Shown: piece after piece, positions 1-33,697 of the stretch
Layout: every line of letters starts with the position of its first letter
How positions within the stretch are numbered: the first letter of the stretch is position 1
From: a virus
Direction: 5' to 3' (one strand)
DNA: 33,697 nt
Virus record (IMG/VR): IMGVR_UViG_3300025543_000107
Location: 1-33,697 of that record
The notes under the pieces: generated by a model
What the model was told of the DNA's origin: nothing
What the model saw: only the letters and a program-made list of their open reading frames with translations
The model's database searches: none
Program-made: the position numbers and the translations under genes

Positions 1-2
1 GA

Positions 3-446
3 ATTCATATGATGAAAGAAGGTAAAATCAAAGAAGCAAAAGATTTGCGTAATAAAGCATTTTACAGATACCCTTTTAAAGTAGAAAATAATAATGAAAT
101 ACGAATTCAAAACGGAGTTATTGAAGTAACTCATTCTCCTACTGGATTTATGTTAATCAAAAGAGAAGTGTTTACTAAAATGATTAAAGCCTATCCGCAT
201 TTAAGAATAGACCAAGACCAAGTTATTAATGGTAAGAACGTCAGGTTAGAGCATATGTGGAATTTTTTTGATACTGAATTTGATCCTGAAAAACATACTT
301 ATTTAGGGGAAGATTTTGCTTTCTGTAAACGATGGAAAGACATTGGCGGAACCTGCCATGCATGGATTATGGATTACATTACCCATGTAGGAGAACATCA
401 ATATACAGGAAGATTTGCCGATGAGTTGATACTACCTGATAAATAA
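3..446 (+). CDS. Glycosyltransferase-like protein, 5' end cut off by the window
   Basis: The reading frame is open to the left edge, so this is the C-terminal part of a longer gene (about 148 codons seen). The pattern of a hydrophobic strand (PTGFMLIKREVF), then EDFAFCKRW and a late His (HVGEHQYTGRF) is typical of the second half of GT-A-fold Anp1-like or family 2 glycosyltransferases found in marine phages, where ED and the late His help bind the metal and nucleotide sugar. The family and function are inferred from this motif pattern. It lies 33 bp before the virion operon. With two SAM-dependent methyltransferases further right it may help decorate a virion or host glycan. Confidence 0.6.
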   Translation: MHMMKEGKIKEAKDLRNKAFYRYPFKVENNNEIRIQNGVIEVTHSPTGFMLIKREVFTKMIKAYPHLRIDQDQVINGKNVRLEHMWNFFDTEFDPEKHTYLGEDFAFCKRWKDIGGTCHAWIMDYITHVGEHQYTGRFADELILPDK

Positions 447-478
447 GATAAAATTAGGAAAACAAGTATTAATAAAAT

Positions 479-1696
479 ATGTTTGATCCAGTAACTTTAG
501 CTATTATGTTTGCTACTTCAGCGGTAGCCAATAAACTTGGCGGTGCGTCTACTAAAGATTCACTTAAAAGTGCAGCAGTAAACACAGGAATTAATGCATT
601 ATTACCAGGAGCAGGAACAACTGGTAATCCATTTGTAGCATCTATGGGAAAAATGACTGGACAAAATATGCTCCAAAATATTTTAATTGAGGGTGCTAAA
701 AAAGGAATTATGCAAAGGGCTAGTAAATCATTAGGAATAGACCCTATGCTATTAAATGCAGGGTTGAATATAGGTCAAGGATTTTTACCTCAAAACCTAA
801 CTCAAGGTCTAACTTCAGATCAAGCATTTCCAGGAATGAGTCCTTCAGAAATTATAAAACAATCTACTCAGTATGGCTCTGTTCCAGAATATGATTTTCC
901 AGCAGCTGGATTGGATCTTCGTGGCGTATTACCACAAGCACAAGTTCCTACTTCACCAGGATTTGATATTGATTCTACTTATACAGGAGGAGAATTCGAC
1001 ATTACAAAAGGTAACGGCGATCCATCCTACATGGGTAAAGTATTAGATGTTTTCAAAACAGGTGATAAGTATGATATTGATAAGATAGCTAAAGGAGCAA
1101 CTTTATTTGGTGTCCCTGCTTTATTATATGCTAGCGGTGCATTTAAAGAAAAACCAAAAACTATGTATCAACCTACTTACAATATCAATTATCCAAAATT
1201 AAGAGAAGCTAGAGGGCCAATGAAACGAATTGATCCAGTAACTGGAAGAACTGTAGAAGTTGCTCCTGTAGCGACACCAGAAGAATTATACGCTTCTTCA
1301 GAACCATATGCATGGTCTGAAAAAACATTTTATCCTAAAGAATACAATCAAGGTGGATTAGCTAGTATACAAAAATTTAATGAAGGAGGAATGAGTAAAT
1401 TACCTTCTAAAATATCACATGACGAAAACGATATTAATAACTACATGAGAGTAAATGGATATATTGAAGACCAAAATGGTCATAAAGATGAGGATACTTT
1501 ATTAGCACAACTAGCTGATGGAGAATTTGTAACAAGAACTGATGGTGTATTGGGTGCTGGTATTATTGCTGGTGCAAATCCAAAGAATGAAAAAGAAATG
1601 AGACAAAAAGGGGCTAAGTTTTTCTATGAACAACAAAAAAGATTTAAGAGAGTATTTGATTTGTTAAATGAAAACAGAGCTCGTAAACTTCACTAA
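479..1696 (+). CDS. Virion-associated structural protein (405 aa) with LADGEFV C-terminal motif
   Basis: The protein starts with an Ala/Gly-rich amphipathic N-terminus (residues 1-90), has a low-complexity Pro/Gln middle, and carries NQGGLASIQKFNEGG at about residues 290-304, a motif repeated in the protein starting at 3134. Near the end it has the sequence LADGEFV, followed by a Gly/Ala stretch and a basic helix (KGAKFFYEQQKRFKR). That arrangement recurs in marine phage proteins of the internal-virion/tail region. It opens a run of overlapping virion genes. The exact role (internal core or tail) is not determined. The start at 479 has only a weak upstream ribosome site. Confidence 0.6.
   Translation: MFDPVTLAIMFATSAVANKLGGASTKDSLKSAAVNTGINALLPGAGTTGNPFVASMGKMTGQNMLQNILIEGAKKGIMQRASKSLGIDPMLLNAGLNIGQGFLPQNLTQGLTSDQAFPGMSPSEIIKQSTQYGSVPEYDFPAAGLDLRGVLPQAQVPTSPGFDIDSTYTGGEFDITKGNGDPSYMGKVLDVFKTGDKYDIDKIAKGATLFGVPALLYASGAFKEKPKTMYQPTYNINYPKLREARGPMKRIDPVTGRTVEVAPVATPEELYASSEPYAWSEKTFYPKEYNQGGLASIQKFNEGGMSKLPSKISHDENDINNYMRVNGYIEDQNGHKDEDTLLAQLADGEFVTRTDGVLGAGIIAGANPKNEKEMRQKGAKFFYEQQKRFKRVFDLLNENRARKLH
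1346..1390 (+). repeat. Direct DNA repeat copy 1, coding for the NQGGLAxIQKFNxGG motif
   Basis: This 45-base stretch matches 3206-3250 at most positions, with differences mainly at third codon positions. Both copies are in frame within virion genes and encode nearly the same peptide. Confidence 0.75.
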
Positions 1697-2084
1697 AGAA
1701 GAAGTAGAAAAGGTATGGCCTTTAGCTGAACCTTTAGTGACTAAAGCATGTAATACAAATGGAGGTTTTGATGCGAAACATATACTGGAATTTCTTAAAG
1801 CAGGAACCATGCAATTATGGCTTGCTGTCGATCCAGAAACTAATAAAGTTATTTGTTGTTGCGTCACTGAGATTAGGCAGTATCCTAATTTTAAAGTGTG
1901 CGATCTTAGGATTACGACTGGTGAACAGTTTGAACGTTGGTATCACTTCATGGATAATATATGCGAATGGGCTAAATCAAACGGCTGCAAAAAAATGGAA
2001 GTATTTGCAAGACCAGGATGGGAACGAATTCTTAAATCAAAAGGATTTATCAAAACACATGTACAAATTGAGCGAGAACTATGA
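1668..2084 (+). CDS. GNAT-fold acetyltransferase-like phage protein (138 aa)
   Basis: The sequence has the GNAT layout: an N-terminal helix pair, a central strand pair (MQLWLAVDPETNKVICCCV), the DLRITTGEQFERW segment, and a final strand-turn (MEVFARPGWERILKSKGF) as in acetyl-CoA-fold proteins. It overlaps the preceding gene by 29 bp and the next by 4 bp, so it is co-translated with virion proteins. From general knowledge, phage T7 gp13, also a GNAT-like protein of similar size, lies among the internal virion genes of T7, so a virion-assembly role is as likely as acetylation. No substrate can be read from the sequence. Confidence 0.65.
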   Translation: MKTELVNFTKEEVEKVWPLAEPLVTKACNTNGGFDAKHILEFLKAGTMQLWLAVDPETNKVICCCVTEIRQYPNFKVCDLRITTGEQFERWYHFMDNICEWAKSNGCKKMEVFARPGWERILKSKGFIKTHVQIEREL

Positions 2085-3124
2085 GCATTAATATAAATAA
2101 ATTAAATACAAAAGAAAAAGTAGATCTTTTTAAAAAGTTATATGCAGATATAACTGGTAAGGCACATAAAGAAGATATTCACTTAGCACACATTAATGAA
2201 TTTGAAAGAAAATTACTTATCATGCATGGTGGTAATGGAACTGTTTTACAAGAAACAGGACTACACCAATATTTTGGTGGTGGTGGAGGTGGAGGAGGTG
2301 CTCCATCTACAACTACTTCTTTTGTAAGAGAGGCTCCAGGTATTGAGGAAAGAAAATTAGAGTTAATGGATTTTGCAAGAGATCTAACTCAAACTCCAGA
2401 AAAATTACCAGCCATACAAATTTCTCCATTAAGTGGTTTGGAGCAACAAGGTGTCACTGCTGCAGGAACTACTGGTGTTGGTGCACCTACTACTCAGCAA
2501 GGTATTGCATCTGCTTTATCTGGTATTCAAGCTGCTCAAGCAGGGCCTAATATTAGTCAATTTTACAATCCATATCAAAGTTATGTGTTAGATGAAATTA
2601 ATAGACAAGCACAAATGAAACAAAATCAAATTGCACAACAAGCTGTGCAGTCTGGTGCTTTTGGTGGCGGTAGAGAAGGTGTTCAAAGAGCAGAATTACA
2701 AAGAGGTACTTTAGCAACTTTAGGTCAAGCACAACAACAAGGATTTAATACAGCATTACAAGCGGCTCAAAATCAACAGCAATTAGCTGCTCAAACAGGA
2801 TTACAAGGCGGTCAATTACTAGGTCAATTAGGAACTACTCAACAACAGATGGCTCAAGGAGATATTAATCAATTAATGGCGGCTGGTGGATTGCAAAGAC
2901 AACTTGCACAACAGACAGTAGATGCAGCAAGACAATCTACATTACAACAACAATATGAACCATATCAAAGATTAGAGTTCTTAAAAAATATTTATGCTGC
3001 TGGACCTACTTCTCAATCTGGAATTACTTCAGCTACAGCCCCTACTACCAATCCTTTAGCACAATCTATTGGAACTGGTTTGGGTGCATTTGCTGCTTAT
3101 CAAGGTGTTACAGGAAAAGCGTAG
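2081..3124 (+). CDS. Gln/Ala-rich virion protein with poly-Gly hinge (347 aa)
   Basis: Residues 1-65 form a charged helical domain ending in HGGNGTVLQETGLHQYF. This is followed directly by a run of eight glycines and then a 280-residue Gln/Ala-rich helical part (repeated AQQQ and AAQNQQQLAAQTG patterns) that ends in a Gly/Ala hydrophobic tail. The composition and position between other virion genes suggest a structural or ejected protein. The poly-Gly run looks like a flexible hinge between the two parts. No enzyme motif is visible. The ATG overlaps the previous stop (ATGAG/TGA). Confidence 0.6.
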   Translation: MSININKLNTKEKVDLFKKLYADITGKAHKEDIHLAHINEFERKLLIMHGGNGTVLQETGLHQYFGGGGGGGGAPSTTTSFVREAPGIEERKLELMDFARDLTQTPEKLPAIQISPLSGLEQQGVTAAGTTGVGAPTTQQGIASALSGIQAAQAGPNISQFYNPYQSYVLDEINRQAQMKQNQIAQQAVQSGAFGGGREGVQRAELQRGTLATLGQAQQQGFNTALQAAQNQQQLAAQTGLQGGQLLGQLGTTQQQMAQGDINQLMAAGGLQRQLAQQTVDAARQSTLQQQYEPYQRLEFLKNIYAAGPTSQSGITSATAPTTNPLAQSIGTGLGAFAAYQGVTGKA

Positions 3125-3133
3125 GAGGAATAA

Positions 3134-4066
3134 ATGGATACAATATTACTTAGACCACTATTTAGAGCCAAGTACATCGCTGAACAAAAAAATAAAAATA
3201 AATTTAATCAAGGCGGTTTAGCTAATATACAAAAGTTTAATACGGGTGGTTTAAGTGGTTTAACACAAGGAGAAAGACAGGCTATTACTTTAGCGCCTTT
3301 CGTTAAGGCTTTAACAGGTGCTCAAACAAGACCTGGTGAATCTGAAATGTCTGGATTTGCAAGAGCGTTCGGAGAAGGTTTAGGAGGTTTAGGAGCGGCT
3401 AAAAAAGATATAGCTGCAATAGATCAAGTAGAACTAGAAGCATTAAAAGCTATGATGAAGGCAAAACAAGATAAGAATAAAGAACAAACTGATTTAGAAA
3501 AAGAATTTAGAAAAACTTGGAGAGATTCTAAAGTAGTTAAAAATTTTGAAGATGCTCAAGCTGGTTATTCTAGAGTTGTTGCTGGAGCCAATATGGATTC
3601 AAAAGCTGGGGACATAGCTTTGATTTTTGGTTTTATGAAAACATTAGATCCTACATCAGTGGTTAGAGAATCTGAATTTAGCTTAGGAGAAAACGTAGGA
3701 AGTTTCGGAGGAAAAGTAAAAGCATATTGGGATAGTTTTACTGGACAAGGTAGATTAACTCCAGAACAAAGAAAAGAAATAGTAAGTGCGTCTACTCAAC
3801 AATTTGGTACTTATCAAACAGAATTAGATACTTTTAAAGTTAATTTTAATACTAAAGGAAAAGAACTTGGATTTGATGCTGGTAAAGCTATGTTAACAGC
3901 CGATAGAAGACCAAAAGAAATAGTCATAAACGGTAAAAAAATGCCTGTTCCTATGGGTACTAGACTTATTCAAACAAAAAGAGATGATGCAACTGGAAAA
4001 TTAATTAGTGTCTATCAAATGCCTAATGGTTATGTATTTGGAGTAGATGCTAGAAAGGTGGATTAA
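3134..4066 (+). CDS. Virion/ejection protein (310 aa)
   Basis: The N-terminal part carries NQGGLANIQKFNTGG (about residues 25-39). It then has a Gly/Ala region and a long charged helix (KAMMKAKQDKNKEQTDLEKEF). The centre has DIALIFGFMKTLDPTSVVRESEF, a signature seen in many podovirus-type internal or tail-region structural proteins. A strong GGAGG lies 5 bases before the start. The gene ends one base before the next start codon, so the two are tightly coupled. A structural role is inferred from position and signature. Confidence 0.6.
   Translation: MDTILLRPLFRAKYIAEQKNKNKFNQGGLANIQKFNTGGLSGLTQGERQAITLAPFVKALTGAQTRPGESEMSGFARAFGEGLGGLGAAKKDIAAIDQVELEALKAMMKAKQDKNKEQTDLEKEFRKTWRDSKVVKNFEDAQAGYSRVVAGANMDSKAGDIALIFGFMKTLDPTSVVRESEFSLGENVGSFGGKVKAYWDSFTGQGRLTPEQRKEIVSASTQQFGTYQTELDTFKVNFNTKGKELGFDAGKAMLTADRRPKEIVINGKKMPVPMGTRLIQTKRDDATGKLISVYQMPNGYVFGVDARKVD
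3206..3250 (+). repeat. Direct DNA repeat copy 2, coding for the NQGGLAxIQKFNxGG motif
   Basis: Partner of the repeat at 1346-1390, in frame in the 310 aa virion protein. Confidence 0.75.
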
Positions 4067-6388
4067 ATGGCTACCGAAGCATTTGAAATAAATCCATCTG
4101 AAATAGACATAGGAGGGGCTAGACAAGCGATAGAAATAGACCCAAATACAGTTACTCCCACTGCTATTGCAAAAGATACATATAAAGAAGTACCTCTTAA
4201 GATAAGATTTTTAGTAGAGGGTGCTCCTAACATGGAATCTAAAATAGCTACTTTAAAAAAATTCTACCCAAAAGTAAAACAACTACCAGATGAAAATTTT
4301 TTAGTAACTGACGCAAAAGGAGTTACTCATATATTTGATGATAGAGAAAAAACAAATTGGGGCGATTTCATTGACGCATCTAAAGAAATAGCTGAAATTA
4401 TAGGATCTACTGTTGGTGCTGTAGGAGGAACTATGCTAGGAGGAGCAGCTGGAACTATTGCTGGATCTGGACTTGGATTAGCTGCAGGTGCGGAAATATA
4501 CGAACAAGTTGCTAAAATGTATGGCACTGAAATGTTAAGAACTAATGAAGAGCACTTAAAACAAAGATCGGTAGATGTTGCATTTGGTTCTGTAGGACAA
4601 GCAGTTGCACCAATTATATTTAAAGGTGCTAAATATGCAATCACAGGTGGTGCAAAACAAATAGAAGAGGCTGGTAAAAGATTAGCTGCTTTTGTAAATT
4701 CTGGGGTTCAACCTAGTTTAGGTCAAGTTACATTAAATAGAGCAGTTCAAACAACAGAGTTGTGGCTAGGTAATATACCAGGAGCCTCTGGAAAGATGGC
4801 TAACTTTGCTCAAAAAGCACAAGATGATTTTGGTAAGAGAGTTGCAAATATAGCGACAAGAGTAATGACAGAAGATGGAGTTTTGGTAGGAGGAAAAATA
4901 GTTATACCAGATGAAACAGTAGTAGGAAAAGTTTTACAAAAAGCGGTAGGTGATAAAAACATATATAATCCAGTTAATTCTGCAGATAGCTGGACAGGAA
5001 GATTTAATTCTTTAACAAGTCTTTTATACTCAAAAGTAGATGATTATGTACCAAAAAATACTTTATTTACAATAGACAATACTCTTAATAAATTTAAAAA
5101 TATTTTAAATCCAGTAACTGGCGCTGAAGTTACTTCAAAAGAACTACAAGATCCATTTTTACAAAAAATATTTACAAGTATAACTAAAGACCTTGAAGCA
5201 AATGGAGGGAAACTGTCATACGAAGGAATAAAGAATATACGATCAGAAATAGGAAGTAAAATTTCTGAAAATTTAATTGCGAATAAACAAGTGGGGAATT
5301 TAAAACAATTATATGCTTCTATTACTTCAGATATTGAAAATAACGTATTGACTACTGGAGGCACCAAAGCAATGAATGCTTTGCGAAGAGCCAATAGAGT
5401 TTGGGAAGCTGGTACTACTAAACTAGAGGATTTTCTACAACCAATATTTAACAAAGCTAATCCAGATTTAATAGTTAGAGAATTAATGGCTGGTGCTAGA
5501 GAAGGAGCAACTAGATTAAATGCTTTGAAAACATCTTTTAAACCAGAGCAATATAAAGTTTTAATTTCTTCTATTATTGATAGAATGGGAAGAATATCTC
5601 CAGGCCAAGGAATTGCATCAGAAATAGGAGAGGAAGTAACTGGACAAATAGGTAGATTTTCTTCGGAGACATTTTTAACCAATTGGAATAAATTATCTCC
5701 AGCAGCTAAACAAGCGTTATTTTCAGGTAAAGGATTTCCTAAAACAATGGTAAAAGACATGAATGATTTAGTAAAAGTCTCTTCTGTTATTAGAGAAAGT
5801 GGTAAGACTTTTAAAAATCCATCAGGAACAGCAGATAGATTAGCTGCTCAAGGAGTGATGTTCACAGCATTAGGAGGAGCAGCAACAGGTAACCCTGCGT
5901 TCTTGGCTGTTATGCCTTTGGTTATGGCTGGAGCAAATGTATCAGCTAGATTATTAACTAATCCGAGATTTGTGTCATGGGCGGCTCAAGCTACTAAAAT
6001 TGCTGGTAATAAAGGAATAGAAGGAGTTATGGAACATTTAACTAAACTAGGTATGGTAGCAGCATCCTCTTCTCCAGGAGAAAGAGAGGCTTTGTTTGAA
6101 TATATTGGAGTTCTTAAAGAAGCGGCAAATAAAACAAAAAAGGGAGAAGCAGAAATACCTATGGCTAAAAGAGTATCTCAGGCACCTAAGCCAAGCAAAC
6201 AAGAAGTATCTTCGTTGCCTACATTAGATAGATCTATGTTTAGTGCACCCTCTACATCAGTAGCTTCTACGACTATGGCATCACCCACAACGGCTCAAGG
6301 ACTAGGATCTATTGGATCTAGTCAATTTTCATCTTTATTTCCTGAAGACACTTTAGGAACAGCTATTGCGGAGAGACAAAATGCCTAG
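4067..6388 (+). CDS. Large virion ejection-type protein (773 aa) with Gly-rich hydrophobic segment
   Basis: This is the longest protein of the window and the last of the virion operon. After an acidic N-terminus it has a glycine-zipper-like hydrophobic stretch at about residues 110-145 (IIGSTVGAVGGTMLGGAAG and on), suited to membrane insertion. A long helical, Lys/Asn/Glu-rich body follows, then a second hydrophobic region at about 585-625 and a Ser/Thr/Pro-rich tail. Large last-in-operon proteins of this kind in podoviruses are ejected into the cell with the DNA. That role is inferred from position, length and composition. No lysozyme or transglycosylase motif could be recognised. Confidence 0.6.
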   Translation: MATEAFEINPSEIDIGGARQAIEIDPNTVTPTAIAKDTYKEVPLKIRFLVEGAPNMESKIATLKKFYPKVKQLPDENFLVTDAKGVTHIFDDREKTNWGDFIDASKEIAEIIGSTVGAVGGTMLGGAAGTIAGSGLGLAAGAEIYEQVAKMYGTEMLRTNEEHLKQRSVDVAFGSVGQAVAPIIFKGAKYAITGGAKQIEEAGKRLAAFVNSGVQPSLGQVTLNRAVQTTELWLGNIPGASGKMANFAQKAQDDFGKRVANIATRVMTEDGVLVGGKIVIPDETVVGKVLQKAVGDKNIYNPVNSADSWTGRFNSLTSLLYSKVDDYVPKNTLFTIDNTLNKFKNILNPVTGAEVTSKELQDPFLQKIFTSITKDLEANGGKLSYEGIKNIRSEIGSKISENLIANKQVGNLKQLYASITSDIENNVLTTGGTKAMNALRRANRVWEAGTTKLEDFLQPIFNKANPDLIVRELMAGAREGATRLNALKTSFKPEQYKVLISSIIDRMGRISPGQGIASEIGEEVTGQIGRFSSETFLTNWNKLSPAAKQALFSGKGFPKTMVKDMNDLVKVSSVIRESGKTFKNPSGTADRLAAQGVMFTALGGAATGNPAFLAVMPLVMAGANVSARLLTNPRFVSWAAQATKIAGNKGIEGVMEHLTKLGMVAASSSPGEREALFEYIGVLKEAANKTKKGEAEIPMAKRVSQAPKPSKQEVSSLPTLDRSMFSAPSTSVASTTMASPTTAQGLGSIGSSQFSSLFPEDTLGTAIAERQNA

Positions 6389-6581
6389 AAAAGGATCGGC
6401 AACAGCACACCAAAGAATAGATGATCACGAAAAACTATGTCGTATTATGCAGAAGCAAACTTGTCAAAAAATTGAAGAGTTACATCAAGAAATAAACAGT
6501 ATTAAAACAATACTGGTAGTATCTGCTGGAGCGATAATTGGTGGTTTATTTACCATAGTTCTTATGTTAATAGACAAATAG
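6381..6581 (+). CDS. Small single-span membrane protein (66 aa)
   Basis: I chose the ATG at 6381 because GGAGAG lies 5 bases upstream; an in-frame TTG at 6366 lacks such a site. The first 40 residues are charged with a coiled-coil pattern (RIDDHEKLCRIMQKQ), and residues about 44-62 form one membrane span (ILVVSAGAIIGGLFTIVLM). The coiled coil plus C-terminal span resembles small XhlA-like or holin-accessory proteins of phages, but lysis function is only a guess and no endolysin gene is seen nearby. It overlaps the gene before by 8 bp and the gene after by 1 base. Confidence 0.6.
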   Translation: MPRKGSATAHQRIDDHEKLCRIMQKQTCQKIEELHQEINSIKTILVVSAGAIIGGLFTIVLMLIDK

Positions 6582-7282
6582 TGAGATTCAAAAAAGAAAA
6601 TAATATCATAACCATAGAAGACCTAAAAAAGGTTCATAAGTATCCTTACAAACATTACAACAGATTTTCCGATGAAAAAGGAAGAAAATATCTAGTAGAC
6701 GAAAAGAAAGTTCCTTCTGTTACAACTATCCTAGGAAAAACAAAAGACCAAAGTGGCTTAAACGCTTGGAGACAACGAGTGGGAGCAGAACAGGCAAGAT
6801 TAATCACTCAGCGAGCGGCTAATGTAGGAACTGAAATGCATTATATTTTAGAAAATTATTTTAATGGAACACCTTATTACAACACAGATCCCAACTTTGA
6901 ACAATCACGGATCATGGCTCATAAGATATTAGAAAATTTATCACCTATTACAGAGGTATGGGGTAATGAAGTAAGCTTATCCTACAAGTATGAATATGCG
7001 GGTACTACCGATATGGTGGTATTATATAACGACAAGCCTACAATTGTAGACTTTAAACAATCTAACAAAGCAAAAAAAGAAGAGTGGATAGAAGACTACC
7101 GATATCAATTAGGAGCATACTACTTGGCTCACAAAGAGCACTACGGCCCTATTGAGCAAGGATTAATATCTATTTGTGTAAGAGACCTTACTTATCAGCA
7201 ATGGATATTAAATGAAGCCGACCTACAAGAATATGCAGAAAAATTCTTGCAGAGGGTAGAACAGTTTAAAAAATTGCAATAA
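6581..7282 (+). CDS. PD-(D/E)XK (Cas4/RecB/MGME1-like) DNA exonuclease
   Basis: The nuclease core is clear: His87 in GTEMHYILENYF, Glu130 in NEVSL, Asp144 in GTTDMVVL, the Asp157-Phe-Lys159 pair in IVDFKQSNK, and Gln176 in YQLGAYYLAH. This order is that of RecB-family single-strand exonucleases, including mitochondrial MGME1 and phage homologs. It probably processes DNA ends during phage replication or recombination, or breaks down host DNA. Start is GTG, with the stop of the previous gene overlapping it (TAGTG). It stands apart from the main replication block but is transcribed in the same direction. Confidence 0.85.
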   Translation: MRFKKENNIITIEDLKKVHKYPYKHYNRFSDEKGRKYLVDEKKVPSVTTILGKTKDQSGLNAWRQRVGAEQARLITQRAANVGTEMHYILENYFNGTPYYNTDPNFEQSRIMAHKILENLSPITEVWGNEVSLSYKYEYAGTTDMVVLYNDKPTIVDFKQSNKAKKEEWIEDYRYQLGAYYLAHKEHYGPIEQGLISICVRDLTYQQWILNEADLQEYAEKFLQRVEQFKKLQ

Positions 7283-7291
7283 ACTCCCCTA

Positions 7292-7687
7292 ATGAAAGAA
7301 GGTTTACTTGTACATAAACATTTAATTGTCCGAGCGGAAGCAGTCAGTCCGCCGATGGAAGAAAAATATTTAACAGATTGGTTGTACGATTTTATTAAAT
7401 CTATCAACATGAAAGTTTTGATGGGGCCTTATGTTATTTATCATAATGTACCAGGTAATCGTGGAATTACAGGTGCGGCTATTATTGAAACCTCTCATAT
7501 AGTCATGCATGTCTGGGACGAACCATCTCCTGCCTTAATGCAATTTGATGTCTACTCTTGCGGTGAATTTAATCCAGAAACCATTTGTAAAAAAATTAAA
7601 AAAGATTTTGAAATAACTAAAATAGAATATAAGTTTTTAAATAGAGAAACTGGTTTAGTAGATATTGGCGGTGGACACTTGAAGTAA
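7292..7687 (+). CDS. speD: S-adenosylmethionine decarboxylase-like proenzyme
   Basis: The protein (131 aa) matches the small bacterial/archaeal AdoMet decarboxylase family in length and key residues. The self-cleaving Ser68 that becomes the pyruvoyl group lies in ETSHIVMHVW, with His69 and His73 next to it, and Cys90 in FDVYSCGEF takes the proton-donor position. In polyamine synthesis the enzyme makes decarboxylated SAM for spermidine. Phage copies are known from marine cyanophages. All catalytic positions are kept, so the product should self-process. Related family members with arginine or ornithine decarboxylase activity exist, so the substrate is not certain. It follows the exonuclease by 9 bp. 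Confidence 0.85.
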   Translation: MKEGLLVHKHLIVRAEAVSPPMEEKYLTDWLYDFIKSINMKVLMGPYVIYHNVPGNRGITGAAIIETSHIVMHVWDEPSPALMQFDVYSCGEFNPETICKKIKKDFEITKIEYKFLNRETGLVDIGGGHLK

Positions 7688-7713
7688 ACGCATATCTGGT
7701 ATACCATTTAGGT

Positions 7714-7911
7714 ATGACAAGAGAACGATTAAAAGATCTAATATTACAAAACAGTTTGTTAAAAGATAGAACAAATAAAAATAATATTTTGTTTTCAAGC
7801 AGAAAAGAAGTTGAAATAAATGGCAACGGAACTTCTGGCTATACTTTAAAAAACGGCAGTAATAAAGGAAAAGTTTTAAAACATTTGAAACTAGAGCCTA
7901 GAAATATCTAG
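7714..7911 (+). CDS. Small basic hypothetical protein (65 aa)
   Basis: A Lys/Asn-rich open frame fills the gap between the decarboxylase and the hsp20 promoter. The upstream ribosome site is weak (TTAGG 2-3 bases before ATG). No known domain is recognised. It may be real, as this genome leaves few gaps, but coding support is limited to the open frame. A perfect 10-base palindrome, TGGTATACCA, lies just upstream at 7697-7706. Confidence 0.4.
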   Translation: MTRERLKDLILQNSLLKDRTNKNNILFSSRKEVEINGNGTSGYTLKNGSNKGKVLKHLKLEPRNI

Positions 7912-7913
7912 GG

Positions 7914-7943
7914 TTGAAATAACTACGACACATACTATATAAT
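7914..7943 (+). promoter_or_regulatory. Near-consensus sigma70-type promoter for the hsp20 unit
   Basis: TTGAAA at 7914-7919 and TATAAT at 7938-7943 are separated by 18 bases. It is the best-scoring promoter of this type that I see by eye in the window. Transcription would start about 7950, leaving a leader of about 50 bases before hsp20. Confidence 0.75.
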
Positions 7944-7998
7944 AGTCATGGTGCAGCAATGTGGCTGGCCTATAAACTTTGCTTAACAAGGAGGTTAT

Positions 7999-8421
7999 AT
8001 GACAGGTTTAGATTTAATTAATAAAATCCAAAAAGATCTTTGGAATAATTCAGTAAAATTATTTGATAGTTCGTTTGACGAAATGTTTATGAATTTATCA
8101 AAAGTACAATCATTTCCATTTTACAATGTGGTAAAATATGGAAAAGGTGAGTATGGAATTGAACTAGGTCTTGCTGGTTTCAATAAAAAAAATGTAAAAG
8201 TTTCTTTCCAAGATGGTGTATTAACTGTGTCTGGTCAGGTAGATGATGCAGAAAAGGAATATATCCAAAAAGGATTAGCGGCTAGAAAATTCTTCAAACA
8301 ATTTTCATTAAGAAACGATGTAATCGTGGACGAAGCGAAAATGGAAGATGGTGTATTAACAGTTAAGTTAGGTGTTAATGAGCCAGAAGAAATAAAAGTT
8401 AAGGACATTGAAATAAAATAA
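7999..8421 (+). CDS. Small heat-shock protein, Hsp20/alpha-crystallin family
   Basis: The alpha-crystallin domain spans about residues 40-130. It shows the typical strands YGIELGLAGFNKKNVKVSFQDG and VLTVSGQ, the GLAARKFFKQFSLRNDV segment common in IbpA-like proteins, and the A-x-x-x-x-GVLTVKL closing motif (AKMEDGVLTVKLGV). Such proteins hold unfolding proteins as ATP-independent chaperones. Phage copies occur in many marine phages and may help virion assembly or protect proteins during infection. AAGGAGG lies about 5 bases before the start. It is the first gene of a unit bounded by a strong promoter (7914) and a terminator (8780). Confidence 0.92.
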   Translation: MTGLDLINKIQKDLWNNSVKLFDSSFDEMFMNLSKVQSFPFYNVVKYGKGEYGIELGLAGFNKKNVKVSFQDGVLTVSGQVDDAEKEYIQKGLAARKFFKQFSLRNDVIVDEAKMEDGVLTVKLGVNEPEEIKVKDIEIK

Positions 8422-8487
8422 TGTTTCCTTACACAGAGGAGGAACTTGATTTTATTAACAAATAAATTAAGTGCCTAGACTTACATC

Positions 8488-8535
8488 GTCATCCTTCTTA
8501 GGTTACCATTTCGTTCTAACCAAAAGGAGGATGAC
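8488..8535 (+). promoter_or_regulatory. Long RNA hairpin that sequesters the ribosome binding site of the next gene
   Basis: Bases 8488-8499 pair with 8524-8535 over 12 pairs (one G-U). The stem continues, after a 1x2 internal loop, with 8501-8505 pairing to 8517-8521. The apical loop is 11 bases. The Shine-Dalgarno AAGGAGG (8524-8530) lies wholly inside the 3' arm, and the ATG of the 48 aa gene starts on the very next base. Such a fold would block translation until it is melted or bound, as in RNA thermometers. There is no T-run after it, so it is not a terminator. Confidence 0.75.
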
Positions 8536-8682
8536 ATGCCAAAAAAGAAGAAAGAAGAAAACTTAACGGACATCATTGATAGAATAGAAGAAGATCTCAT
8601 TACTTTAAGAGATAAGGTAGAAGAGATGGAAGATCAAGAGGACGACAATGACGATTCTTTTGATGATGAGGACGAAGACTAA
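8536..8682 (+). CDS. Small acidic protein (48 aa)
   Basis: The protein begins with a short basic patch (MPKKKKEEN), then a helix with coiled-coil spacing (DIIDRIEEDLITLRDKVEEM), and ends in a run of Asp/Glu residues. AAAGGAGG gives an excellent ribosome site 5 bases before ATG, but it is buried in the hairpin at 8488-8535. No known family is recognised. The acidic tail might bind basic proteins or mimic DNA, or partner with the Hsp20 encoded before it. These are guesses from composition and context. Confidence 0.75.
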   Translation: MPKKKKEENLTDIIDRIEEDLITLRDKVEEMEDQEDDNDDSFDDEDED

Positions 8683-8695
8683 ATATAAACTCATA

Positions 8696-8776
8696 ATGAA
8701 ACTAACTAATACTCACGTTGCTTACTTAGGCTTAGGTATAATAATGGGGATTTGGATCCTTAATTTGATTGCCTAA
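8696..8776 (+). CDS. 26 aa single-span membrane peptide
   Basis: A short frame codes for a peptide with one hydrophobic helix (AYLGLGIIMGIWILNLIA) after a small polar start (MKLTNTH). It lies 13 bases after the acidic protein and ends just before the terminator. No clear Shine-Dalgarno is seen, so expression is uncertain. Function is unknown. Confidence 0.4.
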   Translation: MKLTNTHVAYLGLGIIMGIWILNLIA

Positions 8777-8779
8777 AAG

Positions 8780-8807
8780 AATAGGGCAACTTAGGTTGCC
8801 CTATTTT
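8780..8807. terminator. Bidirectional rho-independent terminator
   Basis: A perfect 11 bp stem (AATAGGGCAAC with GTTGCCCTATT) and TTAG loop is followed by TTTT on the + strand. On the - strand it is followed by TTCTTTT. It separates the + strand hsp20 unit from the - strand SNF2 gene, whose stop codon lies inside it. Confidence 0.9.
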
Positions 8808-10233
8808 AAGATAGCCAAGTTTTAATTTCCTCTCCTAAAGTTTTAGCAGAAAGAGAAAGTTTTTTATCTAAAGCAGATACAATTTTTTCGTCCACAGTAT
8901 CTTCAGCAATAATATCTATATATAAAACATTTTTAGTTTGACCTATTCTATGAGCCCTGTCCTCAGACTGTAACCGTACTTCTAAATTATAATTATTAGA
9001 ATAATAAATAACATAACTTGCAGCATGTAAAGTTAATCCATATCCACCTACAGTAGGATTGCCTATAAAAAATTTTACTTTTGGATCTGTTTGAAAAGCA
9101 TCACAAACTCTTTTACGATCCTCTACATCAGTTGCTCCATACATGGTCACATAACTATCTTTTCCATATTCTTGTTTAATTTTATCCGCTATCTGTTCTA
9201 TGTTATGTATATAATTAGCCCAGATAATAGCTTTACCATTAATTTCATCTAAGACAGTCATTAGTTCTTCTAATTTAGGATTGTTAAATTCTTCTACTTG
9301 ACCATCGTCATTTTTAACAAAACCATTAGTAACTTGATGTAATCTTAATATTTCTGTTAACTGGTTATTAAAAGAAACAGTGCTGTCATTTAATACGGTG
9401 ATGGCATGTTGTTTTAATCTATTATAAACTTCTTTTTGTTTACCAGTTAGTTGAACTTTTCGTTGTTCGTATACTTTAGGAGGTATGTCTAAACAATCTT
9501 CTTTACGAACTCTGGTACTGAAAGTTTTAATCTTACGTTCTAATTCATCTAAATTTTTATAATATTTAGGCAACATAATTTGAGTATTAGGGCCTGTGTA
9601 CACAGCATGCATTTCTGCATATCGAGCCCTAAAAGCATAAAACGAATCATACCCTAACAGCTGAGGTGATAAAAATTTACATTGTGTAAATAAATCTAAA
9701 GGTGATTTAGTTACAGGACTACCTGTTAATATTCTACGAACCACGGCTAACGGAGCAAGTTTTAAAATACTTTTAGTTCTTTTAGCTTTTTGATTTTTAA
9801 TAGTAGTAGCCTCATCTATAACAAAAGCACTTTTAGGATGTCTATGAAAAAACATCATAGCACCATTAGTGCCATTGCGAGTAGAAAATGCTTCTACGTT
9901 CATTAATAAAATATTTAAATGATCGGGAACCATCTGTTGCATTAAATCATATTTAATTTTTTTATTTTGATTCCAAACTTGAATACAAGTTTTTATTTGA
10001 TTTGATAAATGATTCGTTATTTCTCTCTCCCACATAGCATATACTGATTTAGGAGCAACAATAAGAGCCGAATCAATAACTCCTTTTAAATATAAAATTC
10101 CAAGATTATCTATAGTGGTTTTAGTTTTACCAGTTCCCATATCCATGAAAAAAGCCCAGTTTTCTTTATCTGTGCAATCTTTAAGTGCATCTATTTGATG
10201 TTTATATGGTGAAGTTTTAAATTGATAATCCAT
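8806..10233 (-). CDS. SNF2-family DNA helicase/translocase
   Basis: All hallmark motifs of SF2/SNF2 ATPases are present in 475 aa. The Q-motif-like SPYKHQIDAL lies at 8-17, the Walker A DMGTGKT at 31-37, the Walker B DEAT at 140-143, and motif III LTGSPVTKSP at about 169-178. The C-terminal lobe has GNPTVGGYGLTLHAA and RLQSEDRAHRIGQTKNV (motifs V and VI). Phage members of this family act in replication, recombination or remodelling of protein-DNA complexes. It is the only large gene on the - strand, transcribed away from the replication block. No Shine-Dalgarno precedes the ATG, and a promoter sits so close that the mRNA should be leaderless. Confidence 0.92.
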   Translation of the reverse strand: MDYQFKTSPYKHQIDALKDCTDKENWAFFMDMGTGKTKTTIDNLGILYLKGVIDSALIVAPKSVYAMWEREITNHLSNQIKTCIQVWNQNKKIKYDLMQQMVPDHLNILLMNVEAFSTRNGTNGAMMFFHRHPKSAFVIDEATTIKNQKAKRTKSILKLAPLAVVRRILTGSPVTKSPLDLFTQCKFLSPQLLGYDSFYAFRARYAEMHAVYTGPNTQIMLPKYYKNLDELERKIKTFSTRVRKEDCLDIPPKVYEQRKVQLTGKQKEVYNRLKQHAITVLNDSTVSFNNQLTEILRLHQVTNGFVKNDDGQVEEFNNPKLEELMTVLDEINGKAIIWANYIHNIEQIADKIKQEYGKDSYVTMYGATDVEDRKRVCDAFQTDPKVKFFIGNPTVGGYGLTLHAASYVIYYSNNYNLEVRLQSEDRAHRIGQTKNVLYIDIIAEDTVDEKIVSALDKKLSLSAKTLGEEIKTWLS

Positions 10234-10241
10234 AAAAAAAG

Positions 10242-10269
10242 TTTATAGACTATTTCTTGACATGTGCAA
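10242..10269 (-). promoter_or_regulatory. Promoter of the SNF2 helicase gene, leaderless configuration
   Basis: On the - strand, TTGCAC (10269-10264) and TATAAA (10247-10242) are separated by 16 bases. Only eight bases (C and seven T) lie between the -10 box and the start codon at 10233, which is where transcription would normally begin. Confidence 0.5.
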
Positions 10270-10292
10270 CAAATAATTTAAAAGGAGGAAAC

Positions 10293-10829
10293 ATGGATTT
10301 TGAAAACATATCAGTAAATATAGATGAAACAAAGGTAGGTAAAATTTCACAAAAATGTGAAGAGTTACAAAACCTAGAACGAGAGATTTCTAACAAGAAA
10401 AAAGAATTGTCTGAGATAGAAGATAAGGCAAACGATCTTCAAGAACGGGTCATACCCAACTTGATGCAAGAGGCAGGAGTGTCCTTAATTAAACTTTCGG
10501 ATGGAAGTACCGTAGAAGTGAAACCCTCAATTAAATCTTCAATAACTTTGGATAATGCCGAGAAAGCGTATTCATGGCTTAGAGAAAAAGGATTTGGGGA
10601 CTTAATTAAAAATACACTTACTGCCTCTTTTAATAAAGAAGAGGATGCTAAGGCATCTGAACTAATGAGGCTTTTTGAAGAAAAAGGTTATAGCTATCAG
10701 AGAAAAGAAAAGGTAGAGCCGATGACTTTAAAAGCATTTGTATCAGAACAAATACAAAGCGGTAAAGAAATACCTATGGATTTGTTTTCTGTGTACATAA
10801 CTAACAAAACAAAAATAACTAAAAAATAA
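10293..10829 (+). CDS. Coiled-coil phage replication-block protein (178 aa)
   Basis: Start 10293 is set by AGGAGG four bases upstream; an in-frame TTG at 10257 is not supported. Residues about 20-60 form a coiled coil (LQNLEREISNKKKELSEIEDKANDL, charged heptads). This is followed by LMQEAGVSLIKLSDGSTVEVKP and WLREKGFGDLIKNTLTASF, then TLKAFVSEQIQSGKEIPMDLFSVY. This pattern recurs in a conserved phage family encoded next to ssDNA-binding proteins and primases, with no assigned activity that I know. Its first place in the + strand replication block suggests a helper role in DNA synthesis. Confidence 0.7.
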   Translation: MDFENISVNIDETKVGKISQKCEELQNLEREISNKKKELSEIEDKANDLQERVIPNLMQEAGVSLIKLSDGSTVEVKPSIKSSITLDNAEKAYSWLREKGFGDLIKNTLTASFNKEEDAKASELMRLFEEKGYSYQRKEKVEPMTLKAFVSEQIQSGKEIPMDLFSVYITNKTKITKK

Positions 10830-10838
10830 GGAGCAACG

Positions 10839-11624
10839 ATGAGTAACGAACAAGTAAAGACAGTAGTAAAAAAACAAACTACTGAAGTAGCTACAATCAA
10901 CATGGAGCAGTTTGCAGATGTTGGTTTTGAAAATGTTAGTGCTAAGGATTTAGCATTACCTTTTCTAAAAATATTAGGTCAATTATCACCACAGGTAACT
11001 CAAGGTGATTCTAATTTTATATCCGATGCTAGACCTGGCATGATCTACAATAGTGTAACAAATCAATTGTATGATGGGATAAAAGGAATTCATGTAGTTC
11101 CTTGTTATTATAAACTTCAATATATTGAATGGGCAGATAGAGGACAAAAAAAATCTAATGCTCCTGTTAATATTTATGAAAGTGATTCTGATATTATGAG
11201 TAAAACAACTCGATCGGATGATAATAAAGATAGATTAGAGAATGGTAATTATGTAGAAGAAACAGCTTCTCATTTTATTACTATTATAGATGGATCTATC
11301 GCTACAGGAACAGCATTAATTAGTATGAAGTCCACTCAAAGAAAAAAATCTAAGAAATGGAATTCAATGATGATGTCTTTAAAAGCTAAAAAGAAAGATG
11401 GTGGTTTTTATACTCCAGCACCTTTTACTCAAGTATATAATCTTAAAACTGTACTTGAGAAAAATAATTTAGGATCTTGGTATGGTTGGGATATTACTCA
11501 TGTAGGAGCAGTGCCAAATCAAAGTATCTTAAAGACAGCGCATGATTTTTATCTTGCTTGCTCTGGAGATAAAGTTAATGTTAAATACGATACTGAGGAA
11601 GCAACTGAAAAAGCACCTTTCTAA
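10839..11624 (+). CDS. Putative single-stranded DNA-binding protein (261 aa)
   Basis: The protein has the conserved phage segment LALPFLKILGQLSPQV...ARPGMIYN near residues 38-72, a strand-rich middle (HFITIIDGSIATGTALISMKSTQ) with a basic patch (RKKSKKWNSMM), and an acidic end finishing in Pro-Phe (EEATEKAPF). Acidic tails ending in Phe are the partner-binding tails of SSB proteins such as E. coli SSB and T7 gp2.5. The tail and the location directly before primase and helicase genes point to ssDNA binding. Fold assignment is inferred. AAGGAG precedes the ATG, and its stop overlaps the primase start (TAATG). Confidence 0.6.
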   Translation: MSNEQVKTVVKKQTTEVATINMEQFADVGFENVSAKDLALPFLKILGQLSPQVTQGDSNFISDARPGMIYNSVTNQLYDGIKGIHVVPCYYKLQYIEWADRGQKKSNAPVNIYESDSDIMSKTTRSDDNKDRLENGNYVEETASHFITIIDGSIATGTALISMKSTQRKKSKKWNSMMMSLKAKKKDGGFYTPAPFTQVYNLKTVLEKNNLGSWYGWDITHVGAVPNQSILKTAHDFYLACSGDKVNVKYDTEEATEKAPF

Positions 11625-13219
11625 TGTCAGAGCAATTAAAAATCTTGGAACAGTTTCAAAAGCTGTTCCAAGGTTCACTCACCTATTATGGAGAGTCTAA
11701 ACCAACAGGCCAGAAAAAACCTAATGGTAAATCCGAATATAAAAGTTGGATTAACCAGTGGCCTATAACTGATAAAGATTGGCAAGAACATTTAGATGGA
11801 ATTAGACATATAGGAACTGTTCCTATTAAAGATGACTCCAGCTGCAGCTGGGGAGTTATAGACGTAGATAGATACAATATTAATCATTTAGAATTAATCA
11901 AAATTATTAGAGAAAGAAAATATCCATTAGTTCCTTACAGGTCAAAATCTAATGGACTGCACTTATTTATTCATACTAAAGATACTGTTCCAGCTTCTTT
12001 AATGCGACAGAAGTTAATTGAGATAGCTAGTGATCTTGGAGTAAGAGATGAAACAACTGATATTTATCCAGCGCAAGATGTAGTTGATTTAACACCAGAG
12101 GCTTGGGAAGATAAAAGAAAAGGAAACTTTGTTAATTTACCTTATCAAAATTGTAAAAGATCCACTCGTACTGCTATGTATGACGATGGAAAGAGCATAC
12201 CAATAGAAGAATTATTTAAGCATGTAGAAAAATTTAAAGTAACAGAAGATCAACTAAGAAATATTAATGCCGAATCAACTTCAGATCCAGAGACTAAAAA
12301 CTTTCCTCCATGCGTAGCACACTTTATTAAAAATAAAGTAAAAGAGGGAGAGGGAAGAAATGATGCAATGTTTAATTGTGCCGTACTTTGTAAAAAAATT
12401 AATCCAGATCCAGACTACTGGCCTGAGCAATTACGAGACTTAAATAAAAAAGTTGGTGAGCCCCCGTTAGACCCAAAAGAATTAAATGTATTAATCAATC
12501 AACATACTAAAACTGATTATAACTACAGATGTAATTCTTCTATCGCTAAGATGAACTGCGATGCAAAAAAATGTGTTACTAAAAAATTTGGTATCAATCC
12601 TAATGAGGCTATGCCTGAAGTAGGAAGATTGGTAAAATATAATGTATACCCTGAACCTTATTGGGTATTACCTGTTAATGGAATTAATATAAAATTAGAT
12701 AATAAAGAATTATACGCACAAAGATTATTTGCTGAAAAATTACAAACAGCTGACATTGTTTGGAGAACTTTAAAACCAACTAAACAAAATCCAGATCCAT
12801 GGTCTGATTTTAAAGACGATTTAATTAAAAACAAAATAGACATGGAAGGATACGATGCCATGGCTGATAAAGATGATTTATTTAATTCTAGAATGGTTCA
12901 ATTTTTTGAAGATAGCGAAACACATGAGGAATTTGATCAGGTGGATAATGGATATATTTGGCTAGATAATCCAAGTGCTGCGGATGCTACGGAAATGAGA
13001 TTTAAGATACAGACTTTTCAACGATTTATGAAAAAGATGGGAAATAACTGGAACAATAGAGAATGTATTAATTTTTTACAAGTTGGTGGGGCGGAACCTA
13101 AAAAGAAACATGCTAATATACAAACAAGACACTGGAGATGCCCAATGCCTAAATTACCAGAATATAAAAGGAAAGAGGTAAAGCATGATAAAGCAAAAGC
13201 TCCATGGCAAGACCACTAA
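11624..13219 (+). CDS. Archaeo-eukaryotic-type primase (AEP/prim-pol) with zinc-binding C-terminal part
   Basis: The catalytic pattern of AEP primases is visible. Asp80 and Asp82 lie in WGVIDVDRY, and the Ser-x-His motif is in SKSNGLHLFIH (Ser109 to His113 region), with the third strand around NFVNLPY (168-174). This resembles the primases of TOTE-type and phage systems. Residues about 225-320 form a PriCT-like module with Cys303, Cys312 and Cys317 (YRCNSSIAKMNCDAKKC) that could bind zinc. The rest has no recognised domain. It should make primers for the phage polymerase A, replacing the DnaG-type primase-helicase of T7. It overlaps the following helicase gene by 35 bp. Confidence 0.8.
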   Translation: MSEQLKILEQFQKLFQGSLTYYGESKPTGQKKPNGKSEYKSWINQWPITDKDWQEHLDGIRHIGTVPIKDDSSCSWGVIDVDRYNINHLELIKIIRERKYPLVPYRSKSNGLHLFIHTKDTVPASLMRQKLIEIASDLGVRDETTDIYPAQDVVDLTPEAWEDKRKGNFVNLPYQNCKRSTRTAMYDDGKSIPIEELFKHVEKFKVTEDQLRNINAESTSDPETKNFPPCVAHFIKNKVKEGEGRNDAMFNCAVLCKKINPDPDYWPEQLRDLNKKVGEPPLDPKELNVLINQHTKTDYNYRCNSSIAKMNCDAKKCVTKKFGINPNEAMPEVGRLVKYNVYPEPYWVLPVNGINIKLDNKELYAQRLFAEKLQTADIVWRTLKPTKQNPDPWSDFKDDLIKNKIDMEGYDAMADKDDLFNSRMVQFFEDSETHEEFDQVDNGYIWLDNPSAADATEMRFKIQTFQRFMKKMGNNWNNRECINFLQVGGAEPKKKHANIQTRHWRCPMPKLPEYKRKEVKHDKAKAPWQDH

Positions 13220-14804
13220 AATATTTGGTCCTCCTGGAACTGGAAAAACTTACCAACTGCTTAAGAGAATTAGATGGTTTATAAGAAATGGAGTACATCC
13301 TTCTGAAATAGCTTATTTTAGTTTTACCAATAAAGCAGTGAATGAAACTATAGAACGATTAAAATTAGCTTTACCAGACTATACCATAGATGACTTTCCT
13401 TATTTTTGCACTATTCATAGTTTTGCAAGAAAACAATTTTCAGAAATTCCTGTATTGGATCCAGCAGAAGATATGATCCAGTTTCATAGCGATTATGGAA
13501 CTATTAAAATAAATGCTCAAAAAGGATTTGAAGAACAAAAAGTATTTAATAATTGGTCATTACGAGTGTATGACAGAGCACGGAACACGAAACAGGATCC
13601 TACTCATTTATACAGAATACAAGAAAGAAAAGAAGTAAGACTGGCGCAGTTTCAATCTATTATATCTGCTTATGAAAATTTTAAAATGTTTGAGAATCAA
13701 TCTGGGGTTAGACAGAAAGATCGCTTAGACTTTACCGACATGATTGATAAGTTCATTCAAGAAGGAGTTTGCCCTAAATTAAAAATATTAATGGTAGACG
13801 AAGCGCAGGATCTAACTCCTTTACAATGGGATTTAATTATTAAACTATCTTATCATACAGATAAAATTTATTTAGCGGGAGATGATGATCAAGCCATTTA
13901 TGAATGGAATGGTGCTGACGCTGATTTTTTTATTCATTTTCCAGGTAAAGTAAAAATATTAAAACAATCAAGAAGAATACCTGGTAAAGTTCATTACTTT
14001 TCTCAATTATTAATGGTTCCAGCAAAAGGACGTAGACAGGAAAAACAATTTAATCCAAGAGCATCTGAAGGAGATATACTTACCTATACTAGTTTAAAAC
14101 ATGTAGATTTTACTACAGATGGATCTTTTATGGTTCTTTCTAGGATAAGATCGGTTAAGGAAGAGGTAGAACAAGATCTTTATGATATGGGTATTTATTT
14201 TCAGGATGTTCAAGGTCGCAAATCATTTAAAGTAGAGCAGTGGCAAGCTATAAAAGCATGGGATCATTTAATGGCTGGTGGATCTATTACTAAGGAAGAG
14301 GCTTGTATTATGTATCATTATATTCAAAACATTGATCACGGCTACAGGAGCAGCGACAGTCAAGCATGGACATTTGCACATCCTAATCAACCTTTTAATT
14401 ACGATGAATTAACCTTGAGGGCTGGATTGAGAGAGCCAAAAGGACATTGGGTACAGGCTTTTAAGATTAGATTTAAAGATAAGGAGAAACAATATTTGAT
14501 TCGTTTATCTGAATCTGGTGTTAACTTAGACGAATCATCTAAAATAATTGTAGATACTATTCATGCGGTTAAAGGAGGAGAAGCTGATAATGTAGTAATT
14601 TTAAGCAAATCTAATTGGCCTTCTCATTACGAAAGAAAAAATATAGAGGAAAAAGTTAAAGAATTAAGAGTATGGTACACAGGAATTACCCGTGCAAAAA
14701 AGGCTTTACATTTGATTAATACTGATCATAAATACCATTTCCCTTTGGGTAAATTTTTTAATAACTATAAAGCACATTATGACAAACAAAGAAGACTTTC
14801 TTAA
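13185..14804 (+). CDS. UvrD/Rep-like superfamily 1 DNA helicase
   Basis: SF1A motifs appear in order over 539 aa: Walker A GPPGTGKT (15-22), motif Ia YFSFTNKAVNE, motif Ib CTIHSFARK, Walker B VDEAQD (204-209), motif III GDDDQAIYEWNGAD (232-245), motif IV near LKQSRRIPG, motif V TIHAVKGGEADNVV and motif VI RVWYTGITRAKKAL. It would unwind DNA 3' to 5' with ATP, as the replication or recombination helicase of this phage. No replicative hexameric DnaB/gp4 helicase is present in this window, so this may be the fork helicase. It is translationally coupled with the primase before it and overlaps the DUF3310 gene by 26 bp. Confidence 0.93.
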   Translation: MIKQKLHGKTTKIFGPPGTGKTYQLLKRIRWFIRNGVHPSEIAYFSFTNKAVNETIERLKLALPDYTIDDFPYFCTIHSFARKQFSEIPVLDPAEDMIQFHSDYGTIKINAQKGFEEQKVFNNWSLRVYDRARNTKQDPTHLYRIQERKEVRLAQFQSIISAYENFKMFENQSGVRQKDRLDFTDMIDKFIQEGVCPKLKILMVDEAQDLTPLQWDLIIKLSYHTDKIYLAGDDDQAIYEWNGADADFFIHFPGKVKILKQSRRIPGKVHYFSQLLMVPAKGRRQEKQFNPRASEGDILTYTSLKHVDFTTDGSFMVLSRIRSVKEEVEQDLYDMGIYFQDVQGRKSFKVEQWQAIKAWDHLMAGGSITKEEACIMYHYIQNIDHGYRSSDSQAWTFAHPNQPFNYDELTLRAGLREPKGHWVQAFKIRFKDKEKQYLIRLSESGVNLDESSKIIVDTIHAVKGGEADNVVILSKSNWPSHYERKNIEEKVKELRVWYTGITRAKKALHLINTDHKYHFPLGKFFNNYKAHYDKQRRLS

Positions 14805-15021
14805 AATATTTCCAGACGATAATCAAATTGGAGGAACTCATTACAAAGAATTTACGATCCAACCTTGGACATTTATTAGAAAAAATAAATTATCTTACTT
14901 TCAAGGGAATGTAATTAAATATGTATGCCGTTACGAAAATAAAAACGGTATAGAAGATTTAGAAAAAATAAAACATTATTGCGATTTAGAAATCAAATCC
15001 TTGAAAGAAGAAAAACAATGA
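14779..15021 (+). CDS. DUF3310 family protein (80 aa)
   Basis: The signature GGTHYKEF...PWTFIRKNKLSYFQGNVIKYVCRYENKNGIEDLEK is that of the DUF3310 family, small phage proteins found in replication regions, sometimes fused to nucleotide-metabolism domains. The length is that of the stand-alone form. No activity is established. It overlaps the helicase gene upstream and shares an ATGA junction with the methyltransferase downstream. Confidence 0.88.
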   Translation: MTNKEDFLKIFPDDNQIGGTHYKEFTIQPWTFIRKNKLSYFQGNVIKYVCRYENKNGIEDLEKIKHYCDLEIKSLKEEKQ

Positions 15022-15689
15022 AACGATATTGGCATCCTATAAAACAAGTTACAGAATTTATTGAATCTATAGCACAAGGAAAAGTTTTAGAGTTGGGACC
15101 AGGTTCTATACCTTTTAACAAAGCAACACATTTTTGTGGTCATAGTGAAGAAGAGAAATCTCGTTTCCAAAATTATTCGTTGTGTGATTTTTCATCTCAA
15201 GTTTTTCCATACGAAAATAAAGAATTTGATTTTGTTTATGCAAGACATGTTATTGAAGATTTAAATAATCCTGTTCATTTTTTACAAGAATGTAAACGTA
15301 TAGCAAAAGCTGGATATTTTGAAACACCATCCCCTTACGTTGAAATTCAAAAATATATTGAACATGATGGGGCTATACATAAAGGATACCATCATCATTT
15401 TAGTTATGTTTGGACAAAAAATAATACGATTAATATATTACATAAATATCCAATTACAGAACATATGGATATTAAAGTAAAGACAGAACTGTTAGATGAC
15501 CCTTTTAATTGGAACAATTATTTTTTGTGGGAAAATGATTTTGATATTCAGCATTGGCGACATGAAAGAAATTTTAATACTATTGAAGATTATCCAAATT
15601 TAATTTGCCAAGCTATTGATGAAGGGATAAAACACGGCAATCAATTTAAAACAAAAATTTTAAAGCATGCAAAAACCAATAGAGGTTAA
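15018..15689 (+). CDS. SAM-dependent class I methyltransferase (Methyltransf_11-like)
   Basis: The SAM-binding motif I is VLELGPGSIPF near residues 34-44. The post-motif acidic turn is replaced by a His/Cys-containing insert, and the later EFDFVYARHVIEDLNNPVHFLQECKRIAKAGYFETPSP block is the usual motif IV-VI run of small-molecule methyltransferases. I start at ATG 15018, whose A-T-G-A overlaps the stop before; an in-frame TTG at 14979 is less likely. The substrate is unknown. With the FkbM-type gene that follows and the glycosyltransferase at the left edge, methylation of a sugar is plausible. Confidence 0.75.
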   Translation: MKRYWHPIKQVTEFIESIAQGKVLELGPGSIPFNKATHFCGHSEEEKSRFQNYSLCDFSSQVFPYENKEFDFVYARHVIEDLNNPVHFLQECKRIAKAGYFETPSPYVEIQKYIEHDGAIHKGYHHHFSYVWTKNNTINILHKYPITEHMDIKVKTELLDDPFNWNNYFLWENDFDIQHWRHERNFNTIEDYPNLICQAIDEGIKHGNQFKTKILKHAKTNRG

Positions 15690-16332
15690 TACTAATTTAT
15701 ACAGACGATTAAAAGAAAACGGTATAAAACTTAATAATATTATTGATGTTGGATGTTATAAAGGATCTTGGACAAGTAAAGTTAAATTAATTTATCCTGA
15801 TGCAAACTATTATTTAATAGATCCTAATAATATATATGAAGAAAAACTAAAAACATTAGGAACTTTTTATCAAGAAGTAGTCGGTCAACAAGAAGACAAA
15901 AGAGAATTTAACTTTAGTGAAAACGAATTAGAAGAAACAGGAAATTCTTTATATGAAGAAAATTCAAATATTCAATTTAATAAAAAAACAGTTATGGTAA
16001 AACCTTTAAGAGACATAGTACCTGATCAAATTTATGATTTGATTAAAATGGATGTGCAAGGAGCAGAATTAGAAATTATGGAAGGTTCTTTAGAATTATT
16101 TCAAAAAACTAAATTTGTTCAATTAGAATGTCCCGTCCATCATAACAATAAAGGTGCTCCTAAGTTTGAACATTATATTAACTATATGGCTAATTCTAAT
16201 TTTAAAGTATTTGACATCGATACAATTTTCTTTAATACCAAGTTAATGGTCTTAGATTTTCTTTTTGTAAACACATTATTACCTAAAGTATCTTCATTAG
16301 AAAGTGAAACTATAACTTATAATAAAATATGA
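15667..16332 (+). CDS. FkbM-family methyltransferase
   Basis: Motif I is IIDVGCYKGSWTSKVKLIYP and the acidic base-binding step is NYYLIDPN. The family signature DLIKMDVQGAELEIMEGS follows in the second half, then FVQLECPV. FkbM-type enzymes O-methylate small molecules and sugars in polysaccharide and antibiotic pathways. The gene overlaps the preceding methyltransferase by 23 bp and the polymerase by 4 bp. It is thus locked inside the replication operon, which suggests use early or in mid infection. A target on phage or host glycans is an inference. Confidence 0.85.
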   Translation: MQKPIEVNTNLYRRLKENGIKLNNIIDVGCYKGSWTSKVKLIYPDANYYLIDPNNIYEEKLKTLGTFYQEVVGQQEDKREFNFSENELEETGNSLYEENSNIQFNKKTVMVKPLRDIVPDQIYDLIKMDVQGAELEIMEGSLELFQKTKFVQLECPVHHNNKGAPKFEHYINYMANSNFKVFDIDTIFFNTKLMVLDFLFVNTLLPKVSSLESETITYNKI

Positions 16333-18209
16333 CACATCAACTTAATTTTATTTATCAAGAATCAGATTGGGTTTGTCCATCTGAATACCCAGATCTTTCA
16401 CACGCTGATTGTATAGCTATAGATTTAGAAACTAAAGATCCTAATATAAAAACATTGGGGCCTGGATGGCCTAGATTTGATGGCGCTATTGTTGGATTTG
16501 CTATAGCTACAGCAGGTCAACAATATTACTTTCCTATACAACATGATGCTGGAGGTAATATGGATTTAGCTGTTACCACTGCGTATATACAAGATTTATT
16601 AAAACTACCTTGTCCTAAAATATTCCACAACGCTCAATATGATGTAGGCTGGTTAAAGATTAATGGATTTGAAATAAACGGAAAAATTATTGATACTATG
16701 GTAGCTGCTGCTGTAGTTAATGAAAACAGATATTCTTATGCATTAAATTCTTTAGGATTTGATCTATTAGGTGAAATTAAATCAGAAGCATTTTTAAATG
16801 AAAAAGCAAAAGAATGGGGTTTGGATCCTAAACAAGATTTATGGAGAATGCCAGCTGGGTTTGTGGGTCATTACGCAGAACAAGACGCAGCATTAACTTA
16901 TAAACTGTGGCAGCATTTAAAACCAATTATTATAAAAGAAAATCTTCAAGATGTATTTGATTTAGAAATGGAACTACTGCCAATTTTAATTGAAATGAGG
17001 ATGACTGGATTAAGGGTAGATTTAGATAAAATTAAAATATTAAAAAAAGAATTTATTAGTGATGAAAATAAAATATTAAGAGAGATTAAAGATCTTACTG
17101 GAATGGGGGTAGATATTTGGGCGAATAGATCAGTAGCAAAAGTATTTGATCACTTAGGGTTAGAATATCCTAGAACAGAAAAAACAAAAGAACCAAGTTT
17201 TACTTCTAATTGGTTACAGAATTGTGAGCATAAGATAGCTAAACTAATTAGAGATGCTAGAGAAGTTAATAAATTTCATTCTACTTTTTTGGATGCTATT
17301 GAACGTCATTCTTTTAAAGGGAGAATTCATTCTGAAATTCATCAATTAAGATCGGATGGAGGAGGGACAGTATCTGGTAGATTAAGTTATTCAAATATGA
17401 ACTTACAGCAGATACCAGCAAAAAATAAAGATTATGGAGATAAGATTAGAAGTTTATTCTTACCTGAAGAGGGAAGACAGTGGGGGTCATTTGATTACTC
17501 GCAACAAGAACCACGGCTCGTTGCCCACTATGCAGCATCTATTGAACAAGGATTTACTGGAGCCGATGAATTTATTAAAGCATACCAAAACGAAGAGGCT
17601 GATTTTCATCAACTAGTAGCTGAAATGGCTGGTATACCAAGATCTGCAGCTAAAACTATTAACTTAGGTATATTTTATGGAATGGGTAAAAATAAATTAT
17701 CTAGAGAATTAGGTATATCTAAAGACGATGCTGAACAATTACTACAAAGATACGATGCTAGAGTTCCTTTCGTTAAAAAATTAGCATCTGAAGTAATGGC
17801 ATCTGCTAGTAAATTTGGTTTCATAAGAACAATTAAAGGTCGTAAATGTAGATTTGATATGTGGGAGCCTACCACTTTTGGTATGTTCCAAGCAATGAAA
17901 TATGAAGAAGCTAAGGCTCATTATGGCAATAACATTAAACGAGCAGGCACATATAAAGCATTAAATAGGTTAATTCAAGGATCTGCAGCTGATCAATCCA
18001 AGCAAGCTATGATTGATTGTTATAAAGCTGGTTATAGACCTTTACTCCAAATCCATGATGAATTATGTTTTTCAATAAATGAGGAACAAGAAGATATTAA
18101 AAAGATATCTTATCTAATGGAAAATTGCATAGATGGTTTAAAAGTACCTTTTAAAGTAGATGTGGCAATAGGAAGAAGTTGGGGTGAGGCAAAAGAAAAG
18201 AAAGAATAG
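16329..18209 (+). CDS. polA: DNA polymerase I (family A) with 3'-5' exonuclease, Leu at the 762 position
   Basis: The 626 aa protein has a DEDD-type proofreading domain (Asp32 and Glu34 in AIDLETKD, NAQYDVGWL, and HYAEQDAALTYKLW). It has no 5'-3' exonuclease, which is the usual phage form. The polymerase domain has DGGGTVSGRLS, motif A SFDYSQQEPRL (Asp389), motif B RSAAKTINLGIFYGMG (438-453) and motif C QIHDELCFS. In motif B the residue equal to E. coli Phe762 is Leu446. In marine viruses this position has been linked with replication style. It should be the replicative polymerase here, working with the AEP primase and UvrD-like helicase of the same operon. Confidence 0.96.
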   Translation: MTHQLNFIYQESDWVCPSEYPDLSHADCIAIDLETKDPNIKTLGPGWPRFDGAIVGFAIATAGQQYYFPIQHDAGGNMDLAVTTAYIQDLLKLPCPKIFHNAQYDVGWLKINGFEINGKIIDTMVAAAVVNENRYSYALNSLGFDLLGEIKSEAFLNEKAKEWGLDPKQDLWRMPAGFVGHYAEQDAALTYKLWQHLKPIIIKENLQDVFDLEMELLPILIEMRMTGLRVDLDKIKILKKEFISDENKILREIKDLTGMGVDIWANRSVAKVFDHLGLEYPRTEKTKEPSFTSNWLQNCEHKIAKLIRDAREVNKFHSTFLDAIERHSFKGRIHSEIHQLRSDGGGTVSGRLSYSNMNLQQIPAKNKDYGDKIRSLFLPEEGRQWGSFDYSQQEPRLVAHYAASIEQGFTGADEFIKAYQNEEADFHQLVAEMAGIPRSAAKTINLGIFYGMGKNKLSRELGISKDDAEQLLQRYDARVPFVKKLASEVMASASKFGFIRTIKGRKCRFDMWEPTTFGMFQAMKYEEAKAHYGNNIKRAGTYKALNRLIQGSAADQSKQAMIDCYKAGYRPLLQIHDELCFSINEEQEDIKKISYLMENCIDGLKVPFKVDVAIGRSWGEAKEKKE

Positions 18210-18250
18210 TTATTGGAACTGGTTTTTTAAACAAGCTAAGGAGATACAAA

Positions 18251-18391
18251 ATGAGTATAAAAAAAATGTTAAATTCAAAGAAAATCAAATCAAATCAAAA
18301 AAATGACCTTCAGGGGTATTATTGGGATGGTAAACAATCTTGGTTACTATACCGTACAGCAGATGGTAAAGACTTTAAGATAAAAGCATAA
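18251..18391 (+). CDS. Small basic protein (46 aa)
   Basis: AAGGAG lies 7 bases before the ATG, supporting translation. The first 18 residues are Lys/Ser/Asn-rich and the rest looks like a small two-strand fold (GYYWDGKQSWLLYRTADGKDF). No family is recognised. It follows the polymerase by about 40 bases and probably belongs to the same operon. Confidence 0.6.
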   Translation: MSIKKMLNSKKIKSNQKNDLQGYYWDGKQSWLLYRTADGKDFKIKA

Positions 18392-18427
18392 ATTATTGTA
18401 ATTCAATAAAAATAATGCTAAGATATT

Positions 18428-18661
18428 ATGATAAAAGCATATAGATATCAGGTTAGATATAAAAATTTATATTACGATGGGATAACCTGGGGAAAAGACG
18501 AAAACGAAGCAGGGTTTAATTTTGTCGAAAAAATTAAAAATGATGAAATTAAAGCAAAAGAAAATAGCAATCGAGGAGATCGATTGTTTATAACCTACGA
18601 GGAGATAGAGCAATATGATGAAAAGCTCGCAACAGATCCTAGCGGAAAAAATGAGACTTGA
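18428..18661 (+). CDS. Hypothetical protein (77 aa)
   Basis: The start region IKAYRYQVRYKNLYYDGITWGKDENEAGFNFVEKI looks like a small strand-strand-helix fold. No motif of known function is present. No convincing Shine-Dalgarno precedes the ATG. A 12-base direct repeat, GATAAAAGCATA, covers the end of the previous gene (18379-18390) and the start of this one (18430-18441). The end overlaps the next gene by 47 bases. Confidence 0.6.
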   Translation: MIKAYRYQVRYKNLYYDGITWGKDENEAGFNFVEKIKNDEIKAKENSNRGDRLFITYEEIEQYDEKLATDPSGKNET

Positions 18662-18836
18662 GTCTCAGTGGAATATTTCATATTTAGAAAATGGAAGAAT
18701 AACTCCAGATATGAATATCATCCAAGAAAAAATAAAACACTGCAGAAGGCAGTTGATTAAATTAGATCAAGAAGAAGCTGGATTTGAATATAAAAGTTTA
18801 GATAGTGCAGATGATGCACTTTCTGTAGCTACGTAA
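18615..18836 (+). CDS. Hypothetical helical protein (73 aa)
   Basis: Two start codons lie in tandem (18615 and 18618), preceded at some distance by GAGGAG. The sequence is charged and helical (QEKIKHCRRQLIKLDQEEAGFEYKSL) with an acidic end (DSADDALSV). No family is recognised. It is the last + strand gene before the convergent - strand cluster and overlaps that cluster's last gene by 8 bases. Confidence 0.55.
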   Translation: MMKSSQQILAEKMRLESQWNISYLENGRITPDMNIIQEKIKHCRRQLIKLDQEEAGFEYKSLDSADDALSVAT

Positions 18837-19032
18837 ATTTTTTAGTCCTATAATTAGGATTTGGAATTTTATCTGAATTGCACTGTCTACAAGAATCTGT
18901 GACAGTCTTTAAAGGAACTTTTGACACTATCATAGTAATCCATCCTTGACCATCACAGACATGACAATTTGCTGATTTTTTATTTTGATAAGTTAAAAAC
19001 TTATTTAACATCTGCTGTGATAGTTTCCACAT
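18829..19032 (-). CDS. Small zinc-finger protein (67 aa)
   Basis: Two CxxC knuckles, CHVCDGQGW and SCRQC, are spaced as in DnaJ-type zinc-binding proteins, including the Gly-x-Gly-Trp after the first pair. It should bind one zinc and could bind RNA, DNA or protein. Partners are unknown. The start lies inside the gene before it on the - strand. Confidence 0.65.
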   Translation of the reverse strand: MWKLSQQMLNKFLTYQNKKSANCHVCDGQGWITMIVSKVPLKTVTDSCRQCNSDKIPNPNYRTKKFT

Positions 19033-19189
19033 GTTTTATTACCTTACTCATATCCCATCCTTGAGATATTTTTAAATTTAAAAACGCAAATTGTTTAATA
19101 AACTTTTCTACTGGTAAGTATGGTTTAAGTGCATGCGCAGCTTTTACATCTTCCATAGAAAACTTTTTTCTTTTTAATTTATTCATCAT
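19001..19189 (-). CDS. Hypothetical basic protein (62 aa)
   Basis: The N-terminus is Lys/Arg-rich (KLKRKKFS) and the rest is helical (VEKFIKQFAFLNLKISQGWDMSKVIKHVETI). No Shine-Dalgarno is visible before its two tandem ATG codons. Directly upstream is the C(UUCG)G hairpin at 19204-19223. No family is recognised. Confidence 0.55.
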   Translation of the reverse strand: MMNKLKRKKFSMEDVKAAHALKPYLPVEKFIKQFAFLNLKISQGWDMSKVIKHVETITADVK

Positions 19190-19203
19190 ATTTTTTTGAA
19201 GAA

Positions 19204-19223
19204 TGGGCTACCGAAGTAGCCCA
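19204..19223 (-). terminator. Hairpin with C(UUCG)G tetraloop between - strand genes
   Basis: On the - strand, TGGGCTAC pairs with GTAGCCCA (8 bp) around a TTCG loop closed by C-G, the exceptionally stable tetraloop. It lies 5 bases after the stop of the 69 aa gene. The following sequence is ATTCTTC, not a clean T-run, so it may be a weak terminator, an attenuator or an mRNA 3'-end stabiliser. Confidence 0.65.
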
Positions 19224-19228
19224 GTTAC

Positions 19229-19438
19229 TCACTTCTTCATCTCCCTGCCTTCTTTTAGCATTTGTTCTCTCATTTTATCATGAGGAACTCCTTCTTTTTT
19301 AGCAACTTTTGCAACTTCCTGATCAACCATTTTATCAATCATAGCACCAGGTTTACGATAACCATGTTTGCAAAGTGCCTGTAGGATATAATAGCTGTTG
19401 GATCCAACAGCTACTGATTTCCACTTACTTATATCCAT
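19229..19438 (-). CDS. Hypothetical protein (69 aa)
   Basis: AAGGAG lies just before the ATG, unusually close. The sequence has a first half SKWKSVAVGSNSYYILQALCKHGYRKPGAMIDKMV and a basic helical end rich in Lys and Met (MREQMLKEGREMKK). It could be a small DNA-binding protein by charge and helix content, but no HTH is certain. It follows the ParB-like gene by 15 bases. Confidence 0.6.
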   Translation of the reverse strand: MDISKWKSVAVGSNSYYILQALCKHGYRKPGAMIDKMVDQEVAKVAKKEGVPHDKMREQMLKEGREMKK

Positions 19439-19453
19439 ACTCCTTTTCCTTTC

Positions 19454-20251
19454 TTATTGATCCAATTGATCGGTTTCGTTATACCCACGATCTTTGACCC
19501 ACTGAATTAATTTTATTTTTTTATATTTATCACCTTTTAAACCAGAGTTATAAATATGTTCAAACCATTGTAAATAACTTTCTCTGTTAGTTGCTGACAT
19601 AAGTTTCATGCCATTAACTTTTAAAGAAGATTTAAAACGATCCCAATTAAAATCTGGGTGTTTGTTAGTCATAATAAAAGCTGATATAAAAGCACGTTTG
19701 TAATTAGGGATGTATTGCTTTGCTATAAGCATCCTTTCACCTAAATCATGCGCTTTTTTTAAATTACCAGACGGTATTTTAAAATTACCTAACATAAAAT
19801 CACTAGCAATGTTTTTATACATAGCACTTTTTTGAAGCAACATTAGAATAGCGGCTTCAATAGTAACTTCATATTTTTCAGAAACATGTATAGCAATACC
19901 GTAATCTTGCTTGCCTCTTTTATTATGAAAGCTGGCGTAGTTATTAAGAGACCATCTTTTTTGATTTGCATTAATTCTTGCAACATCTAAATGATCTTCA
20001 AAATCACCTAATATAAATTTAATAGGTAGTCCTAATTGTCGGTACGCTTCCAGCCTATGCTGTCCATCCATAAGAGACATATCTCTTTTATTGACGATAA
20101 TAGGGATATCTAATTTTCTATCCGCTATATTTCGTTTAAGACGATCGACATGAGATTGATCAACATCTCGATTGCCTCTTACTTTTTTAAATTGATTGTA
20201 ATTTTTTGTTTCAAATACAACCGATTTAATTTCTTTATTTGTGTTATGCAT
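19454..20251 (-). CDS. ParB/sulfiredoxin-like nuclease-domain protein (265 aa)
   Basis: Residues about 15-100 show the ParB N-terminal domain: NRDVDQSHVDRLKRNI, then IPIIVNKRDMSLMDGQHRLEAYRQLG with the DGQHR box used for CTP binding or nucleotide cleavage in this fold. The remainder is helical and basic, with no clear HTH. Phage proteins of this class are DNA-binding regulators or nucleases, and some act as methylase-linked proteins. TAGGAGGA gives a strong ribosome site. Its opposite orientation to the neighbours and its place in a cluster of small genes suggest a regulatory or early role. Confidence 0.8.
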   Translation of the reverse strand: MHNTNKEIKSVVFETKNYNQFKKVRGNRDVDQSHVDRLKRNIADRKLDIPIIVNKRDMSLMDGQHRLEAYRQLGLPIKFILGDFEDHLDVARINANQKRWSLNNYASFHNKRGKQDYGIAIHVSEKYEVTIEAAILMLLQKSAMYKNIASDFMLGNFKIPSGNLKKAHDLGERMLIAKQYIPNYKRAFISAFIMTNKHPDFNWDRFKSSLKVNGMKLMSATNRESYLQWFEHIYNSGLKGDKYKKIKLIQWVKDRGYNETDQLDQ

Positions 20252-20561
20252 ATTTTCCTCCTAATTTATAGTTTTCTAAATCAGACATTAGCATTTCGTC
20301 TGATTCGGATTGTTGGTTTTCTTCACGACAATATAATTCATCATAAACAAGCGAAGTTGCTGTGCTTTCATTAAATAATGTAATTTCAGTGTCCTGAATG
20401 GATAAAGGTAAAACAATCAATTTACTAACTGCTTCTTTAAACTGTGAGTCGCTATCAGTAATTGGTTCACCTTTATATGTAACTAGAGGAACGGAACATA
20501 AAATTTCACGAACTGATTCGTCAAATTCTTTCCAAGCCTCTGAGTTTATTTTTTTCATCAT
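20244..20561 (-). CDS. Hypothetical acidic protein (105 aa)
   Basis: I start at the tandem ATG at 20561 (MMKKINSEAWKEF); an upstream in-frame TTG (20600) is possible. The C-terminal third is acidic with many Ser and Glu residues (REENQQSESDEM). No family is recognised. It is the first gene of the - strand cluster, about 70 bases after the promoter-like element at 20629-20649, and overlaps the ParB-like gene by 8 bases. Confidence 0.6.
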   Translation of the reverse strand: MMKKINSEAWKEFDESVREILCSVPLVTYKGEPITDSDSQFKEAVSKLIVLPLSIQDTEITLFNESTATSLVYDELYCREENQQSESDEMLMSDLENYKLGGKYA

Positions 20562-20628
20562 ATTAACTGTAGATGTATATATGGAATTAAAACAAGTCAA
20601 CCCATAAAATTAAATTATTTTCTTTAAA

Positions 20629-20649
20629 ATCCCATAGGATAATCTTATA
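20629..20649 (-). promoter_or_regulatory. Promoter-like element, copy D (- strand)
   Basis: On the - strand TATAAGAT (20649-20642) is followed by ATCC and TATGGGAT (20636-20629). It matches the elements at 24210, 26171 and 27709 and precedes the - strand gene cluster. Confidence 0.55.
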
Positions 20650-20673
20650 TATATTTATGTAATATTACTTCAA

Positions 20674-20702
20674 TTGCTCCATTTTTATATTTGGTGTATA
20701 AT
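20674..20702 (+). promoter_or_regulatory. Promoter of the zeta-domain gene, leaderless configuration
   Basis: TTGCTC at 20674-20679 and TATAAT at 20697-20702 are 17 bases apart. The start codon at 20711 is 8 bases after the -10 box, so transcription should begin at or next to it. It is divergent from the promoter-like element at 20629-20649. Confidence 0.6.
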
Positions 20703-20710
20703 ATATGATT

Positions 20711-22369
20711 ATGCCAATACCAGTTGCAGCTGGAATACCAGCATTATACGAATTACTTGTAGGATCAGGACTACTTGTTGGCGGAGCCTTGACCGCTAAA
20801 CAAATGCAAAAAGAAATGGAGCAAAACCCACAAGTAATGGAAGAAGCCTTAAAAAATGTGTTTATGGGGCCAACTAAAGATTTGATTAATCCAGATATAT
20901 TAAAAAATATAATTGAATCTAAACCAGTAACCACGGATCAGGGAACAACTAAAAAAGAAGTTATGGAAACAGAGGTTAGCCCAGACGATCAAGGAATGTT
21001 TTTCGCTTCTCCTGAAGTAAGACAATTTTTATTTAAAGATACTCCATCAGGAATGGTATTAGGGCCAGATGCAGCTGAAATAGAAAAGAAAAGACAAGAG
21101 GCGGCACCTAAACCTTTAGTAACACCAATTCCTCCTAAAGAAGAAACTAAATTAGAAACACCAGTTTTAAGTGAAGCGGACAAAACTAAAACAGAATCGT
21201 TTCCTGCACAAACTCCAGAAAAACAAATTTTACAAACACCACCAGCTAAATCTGTAGACACATCTATTTTAACAAAAGAAAAGAAAGAAATAACTGCTCC
21301 TACTAGTAGAGATGAAATGCTATCTCAACTTACATATAAAAAATCTAAAAAAGATAAAAATATCACAGAAGCATATTTAGGAGATAAAAAAGTGGGTGAA
21401 TTAGAAAAAATGACAGAACTTCCAAAAATGAATGGTATGTACGATTATCAAGTTTATTTGACAAATGAACAAGGAGAAACTGATTTTGACAATATGGATG
21501 TACAACTTGGATTTAATTCAGCCAAAGATATGATGGCAACAGGATTGTGGAATAAAATGAAAGCAGAAGCGCCAGCCGCACCAGTTAAATTTGAATACCC
21601 AACTGAAGAAGTACGAAACCAAGAACTGAATTTAGCTAAAGATTTATTCGAACTTTCACAAAACAATCCTACATTAGATATGTACGAACAATATAAAAAT
21701 AATCCTATAATAAAAAATAAAATAGAAAGTAGTAACAAAGCATATAATGACACCTCTATTAAAGAAGGATACGGAACTGCTGATTATTGGACAAACCGAA
21801 AGTTTGTAGGTGACACAGTAGGATATAAAGATTTTATTAAAAAGGTATATGGAAATGGAGCGCCTAAAAAAAATAAAGAAATGTTTATTGTGATGGGACC
21901 TTCCTCTTCGGGTAAATCAAGTTCTTTAGTAGATAAATTAGTGCCAGAGACAGGATCTTATTTAGCAGATTCAGATGAAATTAAAAAACTATTACCAGAA
22001 TTTACAGACGGATATAATGCTGGAGGAGTGCATAAAGAAAGTAGTGATATAAATCAAAGAATAATGAAAATAGCTTTAGCAAGGGGAGATAATATTGTGT
22101 ATCCAACAACTGGAAGAGATGAAGGTAAATTAGCAAAAGAAATTAAAAGAGCGGAAAAATATGGATATACACCTAAAGTGTATCTGGTGACAGCAGACAG
22201 AGAAGTTTTGTTAATGAGAAATTTAGCAAGGATGCTTAGTACAAATAGAGTAGTAGACTCTGACCTATTGTTAAATGAACAATTAATTAAAGATATAAAT
22301 CAAACTTATGAAAACCTACCAGAAAAATACAAAGCAGGAAAATATGACACAAGCAAAAACAAAAGATAA
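20711..22369 (+). CDS. Long multi-part protein with C-terminal zeta-toxin-like kinase domain (552 aa)
   Basis: Residues 1-35 are hydrophobic and Gly/Ala-rich (GIPALYELLVGSGLLVGGALTA), then come about 150 Pro/Lys/Glu-rich linker residues. Residues about 200-280 form a small domain (AYLGDKKVGELEKM...YDYQVYLTNEQGE). Residues about 385-550 form a P-loop kinase: GPSSSGKS at 396-403, LADSDEIKKLLPEF, a GGVHKESSDINQR segment, DNIVYPTTGRD and VYLVTADREVLLMRNLARM. That layout is the zeta-toxin/UDP-GlcNAc kinase group. The multi-domain build recalls phage polyvalent proteins, which can be carried into the cell. No epsilon antitoxin is recognised. Substrate and toxicity are unknown. Confidence 0.75.
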   Translation: MPIPVAAGIPALYELLVGSGLLVGGALTAKQMQKEMEQNPQVMEEALKNVFMGPTKDLINPDILKNIIESKPVTTDQGTTKKEVMETEVSPDDQGMFFASPEVRQFLFKDTPSGMVLGPDAAEIEKKRQEAAPKPLVTPIPPKEETKLETPVLSEADKTKTESFPAQTPEKQILQTPPAKSVDTSILTKEKKEITAPTSRDEMLSQLTYKKSKKDKNITEAYLGDKKVGELEKMTELPKMNGMYDYQVYLTNEQGETDFDNMDVQLGFNSAKDMMATGLWNKMKAEAPAAPVKFEYPTEEVRNQELNLAKDLFELSQNNPTLDMYEQYKNNPIIKNKIESSNKAYNDTSIKEGYGTADYWTNRKFVGDTVGYKDFIKKVYGNGAPKKNKEMFIVMGPSSSGKSSSLVDKLVPETGSYLADSDEIKKLLPEFTDGYNAGGVHKESSDINQRIMKIALARGDNIVYPTTGRDEGKLAKEIKRAEKYGYTPKVYLVTADREVLLMRNLARMLSTNRVVDSDLLLNEQLIKDINQTYENLPEKYKAGKYDTSKNKR

Positions 22370-22511
22370 AACACACCAAGAATTAATTAAAGAGATATGG
22401 GATCAGGCGGATAAAAGCGCTATGGATATACTAGATGAACCTATTGATCCTAATTTAGATGATCCTTTTGATAATTTTCTTCCTCCAAAAAAGGATGAAA
22501 AAAATAAATAA
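22344..22511 (+). CDS. Small acidic protein (55 aa)
   Basis: The ATG at 22344 has AGGA just upstream and overlaps the end of the kinase gene by 26 bases; an in-frame ATG at 22308 is possible. The protein is helical, then acidic and Pro-rich (EPIDPNLDDPFDNFLPPKKDE). Because it directly follows a toxin-like kinase gene, it is a candidate partner, but nothing in the sequence shows an antitoxin fold. Confidence 0.55.
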   Translation: MTQAKTKDKTHQELIKEIWDQADKSAMDILDEPIDPNLDDPFDNFLPPKKDEKNK

Positions 22512-22641
22512 ATTTGACCTTTTGGGTATCAAATACGGCCTGGCTCCAGACCCAAAAAACCCTGGACAATGTATATATAAGCTATTGACACAGGTAAATC
22601 CACCAGTACAAAGGAAGAGCGTATTCTTAAAGCCTAAATGA
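22495..22641 (+). CDS. Small basic protein (48 aa)
   Basis: The ATG at 22495 lies in AAAGGATG and overlaps the previous gene by 17 bases. The protein is LLGIKYGLAPDPKNPGQCIYKLL with a Lys-rich start and end. No family is recognised and the coding case rests on the open frame and tight packing. Confidence 0.45.
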   Translation: MKKINKFDLLGIKYGLAPDPKNPGQCIYKLLTQVNPPVQRKSVFLKPK

Positions 22642-22674
22642 AAAGTAGAGGTTAAACTACTTATCAATCAATAA

Positions 22675-22702
22675 CCACCACCCACGGACAACGGATCATA
22701 CA
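22675..22702 (+). repeat. Degenerate heptamer array 1 (NNACGGA-type)
   Basis: Four 7-base units in register, accaccc-ccacgga-caacgga-tcataca in spaced form, lie between two genes. They match the arrays at 26108 and 32609. Confidence 0.6.
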
Positions 22703-22727
22703 AATTTAATTTAATTGTTTAAATTTT

Positions 22728-22976
22728 ATGGCTGTTAAAAAAGAAACGGAAACGGAAATACAAGTTAATGAACTAGAAAGTTCATTACGAGCATTAGCTA
22801 ATCTTACCAACAATAAAAAGTTGTACGATAAGGTAGTGCATCTGTTGTTTCAATTGTGGAATGGAAATAATTACGGGCTTAAGAATATTCGTCAGTTCGA
22901 AGATCTGGTTGAATATAATTGGTTGAAAAACCGAAAACCTCAAGCGCAGAAACAAGGACTGAGAATCATAAAATGA
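22728..22976 (+). CDS. Hypothetical protein (82 aa)
   Basis: A charged N-terminus (KKETETEIQVNELESSLRALANL) leads into two helices with aromatic residues (VVHLLFQLWNGNNYGLKNIRQFEDLVEYNWL) and a basic end. No known domain is seen. No Shine-Dalgarno lies before the ATG. The stop codon lies within the left arm of the hairpin at 22972-23033, so a ribosome ending here would cover that arm. Confidence 0.6.
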   Translation: MAVKKETETEIQVNELESSLRALANLTNNKKLYDKVVHLLFQLWNGNNYGLKNIRQFEDLVEYNWLKNRKPQAQKQGLRIIK

Positions 22977-23033
22977 TTATACCCGTAGCTTTTCTTTCCC
23001 CTTTCATCCATGTACGCTGCGGGTATAGTCATT
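22972..23033 (+). promoter_or_regulatory. 18 bp RNA hairpin ending exactly at a start codon
   Basis: Bases 22972-22989 pair with 23016-23033 over 18 pairs without mismatch (two G-U pairs). The 26-base loop is pyrimidine-rich (TTTTCTTTCCCCTTTC and on). The left arm overlaps the stop of the gene before and the right arm ends one base before ATG 23034. No T-run follows, so it is not a classic terminator. Confidence 0.75.
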
Positions 23034-23225
23034 ATGATTGAAGACGATTTACCAGAAACTTTCGATGAAAGCACGATTCAACACTTATCAGGAATAGAGA
23101 AGATGCAATTCATTAACTATGTTCATGATGACTATGAGTACGTTTTAAGGAACAAGCAGCACCCTAAAATAATAAAATATTATAAAGATGTACTCTCAAG
23201 ACTTATTAAAAACTATGGGCATTAG
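23034..23225 (+). CDS. Small acidic protein (63 aa) downstream of a long hairpin
   Basis: I take ATG 23034, the first base after the hairpin; an in-frame ATG at 23010 falls in the hairpin loop. The protein is acidic and helical (MIEDDLPETFDESTIQHL, FINYVHDDYEYVLRNKQHPKII). No Shine-Dalgarno is visible, so translation may depend on coupling to the upstream gene or on the hairpin. No family is recognised. The end overlaps the next gene by 38 bases. Confidence 0.55.
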   Translation: MIEDDLPETFDESTIQHLSGIEKMQFINYVHDDYEYVLRNKQHPKIIKYYKDVLSRLIKNYGH

Positions 23226-23625
23226 ACTTGCTACTGAATTTCTAAAAGAACATACGTGTTCTGAAGAAAGATTATGGAAAGCGGTAGTCATAACTGCTTT
23301 TGAAGATTGTTTAAATCTTGCATCCAGTAAAAGCGAAAGTTATAGAAAACAAGAGGCTCATCGTTGGTTTATAGAAGCGGGAGAAGATTTTGAAAATGTT
23401 TGTTTCATGGCTGGGCTAGATCATTTAATGGTAAGAAATAGATATTTGCATTTATATATGAAACAAATTATAAAATTTACTCCAGCACAAAAAGAATGGT
23501 TAAGATACAGAGAAAATTATAAAGTGTACAGAGGTGCTAAAAATAAAGAACAAAGAAAATTAATAAGAAAAAATATTGAAAGAATTAAATGTAAGATTAT
23601 AGAATTTAAGCCTAAGAAAAAATGA
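23188..23625 (+). CDS. Conserved-type phage protein of unknown function (145 aa)
   Basis: The core ERLWKAVVITAFEDCLN, EAHRWFIEAGEDFENVCFMAGLD and VRNRYLHLYMK has the look of a conserved phage family with helical, DNA-binding-like content, found in many marine phages. The C-terminus is very basic (KIIEFKPKKK). I know of no assigned function. The charge pattern fits nucleic-acid binding. The start overlaps the previous gene by 38 bases and the stop overlaps the next start. Confidence 0.6.
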   Translation: MYSQDLLKTMGIRLATEFLKEHTCSEERLWKAVVITAFEDCLNLASSKSESYRKQEAHRWFIEAGEDFENVCFMAGLDHLMVRNRYLHLYMKQIIKFTPAQKEWLRYRENYKVYRGAKNKEQRKLIRKNIERIKCKIIEFKPKKK

Positions 23626-23975
23626 CAGATAAAAGTGATATCGATAAAGAAAAGCAAAAAGAAAAAGAAGAGTTAGTAAAGTTTTACAACAGCTGGACTA
23701 CTGCTTTTGAAGAATTTTCTGAATATGCTCTTGGTAAATTTAAATATTTACGATTAGATGATACATGGGCTCAACGAATATTAATTGTGTTATTAATTGA
23801 TCATGTAAAATTAACTTCTCCACCAGAGATATATGAAAAAATAAAAAGTTATATTTATTCTGTTTTAGAAGAAGATATTTTTTATAATTATTTAGAAACA
23901 GGAGATAAAGTAAAACCGCTTATAAGTAATAATGTTATTAAATTAATAATTGATAATGATAAAAAAAATAATTAA
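23622..23975 (+). CDS. Hypothetical helical protein (117 aa)
   Basis: The start is a Lys/Glu-rich helix (DIDKEKQKEKEELVKFYNSW), followed by several amphipathic helices (FEEFSEYALGKFKYL, ILIVLLIDHVKL, IYEKIKSYIYSVLEEDIFYNYL). No motif of known function is present. It is the last gene of the + strand run from 20711 and meets the - strand 49 aa gene tail to tail. Confidence 0.6.
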   Translation: MTDKSDIDKEKQKEKEELVKFYNSWTTAFEEFSEYALGKFKYLRLDDTWAQRILIVLLIDHVKLTSPPEIYEKIKSYIYSVLEEDIFYNYLETGDKVKPLISNNVIKLIIDNDKKNN

Positions 23976-24121
23976 TTAATTAATTTTTTTAATTTGTTAA
24001 TTTCATCTACATAAAATTTTTTTTCTTTTTCATCCAAAGTTTTTTCCAACAGAAGTTTGTACATGTTAATTGCAAATGAGATATCCATCGAATCACTTCC
24101 AGAATAAAATTTAATTTTCAT
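23972..24121 (-). CDS. Small - strand protein (49 aa)
   Basis: Translating the - strand gives KIKFYSGSDSMDISFAINMY, then LLLEKTLDEKEKK and a Lys/Leu-rich helix, a natural-looking small protein. It lacks a Shine-Dalgarno, but TTGACA and TATGAA lie such that the transcript would begin at the ATG (24121). An in-frame ATG four codons upstream (24133) is possible. It fills what would otherwise be an empty stretch of over 250 bases. Function is unknown. Confidence 0.5.
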   Translation of the reverse strand: MKIKFYSGSDSMDISFAINMYKLLLEKTLDEKEKKFYVDEINKLKKLIN

Positions 24122-24128
24122 AAAAAGA

Positions 24129-24156
24129 TTCATAGAATCATCAAATTATTTGTCAA
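24129..24156 (-). promoter_or_regulatory. Promoter of the 49 aa - strand gene, leaderless configuration
   Basis: On the - strand, a perfect TTGACA (24156-24151) and TATGAA (24134-24129) are 16 bases apart. Seven bases separate the -10 box from ATG 24121. Confidence 0.5.
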
Positions 24157-24209
24157 ATTTAAAAAAATAAGTCAAAAAACCCTTATTTTATGCGGTAAAA
24201 TAATGCTTG

Positions 24210-24236
24210 TATAATATCTAATTCTATGGGATATAT
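24210..24236 (+). promoter_or_regulatory. Promoter-like element, copy A
   Basis: TATAATAT at 24210-24217 is followed by TATGGGAT at 24225-24232, as in copies B, C and D but with a longer spacer. The sequence before it (AATGCTTG) also matches copy B. It opens the small-protein island. No good -35 box is visible. Confidence 0.6.
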
Positions 24237-24241
24237 CTCAT

Positions 24242-24400
24242 ATGAGTTTTTTAATTTTTTTACCTTTCTACCTAGGGGCTCTAACAATGCTTCTTTACAT
24301 GTCTGGTTACAAAATAAATTACTCAATACTTAAACTAACTGGAGTTGTTTACATGTTGAATGTAAAGGCTCCAACAACTGTAGAGGACTATTATGACTAA
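24242..24400 (+). CDS. Small membrane protein (52 aa)
   Basis: Residues 2-20 (SFLIFLPFYLGALTMLLYM) form a membrane span and the rest is polar with an acidic end (TTVEDYYD). It starts about 20 bases after the likely transcription start and lacks a clear Shine-Dalgarno. Its end overlaps the next gene by 8 bases, which suggests coupling. The 3' half of the gene also carries the competing hairpins at 24340-24379. Confidence 0.5.
   Translation: MSFLIFLPFYLGALTMLLYMSGYKINYSILKLTGVVYMLNVKAPTTVEDYYD
24340..24379 (+). other. Two mutually exclusive RNA hairpins ahead of the 78 aa gene
   Basis: Fold 1 is TGGAG (24340-24344) with CTCCA (24369-24373), plus TTTACAT (24348-24354) with ATGTAAA (24360-24366). 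Fold 2 is AGTTGTT (24343-24349) with AACAACT (24373-24379). They share bases and cannot form together. The start codon at 24393 lies 13 bases downstream. Confidence 0.4.
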
Positions 24401-24629
24401 CGAAAATGTTCAATACTTGTTTGACAATGGGCACACTCCTAAGAGTGCAGCTATTTCAAGAGTAATTGATTTAATCAATAAGGATCTAGAAGAAATAGAT
24501 CCAACAACTAAACAGGAAAAAACTTTTTACAATCAATTAGTAAAAATTAATAATAAGTTTGTAGAAAAGTTTAATTCACTTGGATACGGCGATGCATCTG
24601 GTGGATGGAAGGAGGAAGTAAAAATATGA
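24393..24629 (+). CDS. Hypothetical protein (78 aa)
   Basis: The protein has VQYLFDNGHTPKSAAISRVIDLINKDLEE and FYNQLVKINNKFVEKFNSLGYGDASGG segments, helical and charged, without a known motif. It overlaps the gene before by 8 bases and the gene after by 4 bases. Confidence 0.6.
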   Translation: MTNENVQYLFDNGHTPKSAAISRVIDLINKDLEEIDPTTKQEKTFYNQLVKINNKFVEKFNSLGYGDASGGWKEEVKI

Positions 24630-24976
24630 ACCTTTTAGAAAAAATTGGGTTTGAAAATAAAGGGGACGGTTTTTTTGAACTGTCCTCTAAAAACTTAACA
24701 AAGGAGAAAACGATGAACGAAGGTGAAAAAATGAAAATGTTTAATCAATATTTATTTAATATGGATGTTGAAGAGTTAAATCTAACTAAAGATTTAATTA
24801 AGGACATAATTCAAAGTAAACTTAAGTCTACATTGAAAGTGGGAATGAAAGTAAATGTAGTACAAAAAACTAAAAAAACATTGGGTGTAATTACAAAAAT
24901 TATGCAATCAAAATGTTTAGTTGATTTGTCTGGAAGAATTTACAGAGTACCAATGTCAATGTTGGAGGTGGCATAA
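24626..24976 (+). CDS. Hypothetical protein (116 aa) with possible second start
   Basis: AAGGAGGA lies upstream of ATG 24626. A second good ribosome site, AAAGGAG, precedes an in-frame ATG at 24713, which would give an 87 aa product. A hairpin of 11 pairs (24661-24671 with 24678-24688) lies between the two starts. The C-terminal half (KVGMKVNVVQKTKKTLGVITKIMQSKCLVDLSGRIYRVPMSML) reads like a small beta-barrel of the SH3/KOW kind, as in proteins that bind nucleic acid. No function is known. The stop overlaps the next start (TAATG). Confidence 0.6.
   Translation: MNLLEKIGFENKGDGFFELSSKNLTKEKTMNEGEKMKMFNQYLFNMDVEELNLTKDLIKDIIQSKLKSTLKVGMKVNVVQKTKKTLGVITKIMQSKCLVDLSGRIYRVPMSMLEVA
24661..24688 (+). 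other. Hairpin between two in-frame start sites
   Basis: AGGGGACGGTT pairs with AACTGTCCTCT (11 pairs, two G-U) around a TTTTTG loop, inside the 5' part of the 116 aa gene. Confidence 0.5.
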
Positions 24977-25485
24977 TGAAAAAACCATTATCTAAATACG
25001 CACAAGTTGCTAAATTGTTAAAACAAAAAGCAAAAAAACTTGGAATGAAAGCCACCGCAAGCAGTCAATCGTTTGCGGGAGGCAACAGTGTAGATGTAAT
25101 AGTGACAGCTGGATCTGATGATGCTTTAAAAGAATTAAAAAATTATTCTACTCAATTTGTTTATGGCAAATTTGATGGAATGACAGATTCTTATAACTTT
25201 ACCAATTGGAGAGAAGATATTCCTCAAACAAAATATCTTTTTATTCAAGACGACAGAGCATACACTATTTTAAAAAATCTAAACGAAAAATACTGGGAGT
25301 TGTCTTACGTAGTGAATGGTAAAGAAGTAGGCTATCTCTCTTTTATTAATCAACTAAAAGAAATCTTTTTCAAAAATAATGGTTGGCAAAGTGTGCTGAA
25401 CGCATTTGTTAATGAAAAAGCTAAATTTCCTTTTGGAGGAAGCGGATATTTATTTGAAATCAAAAACAAGGAGGTAACACAATAA
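24976..25485 (+). CDS. LPD29-like domain protein (169 aa)
   Basis: Residues about 28-75 carry SSQSFAGGNSVDVIVTAG, then a short helix, then FVYGKFDGMTDSYNFTNW. The GG-x-S-x-D-V strand followed by FDGMtDsY is the pattern of the LPD29 domain known from large polyvalent proteins of phages and conjugative elements. The second half is not recognised. Domain function is unknown. The strong ribosome site GGAGGT precedes the start, and the gene is joined to its neighbours by TAATG-type overlaps. Confidence 0.65.
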   Translation: MKKPLSKYAQVAKLLKQKAKKLGMKATASSQSFAGGNSVDVIVTAGSDDALKELKNYSTQFVYGKFDGMTDSYNFTNWREDIPQTKYLFIQDDRAYTILKNLNEKYWELSYVVNGKEVGYLSFINQLKEIFFKNNGWQSVLNAFVNEKAKFPFGGSGYLFEIKNKEVTQ

Positions 25486-25676
25486 TGAAAACATATGCTT
25501 TTCAAACAAAAGACAATTTTAGAATTGATATAAAGGCAACAAGTCCAAAATCTGCCTATAACAAACTAAAATCAATTCCAAATTATGCTGACTTGATAAC
25601 TGAATATTATTACCAATACGACAAAGACGGATTTTATAATTTCAGTTTGGGTTGGAAGAAATATAAAAAACAATAA
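25485..25676 (+). CDS. Hypothetical small protein (63 aa)
   Basis: A strand-strand-helix pattern (KTYAFQTKDNFRIDIKATSPKSAYNKL) like small 'stress' or DsRBD-like folds is followed by aromatic residues (EYYYQYDKDGFYNFSLGW). AAGGAGG lies about 8 bases before the start. No family is recognised. Confidence 0.6.
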   Translation: MKTYAFQTKDNFRIDIKATSPKSAYNKLKSIPNYADLITEYYYQYDKDGFYNFSLGWKKYKKQ

Positions 25677-25693
25677 CCAAGGAGGAGAAACAC

Positions 25694-25873
25694 TTGAGTA
25701 AAGAAGCTATGAAAAACTGGGAAGATACGACAGGTTGGTTATGTGACAACTGTCTATCTTCTAATATTTATAAACTACCTATCATGGACGAAATGGATAT
25801 TTTTTGTAGAGACTGTAATTCAAAAAATTATCAAGTCAGTGAATGGTATATCAAAAACCAAAAGGAGAAATAA
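25694..25873 (+). CDS. Zinc-ribbon protein (59 aa), TTG start
   Basis: The start is a TTG with AAGGAGG eight bases upstream; an internal ATG at 25709 has no such site. Two CxxC pairs, LCDNC and FCRDC, are 17 residues apart and form a classic zinc ribbon. It may bind nucleic acid. It sits in a run of small genes with the same spacing and ribosome sites. Confidence 0.7.
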   Translation: MSKEAMKNWEDTTGWLCDNCLSSNIYKLPIMDEMDIFCRDCNSKNYQVSEWYIKNQKEK

Positions 25874-25876
25874 ATA

Positions 25877-26107
25877 ATGAAAAACAATCCAGCTATGTAT
25901 CATTACTTAAAAATATTAAGAGATGCAGTAACCAATCCAACGAAAGCATATTTTTTTAATGCTTGGAACTGCGCTAGTCCAAAGGAGTGCAGACAATATG
26001 CAATCAGTAAATTGAAAACTAAATTTAAATACTCCGACAGAGCAATTATGAAATTAATTAATTATTCGGTTGAGTCGTTTAATGAACAAGGATTCGATAA
26101 AAATTGA
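25877..26107 (+). CDS. Hypothetical protein (76 aa)
   Basis: AAAGGAG precedes the start. The sequence is helical and basic (AMYHYLKILRDAVTNPTKAYFFNAWNCASPKECRQYAISKLKTKF) without a known motif. Its stop codon touches the heptamer array at 26108, and it ends this transcription unit. Confidence 0.6.
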   Translation: MKNNPAMYHYLKILRDAVTNPTKAYFFNAWNCASPKECRQYAISKLKTKFKYSDRAIMKLINYSVESFNEQGFDKN

Positions 26108-26128
26108 CCACGAAACACGGATCATGGA
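26108..26128 (+). repeat. Degenerate heptamer array 2 (NNACGGA-type)
   Basis: Three 7-base units, ccacgaa-acacgga-tcatgga, start on the base after a stop codon and precede the promoter-like element at 26171. Confidence 0.65.
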
Positions 26129-26170
26129 TCAAAAAGCCTTGTTTTAAGCCATTTTTTAATGCTTGCATTG

Positions 26171-26193
26171 TATAAGATTTTATGGGATAAATA
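26171..26193 (+). promoter_or_regulatory. Promoter-like element with leader, copy B
   Basis: TATAAGATTTTATGGGATAA is identical in copy C (27709). In both copies an ATG follows within 10 bases and then an AAGGAGAAAAAATG ribosome site and start. Upstream AATGCTTG matches copy A. Confidence 0.65.
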
Positions 26194-26232
26194 AGTATGA
26201 AAAAAATAAAAAACAAAAACCAAGGAGAAAAA

Positions 26233-26391
26233 ATGAAAAACAAATTAAACATTGTAGATCTAATAGCTTTAGCGACAGCTAAACCGCAGTTGTTTAAGGA
26301 CAATAAACAGTTAGCTTTTGTTTTGGATGTGAAAATGAAAATAATTAATGACATGTATAAACAATATAAAAAAGAAAAGGGGGTTCAATAA
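26233..26391 (+). CDS. Hypothetical small protein (52 aa)
   Basis: The start at 26233 is set by AAGGAG a few bases upstream; the in-frame ATG at 26197 would add 12 residues that merely translate the ribosome site. The sequence NIVDLIALATAKPQLFKDNKQLAFVLDVKMKI is helical with a basic end. No family is recognised. Confidence 0.6.
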   Translation: MKNKLNIVDLIALATAKPQLFKDNKQLAFVLDVKMKIINDMYKQYKKEKGVQ

Positions 26392-26392
26392 T

Positions 26393-26710
26393 ATGAAAAA
26401 ACAAAAATTGCTTTTAGATAGCCAATACAAAAAACTTGTGGAAAACCATAAAGCTCAAGATGGCACTAAAGACTTCAAAGCAGTTGTTAAATTATTTAAT
26501 CCTACAGGAATTGGTACTTGGTATCTATCAGAATTAGATCCAGAAACTAATGTAGCTTATGGATTGTGCTGCTTACATGAAAAAGAATTCGGATACGTTT
26601 CTTTGGATGAGTTAAAAGAATTCAAAGGTGTATTTGGATTGGGGATTGAAAGAGATGCTTCTTTTGATCCAAATAAACTAACATTAACAGAAATTGAGGA
26701 GGCTGCATAA
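26393..26710 (+). CDS. DUF2958 family protein (105 aa)
   Basis: The motif series VVKLFNPTGIGTWYLSELDPE, then AYGLCCLHEKEFGYVSLDEL is the DUF2958 signature, a family frequent on conjugative plasmids and integrative elements and in phages, with unknown activity. The expected length is near 100 aa. I start at ATG 26393, which follows AAAAGGGGG; an earlier in-frame ACG/ATG extension to 26348 is not needed. It overlaps nothing and is followed at once by a zinc-ribbon gene. Confidence 0.85.
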   Translation: MKKQKLLLDSQYKKLVENHKAQDGTKDFKAVVKLFNPTGIGTWYLSELDPETNVAYGLCCLHEKEFGYVSLDELKEFKGVFGLGIERDASFDPNKLTLTEIEEAA

Positions 26711-26711
26711 T

Positions 26712-26885
26712 ATGGAAACATGTAGAGGATGTGGAGAAAATTTAAAACTGGACGATAATGATTTTCTTACATGCGAAAATAAAGATTGTGAATTATCTAA
26801 ACCAAGTAAAATGAGTGGGTTTGATTTAATTGATCACTTAGAAAAAAGAATGCTGTTAGATCAACAAATGAATGATTATGATTAA
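26712..26885 (+). CDS. Zinc-ribbon protein (57 aa)
   Basis: CRGCGENL and LTCENKDC give a four-cysteine zinc ribbon in the first 30 residues, then an acidic helical tail (FDLIDHLEKRMLLDQQMNDYD). GAGGAGG lies about 10 bases before the ATG. It starts one base after the DUF2958 stop codon. The function is not known. Confidence 0.7.
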   Translation: METCRGCGENLKLDDNDFLTCENKDCELSKPSKMSGFDLIDHLEKRMLLDQQMNDYD

Positions 26886-27480
26886 TAAAACTTTTGAAGG
26901 CTATCACATTTCCAAAGGTGCTGATGACCATTATTATATTTTGAATCAAGGTAATAATTTTATTCAAAACTTATCTTTAGATTTAGATAAAGCAAAAGCT
27001 AAAGCTAAAGAAATGGTAGGCGAAGAAGTTCCTGTAGATATTTGGCACAGAGAAAAAAGCAGATGGGTTGAATTTGAATATCCTAAGCAACAAGATGAAC
27101 ACGTTAAATCTTATTTTGATTATATAGAAGAAATTAAATTTAATGAATTAAAAATGGATTGTGATGCAAGAAATTATGTTGGAGAAGTTGGTCAACAAAT
27201 TACTGTAGAATTAACTTTATTGCGTAGATCTTCTTTTGAAAATGATTGGGGAATTTCTTTTGTTTTTAAATTTAAAGACAAGGACAACAACCGATTTATT
27301 TATTTTGGATCTTCTCAAAAAGTTTTTGATGCATTTAAAAATTTAGGTGATGTAGCTACTGTTCAAGCATTAGTAAAAAGACAATACATCAATGAATATT
27401 TAGATAGATTGAGTGTGGTTCCATATAAAATAAATCAAATCACTAAATTAAAAATTATTAACAACAAAGGAGGAAACTAA
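26872..27480 (+). CDS. Protein with OB-like C-terminal domain (202 aa)
   Basis: Two ATG codons (26872 and 26878) are in frame; either may be used. Residues 1-75 are a small strand-rich domain. Residues about 100-200 show the pattern VGEVGQQITVELTLLRR, SFENDWGISFVFKFKDKDNNRFIYFGS, and ALVKRQYINEYLDRLSVVPY. This resembles an OB-fold domain found in several phage and plasmid proteins. Nucleic-acid binding is an inference from this fold. It overlaps the zinc-ribbon gene by 14 bases. Confidence 0.55.
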   Translation: MIMINKTFEGYHISKGADDHYYILNQGNNFIQNLSLDLDKAKAKAKEMVGEEVPVDIWHREKSRWVEFEYPKQQDEHVKSYFDYIEEIKFNELKMDCDARNYVGEVGQQITVELTLLRRSSFENDWGISFVFKFKDKDNNRFIYFGSSQKVFDAFKNLGDVATVQALVKRQYINEYLDRLSVVPYKINQITKLKIINNKGGN

Positions 27481-27656
27481 TGAAAACAATTAAAGTCGAA
27501 GTCAAAAATGTTTATGGGGTAGAAAGGATTTATCCAGTATGCGAGTACGCAAAAAAATTTTCTATGCTTACTAATACTAAAACATTGGATAAAGATAATA
27601 TTCGAATCATTAAACAACTGGGGTTCGAAATTGAGGCAATAAGACCTCAGCTGTAG
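27480..27656 (+). CDS. Small conserved phage/plasmid-type protein (58 aa)
   Basis: The pattern VKNVYGVERIYPVCEYAKKFSML, KTLDKDNI and IKQLGFEIEAI matches a small protein family that recurs in phages and plasmids, with unknown function. AAAGGAGG precedes the start, and the ATG overlaps the stop before it (TAATG). It ends the second unit of the island; no terminator is evident after it. Confidence 0.7.
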   Translation: MKTIKVEVKNVYGVERIYPVCEYAKKFSMLTNTKTLDKDNIRIIKQLGFEIEAIRPQL

Positions 27657-27708
27657 TTAATTGCGTCTAAAAGTGTTGAAAAATAAGGGTATTTTAACTA
27701 TTGTCATT

Positions 27709-27731
27709 TATAAGATTTTATGGGATAAATA
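27709..27731 (+). promoter_or_regulatory. Promoter-like element with leader, copy C
   Basis: It repeats copy B base for base over 23 positions. The following leader also repeats the layout ATG, AAAGGAGAAAAAATG. Confidence 0.65.
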
Positions 27732-27752
27732 GTCATGAACAAAGGAGAAAAA

Positions 27753-27998
27753 ATGAAAATAAAAAGTGAATACAAAAACAAAATAGCAAAAAAACTTTTT
27801 GATGTTGCTTGGAACGATGTTGGATCCTCTGGTATGGATTTTGATAGTTTCAGGTTTGCAGCAGCTTTGATTGAAGCAAACGATTTCAAAGGGCTGTACG
27901 CTATCATGGGCAACATGGACAGTATCCCTAGAGAGTATATTTACAAATTACTTCCAATAGCTAAACAAAAAGAATATCAGCAGGAGGTAGGTTATTAA
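27753..27998 (+). CDS. Hypothetical protein (81 aa)
   Basis: The start is set by AAAGGAG shortly before ATG 27753; an earlier in-frame ATG at 27735 adds only MNKGEK. The sequence is helical (IAKKLFDVAWNDVGSSGMDFDSFRFAAALIEANDFKGLYAIM). No family is recognised. It overlaps the next start by one base (TAATG). Confidence 0.6.
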   Translation: MKIKSEYKNKIAKKLFDVAWNDVGSSGMDFDSFRFAAALIEANDFKGLYAIMGNMDSIPREYIYKLLPIAKQKEYQQEVGY

Positions 27999-28894
27999 TG
28001 TTAAAAACAGTAGGAGCAAAACCTTTAGAAATTCAAGTAAGATATTTAAGTAGCGTTAAAAAATTAAATATCAAATTGTATCAATTGTTTAAACAGTGTA
28101 AATCAGAAAATATTATTTACAATGGTGAGTACAAAAAATTAAAAAAATTTTATAGAGGAATGATGTATGGTAATTTTTATTACGATTCAGATATCTATTC
28201 TTCTGTAAGTATCCAAGAGGTGCCTGTTTTAAATAGATACAAAACTCAAGTTTGGCAAAATTTATCAGACACTATTTATTCTACTTTAAAAAAATGGAAT
28301 AAAGAAAATATCAAATTTGGTAAAAGACCTGTTCAAGATACGCAAGAGTACAAAAAGAAAATGATGGAGAGAGCATTACTCTCGGACATCGGAACATGCG
28401 GATACTGTGAAGCAAAACAAGAAATAGAAAACAGTGTTATGTATGATCATGGTTTTACTATTGGAGGAGGTTTTAGAAATGGTGTGTGTGCTGGGGCTGG
28501 TTTGAAACCTTATGAAAGAAGTCCAGAAGGAAAAGAACTTTTGGTCAGACACCTCAAAGATAAAATTGCTTTTATGCAAACAGAAAAACCTACTGCAGCT
28601 ACAGTAGATTTTTTTAACAGCGATGCATTCAAATACACTCAAGAAGAAATTAATATCTTAGGCGACAAATGGAACCTTCCTCAAGTAGGAGATTGGAAAA
28701 GCAAAGGAAGAGAATTTTTCGATGTTCAATTGTGGGGAAAGGTTACCTTAGAAAAGTTAACTAAGATTTTTAACAAAACTTTGCAATATCACATGGAGTG
28801 GTTAGACAAAGAACAAAATAAATTAAATAAATGGAAAGCGGTGCCAACTTATAGGGAGTTGGCATTAGCTAGAAAAAACAAAGGAGGAAAATAA
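27998..28894 (+). CDS. Zinc-binding accessory protein (298 aa)
   Basis: A Cys-x2-Cys pair (Cys134, Cys137 in GTCGYCEAK) is followed by YDHGFTIGGG (His151) and NGVCAGAG (Cys164), then KPYERSPEG. This C-C-H-C layout with PYE-x-S is shared with accessory proteins of phages and conjugative elements. Flanking helices are Lys-rich. No nuclease signature beyond the zinc site is clear. It is the largest protein in the small-gene island. The strong ribosome site GCAGGAGG precedes the ATG. Confidence 0.6.
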   Translation: MLKTVGAKPLEIQVRYLSSVKKLNIKLYQLFKQCKSENIIYNGEYKKLKKFYRGMMYGNFYYDSDIYSSVSIQEVPVLNRYKTQVWQNLSDTIYSTLKKWNKENIKFGKRPVQDTQEYKKKMMERALLSDIGTCGYCEAKQEIENSVMYDHGFTIGGGFRNGVCAGAGLKPYERSPEGKELLVRHLKDKIAFMQTEKPTAATVDFFNSDAFKYTQEEINILGDKWNLPQVGDWKSKGREFFDVQLWGKVTLEKLTKIFNKTLQYHMEWLDKEQNKLNKWKAVPTYRELALARKNKGGK

Positions 28895-29061
28895 TGAATA
28901 TAAATTTAATACCAAAAACAGATCAAGATTATCTTAATTTAAAAAAACAATGCGAAGATCAAGATAGTATTTTTAAAGATATATCTTTGGAACACTTTAA
29001 AAAGATTGTCCAAAATTATATTAAAATTAACTTTGAAACAATTAAACAAGGAGGAAAATAA
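28894..29061 (+). CDS. Hypothetical small protein (55 aa)
   Basis: AAAGGAGG precedes the ATG, which overlaps the previous stop (TAATG). The protein is acidic then helical (IPKTDQDYLNLKKQCEDQDSIF, LEHFKKIVQNYIKINF). No family is recognised. The tail KQGGK is simply the next ribosome site in frame. Confidence 0.55.
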   Translation: MNINLIPKTDQDYLNLKKQCEDQDSIFKDISLEHFKKIVQNYIKINFETIKQGGK

Positions 29062-29252
29062 TGGTAAGCATGGATAAACTATCAACTATATATACAAACT
29101 TTATCTACAAAAATAATTTAGAGGAAGTGGACGCAGAGACTCTTTTATATTGGGGAGAAGTAGATGAAACTCAAAAAAAATGGTTGAGTAAATTTGTAAA
29201 TGTAGTAAAAAGAAAACAGAATAAAGAAACACAATGGATGAACAAAGAATAA
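29061..29252 (+). CDS. Small phage protein (63 aa)
   Basis: The pattern MDKLSTIYTNFIYKNNLEEVDAETLLYWGEVDETQKKWLSKFVNVV, with Tyr-Thr-x-Phe, a -DAETLL- helix and a closing Trp-Leu helix, recurs in small proteins of many phages and prophages, without known role. AAGGAGG precedes the start and a TAATG overlap links it to the gene before. It overlaps the methyltransferase by 19 bases. Confidence 0.6.
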   Translation: MVSMDKLSTIYTNFIYKNNLEEVDAETLLYWGEVDETQKKWLSKFVNVVKRKQNKETQWMNKE

Positions 29253-30172
29253 CGATACTTCAAGGAAACTGTATTGATAAAATAAAAGATTTACAAGATA
29301 ACTCTATTGATTGTGTAGTTTCTTCTCCTCCTTATTTTGGTTTAAGAGATTATGGAGTGGATGGACAATTTGGTTTAGAAAAAACTTATCAAGATTATAT
29401 TGAGAATACAGTTAAAGTATTTGAGACTTTTAAACCAAAATTAAAAGATACCGCTACTATCTGGTGGAATGTAGGAGATTGTTATTCTAGTGGATCCAGA
29501 ACTTCTACTATTAATCAATCTTTACGAGGTAATACAGATTATGGAGTGACCAGAACACCAGTGCAAAAAAATATTAAAGAAAAAGATTTATTAATGATAC
29601 CTAATAGAGTTGCCATCGCATTACAAGAAGCTGGGTGGTATATTAGATCTGAGATTATTTGGCACAAACCAAATCCGATGCCTGAGAGTGTGAAAGATAG
29701 ACCGACCAACGCACACGAAAAAATATGGATGATCACTAAATCAAAAAAATATTATTACGATGCTGATGCTATTAAAGAACCATGTAAAACTTTTGACACT
29801 AATGTGAGAGACCGAGACACTACTAAACTTAATAACACACCTGGTAGGGCTAAAATGAAAGGTTTGAAAAAAAATAATTATACGATGAAAAACAAGAGAA
29901 ATGTTTGGACTGTTAGCCCCAAACCTTTTAAAGGTGCTCACTTTGCAACTTTCCCTAAAGATTTAATAGAGCCATGTATTAAAGCGGGATGTCCAACAGA
30001 TGGTGTCGTGCTAGATCCATTTGGAGGTTCTGGTACCACAGGATTAGTAGCAGCTATGAATGACAGAAACTGTATTTTAATTGAACTTAATCCAGAATAC
30101 ATCAACATTGCTAAACAAAGGATTAATCAAGAACTAGGTTTATTTAAACAAACAAACAAAGGAGGAAACTAA
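29234..30172 (+). CDS. DNA methyltransferase 1, beta-class, SPPY type (312 aa)
   Basis: The catalytic motif SPPYFGLRDYG lies at 31-41 and the SAM-binding motif LDPFGGSGTTGLVA at 260-273. This order (motif IV first, motif I last) is the beta class. SPPY is usual for N4-cytosine methylases, though some SPPY enzymes methylate adenine. The middle has a variable stretch (residues about 170-225), the likely target-recognition part. No restriction nuclease accompanies it, so it likely protects phage DNA from host enzymes or marks it. Confidence 0.92.
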   Translation: MDEQRITILQGNCIDKIKDLQDNSIDCVVSSPPYFGLRDYGVDGQFGLEKTYQDYIENTVKVFETFKPKLKDTATIWWNVGDCYSSGSRTSTINQSLRGNTDYGVTRTPVQKNIKEKDLLMIPNRVAIALQEAGWYIRSEIIWHKPNPMPESVKDRPTNAHEKIWMITKSKKYYYDADAIKEPCKTFDTNVRDRDTTKLNNTPGRAKMKGLKKNNYTMKNKRNVWTVSPKPFKGAHFATFPKDLIEPCIKAGCPTDGVVLDPFGGSGTTGLVAAMNDRNCILIELNPEYINIAKQRINQELGLFKQTNKGGN

Positions 30173-30173
30173 C

Positions 30174-30653
30174 ATGGGGTACACACACTACTGGAAACAG
30201 TACAGAAACTTTGATGACAGAGAGTGGTCTGAGATCACTAAATTTGTCGGAAGACTTTGTAGATCTAAAGAAGGGAAAGCAATTCTTGGAACTACAGGTC
30301 AAGAGGATAAATTACTCATTGATGATTCAGAAATTATATTCAATGGTAAAAGAAAGTTTAATCAAAATTGTGAAACTTTTTTATTATCTAAAATAAAACC
30401 ATTACCAAGAGAAGAGTACGAAAAGAAAAATGGTTATTCTTTTCAATTTTGTAAGACTAATGAAATGCCTTACGATAAGTTTGTGACAGCAGCATTAATC
30501 ATAGCTAACAACATTGCGCCTAAAGCATTGGTCATAACATCGGATGGATTTAGAGAAGACTGGAGAGATGGACTGGATCTGGCTCATCAATATATGATCG
30601 GTCTTAGCTTGCCTAATAGTTTAAAAAATAAGTCGGAGTATAAAATAGCTTAA
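30174..30653 (+). CDS. 'MGYTHYW' family protein (159 aa)
   Basis: The start MGYTHYWKQYRNF and the later pattern IIFNGKRKFNQNCETFLL...FCKTNEMPYDKFVTAALIIA are those of a conserved family of unknown function in phages, bacteria and some eukaryotes. AAAGGAGG precedes the ATG. It lies between two methyltransferase genes with almost no space (1 base, then a TAATG overlap). This suggests shared expression. Confidence 0.75.
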   Translation: MGYTHYWKQYRNFDDREWSEITKFVGRLCRSKEGKAILGTTGQEDKLLIDDSEIIFNGKRKFNQNCETFLLSKIKPLPREEYEKKNGYSFQFCKTNEMPYDKFVTAALIIANNIAPKALVITSDGFREDWRDGLDLAHQYMIGLSLPNSLKNKSEYKIA

Positions 30654-31330
30654 TGGAATTATTTAATGACGATTGCTTAAAGGTATTACCTACGTTACCA
30701 AAAAATAGTGTAGATTTAATTATAACTTCTCCGCCTTATAATTTAGGAAACAAACATCATACAGGCAATAATTATCATCAAAGTTATAATGATAATTTAC
30801 CTGAGAATATTTACCAAGAACAACAATTAAATTTATTAAATGAATGTTTTAGAATTTTAAAAGACAATGGTTCTATTATGTATAATCACAAAAATAGAAT
30901 TAAAAATGGCATTCAAATTACTCCTTATGAATGGATTTTAAAAAGTAAATTTATAATTAAACAAGAAATTGTTTGGATAAACAGAAGTCAAAATTTTGAT
31001 AAGATTAGATTTTATCCATTTACTGAAAGAGTTTATTGGTTAGCGAAAGATGCAAAAACAAAACTTAATAATGTAATTAACAAACAAGATGTATTTGATT
31101 GGAAGGAATGGAAACCAGAAGGAACTAAAGGACTTCATAAAAGAGCATTTCCTGAAAAAATGGTTAATGATCTAATTAGTTGCTTTCCTAATGCACAATA
31201 TATTTGCGACCCTTATATGGGTTCAGGAACTACTGGAGTTGTTTGTAAAAATCTTAATAGAGAGTTTATTGGTATTGAAATGGATAAGAACTATTTTGAT
31301 ATAGCTAAGAATAGAATAGAAACTATATGA
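30653..31330 (+). CDS. DNA methyltransferase 2, beta-class, SPPY type (225 aa)
   Basis: Catalytic SPPYNLG lies at 26-32 and SAM-binding DPYMGSGTTG at 186-195. At 225 aa it is near the minimal size of this class. The N-terminal 30 residues nearly equal those of the next gene (LFNDDCLKVLPTLP versus LFNNDCLKVLPTIP), so the two arose by duplication. The recognition parts differ. It overlaps the next gene by 4 bases. Confidence 0.92.
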   Translation: MELFNDDCLKVLPTLPKNSVDLIITSPPYNLGNKHHTGNNYHQSYNDNLPENIYQEQQLNLLNECFRILKDNGSIMYNHKNRIKNGIQITPYEWILKSKFIIKQEIVWINRSQNFDKIRFYPFTERVYWLAKDAKTKLNNVINKQDVFDWKEWKPEGTKGLHKRAFPEKMVNDLISCFPNAQYICDPYMGSGTTGVVCKNLNREFIGIEMDKNYFDIAKNRIETI

Positions 31331-32109
31331 AATTATTTAATAATGATTGTCTAAAGGTATTACCGACAATACCTGATAAGTCTATTGATCTAATTATAAC
31401 AAGTCCACCATATAATTTAGGTTTAAAATATAATACTTACGAAGATTCAAAAAGTGATTACATAGAATGGTTAATAAATATTTTTAATAAATGCTGTAAT
31501 GTTTTAAAAGATGATGGTCATTTATTTATTAATTTATCTTCAAGTAAAGAAAATCCATTTACAGCATACAAAATTGCTGAAGGTATAAATTGGAAACTAC
31601 AAAACAATATTATTTGGGCTAAATCAGTTGAAATAGATGGTTATGTTAGGGGTTATAATACACCAACATCAAGTAAAAGATTTTTAAAAAATGGTTGGGA
31701 ACACTTATTTCACTTTACAAAATTTGGTAATACAAAAATAGATTTAAAATCTTCAGGTGTACCTTATAACAACAAATATAATAACGCAGAGAGAATGTTT
31801 AAAAAAACTGGTAAAAAGTGGACAACAACGACTAACTGTTGGCACATAACTTATAAAAGTAAAGCCACTAAAGAAATAACAAAACAAATTGCAGGGGATA
31901 AAAAACACCCAGCTATATTTCCTGAGAATTTAGTAGAAAAATGTTTAAAGGTTTCTGGTATAAAAAAGGGTAAAATTCTTGATCCTTTTATGGGCACAGG
32001 AACAACAGGTTTGGTTGCTAAAAAATACAAACTTAATTTTATAGGTATTGAATTAGACAAAGATTATTTTAAACATGCAAAGAATAGGTTAGAAACTATT
32101 TTGGTATGA
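31327..32109 (+). CDS. DNA methyltransferase 3, beta-class, SPPY type (260 aa)
   Basis: Catalytic SPPYNLG lies at 26-32 and SAM-binding DPFMGTGTTGLVA at 219-231. It is about 35 residues longer than its tandem paralog, mainly in the middle (about 110-190), where target recognition is expected. All three methylases are on one strand in one operon, so at least two, possibly three, DNA motifs may be modified. The ATG overlaps the previous stop. Confidence 0.92.
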   Translation: MKLFNNDCLKVLPTIPDKSIDLIITSPPYNLGLKYNTYEDSKSDYIEWLINIFNKCCNVLKDDGHLFINLSSSKENPFTAYKIAEGINWKLQNNIIWAKSVEIDGYVRGYNTPTSSKRFLKNGWEHLFHFTKFGNTKIDLKSSGVPYNNKYNNAERMFKKTGKKWTTTTNCWHITYKSKATKEITKQIAGDKKHPAIFPENLVEKCLKVSGIKKGKILDPFMGTGTTGLVAKKYKLNFIGIELDKDYFKHAKNRLETILV

Positions 32110-32288
32110 AACAAAAAACTTATACTTTGAAACAACTGAAGGCGATGTCTATCCAATATATTTTATCGGTACCCGACCATCCCGATCCAACGAAACGATC
32201 GATATTGAAGAGGAAGATTATAGAAATGCTAAAAAGCAAAAAAGCAGGAACTGATAAACAGCGCCTGCTTTTAAACTATGATGATTAA
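32106..32288 (+). CDS. Small basic protein (60 aa)
   Basis: The protein is Lys-rich and helical (TLKQLKAMSIQYILSVPDHPDPTKRSILKRKIIEMLKSKKAG). The ATG overlaps the methyltransferase stop. Its last third overlaps the terminator hairpin. No family is recognised; a DNA-binding role fits the charge. Confidence 0.6.
   Translation: MKQKTYTLKQLKAMSIQYILSVPDHPDPTKRSILKRKIIEMLKSKKAGTDKQRLLLNYDD
32240..32272 (+). terminator. Probable rho-independent terminator
   Basis: AAAAGCAGG (32240-32248) pairs with CCTGCTTTT (32264-32272), with a 15-base loop. The T-run is formed by the 3' arm. It lies in the 3' end of the 60 aa gene, closing the long operon. Confidence 0.6.
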
Positions 32289-32354
32289 TTTAAACCCAAA
32301 GGATGAAAATTGGTTATCATTATACCAAAACTAGCTTTATCTGTCACTAAAGCG

Positions 32355-32363
32355 TGTTATACT
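32355..32363 (+). promoter_or_regulatory. Extended -10 promoter for the 76 aa gene, near-leaderless
   Basis: TGTTATACT is an extended -10 element (TG, one base, TATACT). The ATG at 32374 is 10 bases after it, so the leader is at most a few bases, and no Shine-Dalgarno is present. Confidence 0.5.
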
Positions 32364-32373
32364 AATTTGATAC

Positions 32374-32604
32374 ATGGAAACTTTTATAATGATTGTAATG
32401 CTATGCCACCTGGACTTTATGGGTCAGGAGGGGTGTATTCCAATGACACCAAGTCCACAAATTTACTACAATTCTAAAAAAGAGTGCATGGAATCGATTG
32501 AAAAAAAGATAGATGAGATGAAAACTGTAGCTATTTACAATAATATACAAATTACGGGCATTTATGCGAATTGCCTTGAGGATAAGACCAAACCTAAAGC
32601 TTAA
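32374..32604 (+). CDS. Small Cys-containing, possibly exported protein (76 aa)
   Basis: A hydrophobic start (FIMIVMLCHLDFMG) with a Cys at 11 is followed by a body with Cys20, Cys38 and Cys67 region residues in a strand-helix pattern (YYNSKKECMESIEKKIDEM...IYANCLED). The pattern recalls small phage proteins that pass the inner membrane and form disulfides, possibly lipoproteins. The signal is short, so export is uncertain. It has its own promoter, right after a terminator. Confidence 0.6.
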   Translation: METFIMIVMLCHLDFMGQEGCIPMTPSPQIYYNSKKECMESIEKKIDEMKTVAIYNNIQITGIYANCLEDKTKPKA

Positions 32605-32608
32605 GAGA

Positions 32609-32636
32609 CCACGAACCACGGATAACGGACAACGTC
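32609..32636 (+). repeat. Degenerate heptamer array 3 (NNACGGA-type)
   Basis: Four units in register, ccacgaa-ccacgga-taacgga-caacgtc, start 4 bases after a stop codon. It is the longest of the three arrays. Confidence 0.7.
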
Positions 32637-32859
32637 AAATCCTACTATAGAAGTTATACAGATATTTAGACACTACTAAAAAATAAATGAGAAACTAGTG
32701 TACCTCTGTACCTCTTTAATGATTACTATTTAATATCAATAACTTAAGTCAAAAATAGAAGTGTACCTCTAGTGTACCTAGGTACAAAATAGTGTACCTC
32801 TAACTATGTTCTTGGTGCTCGTCTAACAAACGGGTCTTACTATATTGATTAATTTTCTG
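32637..32859. other. Gene-free, repeat-bearing region before the terminase genes
   Basis: No gene with support is seen here on either strand. It holds the GTACCTCT repeats (32697-32801) and a 12 bp palindrome. The whole stretch from the stop at 32604 to the start at 32899 is 294 bases, the longest untranslated stretch of the window. Confidence 0.7.
32697..32801 (+). repeat. GTGTACCTCT repeat cluster with GTACCTAGGTAC palindrome
   Basis: AGTGTACCTCT occurs at 32697-32707, 32760-32770 and 32791-32801. A near copy AGTGTACCTA is at 32771-32780 and a shorter GTACCTCT at 32708-32715. The perfect 12-base palindrome GTACCTAGGTAC lies at 32774-32785. Starts at 32760, 32771 and 32791 are 11 and 20 bases apart, close to whole helical turns. 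It could be an operator, a packaging site or an origin. Confidence 0.85.
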
Positions 32860-32865
32860 TATAAT
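32860..32865 (+). promoter_or_regulatory. -10 box for the terminase-side operon
   Basis: A perfect TATAAT, preceded by CTG, lies 33 bases before the start of the 110 aa gene. The -35 region (TTACTA, 17 bases upstream) is weak, so an activator acting at the repeats just upstream is possible. Confidence 0.55.
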
Positions 32866-32898
32866 CTCTTTAATAGAATTTGAACTGGAGAAGTTATT

Positions 32899-33231
32899 AT
32901 GAGTGAATATGAAACTAAAGACACTACTAAATCTGAAAGAGAGAAAAAAAGAAAACGATTTAAGATGATGCCGAAAGATGAATTTGATATACGATTTGAA
33001 AATAATCCTGACTTTGATACTCCTGATATGAGCAGAGCAAGAGATGGCGGTTTGATAAAAAAACAATTTAAATATGGCGGACTTACCAAACCTGGACTGT
33101 ATGCAAACATACATGCAAAGAGAAAACGAATTGCAGCTGGTTCTGGAGAAAAGATGAGAAAGCCTGGTGCTAAAGGTGCTCCGACTGCAAAACAATTTAA
33201 ACGAGCGGCTAAGACAGCAAAGAAAAAATAA
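32899..33231 (+). CDS. Small basic marine-phage protein with GGLTKPGLYAN motif (110 aa)
   Basis: The N-terminal half is charged and Lys-rich; the C-terminal half has GGLTKPGLYANIHAKRKRIAAG and GEKMRKPGAKGAPTAKQFKRAAKTAKKK. This C-terminal block is common in marine phages next to terminase or structural genes, with no known function. A GGL...F..GGL pattern (DGGLIKKQFKYGGL) recalls the GGLA motif of the virion proteins at 479 and 3134. GGAGAAG lies 9 bases before the ATG. The stop is directly followed by the TerS start. Confidence 0.75.
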   Translation: MSEYETKDTTKSEREKKRKRFKMMPKDEFDIRFENNPDFDTPDMSRARDGGLIKKQFKYGGLTKPGLYANIHAKRKRIAAGSGEKMRKPGAKGAPTAKQFKRAAKTAKKK

Positions 33232-33697
33232 ATGGGACAAAAACCTAGACACCAATTAACTGTTGATGATTTAACTCCTAAGCAGCAATTGTTTGTTGAT
33301 AAACTCATAGAACATTGGGGACAAAAAAATAAAATGGATATCGTTAAAGAAGTTTATGGTGAGCCTGGCAAAGAAATGTCTGACAAGTCTGCGTCTGCAA
33401 TAGGTGCAAGACTAACTAACAGAAAACTTCATCCACATGTAGTTGCTTATCTTGATAAGAAAAAAGCTGAAGCTGTAGCTGTATATGAAAAAGATAAATT
33501 AAGACGCTACAAAAGATTTGAGTATTATGCGAATAGTGCTGCTTCGGATAAACAATGGGCATCCGCAATTAACGCTGAATTTAGATCAGGCCAGTTAGCT
33601 GGTTTGTTTGTAGATAAACGAGAAGTAACTGTAAGTGGTCTGGAGGGTATGAGTCGTGTCGAACTTGAAAAAAAGTTGGAAGAACTTTCGAAAAAAA
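33232..33697 (+). CDS. terS: Terminase small subunit, 3' end cut off by the window
   Basis: The frame is open to the right edge (155 codons seen). LTPKQQLFVDKLIEHW is the usual start of small terminases, followed by a helix-turn-helix-like region with KLHPHVVAYLDKKKAEAV. The later SAINAEFRSGQLAGLF and EVTVSGLEGMSRVELEKKLEEL match the oligomerisation part of TerS proteins. TerS recognises the packaging site on phage DNA and hands it to the large subunit, which should lie just beyond the window. The recognition site may be in the repeats at 32697-32801. Confidence 0.85.
   Translation, partial: MGQKPRHQLTVDDLTPKQQLFVDKLIEHWGQKNKMDIVKEVYGEPGKEMSDKSASAIGARLTNRKLHPHVVAYLDKKKAEAVAVYEKDKLRRYKRFEYYANSAASDKQWASAINAEFRSGQLAGLFVDKREVTVSGLEGMSRVELEKKLEELSKK

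Follow-up and report, generated by a model that had tools for sequence, protein, structure and literature searches.

A phage hairpin that buries the ribosome site of an acidic-protein gene behind hsp20, and a ROSE-like leader predicted in front of hsp20

In phage T4, hairpins at the genes e, soc, 49 and I-TevI lock the ribosome site on read-through transcripts, and in e and I-TevI an unlocked transcript is made later from a promoter that lies within the hairpin or next to it (PMC3014915, PMC2988022). Short ROSE-like thermometers such as that of Pseudomonas ibpA consist of two hairpins, with a U(U/C)GCU motif opposite the Shine-Dalgarno sequence (SD) (PMC3669281), and ROSE-type control has so far been described upstream of bacterial small heat shock genes. 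Phage-borne RNA thermometers have precedents in the lambda cIII thermosensor (Altuvia 1989, as cited in PMC4166951) and in the fourU thermometer of the SPbeta prophage gene blyA (PMC10586365), so the novelty that a preliminary description of the present locus had seen in a phage-borne switch of this kind does not extend to phage RNA thermometers as such.

The DNA analysed here (the window) is the whole of a single virus record, IMGVR_UViG_3300025543_000107, positions 1 to 33,697 (33,697 bases). Its gene content is podovirus-like, with a DNA polymerase, a primase, helicases and ejection-like proteins. The features of the hsp20 unit are as follows, the last two being read from the sequence.

7914..7943, + strand: near-consensus hsp20 promoter, TTGAAA-N18-TATAAT, 11/12 consensus bases
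7950..7970, + strand: leader hairpin I, indicated by covariation; outer stem closed by U.G, bulged G, 4-bp inner stem
7975..7996, + strand: leader hairpin II, a predicted thermometer; UUGCU (7979-7983) pairs with the SD AAGGAGG (7988-7994), with G 7981 bulged
7999..8421, + strand: hsp20, small heat shock protein of 140 aa (Pfam HSP20, E 1.7e-15; PHROG 432)
8421..8465, + strand: conserved micro-ORF MFPYTEEELDFINK, whose start overlaps the hsp20 stop (TAATG)
8484..8538, + strand: hairpin burying the ribosome site of the acidic gene, from sequence and fold
8536..8682, + strand: acidic protein gene, 48 aa, basic start and acidic tail, without Pfam or PHROG family
8696..8776, + strand: putative membrane-spanning ORF MKLTNTHVAYLGLGIIMGIWILNLIA, 26 aa, a shorter start of a 42-aa ORF
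8779..8806, no strand assigned: terminator-like inverted repeat AATAGGGCAACTTAGGTTGCCCTATTTT, before a convergent SNF2-type helicase gene

The hsp20 gene has a strong SD of its own, and the promoter motif is found at about -88..-62 in many hsp20 relatives, with 17/80 scored loci reaching 11/12. The micro-ORF, which was missing from the preliminary description of the interval, lies between hsp20 and the hairpin, and a similar short ORF occupies the same place in most hsp20 relatives (variants M.PYNEEEW.FIS and M.PYN.EE..WL). The acidic family, with the pattern M-P/A-KKKKEETIEDILDRIEEDL...acidic tail, is widespread in IMG/VR. A promoter scan of the interval from hsp20 to the acidic gene gave no good match, and on each strand the inverted repeat at 8779..8806 ranks with the most stable local folds. 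Because of the near-consensus hsp20 promoter, the lack of a good intervening promoter and the terminator-like repeat downstream, the acidic gene is probably carried on hsp20 read-through transcripts. Searching phage records with the DNA of the locus returned no match, and none was found there for the acidic protein. Rfam gave nothing at gathering threshold on the whole window, with two weak chance matches at E <= 10 near the locus. Elsewhere in the window, an S-adenosylmethionine decarboxylase (Pfam AdoMet_dc) is phage-encoded at 7292-7687, two genes upstream of hsp20, and three adjacent genes at 29234-30172, 30653-31330 and 31327-32109 all match the PHROG 67 DNA methyltransferase, as if they were tandem paralogues.

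The hairpin has a lower stem of 12 pairs, one of them U.G (8488-8499/8524-8535), and an upper stem of 5 pairs (8501-8505/8517-8521) with an A/AA internal loop and an 11-nt loop. AAGGAGG (8524-8530) is wholly paired within the 3' arm, the ATG (8536-8538) follows directly after the stem, and CAT at 8484-8486 is able to pair with the start codon. Sequence and fold thus bear out what the preliminary description had reported, namely a 12 bp stem and a 5 bp upper stem that enclose the whole SD and hide the ribosome site of the partner gene in an hsp20 unit. The fold of 8420-8560 that it had proposed recovered the hairpin with z = -4.0, and 0/200 shuffles were equally stable. For stability, the hairpin ranks within the top three 55-nt clusters along the + strand of the window (12/16,821 overlapping windows were as stable). 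When the SD and AUG were fixed and the upstream DNA was shuffled, 1/100 shuffles was equally occluded (locus L100, here identical to the window). As in the T4 cases, the initiation region is predicted to be buried on the read-through transcript, a transcript deduced from promoter and gene order.

To see which acidic genes carry the hairpin, hsp20 relatives and acidic-protein relatives were gathered from IMG/VR, and occlusion was tested with SD and start codon kept and only the upstream DNA shuffled. All ten acidic genes directly after hsp20 had an occluded initiation region (10/10, shuffle z 2.9-5.3), whereas 0/33 acidic genes elsewhere exceeded z 2.1 in the same test. The difference gave a Mann-Whitney p of 1.3e-6, which is uncorrected for relatedness and overstates independence, because several of the ten post-hsp20 cases share ancestry. 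Opening of -18..+3 costs 14.8-21.7 kcal/mol in the nine post-hsp20 acidic genes of the main set, 14.8 kcal/mol in L244, and 2.3-14.5 kcal/mol in the remaining loci, where L179/L180, a pair of relatives that lack hsp20, come close to this occlusion at 13.8-14.5 kcal/mol. A natural control is provided by L146, in which the order speD-orf65-acidic-snf2 is kept (snf2 85% identical), hsp20 is absent and a hairpin of this kind is missing as well (4.5 kcal/mol). The occluding hairpins comprise at least four unrelated sequences: the GGTTASCATT type of the window, also present in L102, L103, L106, L089, L114 and L118; that of L182/L008, which in L182 stands before a different acidic protein; that of L144; and that of L243-246, with the start codon within the stem and the SD in the loop. 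Comparing L006 with L008, the acidic tail and downstream DNA are the same, and the gene start and hairpin have jointly been swapped for an unrelated SD-burying sequence. In some cases where another kind of gene follows hsp20 (the L020, L045 and L047 groups), the hairpin there leaves the initiation site uncovered. The preliminary description had counted relatives that keep the protein without the pairing against a function of the hairpin; such relatives do exist, but the pairing is lost only where hsp20 is not upstream, and we regard this check as informative rather than fatal to hairpin function. The hairpin tracks the neighbour hsp20 and not the acidic protein.

The hairpin is also conserved beyond its surroundings. 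L102/L103 share 96-98% identity with the window over the 51-nt hairpin, compared with 65% for hsp20 DNA, 64% for the spacer and 73-79% for the acidic gene, and the few hairpin differences are confined to the internal loop or lie next to it. The lower stem of the more distant relatives L106, L089, L114 and L118 is altered on both sides with pairing retained. Compensating changes, which the preliminary description had suggested looking for in related phages, were found at 9/18 structural columns in a structure-fitted alignment that leans towards structure. In an unfitted MAFFT alignment the covariation was modest (0.300 vs 0.244 shuffled, 23/500), and these counts understate the pairing because MAFFT shifts the hairpin arms. 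There are fourteen G.U pairs, and the + strand fold is more stable in most relatives, which together suggest selection at the RNA level. The strand preference holds for most relatives and not for the window, where the reverse complement of the hairpin folds almost equally well (-22.0 vs -22.3).

Our computation covers structure, conservation with compensating changes, association with an upstream hsp20, and stability. From these we think it rather probable that the hairpin is a cis-acting, non-thermal translational lock, which would keep the acidic gene low or off on the hsp20 read-through message. Transcripts from the strong hsp20 promoter would read through into the acidic gene, the hairpin would form on this message and hide the SD and start-codon region, and hsp20 would be made while the hsp20 message yields little or no acidic protein. 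Repression of translation in the cell is what we infer from this, and its purpose may be the dose or the timing of the acidic protein. As a counterpoint, a fully locked gene would be silent, yet the SD of the acidic gene is perfect. Candidate openers would be another transcription start located past the 5' arm, or else an RNase or trans factor. Two other ways of opening the stem were considered and set aside. Coupling to the micro-ORF is disfavoured: by our reading of the sequences, roughly 15-28 nt separate its stop from the stem, and a ribosome terminating there would be too distant to open the stem directly. In the window the AGGAGG of the micro-ORF could alternatively pair with the 5' arm, but relatives do not keep these letters.

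The first of the openers corresponds to a T4-type timing switch, in which the read-through transcript is locked and a second promoter in or just before the hairpin gives a well-translated transcript without the 5' arm. Such switching is documented in T4 for gene e and for I-TevI, and soc, 49 and mobE of Aeh1 carry hairpins of a similar kind (PMC3014915, PMC2988022). Hairpins of the GGTTASCATT type all carry a TASCAT element unchanged in their loop, and extended -10 promoter-like elements can be discerned inside the hairpin at hsp20 loci with M[AS]YLN genes next. However, the promoter scan lists none on the + strand inside the window hairpin, where the best sigma-70 matches are poor at 8/12 (phage promoters may differ from sigma-70), and the loop motif is found once per genome. 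It is therefore not a shared late promoter, and its single copy rules it out as a genome-wide promoter. We consider the timing switch unlikely for this hairpin.

The M[AS]YLNxNIPP-like genes belong to another family, and when they stand immediately behind hsp20 their start codon lies within the 3' arm of a strong hairpin (L027 ~3470-3500, L064 ~3430-3463, L053 just after hsp20, L185 ~2525-2560). Transcription from the extended -10 promoter-like element within the repeat would produce an almost leaderless message, and both copies without an upstream hsp20 (L135, L179) lack the hairpin (2/2). Just after hsp20 in L020, L045 and L047 there are inverted repeats GGGC(A/G)AGT...ACT(T/C)GCCC with TGATATACT in the middle, which look like a promoter with an operator-like palindrome. 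The TGATATACT motif of these relatives is absent before genes in the window.

The stem could instead be a processing site, at which a host RNase, e.g. RNase III, would separate the hsp20 message from a freed acidic-gene message. RNase III-type processing sites are known in T7 and lambda and would be analogous, and the homologous hairpin group has stems of about 15-18 pairs. But the unrelated hairpins (L182, L144, L244) have main stems of ~8-12 pairs, below typical RNase III sites, and still cover the initiation site, which makes the processing site quite improbable. The hairpin could also protect or end the hsp20 message and overlap the next ribosome site by chance. A strong hairpin does occur within about 150 nt after hsp20 in most relatives, whatever gene follows; however, the 3' arm or stem meets the SD or start codon in all acidic-gene cases despite a spacer of tens of bases, the hairpin is without a U-tract, and no terminator is predicted there, so that we give an hsp20 3'-end element little probability. 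That the hairpin is an RNA thermometer opened by heat, as a buried SD beside an hsp20 gene and some U.G pairs in the anti-SD arm would suggest, is extremely improbable, since perfect SD pairing abolished thermal opening up to 50 C in Pseudomonas ibpA mutants (PMC3669281) and the predicted probability of an open SD, from nearest-neighbour energies alone, is 6e-11 at 37 C, rising to 8e-9 at 50 C.

By the same energies, 18.6 kcal/mol is needed to free the SD hexamer at 15 C, falling to 14.5 at 37 C and 12.0 at 50 C. The preliminary description had called the stem longer than usual thermometers, and it is indeed much tighter: the E. coli ibpA ROSE site needs 3.4 kcal/mol at 37 C by the same calculation, and 2.1-3.4 kcal/mol overall, the value varying with the folded stretch and with which bases are forced open. 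SD and/or start codon are paired at low temperature as in a thermometer, but the computed energies give no opening in the physiological temperature range, and the thermometer-like behaviour that had been proposed for this hairpin is not upheld.

The heat-responsive element of the operon is more likely to be the leader of hsp20, which by our predictions is ROSE-like. This element (7950-7996), whose hairpin I comes right after the promoter, was not mentioned in the preliminary description. Across 64 aligned phage leaders, hairpin I had both-side changes at 7/8 pairs with 96.9% of cells paired, and its covariation was 0.622 vs 0.193 shuffled (0/500) and vs at most 0.107 for slid pairings; RNAalifold recovered the same stem. 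UUGCU was invariant (64/64), the general motif being U(U/C)GCU. In the predicted folds of hairpin II, the G was bulged in 51/64, AGGA was 80% paired and the mean z was -1.8. CTTTGC co-segregated with GGAGGTT (12/13), while GGAGGTT with ACTTGC was found in 0/47, as expected for a paired stem. UYGCU was near the SD in 11/11 isolated phages inspected (S-SM2, P-TIM68, S-T4, S-PRM1, P-RSM6, ACG-2014h, HTVC008M, Mosig, Melnitz-3, HTVC103P and HTVC115P), and, as judged from their letters, the same 11 have a 5' hairpin in which the bulged G usually recurs in the same layout. The leader therefore combines a position upstream of an sHSP gene, U(U/C)GCU opposite the SD in imperfect pairing, and a stable 5' hairpin. 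The Rfam models ROSE and ROSE_2 matched none of the phage leaders tested, while the E. coli ibpA control was recognised as ROSE_2 at 100 bits. Matches of the R1 model upstream of hsp20 arise partly by construction. A literature search, which lacked most subscription journals, found no paper on phage ROSE elements.

Putting the leader and the lock together, we tentatively consider a two-switch operon, which is possible though not the likelier case: temperature or stress would gate hsp20 through a phage-type ROSE element, and whichever acidic gene stands behind hsp20 would be locked by a heat-proof hairpin that evolved convergently. Chaperone production would then not co-induce the neighbouring acidic gene. 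If the leader works as a thermometer, ROSE-type control would extend to phages of cyanobacteria and SAR11, and phage chaperone production would be temperature-gated. The virus family carrying the lock is aquatic, and cyanobacteria and SAR11 are major aquatic bacteria. For the purpose of SD-burying hairpins, the locus offers a clean comparative test, with one gene family that would be locked only when behind hsp20.

The hsp20 leader resembles the ROSE-like element of Pseudomonas ibpA and ROSE_2 of E. coli ibpA (RF01832) in the sHSP gene it precedes, its length of about 50-60 nt, a stable hairpin I, and a weak hairpin II with U(U/C)GCU facing the SD. Unlike the Rfam ROSE models, of which they fall short, the phage leaders have their own hairpin I with a bulged G. 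The acidic-gene hairpin differs from ibpA ROSE in having no U(U/C)GCU motif and in being far too stable. It shares with SPbeta blyA and lambda cIII a phage mRNA structure at the ribosome site, but those structures are thermolabile or alternating, whereas here there is a single very stable stem. The hairpins of T4 e, soc, 49 and I-TevI and of Aeh1 mobE are alike in that a phage gene with a strong SD has its SD and/or AUG in a stable stem on read-in transcripts; unlike them, the acidic-gene hairpin stands behind hsp20 in a podovirus-like phage, and an embedded or adjacent late promoter would be hypothetical for it. The acidic-gene hairpin is an SD-sequestering phage hairpin, a known kind, and what makes it interesting is that its presence goes with the neighbouring hsp20 and not with the gene it would control.
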